Part shown: one piece after another, positions 1 through 64,000 of the stretch
How positions within the stretch are numbered: the stretch's first letter is position 1
How the letters are laid out: every line of letters starts with the position of its first letter
Source: Burkholderia sp. USMB20
GTDB taxonomy: Bacteria; Pseudomonadota; Gammaproteobacteria; Burkholderiales; Burkholderiaceae
Assembly (NCBI RefSeq): GCF_000949135.2
Contig: NZ_JTAN02000019.1
Coordinates: 620,001 to 684,000 of the forward strand
DNA length: 64,000 nt
Reading direction: 5' to 3'
Notes under the pieces: model-generated
Databases searched by the model: none
Told to the model about the DNA's origin: nothing
Seen by the model: the letters and a program-made list of their open reading frames with translations, nothing else
Translations under genes and position numbers: made by a program

Positions 1-1
1 G

Positions 2-238
2 CCGTCGCTGGACCGTCCGGTCGACCAGCTGTCGCCGGTCGAACGCGCCGTGCTGCTGATCGCGACGTTCGAGCTCACGCATCATGTCGAAACGCCGTAC
101 CGCGTGATCATCAACGAAGCAGTCGAACTCGCGAAGACGTTCGGCGGCTCCGACGGCTACAAGTACGTCAACGGCGTGCTCGACAAGCTCGCCGCGAAGC
201 TGCGCCCCGCCGAAACGCAGGCGCGCCGCAACGGCTGA
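2..238 (+). CDS. nusB: Transcription antitermination protein NusB, C-terminal end (partial)
   Basis: The reading frame is open from the window edge and ends at a TGA at 236-238. The translated tail contains [16 protein letters not shown], then [14 protein letters not shown] and [11 protein letters not shown], which are the last helices of the NusB fold. NusB binds boxA RNA together with NusE (S10) and prevents early termination of rRNA transcription. The start lies outside the window, so only about 78 residues are seen. A strong hairpin follows directly, so this is the last gene of its operon (in Burkholderia usually ribH-nusB, known from the family and not seen here). Confidence 0.93.
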
Positions 239-250
239 TTCCGCAGGTGG

Positions 251-276
251 ACGGGCGCGCGAGCGCCCGTTTTTCG
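251..276 (+). terminator. Rho-independent terminator after nusB
   Basis: Stem ACGGGCGC (251-258), loop GCGA, complementary arm GCGCCCGT (263-270), then TTTT. It separates nusB from the aminotransferase gene that starts at 309. Confidence 0.75.
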
Positions 277-308
277 TTCTCCCTCCCCCTCCCCGCTCCG
301 CCCGACCG

Positions 309-1505
309 ATGAATACCACCGCCGATTCGCTCGTCACGCTCGCCGCACGCGTCGACGCGATCCAGCCCTTCTACGTGATGGAACTGATGAAGGAGGCACA
401 GCGGCTCGAGTCCTCCGGGCGCGACGTTATCCACATGGGCATCGGCGAGCCGGACTTCACCGCACCGGAGCCCGTCGTCGAGGCGGCGGCGGCCGCGTTG
501 CGCCGCGGCGTCACGCAGTACACGAGCGCGCTCGGCATCGCGCCGCTGCGCGAAGCGATCGCCGCGCACTACGCGCGCGCGTACGGCCTCACGATCAGCC
601 CCGAGCGGATCGTCGTGACGGCCGGCGCGTCGGCCGCGCTGCTGCTCGCGTGCCTCGCGCTCGTCGGCCGCGACGACGAGGTGCTGATGCCCGACCCGTC
701 GTACCCGTGCAACCGGCACTTCGTCGCGGCGGCCGAAGGCCGCCCGGTGCTCGTGCCGAGCGGCCCGGAAGCGCGCTTCCAGCTCACCGCGGACGACGTC
801 CGCACGCGCTGGGGCAGCCGCACGCGCGGCGTGCTGCTCGCGTCGCCGTCGAACCCGACCGGCACGTCGCTCGAGCCGGACGAACTGAAGCGGATCGTCG
901 CAGCCGTGCGCGCCCGCGGCGGCTTCACGATCGTCGACGAGATCTACCAGGGGCTCAGCTATGACGCGGCGCCCGTGTCGGCGCTGTCGTACGGCGACGA
1001 TGTCGTCACCGTCAACAGCTTCTCGAAGTACTTCAGCATGACCGGCTGGCGGCTCGGCTGGCTGGTCGTACCGCCCGCGCTCGTGAGCACGTTCGAAAAG
1101 CTGTCGCAGAACCTGTTCATCTGCCCGTCCACGCTCGCGCAGCACGCGGCGCTCGCGTGCTTCGAACCGGCGGCGCTCGACATCTACGAGGCGCGCCGCC
1201 TCGAATTCAAGCGTCGCCGCGACTTCATCGCGCCGGCGCTCGAACGGCTCGGCTTCACGGTGCCCGTGATGCCGGACGGCGCGTTCTACGTCTATGCGCA
1301 CTGCGGCGGCGTCGCCCATCCGGCGGCCGGCGACAGCGCGGCGCTCACGCAGGCGATGCTGCACGACGCGGGCGTCGTGCTGGTGCCGGGCATGGATTTC
1401 GGCGTGCATGCGCCGCGCGACTATATCCGGCTGTCCTATGCGACCGCCTATTCGCGCCTCGAAGAGGCCGTCGAGCGGCTCGCGACGCTGTTCGGCCAGC
1501 ACTGA
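309..1505 (+). CDS. Pyridoxal-phosphate aminotransferase, class I/II (aspartate aminotransferase fold)
   Basis: A 398-residue fold-type I aminotransferase. The PLP-binding lysine is in SFSKYFSMTGWRLGW (Lys240). Other family marks are GIGEPDF near residue 45, TAGASAALLL, the ASPSNPTGT loop and the C-terminal RLSYA arginine motif that binds the substrate carboxylate. It would exchange an amino group between an amino acid and a 2-oxo acid in the cytoplasm, but the substrate cannot be read from sequence. The ATG at 309 comes 33 bases after the nusB terminator, so it probably has its own promoter. It ends in a bidirectional terminator shared with the convergent transglycosylase gene. Confidence 0.9.
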   Translation: MNTTADSLVTLAARVDAIQPFYVMELMKEAQRLESSGRDVIHMGIGEPDFTAPEPVVEAAAAALRRGVTQYTSALGIAPLREAIAAHYARAYGLTISPERIVVTAGASAALLLACLALVGRDDEVLMPDPSYPCNRHFVAAAEGRPVLVPSGPEARFQLTADDVRTRWGSRTRGVLLASPSNPTGTSLEPDELKRIVAAVRARGGFTIVDEIYQGLSYDAAPVSALSYGDDVVTVNSFSKYFSMTGWRLGWLVVPPALVSTFEKLSQNLFICPSTLAQHAALACFEPAALDIYEARRLEFKRRRDFIAPALERLGFTVPVMPDGAFYVYAHCGGVAHPAAGDSAALTQAMLHDAGVVLVPGMDFGVHAPRDYIRLSYATAYSRLEEAVERLATLFGQH

Positions 1506-1557
1506 GGTCCGAGCGGCCCTCCCGGCCGGCGTGCCGGGCGCTACCGTCCGCGCCAAA

Positions 1558-1590
1558 ACAAAAAGGCACCCGAATCGGGTGCCTTTTTGC
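1558..1590. terminator. Bidirectional terminator between aminotransferase and transglycosylase genes
   Basis: Arms GGCACCCG (1565-1572) and CGGGTGCC (1576-1583), flanked by an A-run on the left and TTTTT on the right, so it can work on both strands for the two convergent genes. Confidence 0.85.
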
Positions 1591-1625
1591 TTGAGTCCTG
1601 CCGGAACCGCGGGGCGTTGCGTGAC

Positions 1626-2753
1626 TTACGCGCCGAGCTCCGAATGATCGCCGTGCGCCTGCTTCGCGGTGTCGACGCTTGCGTCGTCCTGCTGCGGCGC
1701 GCCCTTCGGCGCCGCCGCGGCCTTCGCGGCGATCGGCTGCGCGGTGTCGAGCGTCGCGTGCACGCGCTTTGTGCTGCCTGCCGCTGCCGTCACGGCCGCG
1801 GTGACGATAGGCTTCGACGGCTGGGCCGGCGCCTGCGGCGCATTGACCGGCACGCTGCGGCCGTGCGCGACGTCGCGCAGGCGGCCGCGCTCGGCCATGA
1901 CCTTCGAGCCGTACACGGTGTCGTCCGGGTTGGTCGAGCCGTTGTACAGACGCAGGCCGTTCGCAAGCGAGCCGCCGCGGGCGATGCAGTCCTTCAGCAC
2001 GAGCGCGCCGACCTGCAGGTTCGCGAGCGGCTGCAGCGCGGTGTCGGTACCGCCGAAATATTCGAACTTGTCGGAATGGACCTTCGACATGACCTGCATC
2101 AGGCCTTGCGCGCCGACGCCGCTTTCCGCGTACGGGTTGAAGCCCGATTCGATCGCCATCACGGACAGCAGCAGCAGCGGATCGAGGCCGACGTCGTGGC
2201 CGGTCTGGAACGCGGCCTTGACGAGCTGGCCGAGCGGCTCCTGGGCGACCCGGTAACGGCGCGACAGGTAGGTGGCGACGAGCGCCTGCTGGCGGTTCGA
2301 CGCGAGCGCACGGTCGTCGCGCGCATCGGCCGGGACCCGCTGGGACGGGATCAGTTTCGCGAGCGCCACAGGCGACGGGCCGTTGCGGGCCGGATCGGAC
2401 GCATCGCTTTGCGCGGCGGTTTCCGGTGCCACGTCAAGACCGACGGCAAGCGCATCCGTCTCGGGAGCCTCTTCCTGCTGCGGCTGCGCGCCGGCGGGCG
2501 CGAAGTTCGGCAGCGGATGGCCGGTCAGCAGACGGGCCGGACCGGCCTGCACGGCCGCGGATACGACCGGCATCAGCTTCGCGGCGAGGTTCCCGCGCAC
2601 GGTCGGCAGCAGCCACAGGGCCAGTGCGATCGCGACGGCGAAACAGCCGACGACGCTGAATAAATGGTGACTGACACGCGTCCCGCGACGCAGCATGTTG
2701 CGCACGATCTGTGCATGCTGCTCACTGGGACGCCACGATAACCAAGCGTTCAT
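1626..2753 (-). CDS. Lytic transglycosylase, SLT domain
   Basis: A 375-residue protein. Residues about 30-50 form one membrane or signal-anchor segment (LFSVVGCFAVAIALALWLLP). A proline/alanine-rich linker follows to about 140, and the lysozyme-like SLT domain lies at about 175-300. The catalytic glutamate is Glu202 in AIESGFNPYAESG, followed by GAQGLMQVM and LYNGS, the usual SLT motifs. It would cleave peptidoglycan glycan strands with formation of 1,6-anhydromuramic acid, from the periplasmic side. The tail (about 300-375) is Ala/Pro/Lys-rich and probably disordered. A long leader (2754-3107) separates it from a good promoter at 3108-3135. Confidence 0.9.
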   Translation of the reverse strand: MNAWLSWRPSEQHAQIVRNMLRRGTRVSHHLFSVVGCFAVAIALALWLLPTVRGNLAAKLMPVVSAAVQAGPARLLTGHPLPNFAPAGAQPQQEEAPETDALAVGLDVAPETAAQSDASDPARNGPSPVALAKLIPSQRVPADARDDRALASNRQQALVATYLSRRYRVAQEPLGQLVKAAFQTGHDVGLDPLLLLSVMAIESGFNPYAESGVGAQGLMQVMSKVHSDKFEYFGGTDTALQPLANLQVGALVLKDCIARGGSLANGLRLYNGSTNPDDTVYGSKVMAERGRLRDVAHGRSVPVNAPQAPAQPSKPIVTAAVTAAAGSTKRVHATLDTAQPIAAKAAAAPKGAPQQDDASVDTAKQAHGDHSELGA

Positions 2754-3107
2754 TCAGATCATCTCCCATGAACATGACTCGTGCGGCTCGCTCGGCTCGA
2801 TGGCGAGACAGAAAACGCGCCGCGGAATCACGACGCCGCACGCCTTGGTCGGGGCATGCAGGCATCGGGGAAACGGTATAAGTACCGTTCGAGGCCACGG
2901 TATAAGACGGCCGGCACCTTCGCACATTGGGCGAGGCGGGCATACGCGGTGGCACCCACGCAAAAAACCAGCGTCTGGTGGCGCTGGCTGGGACTACGAC
3001 AAAGGCCGTCGAATACGCCGTGCAGGTTTCGGCGGACGGTGACGCGCTGCGTCAAAGATCGGTGATTGGCGGCTCGAAGCCTTTTACCCTGCAGCCAATG
3101 TGAGCGG
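2754..3107. other. Intergenic region, leader of the transglycosylase gene
   Basis: No convincing gene is seen. Several short open frames occur on both strands but lack ribosome binding sites and family features. If the minus-strand promoter at 3108-3135 drives the transglycosylase gene, this stretch is a 5' leader of about 340 bases, unusually long. Confidence 0.5.
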
Positions 3108-3147
3108 ATTCTAGCAGGGTTTTATAGATCGTCAACACTATAAAACC
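3108..3147 (-). promoter_or_regulatory. Sigma-70-type promoter overlapped by a perfect 10-bp inverted repeat
   Basis: On the minus strand TTGACG (3135-3130) and TAGAAT (3113-3108) are separated by 16 bases, close to the sigma-70 consensus. The same stretch holds a perfect inverted repeat, GGTTTTATAG (3118-3127) and CTATAAAACC (3138-3147), with a 10-base spacer. One arm lies between the -35 and -10 hexamers and the other just upstream of -35, which is operator-like geometry. It points towards the transglycosylase gene. The region is clearly AT-rich against its surroundings. Confidence 0.55.
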
Positions 3148-3350
3148 TCAAAATTATAACAAAAAGTAATTTTGAACCGCCCTTCAGATCGCGAGCCCCC
3201 TGCCGTAGGGGCTCTCCGCGCGGTCCACTTTTTTCTCCGCCCGGGCGTGCGCGCGGCGGCCCGGGTAAAATCTGCGCTCGATTCGGGGCCGCAGCCGGCC
3301 GCTGCGCCCGCCCATCGCTGCCCGCCTTGCGGGCGGCCCGGACCTTGTTC

Positions 3351-4907
3351 ATGAAATACAAAGACTTACGCGATTTCATCCAGCGCCTCGAGGCGCTCGG
3401 CGAACTGCGGCGCGTCACGCAACCCGTGTCGCCCGTGCTCGAAATGACCGAGCTGTGCGACCGCGTGCTGCGCGCCGGCGGCCCGGCGCTGCTGTTCGCC
3501 GCGCCGCGCGGCAATGCGTTCCCGGTGCTCGGCAACCTGTTCGGCACACCGCGCCGCGTCGCACTCGGGATGGGCGTCGATGCCGGCGACGACGCCGCGC
3601 TCGGCTCGCTGCGCGACCTCGGGCGGCTGCTGTCCGCGCTGAAGGAGCCGGATCCGCCGAAGAGCCTGAAGGACGCCGGCAAGCTGCTGTCGCTCGCGAA
3701 GGCCGTATGGGACATGGCGCCGAAATCGGTGTCGTCGCCGCCGTGCCAGGAGATCGTCTGGGAAGGTGCCGACGTCGACCTGCACAAGCTGCCGATCCAG
3801 ACCTGCTGGCCCGGCGACGCGGGGCCGCTCGTCACGTGGGGCCTCACGGTCACGCGCGGGCCGAACAAGCCGCGCCAGAACCTCGGCATCTACCGCCAGC
3901 AGCTGATCGGCCGCAACAAGCTGATCATGCGCTGGCTCGCGCATCGCGGCGGCGCGCTCGACTTCCGCGAATTCGCGCTGAAGAACCCCGGCAAGCCATA
4001 TCCGGTCGCGGTCGTGCTCGGCGCGGATCCGGCCACGACGCTCGGCGCGGTGACGCCGGTGCCCGATTCGCTGTCCGAGTATCAGTTCGCCGGCCTGCTG
4101 CGCGGCAGCCGCACCGAGCTCGCGAAATGCCTGACGCCCGGCGTCGACACGCTGCAGGTGCCCGCCCGCGCGGAGATCGTGCTCGAAGGTTTCATTTATC
4201 CGCAGGAAGGCGCGCCCGCACCGGCCCCGGCCGGCGCACCGCCGCGGCCGGCCGGCAACGCGTCGGCCGCTTATGAGCACGCGCTCGAAGGCCCGTACGG
4301 CGACCACACCGGCTACTACAACGAACAGGAGTGGTTCCCGGTGTTCACCGTCGAGCGCATCACGATGCGCCGCGACGCGATCTATCACTCGACCTATACG
4401 GGCAAACCGCCCGACGAGCCGGCCGTGCTCGGCGTCGCGCTCAACGAGGTGTTCGTGCCGCTGCTGCAGAAGCAGTTCACCGAGATCACCGACTTCTACC
4501 TGCCGCCGGAAGGCTGCAGCTACCGGATGGCGATCGTCCAGATGAAGAAGAGCTACGCCGGCCATGCGAAGCGCGTGATGTTCGGCGTGTGGAGCTTCCT
4601 GCGGCAGTTCATGTATACGAAGTTCATCGTGGTCGTCGACGAGGACGTGAACATCCGCGACTGGAACGAGGTGATCTGGGCGATCACGACGCGCGTCGAC
4701 CCCGTGCGCGACACCGTGATGGTCGACAGCACGCCGATCGACTATCTCGATTTCGCGTCGCCCGTCGCGGGCCTCGGCTCGAAGATGGGGCTCGACGCGA
4801 CCAACAAGTGGCCCGGCGAAACGAACCGCGAATGGGGCCGCCCGATCGAGATGGACGCCGCCGTGAAGGCGCGCGTCGACCGCCTCTGGCAGGAGATCGG
4901 ACTGTAA
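3351..4907 (+). CDS. ubiD: 3-octaprenyl-4-hydroxybenzoate decarboxylase UbiD
   Basis: A 518-residue member of the UbiD family, which uses prenylated FMN made by UbiX to decarboxylate polyprenyl-4-hydroxybenzoate in ubiquinone synthesis. The start [22 protein letters not shown] at 3351 matches the family N-terminus better than the in-frame codon at 3327. Visible family motifs are [30 protein letters not shown] (with the conserved acid/base region) and [12 protein letters not shown] near the C-terminus. The length is slightly above the roughly 490 residues usual in enterics; the extra part is a Pro/Ala-rich insert near residues 285-300 ([15 protein letters not shown]). Confidence 0.95.
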
Positions 4908-4941
4908 GTCCGCGCGTAGAACACACCCGACAAGAACGACG

Positions 4942-5616
4942 ATGAGCTTTCCTCCCGCCTCGATGCTGTCCGACGGATTCTTCCTGTCGCTTTCGCTGTG
5001 TCTCGACATCGGCCTCGTCAACGTCGCGATGCTGTCGCTGACGCTGTCGCACGGCTTCCGGCCCGGCTTCTGGCTCGGCGTCGGCTCGTGCGTCGGCGAC
5101 CTCGTCTACGCGGCGCTCGCGCTCGCCGGCATGGCCGTGCTGCTGCAGTTCGAGGCCGTGCGCTGGATCGTCTGGATCGGCGGCGGTGCGGTGCTGCTGT
5201 TCCTCACGTGGAAGATGACGCGTGAAGCGCTCGCGCCGGCCGGCGGCACCGGCGACGGCGATGCGGACGACACGCCGCAGCCGCGTGCCAGTGCGCGGCG
5301 CAGCTTCATGCGCGGGATGCTGCTCGCGATGTCGTCGCCGAGCGCGATCCTGTGGTTCGCGGCGGTCGGCGGCGCGCTGATCGCGAAAGCCGGCGCGACC
5401 ACGCCGGCCACGGCGTCGGTGTTCCTGTCCGGCTTCTTCCTCGGCGGCCTCGCGTGGACGCTCTTCATGTGCACGCTCGCGAGCCAGGGCCGCAAGCGCG
5501 CGGGCGCGGGGCTGATGCGCGCATGCCACGTCGCGTCGGCGCTGCTGTTCGCGTATTTCTCGTACAGCGTGATCGTCGGCGGCTATCGCGACCTGATCGC
5601 GCACGCCGTGTCGTAA
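4942..5616 (+). CDS. LysE/RhtB family amino-acid exporter
   Basis: A 224-residue inner-membrane protein with about six hydrophobic segments. The N-terminal pattern (SLCLDIGLVNVAMLSLTLSHGFRPGFWLGVGSCVGDLVYAALAL) is the LysE signature, and a polar Gly/Asp-rich loop lies near residues 95-115. Members export amino acids or their analogues by proton antiport, but the substrate here is unknown. It starts 34 bases after ubiD and may be co-transcribed. It ends at a strong bidirectional terminator. Confidence 0.85.
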   Translation: MSFPPASMLSDGFFLSLSLCLDIGLVNVAMLSLTLSHGFRPGFWLGVGSCVGDLVYAALALAGMAVLLQFEAVRWIVWIGGGAVLLFLTWKMTREALAPAGGTGDGDADDTPQPRASARRSFMRGMLLAMSSPSAILWFAAVGGALIAKAGATTPATASVFLSGFFLGGLAWTLFMCTLASQGRKRAGAGLMRACHVASALLFAYFSYSVIVGGYRDLIAHAVS

Positions 5617-5645
5617 CCGGCGCGCACCGGATCGCGCGCCCAATG

Positions 5646-5686
5646 AAAAACGGCGCAACGCCCCACGCGGGACGTTGCGCCGTTTT
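5646..5686. terminator. Bidirectional terminator
   Basis: AAAACGGCGCAACG (5647-5660) and CGTTGCGCCGTTTT (5673-5686) form a perfect stem with an A-run on one side and a T-run on the other. It serves the LysE gene and the convergent gene at 5720-6013. Confidence 0.88.
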
Positions 5687-5719
5687 GCCGCGCGCGGTCA
5701 GGCCGCCGCGCGGAATGCG

Positions 5720-6013
5720 TCAACGACGCCAGTAGCCGTGGTGGCCCCAGCCGCCGTAACCGTGACGCCAGTACGGACGGCCGTAGTAGCCGCCGACGAC
5801 CACGGGGGGCGGTGCATAGTAGGCCGGCGCCGGCGCGTAATACACGGGCGGGGGCGGCGGTGCGTAGTACACGGGCGGCGGCGCCGCATACACGGGATAC
5901 GCAGGTGCGATCGGAACCCCGATGCCGACCCCGATCGACACGTGGGCCTGCGCGGCGCTCGCGGCACCCAGGCCCAGCGCGGCGGCGGCGATGAACGGAA
6001 TGAGCTTTTTCAC
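5720..6013 (-). CDS. Small secreted Tyr/Pro-rich protein (YxAPPP repeats)
   Basis: A 97-residue protein. The GTG at 6013 is chosen because AGGAG lies 7 bases before it and the product then begins with a clean signal peptide, MKKLIPFIAAAALGLGAASA, cleaved near AQA-HVS. The mature part is a run of PVYYAPPP-like repeats followed by a Gly/Tyr/His/Trp-rich tail ending HGYGGWGHHGYWRR. Such low-complexity exported proteins are common in Burkholderia, but their role is unknown to me. An extended reading starting further upstream has no supporting ribosome binding site. Confidence 0.75.
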   Translation of the reverse strand: MKKLIPFIAAAALGLGAASAAQAHVSIGVGIGVPIAPAYPVYAAPPPVYYAPPPPPVYYAPAPAYYAPPPVVVGGYYGRPYWRHGYGGWGHHGYWRR

Positions 6014-6525
6014 TTCGATTCTCCTGCTGGAGCGGTAATTTGTGCGCCCCTGTCGGCAACGGCGGGCATGCACGTCGCATGGATGCAATGTAGCGAAAAC
6101 CCGCCGCGCGCGTATCGCGCATTTGTTGCAAATTGCAATTCCACCCGGCTGCAAACACCGTGCGGCGTGGCCTTGCGGATCCTCGACATCGCTTGCCGGT
6201 CGCGTGATTCCGTCCGACCAGTGAAAGCGCGACACATTGTCCGGTCAGTCTTACCGGATCCGGCAAGCACGGCGGGCACGCTTCCGTAATGAACGATTAC
6301 AAATTTGAGACAAGACGCCGACAATTCAACGGGGATCTGGCCCCCGCGTGATTCGGGGCCGAATCACGCGATCGTCGCGGACGGCGAAAACGGCCGCGCG
6401 AATTTACCGCTACCCCGTGTCGCACGCCGACGTCCAGGTCGTTCTCGCCCGGCGCCGCCCTTGCGCGGCCGCCCCGTCATTCCTGCGATACTGGCGGCTG
6501 CTCCGTTTTCGCTTCGTCACCCACC
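6014..6525. other. Divergent intergenic region with two short palindromes
   Basis: No gene is supported. TTGCAA-A-TTGCAA at 6126-6138 is a 13-base palindrome about 110 bases upstream of the small secreted protein gene and could be an operator. GTAAT-GAACG-ATTAC at 6286-6300 is a second small inverted repeat, in an AT-rich patch before the DUF2520 gene. Both are sequence observations with no known binding protein. Confidence 0.35.
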
Positions 6526-7455
6526 ATGTCCCTTCCCGACACGCCCAGCCTCGGCTTCATCGGCGCCGGCCGCCTGGCGCGCTGCCTCGCCCTGCGTTTC
6601 GCGGCGGCCGGCTTTCCGGTCGTCGCGATCGCGAGCCGCACGGCGGAATCGGCCACGGCACTCGCCGCGCGCATCGACGGCTGCCGCGCGGTCGACACGC
6701 CGCAGCAGGTCGTCGACGCCGCCGACCTGATCTTCCTCACCGTGCCCGACGACCATCTCGCGTCGACCGCCGCGGCGCTGCGGTTCGACGCGGCGCGCGC
6801 GGCGAGCCAGGCGCTCGTCCACTGCAGCGGCGCGTCGGCGGTCGAGCTGCTCGATCCGGCCAAGCGGCAAGGCGCGGCCACGGGCGGCTTCCATCCGCTC
6901 TACCTGTTCGGCGGCACCGACGCCGATCTCGCCCGCATCGACGGCTGCTCGGTCACGCTCGAAGCCGACGGCGCGCTGCACGCGACGCTGCTGCGGCTTG
7001 CTGACGCACTCGGCTGCCATCCGCTGTCGATTCCGGCCGGCGGCCGGATGCTCTATCACGCGGCCGCCCATTACGCGGCGAGCTTCGCGCTGTGCGGGCT
7101 GTCGGAGGCGGTCGAGCTGTGGCGCGGCCTCGGCTTCGACGAGGAAGCGGCGCTGCGCGCGCTGCTGCCGATGCTCGCCGGCACGATCGAAACCGCGCGC
7201 GACAAGGGCCTCGCGAACGCACTCGCGGGCCCGGTATCGCGCGGCGACACCGGCATCGTCGAGCGGCAGCTCGCGCTGCTCGAGGCGCGCGGCGGCGATC
7301 ACGCGACGCTGTACGCGCTGATGACCCGCCGCGCGGTCGCGCTCGCGGCGAAGCGCGCCGCGCCGCCGGCCGCGCTGCCGGCGCTCGCGCAGGCCGTCGA
7401 AACGTCGCTCGCGCGCACGACCGGGCACCCCTCCCCGCCGCGGGACGAGGCGTGA
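6526..7455 (+). CDS. Rossmann-fold / DUF2520 domain protein
   Basis: A 309-residue protein. The N-terminus has a nucleotide-binding glycine loop (LGFIGAGRLARCLALRF) as in ProC-like and F420/NADP-dependent oxidoreductases. LIFLTVPDDH and LVHCSGA follow, and the all-helical DUF2520 domain fills roughly residues 145-285 (YHAAAHYAASFALCGLSEAVEL). An NAD(P)-dependent oxidoreductase is the family expectation; the substrate is not known. The next gene, a YggT protein, begins about 75 bases downstream, so co-transcription is likely. Confidence 0.8.
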   Translation: MSLPDTPSLGFIGAGRLARCLALRFAAAGFPVVAIASRTAESATALAARIDGCRAVDTPQQVVDAADLIFLTVPDDHLASTAAALRFDAARAASQALVHCSGASAVELLDPAKRQGAATGGFHPLYLFGGTDADLARIDGCSVTLEADGALHATLLRLADALGCHPLSIPAGGRMLYHAAAHYAASFALCGLSEAVELWRGLGFDEEAALRALLPMLAGTIETARDKGLANALAGPVSRGDTGIVERQLALLEARGGDHATLYALMTRRAVALAAKRAAPPAALPALAQAVETSLARTTGHPSPPRDEA

Positions 7456-7531
7456 TAAGGTGTCGGCCGATGCGCCGCCATCCGGCGTTGGCGGCCGCAC
7501 GCTACTCGACTGTATAAAAAGGATGCCAACG

Positions 7532-8095
7532 ATGTTCGGCGAGATCGCCCGTTTTCTGCTCAATACCGTCTTCACGCTGTTCGGCGCCGCGCTGATCCTG
7601 CGCGTCTGGATGCAGGCCGTCCGCGTGCCGCCGTACAACCCCGTCACGCAGGCCGTGCTGCAGGCGACCAACTGGCTCGTGCTGCCGCTGCGCCGCGTGA
7701 TCGCGGGCGTGCGCGGCATCGACTGGGCAAGCGTCGTCGCAGCGCTGCTCACCGCGCTCGTCTATGTGGTGCTGATGGTCGTGATGGCCGGCTTCGACCC
7801 GGCCTCGGTGATCGCGACGCTCGTCGTGGTCGCGCTGCTCACCGTCGTGAAGTGGGCGCTCAATCTCGTGATCTGGATGACGATCCTGATGGCGCTGCTG
7901 TCGTGGCTCAATCCGCGCTCGCCGGCGATGCCGATCCTCTACCAGCTCACCGCACCGTTTCTGAACCCGCTGCGCCGCGTGATCCCGAACCTCGGCGGCA
8001 TCGACCTGTCGCCGATCCTGCTGTTCGTGATCGTGCAGGTGCTGCTGATGATCGTCACGCGCGCCGCCGTGTCGCTGACGATCTTCGGCATCTGA
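7532..8095 (+). CDS. YggT family integral membrane protein
   Basis: A 187-residue protein with two copies of the YggT unit, each a pair of hydrophobic helices around a basic Pro-rich stretch (NWLVLPLRRVIAGVRGIDW and TAPFLNPLRRVIPNLGGIDLSP). The ATG at 7532 is preceded by AAAAAGGA 9 bases upstream and is preferred over upstream in-frame codons. Family members are linked to osmotic and potassium tolerance and to membrane assembly, but no biochemical function is established. Confidence 0.85.
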   Translation: MFGEIARFLLNTVFTLFGAALILRVWMQAVRVPPYNPVTQAVLQATNWLVLPLRRVIAGVRGIDWASVVAALLTALVYVVLMVVMAGFDPASVIATLVVVALLTVVKWALNLVIWMTILMALLSWLNPRSPAMPILYQLTAPFLNPLRRVIPNLGGIDLSPILLFVIVQVLLMIVTRAAVSLTIFGI

Positions 8096-8109
8096 TCCGA
8101 CGTGTCGCG

Positions 8110-8460
8110 CTACGCTGCCGGCCCCTGCGCCGGCGGCGCCTCGAGCGTGTCGATCACGCCGAAATTCGCCGGAATCATCGCGTAGCACACGCGCACTTTC
8201 TCGCGCGACACGCGCTCGAGCAGCCGCTGCGCCTCGTCTTCGGTGACGATGAACTCGACCTCGACCGCGAGCGAACCCTGCAGTTCGAAAAAGCGGTCCT
8301 CGTGCAGCACCCGATGCCGGCCGAAGCCGGCCATCGCGCGAAACGCCGAACCGCCCGCGACCCCCATCCGGTTTCCCTCCTCCAGCAACCACTCCCACAG
8401 CGGCTTCCAGTGCAGCCGGTGCTGCTCGTGCACGTAGAAGCGCAAGAAGACCCTGTCCAT
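8110..8460 (-). CDS. DUF190 family protein
   Basis: A 116-residue protein with the DUF190 core: LRFYVHEQHRLHWKPLWEWL, GVAGGSAFRAMAGFG and VEVEFIVTEDEAQRLLE, a small ferredoxin-like fold. It lies 24 bases downstream of crcB on the same strand. DUF190 genes often sit beside crcB, which suggests a regulatory or accessory role in fluoride or anion export. That is family context and inference; the biochemical role is unknown. Confidence 0.85.
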   Translation of the reverse strand: MDRVFLRFYVHEQHRLHWKPLWEWLLEEGNRMGVAGGSAFRAMAGFGRHRVLHEDRFFELQGSLAVEVEFIVTEDEAQRLLERVSREKVRVCYAMIPANFGVIDTLEAPPAQGPAA

Positions 8461-8484
8461 CGCGTCCTCCCGGTGCCGGCGCGC

Positions 8485-8871
8485 TCAGGCCGCCGCGAAC
8501 CACGCGCGCGCGGTCCACATGCCGAGCGCCGTCAGCGTGAACGATCCAGTCAAGTGTAGGGCAGCCACCGCGAACGCCCATCCGAATTCGCCCTGCACCG
8601 CGTGCGTCATCACTTCGACCGAATAGGTCGAGAACGTCGTGAGGCCGCCGAGGAAGCCGGTGATCACGAACAGCCGCCACTCGGGCGGCAGCCCGACGCG
8701 GGTGGTAAAAACGACGGCGGCAACGCCGATCACGTAGCCGCCGATCAGGTTCGCGGCGAGCGTGCCGAGCGGCACGGCGGGAAAGAACGCGTTGAGCGCA
8801 AGGCTCAGGAACCAGCGCAGCAATGCGCCGAGTCCGGCGCCGACGAAGATCGCGACCATCGAATAGAACAA
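8485..8871 (-). CDS. crcB: Fluoride exporter CrcB (Fluc)
   Basis: A 128-residue protein with four transmembrane segments: [54 protein letters not shown] and a C-terminal helix. The [12 protein letters not shown] motif (pore phenylalanines and the Na-site region) is diagnostic of Fluc channels, which export fluoride as dual-topology dimers. The TTG at 8871 is chosen because GAGGAG precedes it by 5 bases, whereas the internal ATG (8859) lies too far from that site. It probably forms an operon with the DUF190 gene. Confidence 0.9.
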
Positions 8872-9281
8872 GGGAACTCCTCGCTGACGAGCCCGCATCG
8901 CCGGATGCGGCCTACGCCGAACTGTATGCGCAATCGCGCCGCGGCGGCAATGCCGGAGGACCGGCGGACGGGGCCCGGATCGCGTCGCACCGGCATCACG
9001 CATTTCGTTATTCCGGCATCCGTGCCGCAATCGATTTTTTCCAATCGATTACGCCGGACATTACAAATCAAACCGGCGTCGATTATTTATCAGATTTTTA
9101 ATACCGGAAAGATCAGCTTCATCGGGCGGCACGCCAGCGCTTGAACGCCGCATTCCATTGGTATTTCACGTATTTACCCTCATCAGATATTCCCGTATTC
9201 GTTCGATATCCGATGCAATTTACGCAGCCGATTTCGTAGAATTGTTTCGCCCCCTACTCCATCGACATGGAGATTCGAAGA
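8872..9281. other. Intergenic region, AT-rich, before the sedolisin gene
   Basis: No gene is supported. An imperfect inverted repeat, AATCGATTACGCCGG (9043-9057) and CCGGCGTCGATTA (9073-9085), lies about 200 bases before the sedolisin start. The stretch 9025-9260 is much richer in A/T than the neighbouring genes, as promoter regions here tend to be. Confidence 0.35.
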
Positions 9282-10493
9282 ATGAACAATATCCGCCTGT
9301 CTTCCATGTTGATACCGGCGCTGTGCGCGTCGCTGCTCGCGTCGAGCGTCGCGCTCGCCGGGGACAACGGGCCGCCGCCCTACGTCGAGGGCGCCCGTGC
9401 ACCCAAGGGATTCGCCCGTCCGCCGTTCCATACGAAACCCCGCGCAAGCACGGCCACGGTGGCCGGCCTCACGCCGGCGCTCACCCGGCACGCGTACGGA
9501 TTCGACACGATCGCCAACCAGGGCGACGGGATGGTCGTTGCGATCGTCGACGCGTACGACGACCCGCGGATCGAGTCCGATCTCGGCGTGTTCAGCAACG
9601 CGTTCTCGTTGCCGGCCTGCACGACGGCGAACGGTTGCTTCACCAAGGTATATGCACGCGGCGCGCGGCCCAGGGCCGATTCGGGCTGGGCGCTCGAGAT
9701 ATCGCTCGACGTCGAATGGGTGCATGCGATCGCGCCGAAGGCGAGAATCGTGCTCGTCGAGGCCGCGTCGGCCAGCTTCAACGACCTGATGGCCGCGGTC
9801 GACGTCGCGGTCAAGCGCGGCGCGTCGGTCGTGTCGATGAGCTTCGGCGGCAACGAGTTCAACAGCGAAACCGGCTTCGACAGCCACTTCAGCGTATCGG
9901 GTGTCACGTTCGTCGCGTCGTCCGGCGACAGCGGCACCGGCACCGAGTACCCGGCGGCGTCGCCCTACGTGGTGGCGGTGGGCGGCACGACGTTGTCCAC
10001 CGACGCGTCCGGCGCCTACGTCGGCGAGGCTGCGTGGAGCGGCAGCGGCGGCGGCGTGAGCTCCGTCGAGGGCGAACCGGCCGGCCAGACCGCCTGGCCG
10101 GCGCCGGTCGCCGGCAGGCGCGGCGTGCCCGACGTCAGCTACGACGCGAACCCGTCCAGCGGTTTCGCGGTGTACGACTCGGTCACCTACCAGGGACAGG
10201 CGGGCTGGTTCCAGGTCGGCGGCACCAGCGCGGGCGCGCCGCAATGGTCGGCACTCGTCGCGATCGCGAATTCGCTGCGCGCCGCGGCCGGCAAAAGCCC
10301 GTTGAGCGGTACCTACAACACGCTCTATACGGTCGGGAAAAACGCCTACGGCAGCGACTATCACGACGTCACGACCGGGTCCAACGGCAGCTGCGGCAGC
10401 ATCTGCAACGCCGCGGGCGGCTACGACTACGTGACCGGCCTCGGTTCGCCGCAGGCACCGGCACTCGTGCAGGCGCTCGTCGGCCAGCCGTAA
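9282..10493 (+). CDS. Secreted serine-carboxyl peptidase, sedolisin family (S53)
   Basis: A 403-residue exported protease. The signal peptide ends near LLASSVALAG (residue 27). The subtilisin-like domain carries the sedolisin triad Glu139/Asp143 (WALEISLDVEW), Asp216 of the oxyanion site (VASSGDSG) and Ser316 (GGTSAGAP). A C-terminal calcium-site region, YHDVTTGSNG then YDYVTGLGSP, is present. Sedolisins are acid-active endopeptidases normally made with a propeptide of about 180 residues. Here only about 45 residues separate the signal peptide from the catalytic domain, so the propeptide is missing or very short. The ATG at 9282 has GGAG 9 bases upstream. The 3' end is part of a tandem duplication. 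Confidence 0.9.
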   Translation: MNNIRLSSMLIPALCASLLASSVALAGDNGPPPYVEGARAPKGFARPPFHTKPRASTATVAGLTPALTRHAYGFDTIANQGDGMVVAIVDAYDDPRIESDLGVFSNAFSLPACTTANGCFTKVYARGARPRADSGWALEISLDVEWVHAIAPKARIVLVEAASASFNDLMAAVDVAVKRGASVVSMSFGGNEFNSETGFDSHFSVSGVTFVASSGDSGTGTEYPAASPYVVAVGGTTLSTDASGAYVGEAAWSGSGGGVSSVEGEPAGQTAWPAPVAGRRGVPDVSYDANPSSGFAVYDSVTYQGQAGWFQVGGTSAGAPQWSALVAIANSLRAAAGKSPLSGTYNTLYTVGKNAYGSDYHDVTTGSNGSCGSICNAAGGYDYVTGLGSPQAPALVQALVGQP

Positions 10494-10635
10494 CGGGTGA
10501 ACGCAGGCCGTGCCGGGGTGCGGCGTTCAACCGCCGTGCCGTGCGACAAGCCCCGGCGCTCGTGCAGGCGCTCGTCGGCCAACCGCAACGGGCGAACGCA
10601 GGCCGTGCCGGGGTGCGGCGTTCAAACGCCGTGCC
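10458..10635. repeat. Two-copy tandem repeat with 95-bp period
   Basis: Bases 10458-10540 and 10553-10635 are near-identical (a handful of mismatches over 83 bp), at an offset of 95. The first copy includes the last codons and stop of the sedolisin gene. The second copy repeats those codons with the stop changed (CAA in place of TAA) and runs into the final codons of the convergent sir2-type gene, whose stop codon lies inside it. Within each copy GAACGC and GCGTTC can pair, so the segment may also act in termination. Confidence 0.8.
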
Positions 10636-11506
10636 ACGCGCGGTCGAGCGCGGCGAGCGTCGCGAGCGCGCCGCCCTTCAGCCCGATCACGTCCGCGCGG
10701 CGCGCATGGGCTTCGCGGGCGTTGATGCGGATCACGTCGGCGCCGAGCCGTTCGCTCAGCAGCCGCACGGTCGGAATCGCGGTGCCCGCGCCGATCTCGA
10801 CGACGCTCACCCGTCCTGCCTGCGCGATCCAGTCGTGCAGCGCCCGCTCCTGCGCGTCGTAGCGTTCGCCGAGCCAGCCGTGGTCGCCGAACATCAGGAT
10901 GTTCGGCCGCGCGAGGCCGCCGCACCGCGGGCAGCGCGGCAACTCGCCGACCAGCCGGCACGCGGCCGCGTCGACGTCGGGCGTGAACGGCGCGGCGTCC
11001 CACGTGTCGTCCGAGCAGGGTCGCAGGCACTGCATCGAATGAATCGAACCGTGAATCTCGACGACACGCGCCGGATCGAAGCCGGCCTTCTGGAACTGGC
11101 CGTCGACATTGCTCGTTAGCACGAAGCCCCCGTTCGGCATCGCGTCCATCCAGCGCCGCAGGATCGCGAAGCCCGCGTGCGGCACCGTGCGACGGTAGAG
11201 TTCGAGACGGTGCCCGTAGAAGCCCCACGCAAGCTGCGGATGCGCGCGGAACGCCTGCGGCGACGCGATCTCGTGGAATTCGAAACGCTCGTGGCGCAGC
11301 GCCGGATACGCGCGCCAGAAGCCGTCCGTGCCGCGGAAATCGGGCAGCCCCGAATCGACGCCGATGCCGGCGCCGGCCGTCACGAGCAGCGCATCGGCCC
11401 GCGCGAGCGCCTCGACGGCGGACGCGACCAGATGTGCCGGCAGTGGCGCGGCAGCGGCGTTGGAATCGGCGGAACCGATGGAGTCGGGCGAATCGGAAAT
11501 CGGCAT
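10622..11506 (-). CDS. Sir2-family NAD-dependent protein deacylase
   Basis: A 294-residue sirtuin. NAD-binding motifs are GAGIGVDSGLPDFRGTDG and TSNVDGQFQKAGF. The catalytic histidine is in EIHGSIH. A zinc site is formed by CLRPC and CPRC, and LARPNILMFGD follows. It would remove acyl groups from lysines using NAD, producing O-acyl-ADP-ribose and nicotinamide. The ATG at 11506 is chosen because the homologous region begins shortly after it; a long upstream extension is not supported. Residues 1-25 are Ser/Ala-rich and poorly conserved. It lies 79 bases downstream of a Nudix gene on the same strand. Confidence 0.88.
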   Translation of the reverse strand: MPISDSPDSIGSADSNAAAAPLPAHLVASAVEALARADALLVTAGAGIGVDSGLPDFRGTDGFWRAYPALRHERFEFHEIASPQAFRAHPQLAWGFYGHRLELYRRTVPHAGFAILRRWMDAMPNGGFVLTSNVDGQFQKAGFDPARVVEIHGSIHSMQCLRPCSDDTWDAAPFTPDVDAAACRLVGELPRCPRCGGLARPNILMFGDHGWLGERYDAQERALHDWIAQAGRVSVVEIGAGTAIPTVRLLSERLGADVIRINAREAHARRADVIGLKGGALATLAALDRAWHGV

Positions 11507-11585
11507 GATGGCGCAGCGGTAGCGTCGAACGGTGTACGAATGGCGTCGCGCGATCATACGCCCGTTCGAGTGCCGCGCCGCGGCC

Positions 11586-12191
11586 TCATCCCGTCGTTGC
11601 GCGCCCGCCCGCTGGTTCACGCAGCGCGACGTACTGCAGCAGCATGATCGTCTTCGCGTCGACGATCTCGCCGCGCTCGACGGCATCCAGCGCCGCGTGC
11701 AGCGGCATCTCGACGACCTCGAGATCCTCGCCCTCCTCCGCGATCCCGCCGCCGTCGCCCGTGCGCAGCGACGCATCGTATTCGCCGACGAAGAAATGCA
11801 GCTTCTCGGTCACCGAGCCCGGGCTCATGAACGCCTCGAACACCTTGCGCACGCCGCGCACGCGATAGCCGGTTTCCTCTTCGGCCTCGGCACGGATGCG
11901 TGCGTCGGGCGTCGCGTCGTCGAGCAGGCCGGCGGCGGCTTCGAGCAGCATCCCGTCGTGTCCGTTGACGAACGCCGGCATCCGGAACTGGCGCGTGAGC
12001 AGCACGTCGCCCGTCGCCGCGTTGCGCAGCAGGATGGTCGCGCCGTTGCCGCGATCGTAGGTTTCGCGGCTCAGGCGCTGCCACGTGCCGTCGCGGCGCA
12101 GGAAATCGAACGTGACCTTCTTCAGCACATACCAGTCATCGGACAGCACCGTCGTATCGACGATGCGGACGCGGTCCCGCGTTGCAGCCAT
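11586..12191 (-). CDS. Nudix hydrolase, GDP-mannose pyrophosphatase NudK-like
   Basis: A 201-residue protein resembling NudK/ADP-sugar pyrophosphatases: ATILLRNAATGDVLLTRQFRMPAF in parts, then the Nudix box AAAGLLDDATPDARIRAEAEEETGY and SPGSVTEKLHFFVGEYD. Such enzymes split nucleoside-diphosphate sugars to a sugar phosphate and NMP with Mg2+. The first glutamate of the GX5EX7REUXEEXGU box is replaced by Thr here, while the RxExEEETG core that binds metal is kept. It precedes the Sir2 gene on the same strand, so the two may be co-transcribed. The substrate is inferred. Confidence 0.82.
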   Translation of the reverse strand: MAATRDRVRIVDTTVLSDDWYVLKKVTFDFLRRDGTWQRLSRETYDRGNGATILLRNAATGDVLLTRQFRMPAFVNGHDGMLLEAAAGLLDDATPDARIRAEAEEETGYRVRGVRKVFEAFMSPGSVTEKLHFFVGEYDASLRTGDGGGIAEEGEDLEVVEMPLHAALDAVERGEIVDAKTIMLLQYVALREPAGGRATTG

Positions 12192-12262
12192 GGCGGCCTC
12201 CCATTCGACAAGTGACGGCGCTCATGGTAACGTGCATTTTCAAGAAATTTCGTGCAATCACG

Positions 12263-13018
12263 ATGCTGACGACCCAACGCAAGAAAGCGATCCTCGACGC
12301 GCTCGCCCGCGACGGCCAGGTGCTGGCTGTCGAACTGAGCGCGCAATTCGGCGTGTCCGAGGACACGGTGCGCCGCGACCTGCGCGAGCTGGCGGCCGAA
12401 GGCCTGCTGCAACGCGTGCACGGCGGCGCGCTGCCGGCGTCGCCGGCCGTCGCGCCGTTCGCGCAGCGCGAGACGCTCGACACGGCGGAAAAGCGGCGTA
12501 TCGCACGCCGGGCCGCGCAGATGATCGCGCCCGGACAGGTCGTGATCGTCGACGGCGGCACGACCTCGGCCTTGCTCGTCAGCCAGTTGCCGCCCGACCT
12601 GCGCGCGACGATCGTCACGCACAGCCCGAGCGTCGCCGTCGCGCTGGCCGCGCATCCGTCGATCGACGTGATCCTGATCGGCGGACGGTTGTACAAGCAT
12701 TCGATCGTCGCGGTGGGCGCCGCGGCGATGGAAGGCATCGCGCGCATCCACGCCGACCTGTATTTCATGGGCGTCACGGGCGTTCATCCGGTCGCGGGGC
12801 TCAGCACCGGCGACTTCGAGGAAGCGGCGATCAAGCGCGCGCTGGCCGCGCGAGCCGGCGAGACGATCGTGCTGGCGTCGCAATCCAAGCTGCGTGCGGC
12901 GTCGCAGTTCGTGATCGGCGAGCTCGCGCTCGCACAGGCCATCGTGGTCGAACGGGAAACCGATGCGGCGCTGACCGAGCCGATCGAGGCCGCGGGCGTG
13001 ACGGTCGTGCGGGCCTAG
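12263..13018 (+). CDS. DeoR-family transcriptional regulator
   Basis: A 251-residue regulator. The N-terminal helix-turn-helix is classical DeoR (ILDALARDGQV, then SEDTVRRDLRELAAEGLLQRVHGGA). The C-terminal sugar-phosphate-sensing domain has IVDGGTTSALL, LIGGRLYKHS and FMGVTGVHP. Members usually repress sugar-catabolism genes and are released by a phosphorylated sugar. The ATG at 12263 gives the standard length; upstream in-frame codons overlap the divergent Nudix gene. No obvious sugar operon lies next to it, so its target is unknown. Confidence 0.88.
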   Translation: MLTTQRKKAILDALARDGQVLAVELSAQFGVSEDTVRRDLRELAAEGLLQRVHGGALPASPAVAPFAQRETLDTAEKRRIARRAAQMIAPGQVVIVDGGTTSALLVSQLPPDLRATIVTHSPSVAVALAAHPSIDVILIGGRLYKHSIVAVGAAAMEGIARIHADLYFMGVTGVHPVAGLSTGDFEEAAIKRALAARAGETIVLASQSKLRAASQFVIGELALAQAIVVERETDAALTEPIEAAGVTVVRA

Positions 13019-13147
13019 CCGCGCGCCGGTTTCGGCGGGCGCGCCGACGTCGTTGCGCAAGCATCCTCGCCGGCCCGATGTCAGCGTGCTGACAGGCACC
13101 GCTTGCTACCATGGGCGACTGCCCACCCGCCGCGCCTGGTCCGTCCG

Positions 13148-13759
13148 ATGTCTTCGCCCGCCAACCCGATCGCACCCGCGCCGCCCGACGGCGCTGCCCC
13201 GCCCCCTGGCGTCCTCGCCCTGTTCATCGCGTTCGCGCAAATCGGCCTCACCAGCTTCGGCGGCGGGCTGAGCGGGCGCATGATGCGCGACTTCGTGCAC
13301 GAGCGGCGCTGGCTCGACGAAGAGGCGTTCCTCAACGGCCTCGCGCTGTCGCAGGCGCTGCCGGGCGTCAACGTGAAGAATCTCGCGATCTGGATCGGCT
13401 ACCGGCTGGCCGGATGGCGCGGCGCGGTGGCCGGCTTCACCGGCATCATCGCGCCGCCGGCCGTGCTGATCGTGCTGTTCGGCGTCGCGTTCTCGACGCT
13501 CACGCGCTTTCCACTCACGCATGTCGCACTCGCGGGCGCGGCCGCTGCGGCAATCGGGCTGTCGATCTCGATGGCGATCACCGCGGTGCGCCGGCTGCCG
13601 CGCCGCGCGCTGCCGTTCGCGGTGACGACGCTCACGTTCGTGTCGGTGGCGGTGCTGCACTGGCCGCTCGTCTGGACCGTGCTGATCGGCGGCACGCTGA
13701 GCGTCGCGCTCGAATACCGCCGTGCGGGCGCCGCCACCGGCGGGAGCGCCGAACGATGA
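13148..13759 (+). CDS. Chromate transporter, N-terminal half protein (ChrA family)
   Basis: A 203-residue membrane protein equal to one half of a bidomain ChrA. Motifs are FAQIGLTSFGGGLSG, LALSQALPGVNVKNLAIWIGYRL and GIIAPPAVLIVLFG. It carries about five hydrophobic segments. Its stop overlaps the start of the second half (ATGA at 13756-13759), so the two are translationally coupled and probably act as a heterodimer, as known for short-chain CHR proteins. Predicted role: anion (chromate/sulfate) transport at the inner membrane. Confidence 0.85.
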   Translation: MSSPANPIAPAPPDGAAPPPGVLALFIAFAQIGLTSFGGGLSGRMMRDFVHERRWLDEEAFLNGLALSQALPGVNVKNLAIWIGYRLAGWRGAVAGFTGIIAPPAVLIVLFGVAFSTLTRFPLTHVALAGAAAAAIGLSISMAITAVRRLPRRALPFAVTTLTFVSVAVLHWPLVWTVLIGGTLSVALEYRRAGAATGGSAER

Positions 13760-14292
13760 CTGCCCCGTCACGCTACGCCGCCCTGTTCGGCGTATTCGCG
13801 CCGCTGTCGATCGCGACGATCGGCGGCGGACAGGCGATCATCGCCGACATCCAGCGGCAGGTCGTCGACGTGCATCACTGGATGACGGCCACGCAGTTCG
13901 TGAACGACTTCGCGATCGCGCGGATGGCGCCCGGCCCCGGCTCGCTGCTCGCGACGCTGATCGGCTGGCAGGTGGCGGGCTTCTGGGGCGCGGTGATCGC
14001 GACGCTCGCGCTGTTCGGGCCGACCGCGTTCCTGATCTACGGCGTCGCGCATCTGTGGCGGCGGCACCAGGGCGCACGCTGGCAGATCGCACTCGAAGCC
14101 GGCCTGCGCCCGGTCGCGGCCGGCATGATCCTCGCGTCGGTCTGGGTGCTGCTGCGCGCGCTCGACGGCGGCTGGGCCGCGCGGGCGATCGCGGTCGGGT
14201 CGACCGTGTGCGTGATGGGCACGCGCATTCATGCGTTGCTGCTGATCGTCGTCGGCGCGTTGCTGCTGGTCGGCGTGCACGCGATCAGCTGA
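13756..14292 (+). CDS. Chromate transporter, C-terminal half protein (ChrA family)
   Basis: A 178-residue partner of the preceding gene. It repeats the family pattern in inverted topology: FAPLSIATIGGGQAIIADIQRQVV, FAIARMAPGPGSLLATLIGWQVAGFWGA in parts, then four hydrophobic helices. ATGA overlap with the first half indicates co-translation. Paired short ChrA proteins form one functional transporter; the substrate is inferred from the family only. Confidence 0.85.
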   Translation: MTAPSRYAALFGVFAPLSIATIGGGQAIIADIQRQVVDVHHWMTATQFVNDFAIARMAPGPGSLLATLIGWQVAGFWGAVIATLALFGPTAFLIYGVAHLWRRHQGARWQIALEAGLRPVAAGMILASVWVLLRALDGGWAARAIAVGSTVCVMGTRIHALLLIVVGALLLVGVHAIS

Positions 14293-14375
14293 CGGCGGCA
14301 TCGGCGCCAAGCCGGTCCGTCAGCGCATGCACGGCCCGCTTCGCGATCGACGCGCGCTGACACCGGCGGCGCCGA

Positions 14376-15536
14376 TCAGCGGCCCGCGACCGAGCGAAAC
14401 GCGCGACAGGCATCGGCATGCAGCTCGAAACCGATGCCCGGCGCCTGCGGCACGGGCGTGTAGCCGGCGTCGACCGTTGCGCCGTCCGCCAGGCCGCTGA
14501 ACGGATGGAACGCGAACGGGCTGACTTCCGCGCCGCCAAGCCCGAGCGCCGACACGACGTGCAGCGAGAACAGATGACCGCCATGCGGCCAGAACGCATC
14601 GCGCCGCCAGCCATTCGACACGAAATGGTCGACGATCTGCAGGTAGCCCGGCAGGCCATAGCAATGCACCGGATCGAACACGAGGACGTCGCGGTCCGGG
14701 CGCAGGCCGCCGTAGCGCTCGAGCAGCTTCGCTTCCGCGAGCGAGAACAACGCCTCGCCGGCCGCGACCGGCGGCGCGTATTGCGCAGTCAGGTCCGCAT
14801 GAAGCGGCAGGTCGAGCGGGTCGCACAGATCCTCGAACCACCAGAGTTCGAACGGGGCCAGCCGCGCGGCGGCAGCGGGGCCGCTCGTCGCGTCGTACGC
14901 GTTCATCGCGTCGACCGCGAGATGCGAGCTGTCGGCAAGGCAGGCCGCGGCGGCTTCGACGCGGCGTATGTCCTGGTCGATATCCGGGCCGCCGATCTTG
15001 ATCTTCGCGTGCGTGTAGCCGAGATCGGCGATGCGGCGCATCTCGTCCGACAGGTGCGCGAGATCGTCGTGCGGATAACGGTAGCCGCCGCCCGCGTAGA
15101 CGCGCACGCGGGGCGCCGCGTCGCGCGCGAGCCGGTCGGCGACGAAGCGATGGAGCGGCAGGCCCGCGATCTTCGCGGCGGCATCCCAGATCGCCATGTC
15201 GAGCACGCCGACCGCGACACAGCGTTCGCCGTGCCCGCCGGGCTTCTCGCCCGCCATCATCGCGCGCCATGCGCGAAACGGATCGAGGTTCGTGCCGGCG
15301 TCGTCGGCGATGGCGTGCGCGGCGGCCAGCAGACGCGGCGCGAACCGTTCGCGAATCAGCCCGCCTTGCGCATGGCGGCCGACCGACGCGTAGCCATAGC
15401 CCGTGACCGGCCGGCCATCGCGCACGACATCGGTGACGATCGCGACGACGCTCGTCGTCAGGCCGCCCGATGGAATCGCCGGATCGGCATAGCGGGAAAC
15501 CGGGATCGCCTGCTCGCGGATGTCGGTGATGCGCAT
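14376..15536 (-). CDS. Enolase-superfamily dehydratase, D-tartrate dehydratase-like
   Basis: A 386-residue mandelate racemase-type enzyme. The Lys-X-Lys motif is AKIKIGG, metal ligands are the aspartate in LAVDAMNAYD, then WFEDL and AAGEALFS, and the general-acid histidine lies in FWPHGGHLFSLH. Two stretches, GGLIRERFAPRLL and EKPGGHGERCVAVGVLDMAIWD in parts, closely resemble the characterised D-tartrate dehydratase of Bradyrhizobium as I remember it. It would dehydrate an acid sugar or hydroxy-diacid using Mg2+. The exact substrate is an inference. It stands alone on the minus strand. Confidence 0.78.
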   Translation of the reverse strand: MRITDIREQAIPVSRYADPAIPSGGLTTSVVAIVTDVVRDGRPVTGYGYASVGRHAQGGLIRERFAPRLLAAAHAIADDAGTNLDPFRAWRAMMAGEKPGGHGERCVAVGVLDMAIWDAAAKIAGLPLHRFVADRLARDAAPRVRVYAGGGYRYPHDDLAHLSDEMRRIADLGYTHAKIKIGGPDIDQDIRRVEAAAACLADSSHLAVDAMNAYDATSGPAAAARLAPFELWWFEDLCDPLDLPLHADLTAQYAPPVAAGEALFSLAEAKLLERYGGLRPDRDVLVFDPVHCYGLPGYLQIVDHFVSNGWRRDAFWPHGGHLFSLHVVSALGLGGAEVSPFAFHPFSGLADGATVDAGYTPVPQAPGIGFELHADACRAFRSVAGR

Positions 15537-15835
15537 GGTCGGGGTTCCGGGAAAACGTTCGGCGTTCGCGGGCCATGCACGCGCGGCAGCCGGCGTGACG
15601 GGCGGATCGCTGCATCATAGGCGCTTGCGCGATCGCGCGCGATAGTGGAACCGGCCGGGCGTGCGACCGCGCTCGGCGAGCTGTTCCCGAACCGGAACGC
15701 GTTTTATTTTATTGGGCCGGAGTCCGCTGCTGGCGATCCCCGGCTGAAACCGCTGTTCGTCGGGATCGGCTGAAGGTGCGGCTCAACGCGTCGGTGCGAC
15801 CGGCGCGTTGGTGCAGCCCGAACCGATCCACACGC
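15537..15835. other. Intergenic region
   Basis: No gene, RNA or clear terminator is seen. An AT-rich patch (GCGTTTTATTTTATTGGG, about 15699-15716) may belong to the promoter of the dehydratase gene. Confidence 0.35.
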
Positions 15836-16180
15836 TCACGCGAAGACGAAGTACTTGCGCACCGTCTCCACCACTTCCCACGTTCCTTTCATGCCGGGTT
15901 CGATCACGAACACGTCGCCGGCCTTCAGGTGCACCGGCTCCTCGCCTTCCGGCGTGATGATGCAGTAGCCGTCGAGGAAGTGGCAGTACTCCCATTTCTC
16001 GTAGTTCACCTCGAACTTGCCCGGCGTGCAGATCCAGGTGCCCATGATCTTGCTGCCGTCCTTGGAGACGTAGGCGTTGAGGTTCACGGTGTGCGGATCG
16101 CCGCCGATGCGCTTCCACTTGGTCGCGTCGAGGACCGGGGTCGGGCAGGTTTTGCGCAGAACGGTGATGAAATCGGACAT
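15836..16180 (-). CDS. Cupin-domain protein (EutQ / ureidoglycine aminohydrolase-like cupin)
   Basis: A 114-residue single cupin. The beta-barrel motifs are visible: YEKWEYCHFLDGYCIITPEG (first motif) and HLKAGDVFVIEPGMKGTWEVVE (second). The conserved WECTPGKF-like segment appears as WICTPGKFEVNYEKWEY, typical of the DUF861 cupins. A role in metal-dependent small-molecule metabolism is likely, but no substrate can be named. It lies just outside the left edge of the accessory segment. Confidence 0.8.
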   Translation of the reverse strand: MSDFITVLRKTCPTPVLDATKWKRIGGDPHTVNLNAYVSKDGSKIMGTWICTPGKFEVNYEKWEYCHFLDGYCIITPEGEEPVHLKAGDVFVIEPGMKGTWEVVETVRKYFVFA

Positions 16181-16498
16181 GTCAGCTCCAGACTAACGAT
16201 CGGGTAAGAGGTCTGTCACGTTAGTTCGAAAGCTGCACCTCAGCTTGTATGCGTCCGACACCGACTCGTCCATTTTCGACACGGGCCCGCATGCGGGCGC
16301 GCCGCCAGCGCATTTTCCGGACGGCCTTGCGTTGACGGACCGCCGCAGGCCGATTCTTGACGCTCATTACCGGCGATCGATCGCACCGCCACCGGGCAAT
16401 GCCGGTTTCAAGGCCGGTGACCCTGACCCAAGAAATAGTCCGGTGCAAAAGTAGAGAAATTCGGCATGATGTGTCCACGCGGACACGAAGGCCATGCC

Positions 16499-16765
16499 AT
16501 GAAGACGAGCAAGTTTACGGAAGAGCGGATCGCATTTGCCCTGAAGCAAGCCGAGCTGGGTACGAAGGTCGAGGAGATCTGCCGCAAGCTCGGAATAAGC
16601 GAGGCGACTTTCTACAACTGGAAGAAGAAATTCGGAGGGCTGGGGCCTTCTGAGTTGCGCCGCTTGCGCCAGCTCGAAGAGGAAAACACGAAGTTGAAGC
16701 GGCTCGTGGCGGACCTGAGCCTGGACAAGGCCATGCTGCAGGACGTACTCGCAAAAAAGCTCTGA
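16499..16765 (+). CDS. IS3-family transposase OrfA (helix-turn-helix subunit)
   Basis: An 88-residue protein: MKTSKFTEERIAFALKQAE, then VEEICRKLGISEATFYNWKKK (helix-turn-helix), then a leucine-zipper-like tail ending LDKAMLQDVLAKKL. In IS3 elements OrfA binds the ends and supplies the N-terminus of the OrfAB transposase made by programmed frameshifting. This orf is intact, but its partner is broken. Confidence 0.88.
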   Translation: MKTSKFTEERIAFALKQAELGTKVEEICRKLGISEATFYNWKKKFGGLGPSELRRLRQLEEENTKLKRLVADLSLDKAMLQDVLAKKL

Positions 16766-16782
16766 AGCCTGCCCGTCGGCGC

Positions 16783-17639
16783 ATGTTGATCGATGAATTG
16801 CGTGATCGCTATCGAACCAGCCTGACGAAGACTTGCGCGTTGTTTGGCATGTCTCGTTCGCTGTATCGGTATCAGTCGGTTAGCGTGATTCGTCGGCGCT
16901 GCTCATGCGTATCAAGGAAATCACCGCCACGCGCGTGCACTATGGGTATCGGCGCGTTCACGTGGTCCTGCGACGGGAAGGCTGGCGAGATAACTGCAAG
17001 CGCGTCTACAGGCTGTATCGGGCGGAGGGCCTTTCACTGCGGCATAAGCGGCCACGACGCAACAAATCGGCTCGGCTGCGACAGCCCAAGCATATCGTGA
17101 CCGCGATCAACGAAATCTGGAGCACGGATTTCGTTGCGGATGCACTGTTCGACGGGAGACGTCTACGGACACTGACCGTCGTCGACAACTACACCCGGGA
17201 ATGCCTGGCCATCGAGGTCGGACAAAGTCTGAAGGGGGAGCATGTAGTCGAAGCGCTGACGCGTATTACTGCCATGCGCGGGCACCCCGCCACGATCAAG
17301 GTCGACAATGGCAGCGAGTTCATTTCTAAGGCAATGGATCGCTGGGCCTATTAACATGGCGTTGAACTGGATTTCAGCCGACCGGGGAGGCCCACTGACA
17401 ACGCCAAGGTCGAAAGCTTCAACGGGCGCTTCCGGCAGGAGTGTCTGAACGCACATTGGTTCTTGTCATTGGCCGACGCGCAGAGCAAAATCGACGACTG
17501 GCGCACGTACTATAACGAGGTTCGTCCCCACTCCGCATTGCAGTGGATGACACCCGCAGAATTCGCCCGTCAGGCAAGGGAATCCGCCTCGCCTGACAAC
17601 TCAACCAAGCCGGAAATCTCCACTTCCGACCGGGACTAA
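16783..17639 (+). pseudogene. IS3-family transposase OrfB, frameshifted and with a nonsense codon
   Basis: The DDE integrase subunit is interrupted twice. After SRSLYRYQSVS (near 16885) the frame is lost; restoring one missing base gives S-R-D-S-S-A-L-L and then MRIKEITATRVHYGYRRVH from 16905. A TAA at 17352-17354 then stops it after MDRWAY. The frame continues as [18 protein letters not shown], where the catalytic glutamate would be in VESFNG. The first two acidic residues (STDFVAD and KVDNGSEF) are thus cut off from the third, so no active transposase can be made from this copy. Confidence 0.88.
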
Positions 17640-17640
17640 T

Positions 17641-17804
17641 TCTGGTTCAGCGTCAGCCCGTGCGTCCTCGGCAGGTACACTACCCCAATCGCCGTGGACA
17701 TGCCGATCTAGATACAACGCGGCAGCAATGCGGTGTTGCTCAAGATGCGCAGCCACGGCACGCGTCGCAACGACCTGGCCGAGTTGGAATAGTGGTCGGC
17801 TCAT
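17641..17804 (-). pseudogene. 5' stump of a plasmid/ICE-type small protein gene, truncated by the IS
   Basis: About 54 codons survive: MSRPLFQLGQVVATRAVAAH, then LYLDRHVHGDWGSVPAEDARA. I recognise this as the start of a small protein family, usually about 80-110 residues, common on plasmids and integrative elements (MSRPLFxLGQVVATPGA... RHxxGDWG pattern). Homology stops where the IS right end begins at 17640. The start codon overlaps the stop of the upstream small acidic gene (ATGA, 17801-17804), so the two were an operon. Its function is not known to me. Confidence 0.7.
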
Positions 17805-18025
17805 GAGCGATCGCCGGAATAGATGGCCCATGCCGATTCGATCAATGCCCCAGGGACATCGCCGACCTCGAATCCCGGTACGTCTTCGAGCAGAGTCCGC
17901 AGATGGTTCATGAACTCGGCGCGCGAGAAATTGCCGCCGAACGCATCTTGAATAGACTCCACCAACCCCTGAATCTGGTCGGTGGTCAGCGGCGGGAAAT
18001 CGTCGTGGTGTTTGATGTCGTCCAT
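17801..18025 (-). CDS. Small acidic protein A, paralogue of the gene at 19351-19581
   Basis: A 74-residue acidic protein. It aligns end to end with the 76-residue product at 19351-19581: both begin MDDI..xDDFPPLT, share LLED(V/I)PGFE and end IESAWAIY. A GGAG lies 9-12 bases before the ATG. It is transcribed away from the HNH nuclease gene, and its stop overlaps the start of the truncated gene downstream. No family is recognised. The acidic character, small size and place beside a nuclease would fit an antitoxin, immunity or inhibitor role, but that is only inference. Confidence 0.68.
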   Translation of the reverse strand: MDDIKHHDDFPPLTTDQIQGLVESIQDAFGGNFSRAEFMNHLRTLLEDVPGFEVGDVPGALIESAWAIYSGDRS

Positions 18026-18079
18026 GCCGCCACCATCTCCTGATATTCGGCGAACGACAACGCAAAGGGAGGGAAACTA

Positions 18080-19345
18080 TTGCCTCCCCAGAACCTACCC
18101 TATGGCAAAGCCGAACTGGATTTGCTACCTTCTGGGCGAGCCCCAGATATATATCGTTCTATTCCCAAACGCATCGGCACGTTGGCAGACGGCGCCCCCA
18201 TTGAACGAAAAATCAAATTGACAAAAGCATTTACGATCTACTGGACCCCGGATGGCTGGACTGCGATTGGCGAGGGCAACCCTATTCGAGCTGCAGGTGG
18301 CACGGGGTACAACGGAAAAGTCGAAAGCGGCAGCCGTGTCTATGTAACTAACATCTTGAAGGGACAGCTACGCTTGCTTGGGGCGTTTACGGTGAAAGAA
18401 GTAGTCATCAAAGCTGAGCAAGGTAAGCCCGCCGTGGCCACCTGGGATGCGGCTGAATATCTGATTTCTGAAGATGGATCATCCACGCCATTGCTGATCC
18501 GGCCAGTGCCGACTGAATTAGCGACCACATTGCGGTTTATCACACGAACCGGCGAGGCCGCGACAATTGCCCTCAACGAGGACGGCACAGTGAACGGTCA
18601 AGCGATGCGCACCGTTCGAGAGCTAACTCCCGAGTCGGCTGCGAGTTTGGAAGGCCTGCTGCAAAGCAAACCTGAAGCTGATTGGACGGAGGCAGAATTA
18701 CGAGCCTCCGTTGCTGCGTACCTCGACATGGCGCGTCGTTTCCGGGATGGGCAATCGGTTGTAAAAAAGCAGATCTACAGAGACCTTTCCAGCCAGATTG
18801 GTCGAACAGAAAAATCTTGCGAGTACCGGATGCAGAACATCTCCTATGTCCTGGCACTCATGGGGCGAGACTGGATCAAAGGACTACCCCCGGCAAAGAA
18901 TGTCGGGGTGAGGGTCGCTGGGCAGATAGAAGCGCTCATCGGGGAATTGGAAGGCCGACATGAATCACCTCGGGCTGCCGAGGCCGTGGTCGTAGCCAAA
19001 ACCCGCAGGACGCTGAAAAAACGCCCGGACGGAAGCAAGACGCCCGAGAGGACCAATTCGACAACTACCAGCTTCGTCCGGAATCCGCAGGTCAAGGCTT
19101 GGGTGCTTGACCGGGCGGAGGCAACTTGCGAGGCGTGTGACCAGCCGGCTCCGTTTATCGGCGCTGACGGCTTCCCATTTCTCGAAGTCCATCATCTCCG
19201 AAAGCTGGCGGACGGCGGATCAGATACGGTGACGAATGCGGTTGCCGTTTGCCCAAACTGCCATCGGCGCCTTCACTTCTCGGAAGACGCTTCCGCGCAT
19301 CGAGAAACACTCTATGGAAAGGTCGCTGAACTGGAACGCGAATAG
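18080..19345 (+). CDS. HNH endonuclease, McrA-like, with unknown N-terminal domains
   Basis: A 421-residue protein. The TTG at 18080 is used because AAAGGGAGGG ends 6 bases upstream and no in-frame ATG lies nearby. The C-terminus (about 330-405) is a zinc-bound HNH domain: CEAC (350-353), EVHHL (His371/His372), Asn386, CPNC (391-394) and a nearby His. Residues about 205-300 form a second module (AAYLDMARRFRDGQSVVKKQ, then CEYRMQNISYVL and KNVGVRV) that I remember from other HNH restriction-type proteins. The first 170 residues are unrecognised. A role in cutting foreign or modified DNA is likely. Base composition is lower in G+C than the core genes. Confidence 0.85.
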   Translation: MPPQNLPYGKAELDLLPSGRAPDIYRSIPKRIGTLADGAPIERKIKLTKAFTIYWTPDGWTAIGEGNPIRAAGGTGYNGKVESGSRVYVTNILKGQLRLLGAFTVKEVVIKAEQGKPAVATWDAAEYLISEDGSSTPLLIRPVPTELATTLRFITRTGEAATIALNEDGTVNGQAMRTVRELTPESAASLEGLLQSKPEADWTEAELRASVAAYLDMARRFRDGQSVVKKQIYRDLSSQIGRTEKSCEYRMQNISYVLALMGRDWIKGLPPAKNVGVRVAGQIEALIGELEGRHESPRAAEAVVVAKTRRTLKKRPDGSKTPERTNSTTTSFVRNPQVKAWVLDRAEATCEACDQPAPFIGADGFPFLEVHHLRKLADGGSDTVTNAVAVCPNCHRRLHFSEDASAHRETLYGKVAELERE

Positions 19346-19350
19346 AAGGT

Positions 19351-19581
19351 TCAGAATTCGCGCCAACTGCTGGTGTATATCGCCCACGCGGATTCGATGC
19401 GCCTCGCATTCACCTGGTCCGTCTCGAATCCTGGGATATCTTCGAGGAGCATCAACAGATTTTCGGTGAAATCTGCTCGAGAAAGATCGCTGTCGAAATC
19501 TTCACGAACTGCCATAGCCAGTTCGCGAATCTGCTCGATGGTCAGCGGTGGGAAATCGTCGGGACGTTGAATGTCGTCCAT
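19351..19581 (-). CDS. Small acidic protein B, paralogue of the gene at 17801-18025
   Basis: A 76-residue acidic protein (MDDIQRPDDFPPLTIEQIRE, then LLMLLEDIPGFETD and IESAWAIYTS). It is convergent with the HNH gene, whose stop is only 5 bases away. The ATG at 19581 is chosen by alignment with paralogue A; an upstream in-frame codon would add nine residues without a counterpart. Unknown family. The conserved motifs DDFPPLT, SRA(E/D)F and ESAWAIY give a distinctive profile for searching. Confidence 0.68.
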   Translation of the reverse strand: MDDIQRPDDFPPLTIEQIRELAMAVREDFDSDLSRADFTENLLMLLEDIPGFETDQVNARRIESAWAIYTSSWREF

Positions 19582-19737
19582 ACGACGACTATCCCGGCAC
19601 CTCCACAATCAGCACAACGGCGGGCAGCTTTCAACTACGGGCAGTTCGCGAAAATGTCAGAACAGGCGGCCGCACGATCTCCAATCTGTTTATCATGAAC
19701 GTGTAGTCCCATTCGAGCATGTCGACATGCGAACGCG

Positions 19738-20973
19738 ATGAAGACCAGTCCCTCACTCAACCCACCGTTGCGGATCCTGCATAGAAAGCTTAAAGAGCCG
19801 AAATCGATCGCGGAGGTACGTCAATACTTCGCCGGAATGACACCTGCGGATGTGCTATGCCAAGCATACCTAAAGGTGCTTGCCCGTGCTCACAATATGT
19901 CCGGGGCATCCTTTATCCAGCACACCACGGGACTATCGAGATCGCAGCTGCGGCTAGGGGTGCAGCGTCAGTCCACCCTCGATCGCGCGATGCAACGTCG
20001 CATCGCAAATATGCGATCGCAGCTCCGCCGCAAGCAATGGAAATCCGAGGAAATTGCGGAGTTCGAAGCCGGGTTCCCCAGCCTTCGCTCAGACTTTCCG
20101 ACCGCCTACGCCGATTTTACTTATGCTGTCTTTTACGGATTTGGCGGCGGCGAAGAAGCCATCTCTCATGCCATCGAGATCGACAGACTGATCTGGAATC
20201 TGGAACATGCGTATCGCAACGATATGCCGCCTGTCCAAATTGGGCGGATATTACGTGATTGTTCCGTCTTCGACGCTGAGCACTTTGACCGTGCGGAAGG
20301 CCAACTCGTGGCAGATTATTCTGAGCGACAAGCGCTTGCGGAACTCGCCCAGACCTCATCGTGGGAGGAGGCAACACCCCTCATCGCTCTGATCGGCGTA
20401 CATTGCTTAATCTCCCTGCTAGCGATCTTTGATATCTGCATGCAGAGATACCTCGGCCCTGTCTGGTCAGATTCCATCGATGGCTCGGTGGTAACCAGAT
20501 TGTTTCCGCGCCTGTCCCCTCGTGCCGCCGTCGAGACGGGCCGACCAAGCCGGCGCGGTTTGGTCGAATTGCCAGTAGCGCTGCTGCTGGACTTCAGTGT
20601 TCGCCTGATCTACCGCTGGCGTAATGGCCAGTGGCCGCGCAAACGACCGTCCTGGAAGGAGGTGGCGTGCTGGACCACTTCCGTGTCCGCTGGCCTTTTG
20701 GCACAGTGGAGATCTGGACAGAAGGCAATGACCGCTGCAGACTTCGCGCGATTTTGGTTGGAGGCATGCTGCACGCCAAAACGCCAGCAGCATCCCCCTC
20801 CGATACCCATGCCGCTGTATTTCGCGGCCATCATGCTTGAGACGTGCTGTGTCACTTGGAAGAAGCGAGGACAGCACCGCAGCGTCCTGCTCCTCGACCC
20901 AGACGACTACCTGGCCCACCGCCAACGCTTGATGGAAGCCTCGACGGTGGGTGCATCGGGTCAGAGTGCCTAA
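19738..20973 (+). CDS. Hypothetical protein, 411 residues, mostly helical
   Basis: Not recognised. The first 150 residues are basic and helical (SRSQLRLGVQRQSTLDRAMQ); one moderately hydrophobic stretch lies near 225-245 (PLIALIGVHCLISLLAIFDI). It has several Trp/Cys residues in the C-terminal half and a Lys/Arg-rich loop (WRNGQWPRKRPSWKE). No catalytic motif is visible. It stands in the accessory segment between the HNH cluster and a 40-residue gene on the other strand and has lower G+C than core genes, so it is probably horizontally acquired. Confidence 0.6.
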   Translation: MKTSPSLNPPLRILHRKLKEPKSIAEVRQYFAGMTPADVLCQAYLKVLARAHNMSGASFIQHTTGLSRSQLRLGVQRQSTLDRAMQRRIANMRSQLRRKQWKSEEIAEFEAGFPSLRSDFPTAYADFTYAVFYGFGGGEEAISHAIEIDRLIWNLEHAYRNDMPPVQIGRILRDCSVFDAEHFDRAEGQLVADYSERQALAELAQTSSWEEATPLIALIGVHCLISLLAIFDICMQRYLGPVWSDSIDGSVVTRLFPRLSPRAAVETGRPSRRGLVELPVALLLDFSVRLIYRWRNGQWPRKRPSWKEVACWTTSVSAGLLAQWRSGQKAMTAADFARFWLEACCTPKRQQHPPPIPMPLYFAAIMLETCCVTWKKRGQHRSVLLLDPDDYLAHRQRLMEASTVGASGQSA

Positions 20974-20978
20974 CTTTT

Positions 20979-21101
20979 TTACTCATCAGCCAAGCGTTCT
21001 TCCCAGTCGTCCGGCCGCTCGTCCTCGCCACGAGACTGCCAATAGGCGTCGTTGTTCGGGTTCAGTTGATCGGCGTGGTTGTCGAGATCGTGCTTTTCCA
21101 T
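20979..21101 (-). CDS. Very small acidic protein (40 residues) with a strong ribosome binding site
   Basis: ATG at 21101, stop TAA at 20981-20979. The product starts MEKHDLDNHADQLNPNNDAY and continues with WQSRGEDERPDDWEERLADE, so it is strongly acidic and lacks membrane segments. GAGGAGG lies about 8 bases upstream of the ATG. The NPNNDAYWQSRG pattern is familiar to me from short conserved proteins on plasmids and integrative elements, but I cannot name a function. It is convergent with the 411-residue gene, 5 bases apart. Confidence 0.65.
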   Translation of the reverse strand: MEKHDLDNHADQLNPNNDAYWQSRGEDERPDDWEERLADE

Positions 21102-21493
21102 GCTGGATTCCTCCTCGGTTCACCTGCCACATGGCAGTGAGCCGATGGTGCCGCTCAACGCTGACGAAATAATCCCGAATCTTGACGATTTGGATCCGGA
21201 GCCTGCTTCACGTCCAAGGAGTTGGTTTCCCGTGAACATCTCGCCGGTGTACTGCCCCACCGATCACCGCGATTTCAGCCCGACGCCCGTGAACGTGATT
21301 CCCACTCGGCAAAACCAGCCATTTCGCATCGTGATACATCCGCCAACCACGTGTTGATCACATCCGAGCAAGGGGACTGGGAAACGAAATCGCCGTGGTG
21401 TTGAGTATCGCTCATGCACCGACTCTCTCGGCAGTTCCGCAGTCGGCACAGCAAAGAGCCCAACTAAAGACTTGATCGTCTAAACGACGTTGA
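21102..21493. other. Region without a convincing gene; possible relic of a third acidic paralogue
   Basis: On the minus strand an ATG at 21414 opens MSDTQHHGDFVSQ, which resembles the first residues of the two small acidic proteins (MDDIKHHDDFPPL), but the similarity fades after about 12 codons and the frame ends after 46. The DNA in front of it also resembles the DNA in front of paralogue B (a Cys-Ala-Asp-Cys-Gly coding stretch). A plus-strand frame at 21079-21357 has no ribosome binding site and no family features. Confidence 0.35.
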
Positions 21494-22177
21494 TTACCGT
21501 TCGGAACGTAGCCACTCATCACCCCGTTGCAACAAAGCAATCATCGATTCGTGCACCAGCCTATCGCGACTCTTTAATTGATCAGCGTATTGAACAAGTA
21601 TGGCGTGCTTCCGGCGAATGCGTGCGTCCCGGTCTTGACCATGATAAGACACATCAAAATTCATCAAGTCCGTTACAAGATGATTGTTTAACTGAAAAGA
21701 GTAGATCAGCCCCTTGGCCTTAGCGTAGGTCACGATAATCAAGCGTCTGAGTTCTTCATCCGCGATCTTACCAACCTGCGAGGACGCTCGGTTATACACC
21801 GTGAATGCTTCCGTGGTGACCGGAAATATTGCGTCGAAGAATCCGCCCTCCGGTACAGCCAGTAGCTGCTGGCGAGCGCCTACGTTGTAGCCTTCCCAAA
21901 TTGCATTAATCTCTTCTCTGATCGCCTGCACGAAAGCCAGCGTCTCCGCCAACTCTTTCCGGGCGTCGTCGGCCGCATGCCGCACCTCGGCCTCTCGGGT
22001 ATCTCGATATTGCTTGTTAGCAACCCAGATTGCGATGAGGATCGCGCCGATTGACCCCGCGGCCTGCACCCAAGCAGCCGCACTTGCAGCATCCGTGGCT
22101 GGATAGTGACAATACACACTCGCACCGGCTACGGCAGCGAGCGTTAGCAGCGCAATTAGCCATTTGTGGTGTTTCAT
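21494..22177 (-). CDS. Hypothetical membrane protein with two N-terminal helices
   Basis: A 227-residue protein. Hydrophobic segments lie at about 6-25 (LIALLTLAAVAGASVYCHY) and 35-52 (VQAAGSIGAILIAIWVANK). A charged helical cytoplasmic part follows (RDTREAEVRHAADDARKELA onward). GGGG lies a few bases before the ATG. This layout, a short membrane anchor plus a helical soluble domain, is frequent among uncharacterised proteins of phage and defence islands. No enzymatic motif is seen. It ends beside the possible acidic-paralogue relic. Confidence 0.65.
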   Translation of the reverse strand: MKHHKWLIALLTLAAVAGASVYCHYPATDAASAAAWVQAAGSIGAILIAIWVANKQYRDTREAEVRHAADDARKELAETLAFVQAIREEINAIWEGYNVGARQQLLAVPEGGFFDAIFPVTTEAFTVYNRASSQVGKIADEELRRLIIVTYAKAKGLIYSFQLNNHLVTDLMNFDVSYHGQDRDARIRRKHAILVQYADQLKSRDRLVHESMIALLQRGDEWLRSER

Positions 22178-22392
22178 CGCATTCCCCGTTTTTTTCCGGC
22201 GATCCTACCACTGGAGGAGCATTGGAGTAGGGCTGCGCTTGCTGAGGCGCAAATGGCGAGGGCGGAAACCAGTCCGAGCAGCCGGCCCTGGTCATCGTTG
22301 CATCTTGCAGCGAATGCAAATACCCGCCAGCGACGCCACCGCTTCGCCGCCGAGCCATGCCAGTTTCGATACCAGCGACCAGAATCACCCGC

Positions 22393-22422
22393 TTGCCATC
22401 CCCACCCAAACCCCTGTAGAAT
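22393..22422 (+). promoter_or_regulatory. Promoter of tRNA-Gly(CCC)
   Basis: TTGCCA (22393-22398) and TAGAAT (22417-22422) are 18 bases apart and end 10 bases before the mature tRNA 5' end. Confidence 0.65.
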
Positions 22423-22432
22423 TACGCGTTCT

Positions 22433-22507
22433 GCGGGCGTCGTATAATGGCCATTACCTCAGCTTCCCAAGCTGATGACGTGGGTTCGATTCCCATCGCC
22501 CGCTCCA
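22433..22507 (+). tRNA. tRNA-Gly (anticodon CCC)
   Basis: Acceptor arm GCGGGCG pairs with CGCCCGC, followed by the T discriminator and encoded CCA. The anticodon stem TCAGC/GCTGA closes the loop TTCCCAA, giving anticodon CCC. The T arm reads GTGGGTTCGATTCCCAT. It is the integration site of the element to its right: the last 24 bases plus three more are repeated at 30599-30625. The tRNA itself is complete, because the element's attP restores the 3' end. Confidence 0.96.
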
Positions 22508-22510
22508 CCT
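22484..22510 (+). repeat. attL of the integrative element (27-bp direct repeat, copy 1)
   Basis: Bases 22484-22510, starting GTTCGATTCCCATCGCCC and ending CCACCT, are identical to 30599-30625. The copy lies in the T arm and acceptor 3' strand of tRNA-Gly(CCC), the classical target of tyrosine integrases. Confidence 0.92.
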
Positions 22511-22593
22511 CGAACCTAACCGGTTGATTTTGTTCCGGTTACGGTCCTGACAGCACGAATACTCCGCGAGACTACTACAGTTGGTGGTCCGTC

Positions 22594-24552
22594 ATGCAGG
22601 GTATCTCCTGCCTGTATCGCCGTCCAAGCGGCATCTACGCAGTGCGTCTTGTCGTCCCCAAGCGGTTGCGCGAGTTCGTCGGCAGGACGGAAATACACAC
22701 GTCTACCGGCGTCCGAAGTCTGGCGGTTGCGAAGACTGAGGCGCTTAGAATCCAGCTTCACTGGCGCACACATTTTCAGGCGATGGACGCGGAAAAACTC
22801 AGGAACGAAAGCCCGCTGATTGCTGGCGACGGCATGATTTCAATAACGGCGGCGGCGGACGCTATCGGCATCTCACCCGGCGCACTCGCTGGCGAACTGC
22901 TCAATGACCGGGCGCAGGTCTATACGCACGTTCAAGGTCTACGCGGTTGGGCGGTTCCTGACTTGAACGACATCGAGCGCGACTATGACGGCGGCCTCGT
23001 CCTGAATGACGTTGAGAGCAAAGGCGTCGAGACGACCCATTCCGGTATGGTGCGGTTCCTCGATACGCGCGCCACGCTTGGCCGGTTCGTCGTCGGTGCG
23101 AAGTCCATCGAGTCCGTTTTGCGGCACGGTGCGCACGCCGCCGTCATTCTGGATGACGAGCTGGAAGTGTCGCTGTCCGAGTGCGTCACGACCAAGACCG
23201 CCATTGCGAAGGTGCGTGCCCGCCTTGCCTTGTCCGTGCCGCCAGCAAGCCCTGTCGTGCCGACTGCCACGACGACGCCGCCGACGCCGTCAGCAAGCCC
23301 TGTCGTGACGCCGAGCATAGCGACGCCCATCATCCACGATCCGATCACCGCGCGGCACGGCTCCAAGCGCTTCTCGGAGCTGTTCGAGCTGTATCGGAAA
23401 GACCGGGACTGGAGCGTTGGCACGGCGAAACGCAACACGACCGAGGCCGAGCTGTTCGCGGGCCTGATGGGTGATCCAGCGCTAGGCGACATCGAGAAAG
23501 AGACCGTGCTGGAATTCGCGCGGCTGCTCGCCCTACTGCCGAGAGACATCTACCAGTCACGGCGCAACTATCGCCGCACGACCGGCGAGACCAAGACCCT
23601 CCACGAGCTGATAGAGCTTGCCAAGCGCGACGGGCTGAAACGCAAGAACGAGGATACCGTGAAGCGCCACGTCGGGCACCTGAGCGAGATTCTTGGCTAC
23701 GGCGTCAAGGCGGGCATGATGCGCTTCAATCCGGCGGCAGACTACAAGCGTGGGCGCAGTGCGGGTGCAGGTTCGCGTCCGCAGGACGACCGGCAGACGT
23801 TTGCGCCTGACGAGCTGGACCGCATCTTTTCACAGGACTGGTTCGAGCGTGGTGCGGGAACCGTCAGGGCGAACGGCTTCACGCACTGGCGACCGCACTA
23901 CTACTGGTTGCCGCTGCTGGGCCTGTTGACCGGTGCGCGTATCAATGAGCTGTCGCAGCTCTACCTAGACGACATACGGCAGTCTGAAGCCGGGGTGTGG
24001 TATCTGGATTTCAACCTCGACGGCGACAAGGTAGAGGACGTGCCCGACAAGTCGCTGAAGACGGTCAACGCCGAACGAGTCGTGCCGATACATGCAGAGC
24101 TGGTGCGTCTCGGCTTGCCTGAGTATGTCGAGAGGCTAAGGCGGGCGGGCCATACCCGCCTGTTTCCAGAGCTGAAGCGTGACCCCGTGAAGGGCTACGG
24201 CAAACCGGCTGGATCGTGGTTCAACGAGCGCTTTCTCGGCAACAGGCTCGGCATCGAGCGGAACGGGATGAAGACTTTCCACTCGTTCCGGCATACGTTC
24301 ATTACAGCGCTTGAACGGCTTGAGCTGCCTGAACGCGTGATGACGCAATTGGCCGGGCATGAGCGCGGCAAGACGCAGAGCGGGAAACGCTATGCGAAAG
24401 ACCGCGACGCCGACGAGCTGGCAGAAATTTTTGCCCGGTTGCACTTCCCGGCACTCACTGGCGTAGCGCCGCTCAGGATTGACGATGCTCTGGCCGCCAT
24501 CAAGTGCGCAGCGCGTCAGAAGGTGGCGGCAGGCCGACGCGAACGGCGTTGA
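22594..24552 (+). CDS. Tyrosine-type site-specific integrase
   Basis: A 652-residue phage-type integrase, longer than typical (about 400). The catalytic set is visible: Arg449 in LTGARINELSQL, His563/Arg566 in HSFRHTF, the HxRG-type LAGHERG, and the nucleophile Tyr600 in GKRYAK. The N-terminal 230 residues include a DUF6538-like start (GISCLYRRPSGIYAVRLVVP) and an Ala/Pro/Thr linker near residues 215-245 (ASPVVPTATTTPPTPSASPV). It would catalyse integration into and excision from tRNA-Gly(CCC). It begins 84 bases after attL. Confidence 0.95.
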   Translation: MQGISCLYRRPSGIYAVRLVVPKRLREFVGRTEIHTSTGVRSLAVAKTEALRIQLHWRTHFQAMDAEKLRNESPLIAGDGMISITAAADAIGISPGALAGELLNDRAQVYTHVQGLRGWAVPDLNDIERDYDGGLVLNDVESKGVETTHSGMVRFLDTRATLGRFVVGAKSIESVLRHGAHAAVILDDELEVSLSECVTTKTAIAKVRARLALSVPPASPVVPTATTTPPTPSASPVVTPSIATPIIHDPITARHGSKRFSELFELYRKDRDWSVGTAKRNTTEAELFAGLMGDPALGDIEKETVLEFARLLALLPRDIYQSRRNYRRTTGETKTLHELIELAKRDGLKRKNEDTVKRHVGHLSEILGYGVKAGMMRFNPAADYKRGRSAGAGSRPQDDRQTFAPDELDRIFSQDWFERGAGTVRANGFTHWRPHYYWLPLLGLLTGARINELSQLYLDDIRQSEAGVWYLDFNLDGDKVEDVPDKSLKTVNAERVVPIHAELVRLGLPEYVERLRRAGHTRLFPELKRDPVKGYGKPAGSWFNERFLGNRLGIERNGMKTFHSFRHTFITALERLELPERVMTQLAGHERGKTQSGKRYAKDRDADELAEIFARLHFPALTGVAPLRIDDALAAIKCAARQKVAAGRRERR

Positions 24553-24597
24553 AGATCTAGCACTCGCCGCAATCGCGGCACAAATCGGGGAAACAAA

Positions 24598-24900
24598 ATG
24601 AATATCAAAAGAATCGCCGTGCTGTCCCTTGCTTCATTGACGCTGACCGCCTGTATGACTATCGGACATAAGTTCGATCCGAGCGCGGTGGACTCGATGC
24701 GTCCGGGCGTGACCACGATTCAGGATGCAGAAACCGCGCTCGGCAAACCCGCATCGTCGTCAGCGGTAGTGAATGGCGGCACTTTGCTGCAATGGATTTA
24801 TACGCAAGGCTCAGTGGTCGGTGGCTCGTCGGCGCACGTTGCCGTGCTTTTCGACAAGAATGGCAGGATGGTGCGGGTCACGCACCGGAGCCAGATGTAA
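24598..24900 (+). CDS. Small lipoprotein, SmpA/OmlA (BamE-like) fold
   Basis: A 100-residue protein with a lipoprotein signal peptide; the lipobox LTAC places the modified cysteine at residue 19. The mature part has the pattern VDSMRPGVTTIQDAETALGKP, followed by a strand-rich region (LLQWIYTQGS, VAVLFDKNGRMVRV), typical of the SmpA/OmlA fold. On mobile elements such lipoproteins could alter the cell surface or block superinfection, but there is no direct evidence here. It starts 45 bases after the integrase stop. Confidence 0.8.
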   Translation: MNIKRIAVLSLASLTLTACMTIGHKFDPSAVDSMRPGVTTIQDAETALGKPASSSAVVNGGTLLQWIYTQGSVVGGSSAHVAVLFDKNGRMVRVTHRSQM

Positions 24901-25202
24901 CCGCGCATAGAGCCGCAGGCTTATCGGGAGCGTCCGGGTCCGGGTGCTCCCTCCCGGCGCTCCCTATAAGGTTTCGTCAAAAACCGCTGCCCGTTGAAAC
25001 ACGGTATCCCCTCAAGGTCGGCTCCATCCTCTAAGACTTGCTTACCGTTTCCCGCACGCCATTTTTTGTTGCGTGGTGGCAGTGCTGCGTTTCATTCTCT
25101 CGGGGCTGGGTGCTCGCATATCAACTCTTTAACCCCCTCCGTGCATTCACCATCGCCCTGATAGACTGCGGTCCAAGCGGGGACGAGAACGAGGAGAAGA
25201 AA
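24901..25202. other. Intergenic region inside the element
   Basis: No gene is supported. A GC-rich stretch (GGGAGCGTCCGGGTCCGGGTGCTCCC, about 24927-24952) can fold into a hairpin and may end the integrase-lipoprotein transcript. The rest probably holds the promoter of the next gene. Confidence 0.35.
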
Positions 25203-25919
25203 ATGTGGGGGCTTGAAGCGAAAGATTGGGTAATGGTCGGAGCCACGATCGCCGGGCCGATCTTAGCCGTGCAGGCACAGAAGTGGGTGGAACGAGCGCG
25301 CGAAGCAACAAACCGACGAGCACTCGTCTTCACGACCCTAATGGCAACGCGCCAATCACGCATTTCGATGGAGCACGTTCGGGCACTCAACTCTATTGAT
25401 CTCGCCTTTTATGGTCGTCGCGTGCTTGGTGTCACCGTGCGTCGCAAAGTGCATCAGGCGGTGCTGGACGCGTGGCATGACTATTATGAGCACCTGTGCG
25501 TGCCAGAGGAGCGACGGCCGAAGAACGACGCCGAGTTTCGTGATTGGAATGGTCGCGGAGACGAGCTGTTCACAAATTTGCTGGAACGACTCGCGACAGC
25601 GACCAACTTCAAGTTCGACCGCAAACAGCTCAAGGCTGGCAGTTATTCTCCCGAAGCGCATGGTGCAGTGGAGCTAGAGCAACAGGCTGTGCGAAGGCTA
25701 GCACTCAGCGTGTTGTCGGGTGAAAAGACGTTGCCGATGGAAGTCAGGGCTTGGCCCGTTGACGCCGCCGCTGCACAGCAGCAGCGCGATGCGCAGACGG
25801 AGCTGGTCCAAAACCAGAGGGAAATGATGGCCGACTTCAAGCAGATTTTGGAAAGGCTCACCGAGCACGCTGTTGGTGCTCACGAGGAAGCGGTATTGCA
25901 GGGTGAACCACGCCGCTGA
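25203..25919 (+). CDS. Hypothetical protein with one N-terminal membrane helix (DUF6680-like)
   Basis: A 238-residue protein. The ATG at 25203 has GAGGAGA about 7 bases upstream and is preferred to an upstream TTG that would add 55 poorly coding residues. It starts MWGLEAKDWVMVGATIAGPI (one hydrophobic segment), then a helical part with RALVFTTLMATRQSRIS and HVRALNSIDLAFYG, a pattern I associate with DUF6680, without certainty. The C-terminus is Gln/Glu-rich and probably coiled-coil. No function is known. It is a candidate cargo gene of the element. Confidence 0.65.
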   Translation: MWGLEAKDWVMVGATIAGPILAVQAQKWVERAREATNRRALVFTTLMATRQSRISMEHVRALNSIDLAFYGRRVLGVTVRRKVHQAVLDAWHDYYEHLCVPEERRPKNDAEFRDWNGRGDELFTNLLERLATATNFKFDRKQLKAGSYSPEAHGAVELEQQAVRRLALSVLSGEKTLPMEVRAWPVDAAAAQQQRDAQTELVQNQREMMADFKQILERLTEHAVGAHEEAVLQGEPRR

Positions 25920-26044
25920 TATGGCTACGGTATGAAAGAGGTATATGTCTACAGTTATTAGGCCGGTTACGCGATTTTCACGCCCGGCAAGGGTTTCACC
26001 CGCGTTGACCGGTCCCGTTTGTCCCGATTTTTTGCGAAAGCCGA

Positions 26045-26953
26045 TCAGACCTTTAGACGCCGCAGTGCACCCTTGATTGCGTCTTGAAGCTCGTTGTCAG
26101 CTTGCAGGTGACTGCTCTCGCGTCGTAGTTTCTGCCACCTATCGCGCCGCCCCAATGATCGGAAGCTGTGCAGGCCACGTTCGGGCGTTGCGTCGTTCAA
26201 GCGCCTGTTTATCGTGATCGCGGCAAGCTTGAACCGGTCGCCTTTGGCTTGCGCTTCAGGGGTAATGGGCGTGCGGAACCGGAAGAAGCGCACAAGGTCC
26301 GTGAACTTGTATCCGTCGAGGTCAGCCAGCTTCACTAAGCCGGTGCTCCTGAGTGTATTGCCCTTCAATGTAACTTCGACGCGTGCGCGCCACTCGTTCG
26401 GCGGTAACGGTTGCTTATTGTTGTCGGTGCGCTTCCAGTAGCACTGCCACGACACGTCATCGTCCTTGTTGCCTTCACGGTAGTTTAGGAGCGGGTCTAG
26501 TCGCCTTCCTGGAACATCCATGAAGCGGTTGACCCAGACTTGAGGATCAAACTGGCGGGGGCGGCTTCCGTCGGTAAGTAGGCTCGACTGAAGGCGGTAG
26601 GTCATGGCGCGGGTCGCGACCTCTCGCTCTGCCTCTTCGGTGTGCAAGAAGTCGCACGCGACCTCAATCGCTACGATTTCCGGTTCGTGAGTGAGTGGAT
26701 ACCGCTCGGCGAACTCCGCGAGTGCCTTGCTCAGTGCCGCATAGTGGTTCGCCAGCCGGTCGGTAACGCGCACAACGAACGTATCCGCGACGCCACCGGG
26801 GCCATCGTCGATAGCGCGGACGTGGAGCTTCCCGGCACCCGCTGCATCGAGCGCAGATTGGACGTGCTGGAACTGGGTTGGACGTGCGGTGCGAAGCCTC
26901 ACGTCCAGCCAGTCCACACAAGCCTTTCGCCGGAAGTTCTGAAGCGCGGCCAT
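26045..26953 (-). CDS. Possible replication initiation protein of the element
   Basis: About 302 residues from the ATG at 26953, which follows the stop of the upstream gene by 4 bases. The layout (ACVDWLDVRL early, PEIVAIEVACDF near the middle, then EWRARVEVTLKGNTLRSTG and FTDLVRFFRFRTP) resembles rolling-circle-type Rep proteins of filamentous phages and small elements, which have R-x-E-x-x-L...L and FRF patterns. I cannot point to the catalytic tyrosine with confidence. The C-terminal 60 residues are basic. Alternative: an unrelated DNA-binding protein. It is the last gene of a three-gene minus-strand block. Confidence 0.6.
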   Translation of the reverse strand: MAALQNFRRKACVDWLDVRLRTARPTQFQHVQSALDAAGAGKLHVRAIDDGPGGVADTFVVRVTDRLANHYAALSKALAEFAERYPLTHEPEIVAIEVACDFLHTEEAEREVATRAMTYRLQSSLLTDGSRPRQFDPQVWVNRFMDVPGRRLDPLLNYREGNKDDDVSWQCYWKRTDNNKQPLPPNEWRARVEVTLKGNTLRSTGLVKLADLDGYKFTDLVRFFRFRTPITPEAQAKGDRFKLAAITINRRLNDATPERGLHSFRSLGRRDRWQKLRRESSHLQADNELQDAIKGALRRLKV

Positions 26954-26957
26954 GATG

Positions 26958-27305
26958 CTAGGTCCGCGCAGCCAGAGCCGGAGCTTTCGGGATTTTTTGA
27001 TACCGCCAATGGATGGCATCGTCAAATTCCACAACGAACCCTTTCGGCGCTTGCTTCACGACCGCAAGCTTTGTCGATGCGTGGACGTTCCTGATAAACG
27101 CCTTGATCGCACTGAGGGCATACGCTGGACGCCACGCACGCCCGTCGTAATGTTTTGCAGCGGGCGTAAGCACATGGCCGCACACATCGGTTTTCCCCGA
27201 CCGCATGTCTGCGAGCGCATCATCCCATGACCGCATTGCGCCGAGGAACTGGCGCAGAATCAAGGCGGTTTCGCCCGCCGGATAGATGGTTTCCTTGACC
27301 TTCAT
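26958..27305 (-). CDS. Hypothetical protein, 115 residues
   Basis: Start ATG at 27305 with GGGGGAAAGC directly before it, which decides against the in-frame codon 39 bases upstream. The product (MKVKETIYPAGETALILRQF, then RSWDDALADMRSGKTDVCGH) is basic with no membrane segment. Not recognised. It sits between the possible DNA-binding gene (11 bases away) and the possible Rep gene, so it likely takes part in replication or maintenance of the element. That is inference from position. Confidence 0.65.
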   Translation of the reverse strand: MKVKETIYPAGETALILRQFLGAMRSWDDALADMRSGKTDVCGHVLTPAAKHYDGRAWRPAYALSAIKAFIRNVHASTKLAVVKQAPKGFVVEFDDAIHWRYQKIPKAPALAART

Positions 27306-27315
27306 GCTTTCCCCC

Positions 27316-27822
27316 TTATGCCGTAGCTCGTTTGCAGGCGTCAACGGCTGCCGACAGTTCTTCCAAGACGGCCACTGCTTCCGCCACTTCGATCCGGTAG
27401 ACCATCAGAGGGTCATCGGTGATTAGCTGGACATATGGCTTCCCGGCCTCGTCCACCTGCGGGTGGATACCGGACACCTTCAGCTTCCTGCCGGTCGTGC
27501 TGCCACCCTTCTCGCCGATGCCATACGCGCGCATGACTTCAGCCGCGCGCCCCGTGAGCGTGACGCTGCCGAGTTGCCGTTGCTTCTCGAACTCGACAAA
27601 CCGGGCAAGTTCGACCACGTCATAGTGAGCGGCCTTGAAGCCCACTACCGATTGGAACGGAATGCGATACGGCACGCGCCTCGTTTGGCTGCGATTGTTG
27701 GTCAGCCAGCGTTGCCAATATCCAACCGACTCCCCCGGCAGAGCCTCATTCAGCCATTCGGCTGCCGCCTTGCTGCTCAAAAGTTCCACGTCCTGCTCCT
27801 TCTCAATTTTCGATGGAGTCAT
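27316..27822 (-). CDS. Possible DNA-binding protein (regulator or excisionase-like)
   Basis: About 168 residues from the ATG at 27822; a GTG at 27834 is an alternative, and neither has a strong ribosome binding site. The N-terminal part LLSSKAAAEWLNEALPGESVGYWQRWLTNN looks like a winged-helix or Xis/AlpA-type region with residues like SVGYWQRWL, followed by FVEFEKQRQLGSV. It is the first gene of the minus-strand block and is divergent from the serine recombinase, 114 bases apart, where an inverted repeat lies. No firm family assignment. Confidence 0.6.
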   Translation of the reverse strand: MTPSKIEKEQDVELLSSKAAAEWLNEALPGESVGYWQRWLTNNRSQTRRVPYRIPFQSVVGFKAAHYDVVELARFVEFEKQRQLGSVTLTGRAAEVMRAYGIGEKGGSTTGRKLKVSGIHPQVDEAGKPYVQLITDDPLMVYRIEVAEAVAVLEELSAAVDACKRATA

Positions 27823-27878
27823 TCTACATACCACTCAAAAACTATTCAATATTTGATTTATATAAGTTCTCTTTCGGT

Positions 27879-27921
27879 TATACTGGCCTCACATTAAACG
27901 CTCGTCTTGTCGTGAGGCCAG
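27879..27921 (+). promoter_or_regulatory. Promoter -10 overlapped by a perfect 10-bp inverted repeat, before the serine recombinase
   Basis: CTGGCCTCAC (27883-27892) and GTGAGGCCAG (27912-27921) are perfect inverted arms with a 19-base spacer. A good -10 hexamer TATACT (27879-27884) touches the left arm. The repeat sits between two divergent genes of the element, so it is a likely operator. The resolvase itself or the divergent gene product could bind it. Confidence 0.55.
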
Positions 27922-27936
27922 CATCGAGAGGAACAA

Positions 27937-28638
27937 ATGGCACAAGGTCAGTTCGTCGCTTACTACCGGGTAAGCACTGCGCGTCAAGGCATGTCCGGTC
28001 TGGGTCTCGACGCACAGCGCGAGGCGGTCGCCCGCTACCTGAACGGTGGCGATTGGGAACTGGTAGGCGAGTTCACCGAGACAGAGACCGGCAAGGGTGC
28101 GAATGCTCTGGAGAAGCGTCCGCAGCTTCGTGCCGCGCTGGAGTTGTGCAAGCGGCGCGGGGCGACGCTCATCATTGCAAAGCTCGACCGGCTCGCCCGC
28201 AACGTGCACTTCGTGTCTGGCTTGCTGGAAACCGGATGCGATTTCGTAGCCGCCGACATGCCGCAAGCGAACAAGGTCATGATCCAAATGCACGCCGTAA
28301 TGGCCGAGTGGGAACGCGATCAGATCAGCAAGCGAACAAAGGACGCTCTGGCGGCAGCAAAGGCGCGTGGCGTGAAGCTCGGGACGGCAGGAGCCGCGAA
28401 CCTCAAACCGAACGTGGAGGCCCGCCAGCGCGCCGCCGACGCGTTCGCGGGCAAACTGGCAGGCATGGTGGCAGGGTTCCGGGCGCGGAACCTCTCTCAG
28501 CGTGGCATGGTGGCCGAGCTGAACGCTCTCGGCATCAGAACGGCGAACGGCGGTCAATGGCACCGAGGCCAGCTCTGCCGACTCTTAGAACGGATTGATG
28601 CTGTGCACTGCTCGGAGACCCTGACTCCGACCGCATAA
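27937..28638 (+). CDS. Serine recombinase (resolvase/invertase family)
   Basis: A 233-residue protein. The catalytic serine is Ser13 in YYRVSTARQGMSGLGLDAQR. The resolvase domain continues with EFTETETGKG, LIIAKLDRLARN and EWERDQISKRTKDALAAAK, and a basic C-terminal region with a helix-turn-helix-like RNLSQRGMVAELNALGIRT. GAGAGG lies 6-8 bases before the ATG. In an element that already has a tyrosine integrase it may resolve dimers, invert a segment or be a relic of another mobile unit. Its site may be the inverted repeat upstream. Confidence 0.88.
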   Translation: MAQGQFVAYYRVSTARQGMSGLGLDAQREAVARYLNGGDWELVGEFTETETGKGANALEKRPQLRAALELCKRRGATLIIAKLDRLARNVHFVSGLLETGCDFVAADMPQANKVMIQMHAVMAEWERDQISKRTKDALAAAKARGVKLGTAGAANLKPNVEARQRAADAFAGKLAGMVAGFRARNLSQRGMVAELNALGIRTANGGQWHRGQLCRLLERIDAVHCSETLTPTA

Positions 28639-28724
28639 TCGACATGCTCTAAGCATCACTTCCGCGGCCGGCAAACCGCGGCACCATTACCGCGGTCCTA
28701 CCAATGCCGCCGCCCACTATTGGG

Positions 28725-30302
28725 TTATGCATCGATATTGCACAGCTGCCGGGCTTTCTGTGCGAGCGCGACAGCCCTTAGCTTTACGAAAGCCTCGTAA
28801 TTGTCATCGAACAGGGCATTTGGACAGTAGTGAGATTCAAGAATCGCCCCCAATTGTTCGGCCGGCATTTTCTGCTTATAAACGCTCGGCGCATCTCCAC
28901 CGACCGCCCGATTATCTGCACGCGATATAAAGCAGAAGTTCGCCAACACATTCTCGTTGATCGCGGTCTGTCCGCTCGCAGCCAAGAAAGCCTTTGGCAT
29001 AAGATGATGAAATTCCTTTCTATTGTATCTTTGCAATTTTTTACTCAAATCAACCGAAATTCCACTTACAAAATTCCGCGGCTGGTTTTGCGCAAGAATT
29101 GCCACAAAAGTCTTTGTATTAACAGAACTAACAAGAAAGCGATTTTTCACAAAATATGCATCCTGAACCTCAACCGGGAACATCCCCAGTTGCGACTCGC
29201 CGCCCGCCTTCAGCTTTCGCATTTCCTCGATGTCCGCATCAAGATGTCGGAGCACACCAGCACTGTATCGCTCCGCGAAAGCAGACCGCCAGAACCACTG
29301 ACTTATCTGTCGCCTTTGCACGTCATTACATGCGACCTCAGCGTTGTCTGGAGCCGCAAAAAAGACAGATAACGGTATCAAACAATTCTGATACGGAAGA
29401 TTGTCGATCGATGGCAAATGATATTCCGACGCTATAAAATCAAGGGCACCTTTTATACCATTGACTACCTCTCGGAAGCGCTCCCGGACAACCGCCCCGT
29501 TCAATTGGACAAGGCTCTCAGGGCGCGATGACCCAGAAAGGATTGCAGCGGTGCAACGAAGTAACAAGCTTATGTCATTGGACAACTCGGTAAATCCGTA
29601 ATCGCTGAGTTCGTCGATGAGTTCGTCAAACTCGCTTTGCAGGCGGAAGTCTTCACTCCAGGTCCAAGCCGAGAGAAGTTGAAGCGTGTCGAGCGGCACA
29701 CCTTGACGATTGATGCGCTCAAAGATGATCGCAACCTTTTCTTTCTCTTCCGTCCGAAAGCTTTGAACCGGGATTCTCGCCTCCTTAAACACTGACTGCA
29801 TAGCGTCGATCTGCGCCGCCACCTCATCGCTCATACCGCGGGTCAATTTTCGATACTCGGCTGTATCGTAAATCGCACGCAGCGGGAAATGCTTCGTCGG
29901 ATCGACTTCGTCCGCGCCAAGTGCGAAAAACTGAGATTCTTGCACGTCATGCGCCTGCGTGAAGTCGAAATATACATCCTTCCAAGTTTCGGAATCTTTC
30001 TGCAACTCCGTCTGAAAGACGCCAAAAATTGAAGTTACGCGTTGCTGCCCGTCAAGCACATAGTCGATTGGAAAATCGGCTCTTGGCTCAGGCAAATCAA
30101 ACGGACCAAGCCGGTTTTCCGTGCGCAGCCGTTCGCTCGTCCGCCAAAAGAGCAATGCACCGAACGGATATTTCTTGTAAATGCTATCGATTAAAAAAGC
30201 CACTCGATCCGGCTCCCAGACGAACCCGCGTTGAAACGCCGGGATTCTGATTTGGCCTCGATAAACCGAGTCGAGTATTTCTCTTATCGTGAAGGATTCC
30301 AT
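28725..30302 (-). CDS. DUF262 protein with C-terminal HNH region (GmrSD-type, type IV restriction-like)
   Basis: About 525 residues from the ATG at 30302. The N-terminal DUF262 (ParB-like NTPase) domain has PAFQRGFVWEPDR, IDSIYKKYPFGALLFW and DGQQR (84-88), then IIFERINRQGVPLD. The C-terminus shows a DUF1524-like HNH pattern: EFHHLMPKAF (about 430-439) and ENVLANFCFISRADNRAVGG. Single-chain GmrSD proteins of this kind cut glucosylated or otherwise modified phage DNA; that substrate is known for the family, not shown here. The gene is clearly AT-richer than the rest of the element, so it may have been a separate acquisition. It ends the element near attR. Confidence 0.85.
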   Translation of the reverse strand: MESFTIREILDSVYRGQIRIPAFQRGFVWEPDRVAFLIDSIYKKYPFGALLFWRTSERLRTENRLGPFDLPEPRADFPIDYVLDGQQRVTSIFGVFQTELQKDSETWKDVYFDFTQAHDVQESQFFALGADEVDPTKHFPLRAIYDTAEYRKLTRGMSDEVAAQIDAMQSVFKEARIPVQSFRTEEKEKVAIIFERINRQGVPLDTLQLLSAWTWSEDFRLQSEFDELIDELSDYGFTELSNDISLLLRCTAAILSGSSRPESLVQLNGAVVRERFREVVNGIKGALDFIASEYHLPSIDNLPYQNCLIPLSVFFAAPDNAEVACNDVQRRQISQWFWRSAFAERYSAGVLRHLDADIEEMRKLKAGGESQLGMFPVEVQDAYFVKNRFLVSSVNTKTFVAILAQNQPRNFVSGISVDLSKKLQRYNRKEFHHLMPKAFLAASGQTAINENVLANFCFISRADNRAVGGDAPSVYKQKMPAEQLGAILESHYCPNALFDDNYEAFVKLRAVALAQKARQLCNIDA

Positions 30303-30598
30303 TCTCTCGCTACCCCTATGCTGATTTTTTGATGACACCGGTTCCGACAACGCTTGCTGTTACCGCGCTTTGCTTCCAGCAGATGATACTGAACCACCGT
30401 TGACGAATGATAACAATGCGACTCGTGCCCTGAAAACGTTGCATCCCGACGATGCCTTTCTGGGAGGAAAGCAAGGACGGACCGCCACCGCGCTCCCGCC
30501 GCTCTGCTACAATGCGCTCTAACAAAGTCTGAGTGGGGCAAAGACGCCCTCTCTTTTACGTTTTCAAATCAATGGCTTGCGGATAGATTCTTGCGAGC
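30303..30598. other. Right end of the element before attR
   Basis: No gene is supported. This stretch contains the promoter region of the DUF262/HNH gene and short frames without ribosome binding sites. It is AT-rich in parts (CTCTTTTACGTTTTCAAATC, about 30550-30569). Confidence 0.4.
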
Positions 30599-30625
30599 GT
30601 TCGATTCCCATCGCCCGCTCCACCT
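30599..30625 (+). repeat. attR of the integrative element (27-bp direct repeat, copy 2)
   Basis: Identical to 22484-22510. It looks like the 3' end of a tRNA but has no acceptor 5' strand, D arm or anticodon arm upstream, so it is an attachment-site copy and not a tRNA gene. Confidence 0.92.
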
Positions 30626-30650
30626 TCGGCTGCTCGGCAGCCTGCGCAAG

Positions 30651-30677
30651 AGCCGCCTCGTCGAAGGCGGCTTTTTT
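30651..30677 (+). terminator. Original terminator of tRNA-Gly(CCC), displaced by the element
   Basis: AGCCGCCT (30651-30658), loop CGTCGA, AGGCGGCT (30665-30672), then a run of T. It lies 26 bases after attR, where the tRNA terminator would be in the empty chromosome. It is now more than 8 kb from the tRNA. Confidence 0.8.
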
Positions 30678-30764
30678 GTACCATCTGCCTGTCCATCCGG
30701 CAGCACCGCTGCGCGTAGCGGGCGTAACGGGCCCGCGCCCGAACCAAGCCTTTCTCTGTCACCG

Positions 30765-31532
30765 ATGATGCACGACGATCCGAACGAAGCCGGCCTGCCG
30801 CCGGACGACGCCGCCCTTCCCGACGAAGCCGCCGACAGCGCCGACGAAGTCAATCCGCTGCACCGACGCCGCATCCGCAGCTTCGTGACGCGCGCCGGCC
30901 GCGTGTCGACCGGCCAGCGCCGCGCGCTCGACGATCTGGGCCCGCGCTTCGTCGTGCCGTACGCCGCTGAAATCCCCGACTGGGACGCCGTGTTCGGCCG
31001 CCGCGCGCCGCGCATCCTGGAAATCGGCTTCGGGATGGGCGCGTCGACCGCGGAAATCGCCGCGCATCGCCCGGGCGACGACTTCCTCGGCGTCGAGGTG
31101 CACGAGCCGGGCGTCGGCGCGCTGCTGAAGCTGATCGGCGAGCAGGACCTGCCGAACATCCGCATCATCCAGCACGACGCGGTCGAAGTGCTCGAGCACA
31201 TGCTCGCGCCGGAAAGCCTCGACGGCGTGCACATCTTCTTCCCGGATCCGTGGCACAAGGCGCGTCACCACAAGCGCCGGCTGATCCAGCCGCCGCTCGT
31301 CGCGCACCTCGCATCGCGCCTGAAGCCGGGTGCGTACCTGCATTGCGCGACCGACTGGCAGAACTACGCGGAACAGATGCTGGAAGTGCTCGGCGCCGAA
31401 CCGACGCTCGAAAACACGGCCGCCGACTACGCGCCGCGCCCCGACTACCGCCCCGTCACGAAGTTCGAACGGCGCGGGCTGCGGCTCGGCCACGGCGTGT
31501 GGGACCTGGTGTTCCGCAAGCGCGCCGGCTGA
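30765..31532 (+). CDS. trmB: tRNA (guanine-N7-)-methyltransferase TrmB
   Basis: A 255-residue SAM-dependent enzyme that methylates G46 of tRNAs. Family marks: [17 protein letters not shown], the SAM loop [27 protein letters not shown], and [19 protein letters not shown]. It ends with [22 protein letters not shown] codons at 30765 and 30768 are adjacent; the first is given. The acidic N-terminal 30 residues are extra to enteric TrmB but usual in Burkholderia. In the empty chromosome it would directly follow the tRNA-Gly gene. Confidence 0.95.
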
Positions 31533-31572
31533 CCACGGCTCGCGGCAGCACGACGCACGCTGCGCGCCGCGC

Positions 31573-31623
31573 AATGACAAACGGCCCGACCGGCATCTGC
31601 TGCCGATCGGGCCGTTTGTCATT
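31573..31623. terminator. Long bidirectional terminator between trmB and uppP
   Basis: A perfect 17-bp stem (31573-31589 with 31607-31623, arms starting AATGACAAACGGCCCGA). It serves the convergent genes trmB and uppP. Confidence 0.85.
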
Positions 31624-31650
31624 GGAAGCGCCCTCGCCCCCGCACCGGCA

Positions 31651-32481
31651 TCACGCCCAGTTCAGCCACCCGCTGTAGCCCACCAGCAGCACGAACAGGC
31701 CGAACGCGATCCGGTACCACGCGAACACGGTGAAGTCGTGCGTCGCGACGAAGCGCAGCAGCCAGCGCACGCACACGAACGCGCTGACGAACGCGGCAAC
31801 CAGCCCGAGCGCGAACAGGCCGAGCGAGTCGACCGTGAATGCCTGCCAGTCCTTGACGGTTTCATAGAGCGTCGCGCCGAAGATGATCGGAATCGCGAGG
31901 AAGAACGAGAATTCGGTCGCGACGCGCCGATCGAGGCCGAACAGCATCCCGCCGATGATCGTCGAGCCCGAGCGCGACATGCCCGGCACCAGCGCGAAGC
32001 ATTGCGCGAGGCCGACCTTCAGTGCATCGAGCGGCGTGAGCGCATCGACCGACTGCACGCGCGGCGGCTCGCTGCGTTCGCGCTGCCGCGCCTCGGCCCA
32101 CAGGATGATCGCGCCGCCGACGACGAGCGCGAATGCGACCGGCACCGGCGAGAACAGCACGGCCTTGATCTTCTTCTCGAACAGCAGGCCGAGCGCGATC
32201 GCGGGAATGGTCGCGATCACGACGTTCAGCGTGAAGCGCTGCGCGTCGGGCCGGCTCGGCAGCCCGGACACGATGGACACGATCCGCTGCCGGTATTCCC
32301 AGCAGACCGCGAGAATCGCGCCGAACTGGATCACGACGTCGAAGGTCTTCGCGTGCGCATCGTTGAAATTCAGGAAGCTGCCCGCGACGATCAGGTGGCC
32401 GGTGCTCGACACCGGGAGGAATTCCGTCAGCCCCTCGACGACGCCGAGGATCAATGCCTTGCAGATCAGGATCCAGTCCAT
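31651..32481 (-). CDS. uppP: Undecaprenyl-diphosphatase UppP (BacA)
   Basis: A 276-residue polytopic membrane enzyme that removes a phosphate from undecaprenyl diphosphate, recycling the carrier for peptidoglycan and polysaccharide synthesis. The catalytic motifs are [19 protein letters not shown] near the N-terminus and [17 protein letters not shown] in the middle. About eight hydrophobic segments. The length is standard. It has the same lipid carrier as the polysaccharide genes later in the window. Confidence 0.96.
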
Positions 32482-32559
32482 CCGTGGCCCAACTCCGAAG
32501 TAGTCGAAAGAAAGGGCCGCGTCACCGCCGCGGCCCGCCCGGCCGCGCGCGGTGCGCCG

Positions 32560-33141
32560 TCACTTTTCGACGATCGCCACGCGTATGCCGTTTGTAAGAA
32601 TCGTAATTGTACCGGGTTCGTAGTTCACGCCGGCAAATTGCAGTTGCTCGGGCTTGAACGTATAGATCGGATAGTTGGTCAGCACCTGCGTCGCGAGCAG
32701 GCCGGCGGCCGCGCCGACCTGTTGCGCGTACATCTGCGCGTTGCCGTCGAGCACGAGGCTGTCGACGGCCGGCGCCTTCAGCACGACCGAGCGGCTCGGC
32801 GCGTCGTAGGCCAGCTGGCCCGACACGGTGAACTTGCCGCTCACCGGTTCGCTCAGGAACGGACTCGCGAAATGCGCATCGAGCTGCACGGCGACGCGGT
32901 TCTGGTCGGGCAGCAGGTTGACGGCCGGATTCGCCAGCGACACGTCGACGACCTGCGCGACCGTCTTCTGGTACGGAAACTTGCGCGCGACGGCCTTCTG
33001 CACGTCGCCGCGCGAGAACGTGTAGTGATCGGGAATGAACGGGAACGTCGACGCACAGGCGGCGAGCGATACCGACACGCCGATGGCGCCGGCGCAAGCG
33101 GCGAGGAAGCGGCGCCGGCCGGGCGTGCAAGATGCGGTCAT
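32560..33141 (-). CDS. DUF1439 lipoprotein
   Basis: A 193-residue protein. The signal sequence has a twin-arginine-like start (PGRRRFLAACAGAIG) and a lipobox LAAC with Cys29. The mature part matches DUF1439: HYTFSRGDVQKAVARKFPYQ, VSLANPAVNLLPDQNRVAVQL and SGQLAYDAPSRSVVLKAP in parts. Such proteins (YceB-like) are predicted outer-membrane lipoproteins without known function. The ATG at 33141 gives a complete signal peptide; a much longer upstream reading has no ribosome binding site. Confidence 0.85.
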   Translation of the reverse strand: MTASCTPGRRRFLAACAGAIGVSVSLAACASTFPFIPDHYTFSRGDVQKAVARKFPYQKTVAQVVDVSLANPAVNLLPDQNRVAVQLDAHFASPFLSEPVSGKFTVSGQLAYDAPSRSVVLKAPAVDSLVLDGNAQMYAQQVGAAAGLLATQVLTNYPIYTFKPEQLQFAGVNYEPGTITILTNGIRVAIVEK

Positions 33142-33290
33142 GCTGGACAATCTCCTGTATCGGGCGAAGCGGCAGTCCGGTAATCGGCTCCGCCCCATGT
33201 GGCGCTGGGGACCGAAGTTAGTGCTTCGACGCGCGTCGCCGGTTCCATGCGCGCGCCGGCAAACGACAGCGCGACAGCGCGGGCAGCGCG

Positions 33291-33614
33291 TCAGCGGGCC
33301 GCGCCGGGCGACGGCTGCGTCGCGATCTCGAGGCGCGTCAGCCACGCGAGCGCGTCGTCGCGCGACGCACCGCACATCTCGGCGGACGGCTGCAGCCCGG
33401 AACAGCACGCGGGCCGCTCGGGCCGGCCGAAGATCCGGCAGCGCAGGTCGTCGCCGAGCTGCACGCAGCGCACGCCGGCCGGCTTGCCGTCGGGCATCCC
33501 CGGAATCGGCGAGGAAATCGACGGCGCGATGCAGCATGCGCCGCACCCCTCGCGGCACGCATGCGGCGGCGGGACCTCGGCGGGCGCCGGACGGACAGGC
33601 ATTTCGACGGACAC
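33291..33614 (-). CDS. YkgJ-family cysteine cluster protein
   Basis: A 107-residue protein with a putative metal-binding cysteine pattern: CREGCGACC near the N-terminus, then GVRCVQL, RCRIF and ACC. GTG at 33614 is used, with GAGAG upstream; an ATG at 33602 would shorten it by four residues. The family (CxxCxxCC zinc/iron-cluster proteins) has no assigned function. It is divergent from the hemN-type gene. Confidence 0.85.
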
Positions 33615-33772
33615 TCGACTCTCTCACGAACAACAAAAAACGGTGCGGCAACCGGACGCAGCGTGCGGCAGCCCACCGCGCATTGTGCCACCGCCGGCTG
33701 CGACGTTATTACACAATGCAGCCGAAACGCGCGTTCATATACTCCAAAGCATCCAAAAAGCGCGAGACCATC

Positions 33773-35164
33773 ATGAGTTCCGGTTCTGCCGACACACTGT
33801 TCCGTCCCGATTTGCTCGCGAAGTACGGCGCGAACGGGCCGCGCTATACGTCCTACCCCACCGCGCTGCAGTTCCGCGACGAATTCGACCCGGCCGACTA
33901 CGTGCGCGCCGCGGGCGATCCCGGCGCGTCGGCGAGCGACCTGTCGCTGTACTTTCACATCCCGTTCTGCAACACGGCCTGCTTCTATTGCGGCTGCAAC
34001 AAGATCGCGACCAACAACCGCCGCCGCGCGCGCCCGTATCTCGAGCAACTGAAGCGCGAACTGGCGCTGCAGGCCGCGCTGTTCGATCCCGCGCGCCCGG
34101 TCACGCAGCTTCACTGGGGCGGCGGGACGCCGACCTTCCTGTCCGACGACGAAACGGCCGAGCTGATGGCGGCCACCCGCGAACATTTCGCGCTCGCGCC
34201 GGACGCCGACGCCGAGTTCTCGATCGAGATCGACCCGCGCACGGTCACGCCCGCGACGCTCGTCCACCTGCGCAACATCGGCTTCAACCGGCTGAGCCTC
34301 GGCGTGCAGGATTTCGATCCGGTCGTGCAGCAGGCGATCAACCGGATCCAGCCGCTCGCGATGACGGCCGACCTGCTGTCGGCCGCGCGCACGACGGGCT
34401 TCCAATCGGTCAGCGTCGACCTGATCTACGGGCTGCCGCACCAGACGGTCGCCGTGTTCGCGCGCACGCTCGAGACGATCATCGAGCTCGCGCCGGACCG
34501 CCTGTCGGTATTCGGCTACGCGCACATGCCGCACCTGTTCAAGATGCAGCGGCAGATCGACGACGCGACGCTGCCGCCGCCCGCAACGCGCATCGCACTG
34601 CTCGGCCTCGCGATCGACATGCTGACGCAGGCCGGTTACGTGTACATCGGGATGGACCACTTCGCGCGGCCGTCCGACGAACTCGTGCGCGCGCAGCGCA
34701 ACGGCACGCTGCAACGCAATTTCCAGGGCTACAGCACGCGCGCGGATACCGATCTGATCGGCTTCGGCGTGTCGTCGATCGGCAAGGTCGGCGACGTCTA
34801 CGCACAGAACGCGAAGGACCTGCCGGCCTATGGCGCCGCGCTCGACGCGGGCCGGCTGCCGATCGCGCGCGGCGTGCGGCTCACGCCCGACGACCGGCTG
34901 CGCCGCGACGTGATCACGCAGCTGATGTGCAACCTCGAACTGCCGTTCTCGCATATCGAGGCGGCGCACGGGATCCGCTTCGCCGATCACTTCGCGCGCG
35001 AGCTCGACGCGCTGCGCGGGTTCGAGCAGGACGGCCTGCTGACCGTCGCCGGCGACCGCCTGACGATCCATCCGGCCGGCCGGATGGTCGTACGCAACAT
35101 CGCGATGGCGTTCGACGCGTACCTCGGCCAGACGCCGCGGCAACGCTACTCGCGCACCGTCTGA
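33773..35164 (+). CDS. hemN: Oxygen-independent coproporphyrinogen III dehydrogenase HemN
   Basis: A 463-residue radical-SAM enzyme that decarboxylates coproporphyrinogen III to protoporphyrinogen IX without oxygen. The cluster motif is FHIPFCNTACFYCGC, with the extra cysteine typical of true HemN. YTSYPTALQF near the start, HWGGGTP, and the HemN C-terminal domain with LIGFGVSSIGKVG and RRDVITQLMC are also present. These distinguish HemN from HemW. The ATG at 33773 fits the family start; an in-frame ATG at 33722 would add 17 residues. Confidence 0.93.
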   Translation: MSSGSADTLFRPDLLAKYGANGPRYTSYPTALQFRDEFDPADYVRAAGDPGASASDLSLYFHIPFCNTACFYCGCNKIATNNRRRARPYLEQLKRELALQAALFDPARPVTQLHWGGGTPTFLSDDETAELMAATREHFALAPDADAEFSIEIDPRTVTPATLVHLRNIGFNRLSLGVQDFDPVVQQAINRIQPLAMTADLLSAARTTGFQSVSVDLIYGLPHQTVAVFARTLETIIELAPDRLSVFGYAHMPHLFKMQRQIDDATLPPPATRIALLGLAIDMLTQAGYVYIGMDHFARPSDELVRAQRNGTLQRNFQGYSTRADTDLIGFGVSSIGKVGDVYAQNAKDLPAYGAALDAGRLPIARGVRLTPDDRLRRDVITQLMCNLELPFSHIEAAHGIRFADHFARELDALRGFEQDGLLTVAGDRLTIHPAGRMVVRNIAMAFDAYLGQTPRQRYSRTV

Positions 35165-35236
35165 CACCGAACGGCCGCATGCGGGCGGCCGGTTTGATAA
35201 AGTAAGGGGCTCCACGCCCCTGCAAGAACCCGCACG

Positions 35237-35494
35237 ATGCGCACCACCAAAGCAACCCACGCGGTCGAACGCCTGAAGACCCGTTCCGGCAACCCGCAGT
35301 TCGCCGCCGTCGCGATGGCGGGCGGCCTGTTCTACCTGGTCGACCGCTCCGGCGGCACCGCCGAGAAACGCAGCGAGCCGCTGCCGCTCGACGAATTCGT
35401 CAGGTTCGTCGACGAATTCGGCCCCAAAAAGCCGCGCAAGGCGAGCAAGCTCGACCTCGCGTTCGAGGCGCAGATCAAGAAGAGCAAGGCGTAA
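35237..35494 (+). CDS. Conserved hypothetical small basic protein
   Basis: An 85-residue protein: MRTTKATHAVERLKTRSGNP, then AMAGGLFYLVDRSGGTAEKR and a Lys-rich tail (FGPKKPRKASKLDLAF). No domain is recognised. It has its own start 72 bases after hemN and is followed by the methyltransferase gene. I recall such a short gene as conserved in Burkholderia, but that is memory only. Confidence 0.7.
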   Translation: MRTTKATHAVERLKTRSGNPQFAAVAMAGGLFYLVDRSGGTAEKRSEPLPLDEFVRFVDEFGPKKPRKASKLDLAFEAQIKKSKA

Positions 35495-35598
35495 AGGTCT
35501 GTTGCAGGCCGTCTGAAGGCTTCGCCGCCGCCCCGTTTGGTACAATCACGAAGTTTCTCTATCCCCGCTGATGGCCGACCTGGCTGCGTGACCACACC

Positions 35599-36255
35599 AT
35601 GAATATCGAAAACGCGCGTTTCAACATGATCGAACAACAGATCCGGCCGTGGGACGTGCTGGATCTGGACGTCCTGGGCCTGCTGTCGATCGTCAAGCGT
35701 GAACACTACGTGTCGCCCGAACACCGCGATCTCGCGTTCGCCGACCTCGAGCTGCCGCTGCCCGGCGGCCGCAGCAAGATGCTGTTCCCGCGCGTCGAAG
35801 CGCGCGTGCTGCAGGAACTGGCGGTCAAGAAGCACGAGAACGTGCTCGTGATCGGCGCGGGTTCGGGCTACCTGGCCGCGCTGTTCGCGCATCGCGCGCA
35901 GCACGTGACGGCCGTCGAGATCGATCCGGCCATCGCGAAGTTCGCGGCCGACAACCTGCGCAACGACGGCGTGACGAACGCGGAAGTCGCGCTCGGCGAC
36001 GGCTCGCTCGGCTGGCCCGACAAGGCGCCGTACGACGTGATCTGCGTCGCGGGCGGCCTGCCGGTCGTGCCGCAGCAGATGCTCGAACAGCTGAAGATCG
36101 GCGGCCGCCTGTCGGCGTTCGTCGGCGGCCGTCCGGTGATGAAGGCGCAGGTCATCACGCGCATCGACGACAAGCAGTACCGCGTCGCCGACGTATTCGA
36201 AACCTACGTCGACCACCTCGTCAACGCGATCGAACCGTCGCGTTTCAAGTTCTGA
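35599..36255 (+). CDS. Protein-L-isoaspartate O-methyltransferase-like protein
   Basis: A 218-residue SAM methyltransferase of the Pcm family. MIEQQIRPWDVLD is the family N-terminus; the SAM motif is VLVIGAGSGYLAALFA, followed by VTAVEIDPAIAKFA and GDGSLGWPDKAPYDVI. Pcm enzymes repair isoaspartyl residues. This version, which lacks some Pcm substrate-loop residues, commonly sits before a rhodanese gene and tolC in beta-proteobacteria, so repair activity is not certain. It is followed 11 bases later by the rhodanese gene. Confidence 0.85.
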   Translation: MNIENARFNMIEQQIRPWDVLDLDVLGLLSIVKREHYVSPEHRDLAFADLELPLPGGRSKMLFPRVEARVLQELAVKKHENVLVIGAGSGYLAALFAHRAQHVTAVEIDPAIAKFAADNLRNDGVTNAEVALGDGSLGWPDKAPYDVICVAGGLPVVPQQMLEQLKIGGRLSAFVGGRPVMKAQVITRIDDKQYRVADVFETYVDHLVNAIEPSRFKF

Positions 36256-36266
36256 GCGGCGGCCCC

Positions 36267-36590
36267 ATGCAGATCCTGACGCCCGCGATGCTCGCGGAAT
36301 GGCTTCACGATCCGGCGCGCCCCGCGCCGGTCGTGCTCGACGTGCGCGAGCCGTGGGAAATCTCGACCGCGCAGATCGCCGGCAGCGTGTCGATCCCGAT
36401 GCAGCAGATCCCCGCGCGCAGCGAGGAGCTCGACGACGAAGCGGAAATCGTCTGCGTGTGCCATCACGGGATGCGCAGCGCGCAGGTCGCGATGTTCCTC
36501 GAATCGCGCGGCTTCACGAAGCTGTACAACCTGCAGGGCGGCATCGACGCGTGGTCGCGTGACGTCGATCCGTCCGTACCGCGTTACTGA
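36267..36590 (+). CDS. Rhodanese-domain sulfurtransferase
   Basis: A 107-residue single rhodanese domain. VVLDVREPWEI is the CH2A motif and the active loop is CHHGMRSAQ with the catalytic cysteine in VCVCHHGMRS. GFTKLYNLQGGIDAWS closes the domain. It transfers sulfur from a persulfide to an acceptor; the partner is unknown. It starts 11 bases after the methyltransferase-like gene, an operon. A terminator follows at 36661. Confidence 0.9.
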   Translation: MQILTPAMLAEWLHDPARPAPVVLDVREPWEISTAQIAGSVSIPMQQIPARSEELDDEAEIVCVCHHGMRSAQVAMFLESRGFTKLYNLQGGIDAWSRDVDPSVPRY

Positions 36591-37063
36591 CCTTCCCGGC
36601 GGCGCATCGCGCGCCGCCGCGGCGACCGGCGAGTAATAGCCGATCGCTCCAGTCCCGCCGAACGGGCGCGCATCGCGCGCCCGTTTGCGTTTCTGCTGCA
36701 CCGTTCCATCCTCTTTCGTTTGTTTCCGCACGCCGGCCATCCGCGTCCGCTCGATGACGCGAGGCGGCGAGAACCCGGGCAACGCACCCGTCGAGCGGAG
36801 CGCCTCGCCCTTCCCCTGGCACTTCATGACCAAGCCGTGTGCACGCGACGCCGACACGACACGCCGGATGCGTGCGCATCGATCACGCGCCGCCCCCCTT
36901 CGACGTGCGGCGCACGCGCTCGAACCCGGGCCCCAGCCGTGCACCATTTGCGCCCGCACGAGCGCACCGCAACGGATCGCGCATGCTGCACGACGCGTCA
37001 TGCGCACCGCGCCGGCGCCCCGCGGCGCCCCGCACAGGCACGCCTGGCGTGCATCGGCGCGAC
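36591..37063. other. Intergenic region upstream of the urea transport operon
   Basis: A terminator-like hairpin lies at 36661-36685. The rest has no supported gene; overlapping frames here have no ribosome binding sites. An NtrC-type half site TGCACCA is at 36940-36946, about 120 bases before the sigma-54 promoter, a usual enhancer distance. Confidence 0.45.
36661..36690 (+). terminator. Hairpin terminator after the rhodanese gene
   Basis: AACGGGCGCG (36661-36670) and CGCGCCCGTT (36676-36685) with loop CATCG. The T-run is short, so strength is moderate. Confidence 0.6.
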
Positions 37064-37079
37064 TGGCACATGCCTTGCG
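37064..37079 (+). promoter_or_regulatory. Sigma-54 promoter of urtABCDE
   Basis: TGGCAC-ATGCC-TTGCG, with GG at 37065-37066 and GC at 37077-37078, exactly 10 bases apart, matches the RpoN consensus. It ends 59 bases before the urtA start. Expression under nitrogen limitation through NtrC is the natural reading. Confidence 0.85.
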
Positions 37080-37138
37080 TTACTCCGATGCCGGCGCCGC
37101 CACGGCGCACGCACATCCAACATGACAAGGGGATCCCG

Positions 37139-38446
37139 ATGAAACGTCGCAGTCTGTTGAAGTTCGGTTCGATGGCCGGTGCACTCGCGCTGGCAGGCAA
37201 GAGTCCGTTCGCTCACGCGGCCGATGCGGGCACGGGCCCGATCAAGGTCGGCATCCTGCATTCGCTGTCGGGCACGATGGCGATCTCCGAAACGTCGCTG
37301 AAGGACACGGCGCTGATGACGATCGCCGAGATCAACAAGAACGGCGGCGTGATGGGCCGCAAGCTCGAGCCGGTGGTCGTCGATCCCGCATCGAACTGGC
37401 CGCTGTTCGCGGAGAAGGCGCGCCAGCTGCTCACGCAGGACAAGGTCGCGTGCGTGTTCGGCTGCTGGACGTCGGTGTCGCGCAAGTCGGTGCTGCCGGT
37501 GTTCGAGGAACTGAACGGCCTGCTCTACTACCCGGTGCAATACGAAGGCGAGGAAATGTCGCGCAACGTGTTCTACACGGGCGCCGCGCCGAACCAGCAG
37601 GCGATCCCCGCCGTCGAGTACCTGATGAGCGCGGAAGGCGGCGGCGCGAAGCGCTTCTTCCTGCTCGGCACCGACTACGTGTATCCGCGCACGACCAACA
37701 AGATCCTGCGCGCGTTCCTGAAATCGAAGGGCGTGAAGGACGCCGACATTCAGGAGGTCTACACGCCGTTCGGCCACAGCGATTACCAGACGATCGTCGC
37801 GAACATCAAGAACTTCGCCCAGGGCGGCAAGACGACCGTGGTCTCGACGATCAACGGCGATTCGAACGTGCCGTTCTACAAGGAACTCGGCAACCAGGGG
37901 ATCAAGGCGACCGACGTGCCGGTGGTCGCGTTCTCGGTCGGCGAGGAAGAGCTGCGCGGGATCGACACGAAGCCGCTCGTCGGCCATCTCGCCGCGTGGA
38001 ACTACTTCATGTCGGTGAAGAACCCGACCAACACGAAGTTCAAGGACCAGTTCGCCGCGTGGGTAAAGGCGAACAACCTGCCGGGCGGTGCGAAGCGCGT
38101 GACGAACGATCCGATGGAGGCAACCTACGTGGGCATCCACATGTGGAAGCAGGCCGTCGAAAAGGCGAAGAGCACCGACGTCGACAAGGTGCGCGTCGCG
38201 ATGATCGGCCAGACGGTTGCCGGCCCCTCGGGCTTCACGCTCGCGATGGACGGCAACCATCACCTGCACAAGCCGGTGATGATCGGCGAGATCCGCGGCG
38301 ACGGGCAATTCAACGTCGTGTGGAAGACGAAGACCGCGGTGCGCGCGCAGCCGTGGAGCCCGTTCATCGCAGGCAACCAGGGCAAGCCGGACATCGTCAG
38401 CTCGATCCCGGCGTTCCTGCGCCGGCAGCGCGCGGCGCTGGCCTGA
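37139..38446 (+). CDS. urtA: Urea ABC transporter, substrate-binding protein UrtA
   Basis: A 435-residue periplasmic binding protein. The signal sequence is of the twin-arginine type (MKRRSLLKFGSMAGALALAG, cleaved after AHA). The mature protein begins IKVGILHSLSGTMAISETSL and has FGCWTSVSRKSVLPV, YYPVQYEGEE and GTDYVYPRTTN, the UrtA signature residues for binding urea. AAGGGGAT precedes the ATG. It is first in the order urtABCDE followed by urease genes, which fixes its role in high-affinity urea uptake. Confidence 0.96.
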   Translation: MKRRSLLKFGSMAGALALAGKSPFAHAADAGTGPIKVGILHSLSGTMAISETSLKDTALMTIAEINKNGGVMGRKLEPVVVDPASNWPLFAEKARQLLTQDKVACVFGCWTSVSRKSVLPVFEELNGLLYYPVQYEGEEMSRNVFYTGAAPNQQAIPAVEYLMSAEGGGAKRFFLLGTDYVYPRTTNKILRAFLKSKGVKDADIQEVYTPFGHSDYQTIVANIKNFAQGGKTTVVSTINGDSNVPFYKELGNQGIKATDVPVVAFSVGEEELRGIDTKPLVGHLAAWNYFMSVKNPTNTKFKDQFAAWVKANNLPGGAKRVTNDPMEATYVGIHMWKQAVEKAKSTDVDKVRVAMIGQTVAGPSGFTLAMDGNHHLHKPVMIGEIRGDGQFNVVWKTKTAVRAQPWSPFIAGNQGKPDIVSSIPAFLRRQRAALA

Positions 38447-38579
38447 TGCGATGCGGGGCGCTGCGCACCGGCGTGGCGCTCCGCTTGCAGGATGGTGCGC
38501 GAATGCCGGTACTCACCGTAACGCATCGCACGCGCACCGCCGCACGAACCCGCTTTCCCACGCCCGACAGGATCTCCCG

Positions 38580-40199
38580 ATGCCTACACGCTTTCGCCGC
38601 GCCGCCGTCGCGGTCGTCGCCTGTGCCGCGCTGGCGGGCGCACTGCCGCGCGCCGCGTTCGCCCTGACGGCCGCCGATACGGCTGCGCTCGCCGGCGACG
38701 ACTTCGACGCGAAGACGGCCGCGGTCGACCGTCTCGCCGCCGATGCCGACCCGCGCGCCGTCGCGTTGCTCAATGCGCTGTCGAGCGGCGACGCGCTCGC
38801 GACCGGCGACGGCCGCCTGCTGATCCAGACCGGCGACACCGCGCACGACGCGCTCACGCAAGCCGCGACGCCGGCCGGCGACGCGCAGCCCGTGATGCTG
38901 AACAACCTGCTGCGCACGAAGATCGCCGGCGCGCTGTCGGGCCTCGCACTCGCGTCGCCCGACAGCGCCGCGCGCCGCGACGCGATCGATGCGCTGCTGA
39001 AGTCGCCCGACCCGGCGCTCAAGCCGATGATCGATCGCGCGCGCGCGAAGGAAACCGATCCCGCGCTGAAGCGCCGCCTCGACGCACTGTGGGCCATCGC
39101 CGCGCTGCACGACGCCGATCCGGCGAAGCGTCTGGAAGCCGTGCAGGTGGTGGCCGCGCGCCGCGACCTCGACATGATCGAGCAGTTGCGCCCGCTCGTC
39201 GCGAAGAATGCCGACGGCAGCTACACGGAACCCGACGCGCGCGTGCGCGACGCCGCGCAGCAAGGCCTCGACGCATTGCACGCGCTGCAGCGCCGCGGCG
39301 AAATCGCCGGCACCGTGTTCGCGGGCCTGTCGCTCGGCAGCGTGCTGCTGCTCGCGGCGCTCGGCCTCGCGATCACGTACGGGCTGATCGGCGTGATCAA
39401 CATGGCGCACGGTGAATTCCTGATGATCGGTGCGTACGCAACCTATGTCGTGCAGACGCTGATCCAGCGCTACGCGCCGGCCGCGTTCGACTGGTATCCG
39501 CTCGTCGCGGTGCCCGTCTCGTTCGCGGCGGCCGCGCTGGTCGGCGTCGTGCTGGAGCGGCTCGTGCTGCGGCACCTGTACGGCCGCCCGCTCGAGACGC
39601 TGCTCGCGACCTTCGGCGTGAGCCTGATCCTGATCCAGGCGACGCGCATGCTGTTCGGCGCGCAGAACGTGCAGGTCGTGAACCCGTCGTGGATGAGCGG
39701 CGGCGTCACCGTGATGCAGAACCTGATCCTGCCGTACAACCGGCTCGCGATCCTCGCGTTCGCGCTCGCGGTCGTGTGCGTCGCGTGGGGCGTGCTGACG
39801 AAGACGCGGCTCGGCCTGTTCGTGCGCGCGGTCACGCAGAACCGCCGGATGGCCGCGTGCGTCGGCGTGAAGACCGCGCGCGTCGACGCGTATGCGTTCG
39901 CGTTCGGCGCGGGCATCGCGGGCCTCGGCGGCTGCGCGCTGTCGCAGATCGGCAACGTGGGCCCCGACCTCGGGCAGAACTACATCATCGATTCGTTCAT
40001 GGCGGTCGTGCTCGGCGGCGTCGGCCAGATCGCCGGCACCGTGCTCGGCGGCTTCGGGCTCGGTCTCGTCAGCAAGGCGATCGAGCCGTTCTGGGGCGCC
40101 GTGCTCGCGAAGATCGCGGTGCTCGTGATGATCGTGCTGTTCATCCAGAAACGTCCGCAGGGCATGTTCGCCCCGAAGGGACGCAGCGCGGAGGCCTGA
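38580..40199 (+). CDS. urtB: Urea ABC transporter, permease UrtB
   Basis: A 539-residue LivH-type permease. After a signal peptide (AVVACAALAGALPRAAFA) it has an Ala/Asp-rich periplasmic domain of about 210 residues typical of UrtB, then the membrane domain from VFAGLSLGSVLLLAALGLAI. Motifs NMAHGEFLMIGAY and GGCALSQIGNVGPDLGQNYI are family marks. AGGAT precedes the ATG at 38580. Confidence 0.95.
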   Translation: MPTRFRRAAVAVVACAALAGALPRAAFALTAADTAALAGDDFDAKTAAVDRLAADADPRAVALLNALSSGDALATGDGRLLIQTGDTAHDALTQAATPAGDAQPVMLNNLLRTKIAGALSGLALASPDSAARRDAIDALLKSPDPALKPMIDRARAKETDPALKRRLDALWAIAALHDADPAKRLEAVQVVAARRDLDMIEQLRPLVAKNADGSYTEPDARVRDAAQQGLDALHALQRRGEIAGTVFAGLSLGSVLLLAALGLAITYGLIGVINMAHGEFLMIGAYATYVVQTLIQRYAPAAFDWYPLVAVPVSFAAAALVGVVLERLVLRHLYGRPLETLLATFGVSLILIQATRMLFGAQNVQVVNPSWMSGGVTVMQNLILPYNRLAILAFALAVVCVAWGVLTKTRLGLFVRAVTQNRRMAACVGVKTARVDAYAFAFGAGIAGLGGCALSQIGNVGPDLGQNYIIDSFMAVVLGGVGQIAGTVLGGFGLGLVSKAIEPFWGAVLAKIAVLVMIVLFIQKRPQGMFAPKGRSAEA

Positions 40200-40200
40200 C

Positions 40201-41388
40201 ATGACTTCAATCACCGATTCGTTGTCGAAGCCGATCGCCGACGCGCCGAAGCCCGCTGCCGCCGCGCGTGCGGAAGAAAAATTCGCGCTCGGCCTGCCGC
40301 CCCGCCCCGCGCTGCTGTCGCGTCGCGCATGGCTCGCGCTCGTCGCGCTGTGCGTCGCGATCGGCATCGGCGTGCCGCTCGCCGCGCTGGTCGCGCCCGA
40401 GTCGAGCGCGTTCCATCTGTCCGCGTATGCGATGACGCTCGCCGGCAAGCTGATGTGCTACGCGATCGCCGCGCTCGCGCTCGATCTCGTGTGGGGCTAC
40501 TGCGGCATTCTCAGCCTCGGCCACGGCCTCTTCTTCGCGCTCGGCGGTTATGCGATCGGCATGTACCTGATGCGCGAGATCGGCCGCGACGGCAAGTACG
40601 GCAGCGACCTGCCCGACTTCATGGTGTTTCTCGACTGGCATCAACTGCCGTGGTACTGGAGCGGCACGCAGCATCTCGCGTGGGCGCTCGCGCTGGTCGT
40701 GCTCGTGCCGGCCGTGCTCGCGTGGGTGTTCGGCTTCTTCACGTTCCGCTCGCGCGTGAAGGGCGTGTACCTGTCGATCATCACGCAGGCGCTGACGTTC
40801 GCGGCGATGCTGCTGTTCTTTCGCAACGAGACGGGCTTCGGCGGCAACAACGGCTTCACCGACTTCAAGCGCATCGCCGGGTTTCCGATCACGTCGCCCG
40901 GCACGCGCACGGTGCTGTTGCTGCTGACCTTCGCGACGCTCGTGCTCGCGTTCATCGTCGCGCGCGCAATCGTCACCAGCAAGCTCGGGCGCGTGGTCAC
41001 CGCGGTGCGCGACGGCGAGACGCGGCTGATGTTCCTCGGCTACAGCCCGCTAGCGTACAAGCTGTTCGTGTGGACGCTGTCGGCCGTGCTGTGCGGGATC
41101 GCGGGCGCGTTGTACGTGCCGCAGGTCGGCATCATCAACCCCGGCGAGATGTCGCCCGGCAACTCGATCGAAATGGCGATCTGGGTCGCGGTGGGCGGGC
41201 GCGGTACGCTGATCGGGCCGATCGTCGGCGCGTTCGCGGTGAACGGCGCGAAGAGCCTCTTTACCGCGTACTTCGCCGAATACTGGCTGTTCTTTCTCGG
41301 CCTGATCTTCGTGCTCGTGCCGCTTCTGCTGCCGCGCGGCATCATGGGCCTCGTCGACACGCTGCTCGCAAAGGGGAAACGCGGATGA
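40201..41388 (+). CDS. urtC: Urea ABC transporter, permease UrtC
   Basis: A 395-residue LivM-type permease starting directly after urtB (one base gap). It has KLMCYAIAALALDLVWGYCG, SLGHGLFFALGGYAIGMYLM and FGGNNGFTDFK, then about eight hydrophobic segments. It pairs with UrtB to form the urea channel. Its stop overlaps the start of urtD (ATGA). Confidence 0.95.
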   Translation: MTSITDSLSKPIADAPKPAAAARAEEKFALGLPPRPALLSRRAWLALVALCVAIGIGVPLAALVAPESSAFHLSAYAMTLAGKLMCYAIAALALDLVWGYCGILSLGHGLFFALGGYAIGMYLMREIGRDGKYGSDLPDFMVFLDWHQLPWYWSGTQHLAWALALVVLVPAVLAWVFGFFTFRSRVKGVYLSIITQALTFAAMLLFFRNETGFGGNNGFTDFKRIAGFPITSPGTRTVLLLLTFATLVLAFIVARAIVTSKLGRVVTAVRDGETRLMFLGYSPLAYKLFVWTLSAVLCGIAGALYVPQVGIINPGEMSPGNSIEMAIWVAVGGRGTLIGPIVGAFAVNGAKSLFTAYFAEYWLFFLGLIFVLVPLLLPRGIMGLVDTLLAKGKRG

Positions 41389-42242
41389 ACGGCACCGCCC
41401 TCTACCAGTTCACGCCGCCGCCCGAGGACGAGCTGCTGGCCGTCAGCGGCAGCGCATCGATGGGCCGCGTGGCGCCGCCCGGCATCGACACGTCGCACGG
41501 CACGATCCTCTACCTCGAGGACATCGAGGTGAGCTTCGACGGCTTTCGCGCGCTGAACAAGCTGTCGCTCGCGATCGACGCGGGCGAGCTGCGCTGCGTG
41601 ATCGGCCCGAACGGCGCGGGCAAGACGACGATGATGGACGTGATCACCGGCAAGACGCGGCCCGATGCGGGCAAGGTGTTTCTCGGCCAGACCATCGACC
41701 TCGCGCGAATGAACGAACCCGCGATTGCGCGCGCGGGGATCGGCCGCAAGTTCCAGAAGCCGACCGTGTTCGAACAGCATCCGGTGTGGGAAAACCTCGA
41801 ACTGGCGATGCAGACCGACAAGGGCTGGCTCGCGTCGCTGCGCGCGCGGCTCGACCGCGCGGCGCAGGCGAAGATCGAGGAGACGCTCGCGCTGATCGGC
41901 CTCGAAAGCGACGCGTATCGCGCGGCCGGCGAGTTGTCGCACGGGCAGAAGCAGCGGCTCGAGATCGGCATGCTGCTGATGCAGCGCCCCGCCCTGCTGC
42001 TGCTCGACGAGCCGGCGGCCGGGATGACCGACCACGAGACGATGGAACTCGCGAAACTGCTGAACACGCTGCGCGGCACCTGCTCGATGATGGTCGTCGA
42101 GCACGACATGGAGTTCGTCGCGGCGCTCGCGGGCGACACGGGCCGCGTGACGGTGATGGCCGAAGGCGCGGTGCTCGCGCAAGGCACGCTCGACCAGGTC
42201 AAGCGCGACGACGCGGTGATCGAGTCTTACCTCGGACGGTGA
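41385..42242 (+). CDS. urtD: Urea ABC transporter, ATPase UrtD
   Basis: A 285-residue ABC ATPase. Walker A is GPNGAGKTT, the signature is LSHGQKQRLEIGMLLM, and Walker B is LLLLDEPAAGMTDHE. The N-terminal 40 residues before LYLEDIEVSFDGF are an extension usual in UrtD. ATGA overlap with urtC shows translational coupling. It energises transport with UrtE. Confidence 0.96.
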   Translation: MNGTALYQFTPPPEDELLAVSGSASMGRVAPPGIDTSHGTILYLEDIEVSFDGFRALNKLSLAIDAGELRCVIGPNGAGKTTMMDVITGKTRPDAGKVFLGQTIDLARMNEPAIARAGIGRKFQKPTVFEQHPVWENLELAMQTDKGWLASLRARLDRAAQAKIEETLALIGLESDAYRAAGELSHGQKQRLEIGMLLMQRPALLLLDEPAAGMTDHETMELAKLLNTLRGTCSMMVVEHDMEFVAALAGDTGRVTVMAEGAVLAQGTLDQVKRDDAVIESYLGR

Positions 42243-42246
42243 CGCA

Positions 42247-43988
<1,742 letters not shown>

Positions 43989-44094
43989 GCACGCGGCCCG
44001 GCACGCACCGTTTCGGCGCAGCAGCACCGCCCGCGCTGCCCACGATCCATGCATCGCGCACCACGATCGCGCATCCCCGCACGCCGCACCGACA

Positions 44095-44110
44095 TGGCAC
44101 GCACCTTGCT
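44095..44110 (+). promoter_or_regulatory. Sigma-54 promoter of ureABCEFG
   Basis: TGGCAC-GCACC-TTGCT; GG (44096-44097) and GC (44108-44109) are 10 bases apart, an ideal RpoN promoter. It ends 114 bases before ureA. Confidence 0.85.
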
Positions 44111-44224
44111 GCTTACATATCGGATACACGACGCAGGAACAACGGCGCGGTGCTACGATGAACCGCGCCCCCGCCGGCATCCCGCGCACCGATAAAAATT
44201 ACGTTTTCCTGAACGACTGCCTTC

Positions 44225-44527
44225 ATGAAACTGACTCCCCGAGAAAAGGACAAGCTGCTGATCTTCACGGCAGCGCTGCTGGCCGAGCGCCGCCGCGCGC
44301 GCGGGCTGAAGCTCAACTATCCGGAAGCGGTCGCGTTCATCACCGCCGCGCTGATGGAAGCGGCGCGCGACGGCAAGACCGTCGCCGAGGTGATGCACTA
44401 CGGCACGACGCTGCTCACGCGCGACGACGTGATGGATGGCGTGCCGGAGATGATCCCCGACATCCAGGTCGAGGCGACCTTCCCGGACGGCACCAAGCTC
44501 GTCACCGTCCACCACCCGATTCCGTGA
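44225..44527 (+). CDS. ureA: Urease gamma subunit UreA
   Basis: 100 residues, the full family length: [33 protein letters not shown]-like [29 protein letters not shown] and [20 protein letters not shown]. It is part of the (UreABC)3 enzyme. GAGAAAAGGA occurs just inside; the ATG at 44225 fits the family start. Confidence 0.97.
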
Positions 44528-44541
44528 CCGAGGTAGCACGC

Positions 44542-44847
44542 ATGATCCCCGGCGAAATCCTCACCGACGACGGCGAGCACGAACTGAACGCGGGCCGCGC
44601 GACGATCTCGCTCGTCGTCGCGAACACCGGCGACCGCCCGGTGCAGGTCGGCTCGCACTACCACTTCTTCGAAGTCAACGACGCGCTGTCGTTCGATCGC
44701 GCGGCCGCGCGCGGCTTCCGGCTCAACATCGCGGCCGGCACGGCCGTGCGCTTCGAGCCGGGCCAGACGCGCACCGTCGAGCTCGTCGAGCTGGCCGGCG
44801 AACGCGCCGTCTATGGTTTTCAGGGCAAGGTGATGGGGCCGCTGTAA
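44542..44847 (+). CDS. ureB: Urease beta subunit UreB
   Basis: 101 residues: [40 protein letters not shown] and [17 protein letters not shown], the conserved UreB blocks. It starts 14 bases after ureA. Longer in-frame readings into ureA are shadows. Confidence 0.97.
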
Positions 44848-44875
44848 GCCGCGCCCCGCTCTTCAGGAACAGCAC

Positions 44876-46582
44876 ATGACACTACGCTTGAGCCGCCGCG
44901 CGTACGCGGAAATGTTCGGGCCGACGACGGGCGACCGCGTGCGGCTCGCCGATACCGAACTGCTGATCGAGATCGAACGCGACTTCACGACCTACGGCGA
45001 GGAGGTGAAATTCGGCGGCGGGAAGGTGATTCGCGACGGGATGGGCCAGTCGCAGCGCGTGGCCGCCGACGTGCCCGACACGATCATTACGAACGCGGTG
45101 ATCCTCGATCACTGGGGCATCGTGAAGGCCGACATCGCGATCAAGCACGGCCGCATCGCCGCGATCGGCAAGGCCGGCAATCCCGACATCCAGCCCGGCG
45201 TGACAATCGCGATCGGCGCGGCGACCGAAGTGATCGCCGGCGAAGGGCTGATCGTGACGGCCGGCGGCATCGACACGCACATCCACTTCATCAGCCCGCA
45301 GCAGATCGACGAAGCGCTCGCGTCGGGCGTCACGACGATGCTCGGCGGCGGCACGGGGCCCGCCACCGGCACCAACGCGACGACCTGCACGCCGGGCCCG
45401 TGGCACATGGAGCGCATGCTGCAGGCGGCCGACGGCTGGCCGATCAACCTCGGCTTCCTCGGCAAGGGCAACGCGAGCCTGCCGCAGCCGCTCGTCGAGC
45501 AGATCGCGGCCGGCGCGATCGGCCTGAAGCTGCATGAAGACTGGGGCACGACGCCCGCCGCGATCGACAACTGCCTGTCGGTCGCCGACGATACCGACAC
45601 GCAGGTCGCGATCCACACCGATACGCTGAACGAAGGCGGCTTCGTCGAATCGACCGTCGCCGCGTTCAAGGGCCGCACGATCCACACGTACCACACCGAA
45701 GGCGCGGGCGGCGGCCATGCGCCCGACATCCTGAAGGTGTGCGGCGAAGCGAACGTGCTGCCGTCGTCGACCAACCCGACGCGCCCGTACACGATCAACA
45801 CGCTCGACGAGCATCTCGACATGCTGATGGTGTGTCACCACCTCGATCCGTCGATCGCCGAGGATCTCGCGTTCGCCGAATCGCGGATCCGCCGCGAGAC
45901 GATCGCGGCCGAGGATATCCTGCACGATCTCGGAGCGCTGTCGATGCTGTCGTCCGACTCGCAGGCGATGGGCCGCGTCGGCGAAGTGATCATCCGCACC
46001 TGGCAGACCGCGCACAAGATGAAGGTGCAGCGCGGCGCGCTGCCCGAGGACGGCGCGCGCAACGACAACTTCCGCGCGAAACGCTACGTCGCGAAGTACA
46101 CGATCAACCCGGCGATCACGCACGGCATCGCGCACGAAGTCGGTTCGATCGAACCCGGCAAGTGGGCCGACCTCGTGTTGTGGGAGCCCGCATTCTTCGG
46201 GATCAAGCCGTCGATGATCCTGAAGGGCGGGATGATCGCGATGGCGCAGATGGGCGACCCGAACGCGTCGATCCCGACGCCGCAGCCGGTCCACTACCGC
46301 GAGATGTTTGCCACGCGCGGCGGTGCGCTCGCGCGCACGTCGCTGACCTTCGTGTCGCAAATGGCGGCCGACGCGGGCATCGCCGAACGCTACGGGCTCG
46401 CGAAGCGCGTCGTGCCCGTGCGCAACTGTCGCAACGTGACGAAGGCCGACATGATCCACAACGCATGGCGCCCGTCGATCAGCGTCGATCCCGAAACCTA
46501 CGACGTGATCGCCGACGGCCAGCTGCTCACCTGCGAGCCGGCGACGGTGCTGCCGATGGCGCAGCGCTATTTTCTGTTCTGA
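44876..46582 (+). CDS. ureC: Urease alpha (catalytic) subunit UreC
   Basis: A 568-residue nickel metalloenzyme that hydrolyses urea to ammonia and carbamate. Nickel ligands are in GGIDTHIHF and HTDTLNE, the carbamylated lysine is Lys218 in GLKLHEDWG, and the flap with the catalytic histidine is MVCHHLDPS. The length is standard. It lies 28 bases after ureB. Confidence 0.98.
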
Positions 46583-46600
46583 TTTCCGGTTTTCCGTTCC

Positions 46601-47221
46601 ATGCGCACCCTCGACAAACGCATTGCCCCGAACGTGAAGCTCGCCGCGTCGCTCGTCGCGCGCGCGCCGACGCTCACGCTCGCCTATGACGCCCGCTGCA
46701 AGAGCCGCCTCGCGGCCACGCTCGACACCGGCGAGGACGTCGCGGTCCTGCTGCCGCGCGGCACCGTGCTGCGCGACGGCGACGTGCTCGTCGCCGACGA
46801 CGGCGCGCTCGTGCGCGTCGCCGCTGCCTCCGAGACCGTGCTGCTGGTGCGCGCGGCCGACCCGCTCACGCTGATGCGCGCCGCGTATCACCTTGGCAAC
46901 CGCCACACGCCGGTCGAGATCGGCGACGGTTACCTGAAGCTCGAAGCCGATCCGGTGCTCGCGGACATGCTGCGCCGGCTCGGCACGCAGGTCGAAGAAA
47001 CGAGCGCACCGTTCCAGCCGGAAGCCGGCGCGTACGGCGGCGGCCACAAGCACGGGCACGATGCGACGTTCGCCGAGGACTACGCGCTCGCGCAGCAGGT
47101 CTTCGGCGAACACCACGGCCACTCGCACTCGCACTCGCACGATCACGATCACGATCACGATCACGATCATCAGCATGGTCCCGGCTGCTCGCACGGCCAC
47201 CACGGTCATGACCACCACTGA
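46601..47221 (+). CDS. ureE: Urease accessory protein UreE, nickel chaperone
   Basis: A 206-residue protein. The core has [29 protein letters not shown] and [13 protein letters not shown], the last with the conserved nickel-binding histidine. The tail is a very His-rich run with about twenty His alternating with Asp and Ser ([16 protein letters not shown]), coded partly by tandem CACGAT hexamers, and serves nickel storage and delivery. Its end overlaps ureF by 14 bases. Confidence 0.95.
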
Positions 47222-47888
47222 GCTCGTCGCGCTGCTGCATCTCGCGTCGCCCGCATTGCCGATCGGCGCGTTCAGCTATTCGCAGGGACTCGAAGCCGCG
47301 CTCGACGCGAACCTGATCCGCGACGCCGACACCGCGCGCGACTGGATCGCGAGCGGGCTGACCGACGTGCTCGCACACGGCGAGCTGCCGTTCCTCGCGC
47401 ACCAGCTCGCGCGCTGGCACGCGCACGACGCCGACGCGCTGGCGCGCGAGAACGCATGGTTCGTCGCGAGCCGCGAATCGGCGGAGCTGCGCCGCGAGAC
47501 CGAACAGATGGGCTGGTCGCTCGCGCAACTGTGCGCGTCGCTCGAATGGGGCGATGCCGCGCGCCGCGCGACGCTCGCATCGCTCACGCCGATCGCGCTG
47601 CCGACCGCATTCGCATACGCGGCCGCCGCACACGGTGCCGGCGCCGACGCCACGCTCGCCGCATACGCGTTCGGCTGGGTCGAGAACCAGACGTCGGCCG
47701 CGCTGAAAGCGGTGCCGCTCGGCCAGCTCGCCGGCCAGCGCATCATCGTCGCGCTGCGCGGCGCGATCGAAGCGGCCGTGCGCCGCGCGCTCGCGACGCC
47801 GCCCGACGCCATCAACACGTTCGCGCCGCAGCTCGGCATCCTGTCCGCGCGGCACGAAACCCAGTATTCGCGGTTGTTCCGCTCCTGA
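47208..47888 (+). CDS. ureF: Urease accessory protein UreF
   Basis: A 226-residue helical protein with [21 protein letters not shown] and [19 protein letters not shown] in parts, both UreF signatures. It links UreD to UreG and controls its GTPase. The ATG at 47208 lies within the last codons of ureE (overlap of 14 bases), suggesting coupled translation. Confidence 0.94.
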
Positions 47889-47902
47889 ACCCGATCCACG
47901 CC

Positions 47903-48550
47903 ATGAACGCACCCGCAACCTCCTCCGCCCGCCGCACCAAGAAACTGCCGCCGCTGCGCGTCGGCATCGGCGGCCCGGTCGGCTCCGGCAAGACCACGCT
48001 GCTCGAAATGCTGTGCAAGGCGATGCGCGAGCGCTACGACCTCGTCGCGATCACGAACGACATCTATACGAAGGAAGACCAGCGCCTGCTGACGGTCGCG
48101 GGCGCGCTGCCCGAGGAGCGCATCATGGGCGTCGAGACGGGCGGCTGCCCGCACACGGCGATCCGCGAGGATGCGTCGATCAACCTCGAGGCCGTCGACC
48201 GCATGCTGTCGCGCTTCCCCGACGCCGACATCGTGTTCATCGAATCGGGCGGCGACAATCTCGCGGCGACCTTCAGCCCCGAGCTGTCGGACCTGACGAT
48301 CTACGTGATCGACGTGGCCGGCGGCGAGAAGATTCCGCGCAAGGGCGGGCCCGGCATCACGAAGTCCGACCTGCTCGTGATCAACAAGACGGATCTCGCG
48401 CCGCTCGTCGGCGCGAACCTCGACGTGATGGCGTCCGACACGAAGAAGATGCGCGGCGAGCGGCCTTACGTGATGACGAACCTGAAGGCGCTCGAGGGCG
48501 TCGCCGACGTCGTCGCGTTCATCGAAAGGAAAGGACTGCTGACGGTGTGA
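47903..48550 (+). CDS. ureG: Urease accessory protein UreG, GTPase
   Basis: A 215-residue SIMIBI-class GTPase. P-loop [12 protein letters not shown], the nickel-binding metal motif [21 protein letters not shown] and the NKTDLAP specificity motif are present. It drives nickel delivery with UreE. It ends convergent with the waaA gene, whose disturbed 3' end overlaps it in the present reading. Confidence 0.97.
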
Positions 48551-49968
48551 GCGACGCGCCGGGGACATGCCGCCGCCACGTCGGCCCGGGGAGGCCTTGC
48601 GCCGCCCCGCTCAGTCGTCGGATGCGTCGATGCGTCGGCCGCGCCGTGCATCGCACGCCCGCCGCGCTCGAGGGCGGCAGCAGCGCCGCGAGCACGTCGA
48701 CCGAGCGCGCGGTCCGCCGCGATGGCGCGACGCGAACGCGCGCCGCCGCGCCCATCCCGCCGCGCCGCGGTGGTCGGCAACAGCGCATCGAGCACGTGCG
48801 CGAGATCGAGCGGATCCGCGACCTGCATCGCCGCGCCGGCCGCGACCGCATCGGCGGTCGCCTGCGTGAAGTTGAACACGTGCGGGCCGATCAGCACCGG
48901 CACGCCGACCGCACACGCCTCGATCAGGTTCTGCCCGCCGAGCGGCAGCAGGCTGCCGCCGATGAACGCAACGTCGGCGGCCGCATAGTACGCGCCGAGT
49001 TCCCCCATCGAATCGCCGAGCAGCACCGTCACGTCGGCCGGCAACGGTTCGGCGGCCGGCCGGCCGGCCGCGAGCGCCGCGGCGTCGGCGCCCCACACCG
49101 AACGCCGCACGCACTTGAGCCCATTGCGCGCGACCAGCGCTTCGACTTCGGCGAAGCGCTGCGGATGACGCGGCACGAGAATCAGCAGCGCGCCGGCCGT
49201 CTTCATCGCGGCGAACGCCTGCAGCACCAGCGCCTCCTCGTTCTCGCGCGTGCTGGCCGCGACCCACACCGGCCGCGTGCCGATCGCGTCGCGCCATGCG
49301 TGGCCGCGCGCGGCCAGCTCCGGCGGTGTCGTCATGTCGAACTTCAGGTTGCCGAGCACCGCCACGTTGCGTGCACCGAGCGACGTCAGCCGCTCCGCAT
49401 CGGCCGGGCTCTGCGCGAGCACGCGCGAGAATCCGCCGAACACGTCGCGCGTCGCCGCGCCGAACTTCGCCGCGCGCCGATGCGAGCGCGCGGACATCCG
49501 CGCATTGGTCAGCACGAGCGGCACGTCCGCGCGGCGGCACTCGTCGATCAGCGTCGGCCACACCTCGGTTTCCATCACGAGGCCGAGCGTCGGCCGCCAG
49601 GCGCGCAGGAAGCGCCGCACCGCGCCCGGCATGTCGTACGGCAGGTAGCAGCGCAGCACGCGCTCGCCGAAGATCTGCTCGCCGGTCGCGCGGCCGCTCG
49701 GCGTCATGTGCGTGAGCAGGATGCGCGCATCGGGGCGCGCGCGCATCAGCGCGTCGATCAGCGGCTGCGCGGCGCGCGTCTCGCCGACCGACACCGCATG
49801 CACCCAGATCAGCGGCGCGCGATCGTCCGGCGAACGGCCGGCGACGTGGCCGAAGCGCTCGCCGATGTGCTCGCGATAGCCGCGCTCCTTGCGCGAGCGC
49901 ACGAGGAGCCGGATCACCGCGATCGGCGCGACGAGCCACCACAGCGCGCGATAGATCGCCCTCAGCAT
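48466..49968 (-). CDS. waaA: 3-deoxy-D-manno-octulosonic acid transferase WaaA (KdtA), C-terminus disturbed by indels
   Basis: The first about 400 residues are a good Waa[16 protein letters not shown] membrane anchor, [11 protein letters not shown] with the catalytic glutamate, [37 protein letters not shown] and [16 protein letters not shown]. It adds Kdo to lipid IVA at the inner membrane. After [10 protein letters not shown] the expected tail is split over three frames: MGAAAR in one, AFASRHRGG in another, then [13 protein letters not shown] in the first again. This implies small losses near 48760, 48738 and 48716. As written, the frame runs on to 48466 and overlaps ureG, which is not natural. 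The lesions may be real or sequencing errors. Confidence 0.85.
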
Positions 49969-50005
49969 GCAGCAGCCCTCGTCTTGCGTCGGTGAAAAGG
50001 CGCGC

Positions 50006-50890
50006 TCAAACCAGCGCCCTGCCCTGCAGGCGCTCGAGAATCCCGAGCGGCGCGCATTCGCGACGCACCATCGCGTCGACCGGCAGGAAGAAGGTCTGTT
50101 CGAGCATGAACTGGCCGGACATCACAGCGTGCGAAGTCTGATCCGAGAAACATATCCACACGCTGCCCGGCGGAAACGGCATCGTCTGCTGTGGACAAGT
50201 CTTCTGGTAGTCGAGATCGGCCTTCATCCCGTCGTGCAGGTTCAGCATCAGGTGGTCGTACGCGCTGCGCGGCGACTTCGTCACGTGCAGCAGGTTCAAC
50301 AGCCACGCCGAGCCCGGCAACTGCGGCCGGATCTTCGGCAGGAAGCGCTTCGCGACGTCCTCGAACGGCTCGCCGACACGCCACACGCGCGGCTGGCCGG
50401 CCGGGTTCACGTTCGTGAACACGCGCAGGATCCGCTCGCCGTAGTTCGGCCGCGACGGGAACGCGTCGACGTGCAGCCGGCTGTCGTCCTTGCGCCAGGA
50501 TGTCTGGCGCGTCTCGACCTGCATCAGCCGCAGGCTCGTCGGCGCGACGCGCAGCTTGCCGCGGTATTCGGGAAACAGGCCGTCGACGAGCGTGCCGGCC
50601 TGCTGCTGGAAGCGCGCGACCAGCGCGCGCACGGCCGATTGCGTGACGCTGTCGCCGAGCACGCCGACGAGCGCGCCGCCGTTCGGCGCGAGGCTGATGT
50701 TCTTGCGTTTCGGGTCGGCGAGCGCCGGATCGAGCAACGCTTCCTCGCCGCCTTCGATCGCGAAGCGCAGGTGCGGGAAATACAGCACCTTGCCTTCCTC
50801 GACCGCGGCGAGCAGCTGCTCGCGCGGCGTCGACAGGTTGTGTCCGCTCCAGTCGGCAGACGGGACTTCGATGATCTGGGATTCGCTCAT
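50006..50890 (-). CDS. kdoO: Kdo 3-hydroxylase KdoO (Fe(II)/2-oxoglutarate dioxygenase)
   Basis: A 294-residue protein of the family that converts Kdo to Ko in Burkholderia and Yersinia lipopolysaccharide. The iron ligands are His140 and Asp142 in SRLHVDAFPSRP, with a second histidine in SDQTSHAVMSG. NISLAPNGG and FTNVNPAGQPRVWRVGE are further family marks. It lies between waaC and waaA on the same strand (37 bases before waaA), which supports an action on inner-core Kdo. Confidence 0.9.
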   Translation of the reverse strand: MSESQIIEVPSADWSGHNLSTPREQLLAAVEEGKVLYFPHLRFAIEGGEEALLDPALADPKRKNISLAPNGGALVGVLGDSVTQSAVRALVARFQQQAGTLVDGLFPEYRGKLRVAPTSLRLMQVETRQTSWRKDDSRLHVDAFPSRPNYGERILRVFTNVNPAGQPRVWRVGEPFEDVAKRFLPKIRPQLPGSAWLLNLLHVTKSPRSAYDHLMLNLHDGMKADLDYQKTCPQQTMPFPPGSVWICFSDQTSHAVMSGQFMLEQTFFLPVDAMVRRECAPLGILERLQGRALV

Positions 50891-50942
50891 GATCGGTTCG
50901 CGTGCGTGACAGGCAAGGCAAGCAGGACAGGCAGGACAGGCA

Positions 50943-51938
50943 TCACAGCAGGCCGAAGCCCGCGAGTGCCGCCTTCACCTGCGCGATCGACGGCGGCTGC
51001 CCCGCCGTGCCGAGATTGACGACGTTCGGCGACCAGTATCCGCCGGTGCGCCAGGCCGTCGCGAAATTGTACAGTTCGACCGTCGGACGCTTCAGCGCGG
51101 CCGCGATGTGAACCAGACCTGTATCAACCCCGACCGTCGCGGCCGCGCCGTCGATCAGGCCGACCACGGCCGGCAGCGACAGCTTCGGCGGCACGATCGC
51201 CGCCGCGCCGAACGACTGAGCGAGCCGCTCGCTGGTCGCGCGCTCCGCGTCGTTGCCCCACGGCAGCACGAGCGACGCGCCGCGCCGCACGAGCGCCTGG
51301 CCGAGCTCGATCCACGCGGCATCCGGCCACTGCTTGTCGGCGCGCGACGTCGCATGCACGAACACCACGTACGGCACCGGCAGGTTCAGGCCGAGCGTCG
51401 CGACCGCGCGCGCCGCCGCGCGCGTATCGAGGCCGAAGTCGACCGGATCGGCCGGCGTCGGCGCCGGGTCGCCCAGCGCGGCCGCGACCAGCTGGCGCGA
51501 ACGCTCGACGACGTGCGTGCGCGGCGCGATCGGCACGCGCTTGCGATAGAAGAAGCGCACCGGCCATTCGTAGCCGGCGCCGTCGGTGCGATTGCCGAGG
51601 CCGGCGAGCGGGCCGCGCGCCCAGCTCGCGACCCAGGCCGTCTTGATGAGCCCCTGGCAATCGATCACGAGGTCGTATTGCTCGGCCGCGAGGCGCTGGC
51701 GGAACGCGCGGATCTCGCGCCACGTGGCGCCCGAGAACGGCTTCTTGCGCCAGCGCCGCAACGAAAACGGCAGCACGTTGCGCACGCCGTCGACGAGCTC
51801 CACGAGATCGACGAAGCTTTCCTCGACGAGCCAGTCGATCTGCGCGTCGGGATGGCGGCGCCGGATATCGGCGATCACCGGCATGTTGTGCACGACGTCG
51901 CCCAGCGACGACACGCGCACGATCAGGATCTTTTGCAC
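50943..51938 (-). CDS. waaC: Lipopolysaccharide heptosyltransferase I WaaC
   Basis: A 331-residue GT9 enzyme adding the first heptose to Kdo. The N-terminus is KILIVRVSSLGDVVHNMPV with the catalytic aspartate; later FVHATSRADKQWP and VGVDTGLVHIAAAL are donor-binding motifs. GTG at 51938 fits the family start; the longer reading has no support. It heads the waaC-kdoO-waaA operon. Confidence 0.95.
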   Translation of the reverse strand: MQKILIVRVSSLGDVVHNMPVIADIRRRHPDAQIDWLVEESFVDLVELVDGVRNVLPFSLRRWRKKPFSGATWREIRAFRQRLAAEQYDLVIDCQGLIKTAWVASWARGPLAGLGNRTDGAGYEWPVRFFYRKRVPIAPRTHVVERSRQLVAAALGDPAPTPADPVDFGLDTRAAARAVATLGLNLPVPYVVFVHATSRADKQWPDAAWIELGQALVRRGASLVLPWGNDAERATSERLAQSFGAAAIVPPKLSLPAVVGLIDGAAATVGVDTGLVHIAAALKRPTVELYNFATAWRTGGYWSPNVVNLGTAGQPPSIAQVKAALAGFGLL

Positions 51939-52013
51939 GCTGAAAAAACGCCGGCGGACAGCCGGCGACAGGCATAAAGACGCGATTTTATCGCGCCCGG
52001 GGAGGCACACAGG

Positions 52014-52052
52014 CAAAAAGCGGCCGCACGCCGTCAGCGTGCGCCGCTTTTC
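52014..52052 (-). terminator. Terminator after the phosphomannomutase gene
   Basis: AAAAAGCGGCCGCACGC (52016-52032) pairs with GCGTGCGCCGCTTTT (52038-52052) with one bulge; the T-run is on the minus strand. It lies in front of waaC on the same strand. Confidence 0.75.
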
Positions 52053-52115
52053 GGGGATGGCGCGACGATCCTTCTACCGTCGTCGCACCGGCGGCGGCCC
52101 GCAGGCCGCCGGGGT

Positions 52116-53511
52116 TCAGAACGGCAGCTCGACGTCCGGCTTCGCGGCCGTCAGCACGCGGCGGAAGTCCGCCTGGATGCGCTCGAGCCCTTCCTTGGTC
52201 TCCGATTCAAAGCGCAGCACGACCACCGGCCGTCGTGTTCGACGAACGCGCGAGGCCGAAGCCGTCCGGGTACTCGACGCGCAGCCCGTCGATCGTCACG
52301 ACTTCGTCGGCGCCGTCGAACTTCGCTTCCTTCTGCAGCTTCTCGATCAGGCGGAAGTTCTCGCCCTCCTCGAGCTTGAGCTGCAGCTCCGGCGTGCTCA
52401 TCGCGTCCGGCAGCGCATTGAGCAGCGCGCTCGGATCGGCCGTCTTCGCGAGGATCTCGAGCAGGCGCGCGCCCGTGTAGAGGCCATCGTCGAAGCCGTA
52501 CCAGCGATCCTTGAAGAACACGTGGCCGCTCATCTCGCCCGCGAGCGGCGCGCCCGTCTCGCGCAGCTTCGCCTTGACCAGCGAATGGCCCGTCTTCCAC
52601 ATCAGCGGCTCGCCGCCCTTCGCCTTCACCCACTGCGCGAGATGACGCGTGCACTTCACGTCGTAGATGATCTGCGCGCCCGGGTTGCGCGACAGCACTT
52701 CCTCCGCGAACAGCATCAGCTGACGGTCCGGGAAGATGATCTGGCCGTCCTTCGTGACGACGCCCAGGCGGTCGCCGTCGCCGTCGAACGCGAAGCCGAG
52801 TTCGGCGTCGGTGTCCTTCAGCGCCTGGATCACGTCCTGCAGGTTTTCCGGGTGCGCGGGATCGGGGTGATGGTTCGGGAACGTGCCGTCGATGTCGGTG
52901 AAGCGCTCGACGAGTTCGCAGCCGAGCGCCTTGAACAGGCGCGTCGCGAGCGGGCCCGCGACGCCGTTGCCGGCGTCGACGACGAGCTTCAGCGGGCGCG
53001 CGAGCTTGATGTCGCCAACGATGCGCTCGATGTACTGATCGGCGACGTCGAACTGCTCGAACGCGCCGCTGCCCGTTTCGAAGCGCTCGTCGACGATGCG
53101 GCGGTACAGCGCCTGGATCTGCTCGCCGTAGATCGCCGCGCCGCGCAGCACCATCTTGAAACCGTTGTAGTCGGGCGGGTTGTGGCTGCCGGTGACGACG
53201 ATGCACGAATCGACGCGGCGCTCGCCGTCCTTCAGCGCGAGCGGCACGCTCGCCGCGAAATAGCCGACCGGCGTGGGCACCATGCCGACGTCGACGACGT
53301 CGACGCCCGCCGCACGCAGGCCATCGGCGAGTGCGCCGACGAGCTCGGGCCCCGACAGGCGGCCGTCGCGCGCGACGACGACCGCATCGCCGCCCTGGGC
53401 GCGCACTTCGCTGCCGAAGGCCCGGCCGATCGCGCGCGCCGTATCGGCGTCGAGCGTCTTGCCGACCACACCGCGAATGTCATATGCCTTGAAGATGGAT
53501 TGGGAGATCAT
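52116..53511 (-). CDS. Phosphomannomutase/phosphoglucomutase, frameshifted near the C-terminus
   Basis: An alpha-D-phosphohexomutase of AlgC/ManB type. ATG at 53511 gives MISQSIFKAYDIRGVVGKTL. The phosphoserine is Ser109 in VVTGSHNPPDYNG, the Mg site is FDGDGDRLG and the sugar loop is EMSGHVFFKD. At about 52230 one extra base (ACGACGGCCGG where ACGACGCCGG is expected) shifts the frame; as written the protein ends RSSNTTAGGRAAL at 52207. In the other frame the natural tail PVVVLRFESETKEGLERIQ continues to ELPF and a TGA at 52116. The lost part is the last 40 residues of the phosphate-binding domain. It would supply mannose-1-P or glucose-1-P for the sugars of this locus. Confidence 0.85.
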
Positions 53512-53632
53512 CGATTCTCTCTGGGTTGCGTGCATGGAAAATAATCTGGCCGCCTTTCGCGCATGCCGGCCATCGTACATGCGGGCCTTGCGGAACAAGG
53601 AACGGGACGGCTGGAGCGGCCCCGATCCCACT

Positions 53633-53638
53633 TATAAT
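53633..53638 (+). promoter_or_regulatory. Possible -10 element of the polysaccharide operon
   Basis: A perfect TATAAT stands about 115 bases before the flippase start, in the gap between the divergent mutase and flippase genes. No convincing -35 hexamer is seen at the right distance. A 36-codon frame (ATG at 53650) overlaps the flippase start and may be a leader peptide, unproven. Confidence 0.4.
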
Positions 53639-53753
53639 CGCGGGTTTTGATGACGCGTATTTTGTCCATTTTAATGCCTAGCCGCTCCGCCGCCGCCAAC
53701 CCGCCGCCTTCGGGCGCCCTGCCGGCCGCCTCCCGCTCGCGCGGCTGCCCCGC

Positions 53754-55010
53754 ATGCTGAAGCGATTCGGCAACCCGGACGTCGCGAAGGCCGTCGCGAA
53801 TCTCGTCTGGCTGGGGCTCGAACGGCTCACGCAGATCGGCGTCGCGATCGCGATCAGCGGTCTTCTGGCCCGTTATTTCGGGCCGGACGTGTTCGGCAAA
53901 TGGCAGTATGCGAATACGCTTCTCCTCGTACTGGCGCCGCTCACCTGGGTGTGCGGCGCCGAAATCCTGGTTCCGACCATCGTCCAGCGCCCGCCCGCGC
54001 AACTGGGCGCGGTGCTCGGCAGCGCCTTCGTGCTGCGCATCGGCGTGTCCGCCGTCGCGCTCGTCGCGACCTGGATCGCGATCGGCGCCGGCGCGTTCGA
54101 CCCGCTCGTCGGCGCGATGCTCGCGGGCCTCGCGGTCACGATGGTGTTCCGCGAGCCGTTCGTCGGCGTGATCAACGCGTGGCTGCAGAGCCTGACCTAC
54201 AGCAAGCCGCAACTGGTGACCAGCATGCTCACCGCGCTGGCGAAGGCGCTGCTCGTCTGGCTGCTGGTCCGCGCGGCCGCCGGCCCTGCCCGCTTCGCGT
54301 GGCTGTGGGCGCTCGAGGCCGCCGTGATCGGCTTCGCGCTGCTGCTCTACTTCCGCCATCGTAACGGCGGCGCGCTCGGCTGGACGTTCGACAAACCGCT
54401 GTTCAGGCACTTTGCCACCGCCGGCACCGTGTTCTGGCTCGGCCTGATCTGCATGTACCTGTTCCTGAAGCTCGATCGCCTGATGCTCGAGCGTCACGTG
54501 TCGTTCGCCGACCTCGGCCGCTACTCGGCGGCCCAGCAGCTCAACGAGAACTGGATCACGCTCGCGCTGATGCTCGCGCAGACCATCGCGCCCGCGTTCG
54601 TGTACCGCGTGCAGGACGTCGCGCGGCTGCGCCGCAACATCGTCCGGCTGATCGCGATGACCGCCGGCCTGATGACGGCCGGCGCGCTGGTGCTGGACGC
54701 GGCCGCGCCGCTCATCGTCGGCAAGGTGTTCGGCCGCGGTTACGAGGCGTCGGTCGACATCTTCCGCTGGGCGGTCTGGCTGTCCGTGCCGGCCGGCATC
54801 GAGGCGATAGGCAATCTTATCGTTCTCAAATATCAAGCAAAATTCGTGTTGCTGGCGAAATGGGTGCTCGCGCTCGCGATCGCCGCGCTCGTCAACGTGT
54901 TCGCCATCCCCCGGCTCGGCCTGTACGGCGCGCTCGTCGGGCTGGCGGCCGGCTATCTCGCCGCCGCCGCCGTTAATTTTTATTACATTCGTTTCAAGCT
55001 GCGCCCATGA
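53754..55010 (+). CDS. Polysaccharide flippase, Wzx/RfbX-like (MOP superfamily)
   Basis: A 418-residue membrane protein with about twelve hydrophobic segments. The first helix region, LERLTQIGVAIAISGLLARYFGPDVFGKWQYA in parts, is typical of Wzx-type exporters; FLKLDRLMLERHVSFADLGRYSAAQ is the family motif after helix 6. It would turn an undecaprenyl-linked oligosaccharide to the periplasmic face. First gene of a plus-strand operon; its stop overlaps the next start (ATGA). Confidence 0.88.
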   Translation: MLKRFGNPDVAKAVANLVWLGLERLTQIGVAIAISGLLARYFGPDVFGKWQYANTLLLVLAPLTWVCGAEILVPTIVQRPPAQLGAVLGSAFVLRIGVSAVALVATWIAIGAGAFDPLVGAMLAGLAVTMVFREPFVGVINAWLQSLTYSKPQLVTSMLTALAKALLVWLLVRAAAGPARFAWLWALEAAVIGFALLLYFRHRNGGALGWTFDKPLFRHFATAGTVFWLGLICMYLFLKLDRLMLERHVSFADLGRYSAAQQLNENWITLALMLAQTIAPAFVYRVQDVARLRRNIVRLIAMTAGLMTAGALVLDAAAPLIVGKVFGRGYEASVDIFRWAVWLSVPAGIEAIGNLIVLKYQAKFVLLAKWVLALAIAALVNVFAIPRLGLYGALVGLAAGYLAAAAVNFYYIRFKLRP

Positions 55011-55831
55011 CGTCTCCCGATTGCCCGCCCCCGCTCGACGACGTGGCCGTGCTGATGCCGGCCTACAACGGCCACGACGACGTCGTCCGCACCCTCGCAT
55101 CGTTTCGCGAGGACGCGCCGGTGCACGTGCTGATCGTCGATGACGGCAGCACGCCGCCGATCGTGGCGCCCGACCTGCCCGGCCTTGCGGTCGAGGTGCT
55201 GCGCATGCCGCGCAACGGCGGCATCGAGCGCGCGCTCGAGGCCGGCATCGACGCGCTCGCCGCGCGCGGCTTCCGCTTTGCGGCCCGCATCGACGCCGGC
55301 GACCTCGCCGCACCACGGCGCCTCGCGAAGCAGCGTGCGTATCTCGATGCGCACCCGCGCGTGGCCTGCGTCGGCATGTGGACCCAGGTCGTGTCGCGTG
55401 CCGGCGAGCCGCGCTTCATGCTGACCCCGCCCGCCGACCCGCGCACGCTGCGCCGCACGCGCTTCCTGCGCTCGCCGCTCGTGCATCCGTCGGTCATGCT
55501 GCGCATCGACGCCGTGCGCGAAGTCGGCAATTACCGCGCGAAGTATCGCGCGGCCGAGGATCTCGATCTTTTTTTACGGTTAATGCAACGCTACGATTGC
55601 GCGAACCTGCCCGAGCTCGGCCTCTACTACGAGCTCAACGAGGGCGGGATCAGCGCGACCAAGCGCCGCCGCCAGCTGATATCGACGCTATCGCTGCTGC
55701 TGCGGCACTTCAACGTGCTGAACCCGTACGACTGGGCCGGCCTCGCCAAGAACCTGCTGCATTTCGTGACGCCGTACCGTACGCTGCAGCGGATCAAGCA
55801 GACGCTGTTCGCGGCGCGGCCGTCCGCGTAG
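55007..55831 (+). CDS. Glycosyltransferase, family 2
   Basis: A 274-residue GT-A enzyme. VAVLMPAYNGHDDVVRTLASF, HVLIVDDGSTPP and the DxD-like FAARIDAGDLAAPRRL are the nucleotide-sugar-binding blocks; AEDLDLFLRLM holds the ED motif of the acceptor site. Linked by ATGA to the flippase. The sugar transferred is unknown. Confidence 0.9.
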   Translation: MTSPDCPPPLDDVAVLMPAYNGHDDVVRTLASFREDAPVHVLIVDDGSTPPIVAPDLPGLAVEVLRMPRNGGIERALEAGIDALAARGFRFAARIDAGDLAAPRRLAKQRAYLDAHPRVACVGMWTQVVSRAGEPRFMLTPPADPRTLRRTRFLRSPLVHPSVMLRIDAVREVGNYRAKYRAAEDLDLFLRLMQRYDCANLPELGLYYELNEGGISATKRRRQLISTLSLLLRHFNVLNPYDWAGLAKNLLHFVTPYRTLQRIKQTLFAARPSA

Positions 55832-55874
55832 CCCGCCTCCGGCATTTTCGACGCTTTATTTTTTGCTTTTTTTC

Positions 55875-57011
55875 ATGTCCGCTACCTCCTCGCTGCGCAT
55901 CGCGCTCGTCTGCAACACGGCCTGGGCGATCTACACGTACCGCCACGGGCTGATCCGTGCGCTCGTCGCGCGCGGCGCCGAGGTCATCGTGATCGCGCCG
56001 CACGACCGCACGGTGCCGCTGCTCGAGCAGATGGGCTGCCGCTACGTCGCGCTCGCCGTCGCGTCGAAAGGCACGAGCCCGCGCGAGGATCTCGGCACGC
56101 TTGCCGCGCTGGTGCGCCATTACCGCGCGCTCCAGCCTGATCTCGTGTTCCATTACACGATCAAGCCGAACATCTACGGGTCGATCGCCGCGTGGCTCGC
56201 GCGCGTGCCGTCGATCGCGGTCACGACCGGCCTCGGCTACGTGTTCATCCAGAAGAGCCGTGCGGCGAGCGTCGCGAAGCGCCTGTACCGGTTCGCGTTC
56301 CGCTTTCCGCGTGAAGTCTGGTTCCTGAACCGCGACGATCTCGCGACCTTCACCGACGAGCAGCTGCTCGCGCACCCCGAGCGCGCGCGGCTGCTGCACG
56401 GCGAAGGCGTCGATCTCGACCAGTTCGCGCCGGTGCCGCTGCCCGCCGGCCGTGGCCCCGTGTTCATCCTGATCGGCCGGCTGCTGTGGGACAAGGGCGT
56501 GCGCGAATACGTCGAGGCCGCGCGCGTCGTGCGGGATCGCTACCCGGATGCGCGCTTCCAGCTGCTCGGGCCGCTCGGCGTCGACAATCCGAGCGCGATC
56601 GGCCGCGCGGACGTCGACGCGTGGGTCGGCGAAGGTGTCGTCGAGTATCTCGGCGAGGCGCACGACGTGCGCCCGCACATCGCGGCGGCCGACTGCGTCG
56701 TGCTGCCGTCGTACCGCGAGGGCGTGCCGCGCACGCTGATGGAAGCGTCCGCGATGGGCCGCCCGATCGTCGCGACCGACGTGCCGGGTTGCCGCGACGT
56801 CGTCGCCGACGGCGAAACCGGCTTCCTGTGCCGCGTGCGCGACAGTGCGAGCCTCGCGGAGCAGCTGATCCGCATGATCGAACTCGGGACCGCCGGGCGC
56901 GACGCGATGGGCGCGCGCGGCCGCCGCAAGGTGAGCGCGGAATTCGACGAGCAGCAAGTCGTCGAACGCTACCGGCAGACCATTCATACATTGACCGGCA
57001 TCACACTCTGA
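55875..57011 (+). CDS. Glycosyltransferase, family 4
   Basis: A 378-residue GT-B enzyme. N-terminal IALVCNTAWAIYTYRHGLIRAL, then VFHYTIKPNIYGSIAA; the donor-site motif is FILIGRLLWDKGVREYVEAA and PSYREGVPRTLMEASAMGRP carries the EX7E pattern. ATG at 55875 is preferred to a TTG four codons earlier. Commonly of the type adding a HexNAc or hexose in O-antigen units; specificity is not known. Confidence 0.9.
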   Translation: MSATSSLRIALVCNTAWAIYTYRHGLIRALVARGAEVIVIAPHDRTVPLLEQMGCRYVALAVASKGTSPREDLGTLAALVRHYRALQPDLVFHYTIKPNIYGSIAAWLARVPSIAVTTGLGYVFIQKSRAASVAKRLYRFAFRFPREVWFLNRDDLATFTDEQLLAHPERARLLHGEGVDLDQFAPVPLPAGRGPVFILIGRLLWDKGVREYVEAARVVRDRYPDARFQLLGPLGVDNPSAIGRADVDAWVGEGVVEYLGEAHDVRPHIAAADCVVLPSYREGVPRTLMEASAMGRPIVATDVPGCRDVVADGETGFLCRVRDSASLAEQLIRMIELGTAGRDAMGARGRRKVSAEFDEQQVVERYRQTIHTLTGITL

Positions 57012-57025
57012 AGGAGCGCATCAGC

Positions 57026-58048
57026 ATGACCGCTAAAGGCACCATCCTCGTTACCGGCGGAGCGGGCTATATCGGCTCGCACACGGCCGTCGAGCTGCTC
57101 GACAACGGCTACGATGTCGTGATCGTCGACAACCTCGTCAACAGCAAGGCCGAGTCCGTCCGGCGCATCGAGCGGATCACCGGCAGGACGCCCGCGTTCC
57201 ACCAGGTCGACGTGTGCGACGAAGCCGCGCTCGCGAAGGTGTTCGACGCGCATCCGATCACGGGCACGATCCATTTCGCGGCGCTCAAGGCGGTCGGCGA
57301 ATCGGTCGCGAAGCCGCTCGAGTATTACCAGAACAACCTTGGCGGGCTGCTCTCGGTGCTCAAGATCATGCGCGAGCGCAACGTCCGGCAGTTCGTGTTC
57401 AGCTCGTCGGCGACCGTGTACGGCGTGCCGGAGCGCTCGCCGATCGACGAATCGTTCCCGTTGTCGGCCACCAACCCGTACGGCCAGTCGAAGCTGATCG
57501 CCGAGCAGGTCCTGCGCGATCTCGAGGTATCGGACCCGTCGTGGCGCATCGCGACGCTGCGCTACTTCAACCCGGTCGGCGCGCATGCGAGCGGGCTGAT
57601 CGGCGAGGATCCGGCCGGCATCCCGAACAACCTGATGCCGTACGTCGCGCAGGTCGCGGTCGGCAAGCTCGAGAAGCTGCGCGTGTTCGGCTCCGACTAC
57701 CCGACGCCGGACGGCACCGGCGTGCGCGACTACATCCACGTCGTCGATCTCGCGAAGGGGCACATCGCCGCGCTCGACGCGCTCGCGAAGCGCGATGCGA
57801 GCTTCGTCGTGAACCTCGGCACGGGCCAGGGCTACAGCGTGCTGGAAGTCGTGCGCGCGTTCGAGAAGGCGTCGGGCCGCCCGGTGCCGTACGAACTCGT
57901 CGCGCGCCGCCCGGGCGACATCGCCGAGTGCTACGCGAATCCGCAGGCCGCGGCCGACCTCATCGGCTGGCGCGCGACGCTCGGGATCGACGAGATGTGC
58001 GCCGACCACTGGAAATGGCAGGAGGGTAACCCCCGCGGTTTTGTATAA
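57026..58048 (+). CDS. galE: UDP-glucose 4-epimerase GalE
   Basis: A 340-residue extended SDR enzyme. The NAD loop is GGAGYIGSHTAVELLDNG, the catalytic set is SSSATVYG and Tyr152/Lys156 in NPYGQSK, and RYFNPVGAHASG, GTGVRDYIHVVDLA and GTGQGYSVLEVV are GalE marks. AAGGAG lies 9 bases before the ATG. It interconverts UDP-Glc and UDP-Gal (possibly UDP-GlcNAc and UDP-GalNAc) for the locus. Confidence 0.95.
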   Translation: MTAKGTILVTGGAGYIGSHTAVELLDNGYDVVIVDNLVNSKAESVRRIERITGRTPAFHQVDVCDEAALAKVFDAHPITGTIHFAALKAVGESVAKPLEYYQNNLGGLLSVLKIMRERNVRQFVFSSSATVYGVPERSPIDESFPLSATNPYGQSKLIAEQVLRDLEVSDPSWRIATLRYFNPVGAHASGLIGEDPAGIPNNLMPYVAQVAVGKLEKLRVFGSDYPTPDGTGVRDYIHVVDLAKGHIAALDALAKRDASFVVNLGTGQGYSVLEVVRAFEKASGRPVPYELVARRPGDIAECYANPQAAADLIGWRATLGIDEMCADHWKWQEGNPRGFV

Positions 58049-58075
58049 TCCGCTGTCCATTTTTCGAGCGATCCC

Positions 58076-59182
58076 ATGCTCAGCTTCGCGTCCGGCTTCA
58101 TCGTCTCCCTGCTCGTCACGTTGTTCATCGTGCGCTATGCGCATCTGCACGAGAAATTCTCGGTCGACAGCGACCTGGCCGGCGTGCAGAAATTCCACGT
58201 ACGGCCGGTGCCGCGTGTCGGGGGCATCGGGATCCTCGCCGGGGTCGTCATTGCCGCACTGCTCGTGTCGCGGCGCTATCCGACGATCGCCGGCAGCATT
58301 CTCGGGATCGTCGCGTGCGGGATGCCGGCGTTCCTGTCGGGCCTCGTCGAGGACCTGACCAAGCGCGTGTCGCCGCGCGCGCGGCTGCTCTGCACGATGG
58401 GCGCGGCCGCGCTGGCGTTCTGGCTGCTGGGCATCGCGGTCAAGCGGATCAGCGTGCCGCCGCTCGACTTCCTGCTCGGCTACGTGGCCATTTCGGCGTT
58501 CATCACGGTGCTCGCGGTCGCGGCGCTGGCCAACGCGATCAACATCATCGACGGCTTCAACGGCCTCGCGTCGATGGTCAGCTTCATGATGTTCGCGTCG
58601 CTTGCGTATGTCGCATTCCACGTCAACGACCCGGTCGTGATGTCGGCGTCGATCATCATGATGGGCGCCGTGCTCGGCTTCTTCCTGTGGAATTTCCCCG
58701 CGGGGCTGATCTTCCTCGGCGACGGCGGCGCGTATTTTATCGGCTTCATGCTCGCCGAACTCGCGATCATGCTCGTGATGCGCAATCGCGAAGTGTCGGC
58801 GTGGTATCCGGTGCTGCTGTTCATGTATCCGATCTTCGAGACGTGTTTCTCGATCTACCGGAAGAAGTTCATCCGCGGGATGTCGCCGGGGATTCCGGAT
58901 GGCGTGCATCTTCATATGCTCGTGTACAAGCGGCTGATGCGCTGGGCCGTCGGGACGAAGCATGCGCACGACCTCACGCGGCGCAATTCGCTGACGTCGC
59001 CTTATCTTTGGCTGCTGTGCCTCGTTGCGGTGATTCCGGCGACGCTGTTCTGGCGGCACACGGTGCATCTGTTCGTTTTTGTCGTGCTGTTCGCGCTGAC
59101 GTATGTGTGGCTTTATCTCAGCATCGTCAGGTTCAAGGTGCCGCGGTGGATGGTGGTGAGGAAGGAAAGGCGCGGGCAGTGA
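58076..59182 (+). CDS. Polyprenyl-phosphate sugar-phosphate transferase (WecA/MraY family)
   Basis: A 368-residue polytopic membrane protein. KFHVRPVPRVGGIGILAG, the NAINIIDGFNGLASM motif with catalytic aspartates, and FLGDGGAYFIGFMLAELAI are WecA/WbpL hallmarks. PGIPDGVHLHMLVYKRLM is the late cytoplasmic loop with the HxxH-like region. It would start or extend a repeat unit by joining sugar-1-P to undecaprenyl phosphate. A second homologue lies at 61158-62174. Confidence 0.9.
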   Translation: MLSFASGFIVSLLVTLFIVRYAHLHEKFSVDSDLAGVQKFHVRPVPRVGGIGILAGVVIAALLVSRRYPTIAGSILGIVACGMPAFLSGLVEDLTKRVSPRARLLCTMGAAALAFWLLGIAVKRISVPPLDFLLGYVAISAFITVLAVAALANAINIIDGFNGLASMVSFMMFASLAYVAFHVNDPVVMSASIIMMGAVLGFFLWNFPAGLIFLGDGGAYFIGFMLAELAIMLVMRNREVSAWYPVLLFMYPIFETCFSIYRKKFIRGMSPGIPDGVHLHMLVYKRLMRWAVGTKHAHDLTRRNSLTSPYLWLLCLVAVIPATLFWRHTVHLFVFVVLFALTYVWLYLSIVRFKVPRWMVVRKERRGQ

Positions 59183-59197
59183 GTCCAGCACCCAAAA

Positions 59198-59228
59198 CGA
59201 AAAAAGCGCCTCGCGGGGCGCTTTTTTC
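59198..59228. terminator. Bidirectional terminator between the two halves of the polysaccharide locus
   Basis: AAAAAAGCGCC (59200-59210) and GGCGCTTTTTT (59217-59227) with a short loop; A-run and T-run on both sides. It ends the plus-strand operon and the convergent minus-strand operon. Confidence 0.85.
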
Positions 59229-59264
59229 ATGCTCGGGGCCAACGTGGGCGGCGTCCGCGAGCGC

Positions 59265-61145
59265 TCATTCGTTCGATACGGCTCGCGCCATCGGCACGCT
59301 CTGCAGCACCGGGGCGACGGTCGTCTGATATTCCGGCACCCAGCGCCGCAGATCCCGACGCACCTCGTCGTCGCTCAGCACGCGGTGCTGCATCAGCCAC
59401 GGCAGCAGCTCGTCGAGCAGATGGTCTGGCACTTCCCGGGCCCGCGCGATTCGCAGCTTCGGATGCGGCGTGCGCGTGGTCGTCTCGTCATCCGCGAGCA
59501 GTTCCTCGTAGAGTTTCTCGCCCGGACGCAGCCCCGTGAATTCGATCCGGATCTGCCCTTCCGAGAAGCCGTAGAGACGGATCAGATCGCGCGCGAGATC
59601 CACGATCTTGACCGGCTCGCCCATGTCGAGAATGAAGATCTCGCCGCCGTGCCCCATGCTCGACGCCTGCAGCACGAGTTGCGACGCTTCCGGAATCGTC
59701 ATGAAGAAGCGCGTGATCTCGGGATGCGTGACCGTCACCGGGCCGCCCTTCGCGATCTGCTGCTGGAACTTCGGGATCACGCTGCCGGCGCTGCCGAGCA
59801 CGTTGCCGAAACGCACCGTCTCGAACTGCGTGCCTTCGCTCGTCTGCTGCAACGCCTGGCACGCCATCTCGGCGAGCCGCTTGCTCGCGCCCATCACGTT
59901 GGTCGGATTGACGGCCTTGTCGGTCGAAATCAGCACGAAATGGCGCACGTTGTGGCGGATCGCCGAGCGGGCGACGCGATAGGTGCCCAGCACGTTGTTG
60001 CGCAGCGCCTGCCACGCGTTGTGCTCCTCCATCAGCGGCACGTGCTTGTACGCGGCCGCGTGGAAAACGATATGCGGCGCATAGCGCGACATCACCTGGT
60101 CGAGCAGCAGCGAATCCTTCGCGTCGCCGATGATCGGTACGACGGGCTGGTCGGGGAAGCGCTCGCGCAGTTCCTCAGCGAGCCGGTACATCGCATATTC
60201 GGAAAGATCGAACGCAACCAGTTGCGCCGGCTTGAAGCGGAGGATCTGCCGGCACAGCTCGGAACCGATCGAACCGCCCGCGCCGGTTACCATCACGACG
60301 CGGCCGCGCAGCAGCGCCTCGACGTGCGGCGTGTCGATCGTGACGGCATCGCGTCCGAGCAAGTCCTCGAGATCGATATTGCGCACCTGCGACAGGAACC
60401 CCTGCCCCGGCATCAGCGCGGTCAGCGACGGCAGCACCATCGCCTTCACGCCGGCGCGCACGCACAAGGTCGCAACGCGGCGCTGTGTTTCAACGGATGC
60501 CGACGGAATCGCGATGATCGCGTATTCGACCTTCATCGCATCGGTCCAGTGCTTCAGGTCGTTGAACGAGCCGAGCACCTTGTACCGTAGATCTCGCGCC
60601 CCTGCTTGGTCGGATCGTCGTCGAGGAGGCCCACCAGACGCCATTCCCCGAACGCGACAGTTCGCGCGCGAGGCTCGCGCCGGCCGTGCCGGCGCCGAGC
60701 ACGAGCACCGGCTTGCCTGCCCGACGAGCCCGCCGTACAGGTAGAACTCCTTCGTTGCGCGGTACAGCGCGCGGGCGCCGCCCATCGCGAGGAACAGCAT
60801 CAGCGGCGACACGAGCAACACCGAACGCGGGATGATCGGCGACGGCTGGAACATCACGGCGCCGATCATCACGATCACGCCGCCGCCAATCACCGCCTTC
60901 GAAATCCGAACCAGGTCCGGAAGGCTCGCGAACACCCACAGGCCGCGATACAGGCCGAACACATGGAACATCAGCGCGTAGACCGGCAGCACCCAGACGA
61001 GCGCCGTCAGCGCGCCGCCCATGAAATCGGACGGAACGCTGCCGTTGAATCGGACGAGATAGGCGAACAACCACGCGGCGGTAACCGCCGTCAGGTCAAA
61101 CAGGAAAGCGCTCAGCGAAAGCCATGATGCTTTGGATCGCAACAT
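59265..61145 (-). CDS. Nucleotide-sugar epimerase/4,6-dehydratase, WbpM/CapD/FlaA1 family, with a locally scrambled segment
   Basis: About 626 residues. Four N-terminal membrane helices (first about 130 residues) precede a CoA-binding-like Rossmann domain and the catalytic SDR domain: VMVTGAGGSIGSELCRQILR, FHAAAYKHVPLME and VMGASKRLAEM (Met-x3-Lys, as in membrane-bound WbpM types). Three single-base losses near 60715, 60647 and 60583 shift the frame out and back, so residues about 146-195 read wrongly (SRCSCSAPARPARASRANC) instead of GKPVLVLGAGTAGASLAREL. Each loss is in a short run of identical bases. It would make a 4-keto-6-deoxy or epimerised UDP-HexNAc for the surface polysaccharide. First of three criteria to confirm is the indel status. 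Confidence 0.88.
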   Translation of the reverse strand: MLRSKASWLSLSAFLFDLTAVTAAWLFAYLVRFNGSVPSDFMGGALTALVWVLPVYALMFHVFGLYRGLWVFASLPDLVRISKAVIGGGVIVMIGAVMFQPSPIIPRSVLLVSPLMLFLAMGGARALYRATKEFYLYGGLVGQASRCSCSAPARPARASRANCRVRGMASGGPPRRRSDQAGARDLRYKVLGSFNDLKHWTDAMKVEYAIIAIPSASVETQRRVATLCVRAGVKAMVLPSLTALMPGQGFLSQVRNIDLEDLLGRDAVTIDTPHVEALLRGRVVMVTGAGGSIGSELCRQILRFKPAQLVAFDLSEYAMYRLAEELRERFPDQPVVPIIGDAKDSLLLDQVMSRYAPHIVFHAAAYKHVPLMEEHNAWQALRNNVLGTYRVARSAIRHNVRHFVLISTDKAVNPTNVMGASKRLAEMACQALQQTSEGTQFETVRFGNVLGSAGSVIPKFQQQIAKGGPVTVTHPEITRFFMTIPEASQLVLQASSMGHGGEIFILDMGEPVKIVDLARDLIRLYGFSEGQIRIEFTGLRPGEKLYEELLADDETTTRTPHPKLRIARAREVPDHLLDELLPWLMQHRVLSDDEVRRDLRRWVPEYQTTVAPVLQSVPMARAVSNE

Positions 61146-61157
61146 CGGCAGGAAACC

Positions 61158-62174
61158 TCAAGAGTTATTTTCGGCGGCCGACTGAAACCGGCGCCAGCGC
61201 ATGTCGATTATCAGTCCGATACATGCCAGGACGCCGTACCACGCGAAGAACGACAGCCACTGCTGCAGTTCCGGGCGGCCCTTTGCCCACACGGCGACGA
61301 TTATGCCTGCGAGCATGATGAGGTACCAATAAAGAGCGGTCCGGCGGTGACCTACGCCCGCCCGGACCATCCTTTGATAATAATGCTCCCGGTGCGCTTG
61401 CCAGAACTTTTCGCCACGTAACAGACGTCTCAAAAGTGTTACAGATGCGTCGGCGATAAAGGGCGCGAACACCAGCGCCGGGAACCAGATCGGCCAGACG
61501 CCGGCCCGCCAGCCCCAATAGCCGAGCGCACCAGCCAGGAATCCGAGCGGAATCGAACCCGCGTCGCCGAGAAACAGCCGGGCCGGATGGAAGTTCAGCA
61601 GCAGAAAGCCGAGTGCGGCGCCGGCGACGGCCGAGCCGGCCACGGCCAGATCCGGTGACGGCATCGGGCCGGTCAGCGCGGCAACCGCATATGCGCCGAA
61701 GCCGAACAGCGCCATGCCGCCCGCGAGGCCGTCGGCGCCGTCCATGAAGTTGTACAGGTTCGTCAGCCAGACCATCGCGAAGCCGATGCCGACCAGCAGC
61801 CACCACGGTGCGTCGGCCGGGAACACGGCGATCAGCGCGACGACCGCCGCGAGGTGCGCCGAGAACCGCACGCGGGCGGGCAGCCCGCGCCGGTCGTCGA
61901 TCTGCGACATCGCGGCGAGTCCGGCGGCGGCGATGGCGATCAGCCACAAGTGCGGCGCCAGCGCGAGCAGCGCAACGACGCAAACCGGGACGATGCCCCA
62001 TCCGCCGACGCGTGGCGTCGGCAGTGTATGGAGCGAACGGTCGTTCGGAATGTCGGTGGCAAGGCGCCACGCGAGGCCGGTCGCGAGCAGCATGCGCAGG
62101 ATGGCCGTGGACGCGACGGCTGCGGCCAGCGCCACCGCGGCCGCTTCGGGCCACGTGGATATCGGGAGAAACAT
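61158..62174 (-). CDS. Polyprenyl-phosphate sugar-phosphate transferase, WbpL-like (MraY family)
   Basis: A 338-residue membrane protein with about ten hydrophobic helices. PNDRSLHTLPTPRVGGWGIVP, VWLTNLYNFMDGADGLAGG (catalytic aspartates) and RLFLGDAGSIPLGFLAGAL are the family motifs; HREHYYQRMVRAG is the WbpL-type late loop. ATG at 62174. It likely initiates the O-antigen unit by transferring a FucNAc/QuiNAc-type phosphate. It lies 12 bases before the wbpM-type gene in operon order, as in Pseudomonas. Confidence 0.9.
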   Translation of the reverse strand: MFLPISTWPEAAAVALAAAVASTAILRMLLATGLAWRLATDIPNDRSLHTLPTPRVGGWGIVPVCVVALLALAPHLWLIAIAAAGLAAMSQIDDRRGLPARVRFSAHLAAVVALIAVFPADAPWWLLVGIGFAMVWLTNLYNFMDGADGLAGGMALFGFGAYAVAALTGPMPSPDLAVAGSAVAGAALGFLLLNFHPARLFLGDAGSIPLGFLAGALGYWGWRAGVWPIWFPALVFAPFIADASVTLLRRLLRGEKFWQAHREHYYQRMVRAGVGHRRTALYWYLIMLAGIIVAVWAKGRPELQQWLSFFAWYGVLACIGLIIDMRWRRFQSAAENNS

Positions 62175-62179
62175 GGCGA

Positions 62180-63145
62180 TTATTGTTGTGTGTCGCGCGA
62201 ACGATACCATGCGGCCGTCGCTTCGAGGCCTTGTCTTGTCGTATAAGGCGGATGCCAGTCCAGTACGCGCGTGATCCGGCCCGTATCGAGCTGGAGGCTG
62301 CCGGTCAGACGGTCGATCACCGCACGGCGGCCGGTCAGTGCGCCGAGCGCCCGCAGCACGGAAGAAGGGACAGCGATCAGGCGCGCCGGCTTGCCAAGCG
62401 CATCGCCGACCAGGCGCAACAGGCCCGTGACCGACGGCGCGTCGTCGTCGGCGACGTGGAAGCATTCTCCGGCCGCGCGCGGATCGATCGCGCATCGCAG
62501 CAGTGCGTCGGCCAGGTTGTCGACGTAGACGATGCTGCGGCGTGCCGGGATGGAACCGAGCGGCAGCGGCATCCCGCGCGCAACCGCGTCCATCATGCGC
62601 AGGAAGTTGGCGCGGACGGTCGGACCGTAGACGAGCGGCGGGCGCACGACCACGACGTCGAGCCCGTTCGACGCACCGAATTGCGCGAGCTGCCGCTCCG
62701 CGCGCAGCTTCGAGCGGCCGTAGGCATCCTGCGGGTCGGGACTCGCCGCTTCCGACAGAGGTACCCCGCCGTCGCTCTCGCCGACCGCCTTGATGCTGCT
62801 CGCGTAAACGATGCGGCGCACGCCATGCTGGCGCGCGGCTTTGGCGAGACGCAAGGTACCGGCGACGTTGGTCGCGTCGAATGCGGCGTCGGGGTCTGGC
62901 GACTCGTCGCGCATCACGTGCACGCGTGCCGCGAGATGGATGACGCAGTCGGCGCCAAGATCCGTTGGCCATCCCTCGTCGAGGCCATCGAAATCGGCTG
63001 CGTCGTGCACCCATTCACGCACGCCTTCGATAGTTGCGCCCGGACGCCTCACCAGGGCGGTCACGGTATGTCCGGCCTCCAGCGCGCGGTGGCAGACCGC
63101 ACGGCCGACGAAGCCGTTCGCACCGGTCACGACGAGATGACTCAC
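62180..63145 (-). CDS. NAD-dependent epimerase/dehydratase (WbpV/WbpK-like, SDR)
   Basis: A 321-residue extended SDR. VVTGANGFVGRAVCHRALEA is the NAD loop; VIHLAARVHVM, YASSIKAVGE and DAYGRSKLRAE hold the Ser/Tyr-x3-Lys catalytic set. ARRSIVYVDNLADALL is typical of the enzymes that act with WbpL/WbpM on UDP-FucNAc or UDP-QuiNAc. GTG at 63145 has GGAGG 5 bases upstream. Its start overlaps the stop of the previous gene (63142-63145). Confidence 0.88.
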   Translation of the reverse strand: MSHLVVTGANGFVGRAVCHRALEAGHTVTALVRRPGATIEGVREWVHDAADFDGLDEGWPTDLGADCVIHLAARVHVMRDESPDPDAAFDATNVAGTLRLAKAARQHGVRRIVYASSIKAVGESDGGVPLSEAASPDPQDAYGRSKLRAERQLAQFGASNGLDVVVVRPPLVYGPTVRANFLRMMDAVARGMPLPLGSIPARRSIVYVDNLADALLRCAIDPRAAGECFHVADDDAPSVTGLLRLVGDALGKPARLIAVPSSVLRALGALTGRRAVIDRLTGSLQLDTGRITRVLDWHPPYTTRQGLEATAAWYRSRDTQQ

Positions 63146-63987
63146 CACAGCCTCCAGCCGAAACGGTTGTAGAACTTGAACGCGGATGCCGCGAACATGC
63201 GGATGTGCGCGAAGCCCTTGCGGGACGCGCCACCGCCGTGATGGATCACGCGGACCGACGGCACATACGCGACGCGCGCGACATCGTGCGTGCGCAGGCT
63301 GAGATCGTAGTCCTCGAAGTAGAGGAAATAGCGCGGGTCGAAACCGCCCAGTTTTTTCAGCACTTCGGTGCGGAACAGCATGAAGCAGCCGCTGACGATG
63401 GGTGGATCCCAGACGATGTCGTGATCGTTGATCACGTCGCGCATTTCGTAGTGGGAGAGGCGCGAACTGAATGGGACACGCAGTCGCGTTGGCAGAAACC
63501 CTCTGACGAACAAATCGAGCACTGTTGGATAGCGGCGACACAGAAACTGAACCGCACGGTCGTTGTCGCCGACATACGGCGCCAGCAAACCAAGATGCGG
63601 ATGGCCATCGATGAAATGCAGCGCGCGCATCAGCGCATCGCGATCGAGATCGATATCAGGATTCAGGACGAGATGATAGCGACTGCTTGCCGCCGCAATT
63701 GCAATGTTATGCCCTCTCCCGTACCCGACGTTGCCATGTCCCGCAAGCATCGTGCAGGATACGCCAGCCTCCGCAAGCATCGCCGTTGCAGCCGAATCGC
63801 CACCGAAACCGCCGTTGTCGATCAAATACAAGTGTGCCGCCATGCCAGGCCTGGACAAGCGCACCATAGCGATCGCGTTGCTCAAACTCCGCAGCGTATC
63901 GCGCAGCTTTTCCAGATCAGGGTGATACACGACCACCGACACGGAAAGTTCTACATGCTTGCCAGAAAATGAATCAGTAACAGTCAT
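63142..63987 (-). CDS. Glycosyltransferase, family 2 (rhamnosyltransferase-like)
   Basis: About 281 residues from the ATG at 63987; a GTG one codon earlier is possible. SVSVVVYHPDLEKLRDTL, YLIDNGGFGGDS, GRGHNIAIAAASSRYHLVLNPDIDLDRDAL (in parts) and FYLYFEDYDLSLR-like RYFLYFEDYDLSLR are GT2 motifs of the rhamnosyl/fucosyltransferase kind. The gene almost reaches the window edge, but the start appears to be inside it. It heads the minus-strand operon of at least four genes. Confidence 0.85.
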   Translation of the reverse strand: MTVTDSFSGKHVELSVSVVVYHPDLEKLRDTLRSLSNAIAMVRLSRPGMAAHLYLIDNGGFGGDSAATAMLAEAGVSCTMLAGHGNVGYGRGHNIAIAAASSRYHLVLNPDIDLDRDALMRALHFIDGHPHLGLLAPYVGDNDRAVQFLCRRYPTVLDLFVRGFLPTRLRVPFSSRLSHYEMRDVINDHDIVWDPPIVSGCFMLFRTEVLKKLGGFDPRYFLYFEDYDLSLRTHDVARVAYVPSVRVIHHGGGASRKGFAHIRMFAASAFKFYNRFGWRLW

Positions 63988-64000
63988 CACAGCCAGTCGC

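What the first reader, a model, noticed from the sequence alone, without database searches (positions are those of the whole stretch)
22484..30625. An 8.1-kb integrative element in tRNA-Gly(CCC), without known transfer genes
Two perfect 27-bp direct repeats, one in the tRNA 3' end and one 8.1 kb away, bound a block with a tyrosine integrase beside attL. The block has a possible replication protein and a divergent control region but no capsid, tail, relaxase or conjugation genes. It is compact enough to be a phage satellite or a mobilisable island whose helper is unknown.
Basis: partly seen in the sequence, partly recalled or inferred. Interest (0 to 1): 0.8.

Follow-up and report, generated by a model that had tools for sequence, protein, structure and literature searches.

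The report
Small mobile island carrying phage defence
This 8.1-kb piece of DNA has inserted itself into a glycine tRNA gene of what is probably a Burkholderia bacterium; it belongs to a little-noticed family of small mobile islands, also present in E. coli, that often carry swappable antiviral genes and in part a distant relative of rolling-circle replication proteins, which may help explain how such islands move.

Summary
A perfect 27-bp repeat bounds 8,115 bp inserted at tRNA-Gly(CCC); 21 of 30 fetched relatives show the empty site, the full tRNA within 200 bp of trmB. The element belongs to a family: three close copies (window, B. cenocepacia NCTC13227, Paraburkholderia sejongensis) share integrase, BamE-like lipoprotein, a Rep-like protein, two unknown genes and a serine recombinase. 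Five cousins share the integrase and lipoprotein. In E. coli, four of five chromosomal copies examined sit at tRNA-Gly, bounded by 18-19-bp repeats. Six of these eight Burkholderia-type copies carry predicted antiviral cargo; the window's is GmrSD-like.

The unannotated "replication protein" is a remote relative of Rep_trans rolling-circle initiators/relaxases (profile comparison E 1.4e-6; 0 of 150 shuffles). It keeps the catalytic Tyr and three acidic metal positions, but lacks two family arginines. No Pfam model finds it, and the fold evidence is inconclusive.

Most likely the island excises, replicates as a rolling-circle plasmid, resolves multimers with the serine recombinase, and moves with a helper, possibly using Rep as its relaxase. 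Excision, replication and transfer are inferred, not shown. All five cousins lack Rep, so it is not universal.

The parts
22433..22507 (+). tRNA-Gly(CCC), the integration target; kept whole at attL
   Evidence: ARAGORN; Rfam RF00005
22484..22510 (+). attL core, 27-bp direct repeat (24 bp tRNA-derived)
   Evidence: same core at attL in L031, L032
22508..22593 (+). Left end of the element, 98.9% identical in the B. cenocepacia and Paraburkholderia copies; holds an inverted repeat TAACCGG/CCGGTTA (candidate integrase arm site, inferred)
22594..24552 (+). Tyrosine integrase, 652 aa, with N-terminal DUF6538
   Evidence: PF00589 1.8e-9, PF20172 2.2e-9; relatives 83-90% (L031, L032), 54-56% (cousins), 33-38% (enterobacterial)
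24598..24900 (+). BamE-like small lipoprotein, 100 aa, in 8 of 8 Burkholderia-type copies examined
   Evidence: PF04355 0.0043, below cut-off; PHROG 3135 2.5e-9
24901..25110 (.). Conserved non-coding stretch shared by the three close copies (candidate origin or oriT; inferred); 24901-25202 folds as RNA no better than shuffles
25203..25919 (+). Left cargo: DUF6680 protein, 238 aa; not found in L031 or L032, present in cousin L025
   Evidence: PF20385 7.4e-46
26045..27019 (-). Rep-like protein, 324 aa, remote Rep_trans relative; Tyr194 and acidic residues D36, E119, E215 at the catalytic and metal positions
   Evidence: no Pfam/PHROG/NCBIfam hit for the window protein
26958..27305 (-). Unknown 115-aa protein, seen in the three close copies only
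27316..27822 (-). Unknown 168-aa protein, 93-99% identical in L031 and L032; one weak PADLOC row (E1-E2, E 0.00095); fold prediction too poor to use (pLDDT 45)
27823..27936 (.). Divergent control region; conserved hairpin with arms 27883-27892 and 27912-27921 (8-10 bp in the three close copies)
27937..28638 (+). Serine recombinase (resolvase/invertase type), 233 aa
   Evidence: PF00239 1.7e-29
28725..30302 (-). Right cargo: GmrSD-like protein, 525 aa, DUF262 domain with DGQQR and an HH..P..N C-terminal motif (motif names recalled, read by eye)
   Evidence: PF03235 2.2e-29; PADLOC PDC-M55C 7.1e-62; motif positions
30599..30625 (+). attR core, 27-bp direct repeat
30650..30677 (+). Host terminator-like hairpin displaced from the tRNA, also found in the empty sites
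   Evidence: sequence

Best explanation
It is a small integrative element that targets the 3' end of tRNA-Gly(CCC), from a family found in Burkholderia, Paraburkholderia and Enterobacteriaceae. The tyrosine integrase recombines the element's core with the 24-27 bp of tRNA end and rebuilds the tRNA (structure shown; enzyme activity inferred). The excised circle is replicated by the Rep_trans-like protein, which nicks one strand with Tyr194 and starts rolling-circle synthesis (homology shown; activity inferred). The divergently transcribed serine recombinase resolves multimers (inferred). Two slots, left of rep and right of the recombinase, take exchangeable cargo, mostly predicted antiviral genes, here DUF6680 (function unknown) and a GmrSD-like nuclease (exchange shown by comparison). 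Transfer needs a helper; the most economical route is single-stranded DNA made by the Rep-like protein passing through a resident conjugation system, since Rep_trans proteins double as relaxases elsewhere (inferred, not tested).
For: Repeat, tRNA and empty sites. Same arrangement in L031 and L032 and in E. coli: 4 of 5 chromosomal copies examined at tRNA-Gly with 18-19-bp repeats 8.0-10.1 kb apart, the fifth at tRNA-Leu with a 19-bp repeat 8.5 kb apart. Integrase, Rep-like protein and serine recombinase occur together in all five. Rep_trans relation: hhalign prob 90.5, E 1.4e-6, score 55.6 against a column-shuffle maximum of 20.2 (0 of 150) and 11.7 reversed. Catalytic Tyr kept in 9 of 12 aligned relatives, including all 8 element-type and enterobacterial plasmid copies; acidic residues at the three metal-ligand positions, and the equivalents of Lys193 and Arg212, in 12 of 12 (positions from PMC4797284, passages read). 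Predicted defence cargo in 6 of 8 Burkholderia-type copies.
Confidence: 0.6

Rival explanations
1. The Rep-like protein is a relaxase first: the element is an integrative and mobilisable element that moves through a resident conjugation system, as Rep_trans/MobT elements do in Firmicutes. (This overlaps with the best explanation's route of transfer.)
For: Rep_trans/MobT proteins serve as relaxase and initiator in Tn916 and ICEBs1, and are putative relaxases of streptococcal IMEs (passages of PMC5704250). Enterobacterial copies of the gene also sit on IncHI1B-typed plasmids; in two of three examined mobI and TraI-domain genes lie within 3 kb.
Against: No oriT identified and no coupling protein; elements without rep exist; on the two plasmids the mob genes run on the opposite strand from rep, in one with an IS1 transposase between, so their nearness may be chance.
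Confidence: 0.3
2. A satellite of filamentous phages: the Rep-like protein makes single-stranded circles that a helper inovirus packages.
For: The Rep_trans set used includes four inovirus initiators, from genomes of 6.9-7.7 kb, close to the element's 6.3-8.1 kb in the three close copies.
Against: No inovirus morphogenesis, coat or RstB-like gene found by PHROGs or Pfam; the Rep-like protein has no tblastn match (E up to 1e-5) in 50,697 phage records.
Confidence: 0.12
3. A tailed-phage satellite (PICI- or P4-like) or an island moved by generalised or lateral transduction.
For: Small, integrase-bearing, with defence cargo at a tRNA, as many satellites are (recalled); one enterobacterial copy lies beside a region that looks by eye like a prophage tail (L063).
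Against: No packaging, terminase, AlpA or capsid-redirecting gene among the hits, though three genes have no family and a packaging site was not looked for.
Confidence: 0.15
4. An immobile remnant: the integrase once inserted it, and the rest is decaying.
For: Some relatives are damaged: L026 has its integrase in two pieces, L067 a frameshifted regulator.
Against: Window genes have open frames and both ends are intact; close copies in two genera share a 98.9% identical left end with different cargo, which suggests recent movement.
Confidence: 0.1

Closest known systems
'Integrase-only' mobile defence islands of E. coli (Hochhauser et al. 2023, PMC10121019; passages read)
   Same: Integrase or recombinase genes, defence cargo, chromosomal hotspot, no known transfer genes, unclear mobilisation
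   Different: Here a conserved core is defined (integrase and serine recombinase, often a Rep-like protein, in Burkholderia-type copies also a lipoprotein) in Burkholderiales and Enterobacterales; I could not tell which of that paper's islands, if any, belong to it
Rep_trans/MobT integrative and mobilisable elements of Firmicutes (PMC5704250, passages read)
   Same: Site-specific integrase, Rep_trans-related protein, no mating pore of their own
   Different: Proteobacterial hosts; the Rep-like protein is too divergent for PF02486 and lacks two arginines; serine recombinase and defence cargo added; mobilisation untested
Inoviruses with Rep_trans (RstA-type) initiators
   Same: Initiator of the same broad family, similar size
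   Different: No morphogenesis genes; a Burkholderia PF02486 protein finds 79 phage records by tblastn, the Rep-like protein none
GmrSD-type restriction enzymes (cargo; BrxU recalled as a relative)
   Same: DUF262 domain with DGQQR, single chain with HNH-like C-terminal motif
   Different: Best PADLOC model is a candidate family, PDC-M55C; target and activity unknown
SGI1, an island with plasmid-like replication (PMC7826253, title and abstract opening seen in the listing)
   Same: Integrated island with its own initiator and helper dependence
   Different: SGI1's initiator is Rep_3, not Rep_trans (PMC5704250); SGI1 is far larger (recalled)

Membership tests
Integrative and mobilisable element (IME) | Site-specific integrase and flanking direct repeats with an empty site in relatives | tested here: met
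Integrative and mobilisable element (IME) | Own relaxase and/or oriT used with a helper's mating pore | tested here: inconclusive
   No canonical relaxase by Pfam; a Rep_trans-like protein could act as one; oriT not identified; no mobilisation data
Integrative and mobilisable element (IME) | No mating-pore genes of its own | tested here: met
   no such hit among the eight genes
Rep_trans (PF02486) | Match to the Pfam model | tested here: not met
   no PF02486 row for 4 of 4 members at E up to 10, with HMMER's filters on
Rep_trans (PF02486) | Profile similarity over the catalytic domain | tested here: met
   prob 90.5, E 1.4e-6, 231 columns; thinner profiles failed
Rep_trans (PF02486) | Catalytic Tyr and three metal-binding carboxylates | tested here: met
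   Tyr194; D36, E119 (Asp in the family), E215 (positions from PMC4797284)
Rep_trans (PF02486) | Conserved Arg140 and Arg189 (RepDE numbering) | tested here: not met
   Ala/Gly and Gln/His in all 8 element-type or enterobacterial plasmid copies; T176 and Y178 are replaced too. I therefore call it a divergent relative, not a member
Rep_trans (PF02486) | Same fold | tested here: inconclusive
Phage-inducible island / P4-like satellite | Packaging or capsid-redirecting genes or packaging site | tested here: inconclusive
   no such PHROG or Pfam hit, but three genes have no family and packaging sites were not searched
Inovirus | Morphogenesis (Zot-type) and coat genes | tested here: not met
   no such hit
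Integrative and conjugative element | Complete type IV secretion system | tested here: not met
   only eight genes called in the element
GmrSD restriction (cargo gene) | DUF262 N-terminal domain above cut-off | tested here: met
   PF03235 103.4 bits, cut-off 33.2
GmrSD restriction (cargo gene) | Cuts modified DNA | not testable with these tools
   needs an assay

The most novel reading that the evidence does not exclude
A proteobacterial family of defence-carrying integrative elements spreads by means of a divergent Rep_trans protein that is both rolling-circle initiator and relaxase, the counterpart of the MobT elements of Firmicutes. This would give one class of 'integrase-only' defence islands a mechanism of movement, with the initiator module exchangeable (Rep-like protein, or the 118-aa + 297-aa pair) next to the serine recombinase.
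Probability: 0.25. Interest if true: 0.8.

Novelty: new variant of a known kind. Interest (0 to 1): 0.55.

Why it matters
How small integrase-only islands that carry antiviral genes move between bacteria is stated as unclear in print (PMC10121019, passages read). This family gives a defined gene set with precise ends in two orders of bacteria, and a protein, annotated only as hypothetical in the eight records read, whose predicted nicking activity can be tested. It links defence cargo to a plasmid-like replication module, and E. coli copies make the question testable in laboratory strains.

Tried and rejected
Searches that found nothing: the Rep-like protein in 50,697 phage records; as a single query in viral contigs; in genomes of the class (0 of 369, where the tool warns that no genome known to match was in the sample). 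The 168-aa protein in plasmids. Profile searches of solved structures with the Rep-like family gave only chance-level rows. Rfam found only the tRNA. The conserved stretch 24901-25202 is not more structured as RNA than shuffles (z -0.42) and was not found in the cousins, apart from weak rows at E 0.017 in L005 and L024. DUF6538 occurs in no paper of the library. The fold of the 168-aa protein was too poor to search (pLDDT 45). Two hhalign comparisons with a thin Rep_trans profile were not significant; the significant one used more diverse sets, chosen after those failures. L085 was left out of that set as near-identical to L083 and L084, and hhalign itself kept 9 of the 12 Rep-like sequences. 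No unrelated protein family was run as an extra control. Passages of PMC2647930 and PMC11389934 held nothing on this family.

Considered and dropped: that the serine recombinase is the integrase. The tyrosine integrase lies beside attL in the copies whose ends were located, and the repeat is a tRNA end, as tyrosine integrases use (recalled).

Full report
OBSERVATION. The window carries tRNA-Gly(CCC) at 22433-22507. A perfect 27-bp direct repeat starts inside its 3' end (22484-22510) and recurs at 30599-30625. Only one other exact same-strand repeat of 27 bp or longer was counted in the 64 kb. The block between has 57.6% GC against 65.8% for the window. The window's own assembly is not held; the nearest genome shares 22% of sampled words. 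Its genus is taken as Burkholderia, because contig G007:C5 has the length of the B. cenocepacia NCTC13227 contig of L031 and the same genes in register. A search of 65 genomes of that genus with the start of trmB matched 65 of 65 and returned the 30 best loci. In 21 of these 30 a complete tRNA-Gly stands less than 200 bp before trmB and runs into the sequence that lies right of attR in the window; 9 of 30 do not. L040 matches the attR flank at 100% over 64 bp.

GENES. Integrase with DUF6538 (PF00589 1.8e-9; PF20172 2.2e-9), BamE-like lipoprotein, DUF6680, three leftward genes without a Pfam, PHROG or NCBIfam family (Rep-like, 115 aa, 168 aa), a serine recombinase and a GmrSD-like protein. No capsid, terminase, canonical relaxase or secretion gene was hit.

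CLOSE COPIES. One pattern-based protein search of a collection of 84,980 species genomes, which reaches close relatives only, gave two relatives of the Rep-like protein: Burkholderia cenocepacia NCTC13227 (L031) and Paraburkholderia sejongensis (L032). Both have the same six genes in the same order, at tRNA-Gly(CCC) (for L031 the tRNA was called on the same contig as L021). Their attL cores are identical to the window's; their attR cores differ in the last bases. Core to core they measure 6.3 and 7.2 kb. The left 87 bp are 98.9% identical. What differs is cargo: DUF6680 and GmrSD in the window, a 502-aa protein with a weak restriction-endonuclease match (E 0.0081, below the Pfam cut-off; PADLOC PDC-M36A 1.8e-35) in L032, and a small 154-aa gene and an XRE regulator in L031. 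In 65 genomes of the genus 12 have some DNA match, but only one, G007, has the close core; the 168-aa gene is in 1 of 65.

COUSINS. Five more genomes of the genus (L022-L026) have an integrase 54-56% identical, the lipoprotein (51-53%), an XRE regulator and a different serine recombinase. Four of the five have tRNA-Gly beside the integrase; in L023 no tRNA was found. None has the Rep-like gene. L022, L023 and L024 carry in that place, divergent from the recombinase, a 118-aa protein that looks by eye like a ribbon-helix-helix protein and a 297-aa protein, neither with a Pfam hit; L025 and L026 have neither. Cargo: Shedu SduA (L024), PDC-S06 (L022), PDC-S60 and an HNH nuclease (L025), and PDC-M36A (L026), the same family as in L032. 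A 731-aa gene of L026 and a 257-aa gene of L024 gave no PADLOC row. In all, 6 of 8 Burkholderia-type copies (window, L031, L032, L022-L026) have predicted defence cargo; for L023 one cargo gene was scanned without a hit, and L031's was not scanned.

ENTEROBACTERIA. The Rep-like protein matches 27 plasmid records of Escherichia, Salmonella and Shigella, at 42.6% identity in the 20 listed. Three were read. A viral-contig record (L063) has the integrase (37%), the Rep-like protein and a serine recombinase together. With its rep gene as query, 46 of 5,426 E. coli genomes match, 38 of them over at least 80% of the query, 33 places on chromosomes and 13 on plasmids. Five chromosomal ones were examined: four at tRNA-Gly beside actS (anticodon CCC read by eye), with 18-19-bp repeats 8.0, 8.8, 8.8 and 10.1 kb apart, and one at tRNA-Leu with a 19-bp repeat 8.5 kb apart. 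All five have integrase, Rep-like protein, serine recombinase and an XRE regulator, the latter frameshifted in L067. The Rep-like protein is annotated 'hypothetical protein' in the eight records read.

MECHANISM. Shown: site, ends, empty site, family, modular cargo, remote homology. Inferred: integrase-driven excision; rolling-circle replication of the circle; multimer resolution by the serine recombinase; regulation or origin function of the divergent region, whose hairpin (arms 27883-27892 and 27912-27921) is conserved in three copies, and of the conserved stretch after the lipoprotein gene; helper-dependent transfer. Rep_trans/MobT proteins act as relaxase and initiator in Firmicute elements (PMC5704250, passages read), so one protein could do both here. 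Against a simple story, cousins without rep exist, so either they use another module or rep is not needed for movement.

LITERATURE. Hochhauser et al. (PMC10121019, passages read) describe E. coli islands with integrases and defence genes but unclear mobilisation. Eight full-text searches showed no listing that plainly describes this family; the library lacks most subscription journals, and only listings and the passages named were seen.

VERDICT. A real, precisely bounded element of a family that I have not found described in these searches, best filed as a new variant of small defence-carrying integrative elements. The host species is not identified.

Noticed in passing
L032:6833-8341 and L026:598-2067: The same defence candidate (PDC-M36A) sits as cargo in elements of two lineages (with and without rep), which suggests cargo exchange.
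   Followed up: partly
L022-L026 and L063: The cousins' serine recombinase is 66-71% identical to the enterobacterial one while the integrases are only about 31-39% identical, so modules seem to have been exchanged.
   Followed up: partly
L022:11167-12413, L023:3777-5017, L024:1452-2695: A 118-aa protein, ribbon-helix-helix-like by eye, and a 297-aa protein without Pfam hit take the place of rep; possibly another replication or mobilisation module.
   Followed up: partly
   Followed up: partly
L031:2304-8259: In B. cenocepacia NCTC13227 about 6 kb (by eye a LysR-type regulator, a transporter and other metabolic-looking genes) lies between attR and trmB.
   Followed up: no
L023: No tRNA found upstream of the integrase, unlike the other cousins; the element may be rearranged.
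   Followed up: no
L028, L029, L030: IncHI1B-typed enterobacterial plasmids carry the Rep-like gene without an annotated integrase in the stretch read; in two of the three it is near mobI and a TraI-domain gene.
   Followed up: partly
L002, L008 (and L027): DUF6680 relatives (63-69%) occur in two more genomes of the genus without the element's other genes nearby.
   Followed up: no
window, places not looked up: A second exact repeat of 32 bp, starting GAACGCAGGCCGTGCCGGGG, occurs twice in the 64-kb window.
   Followed up: no
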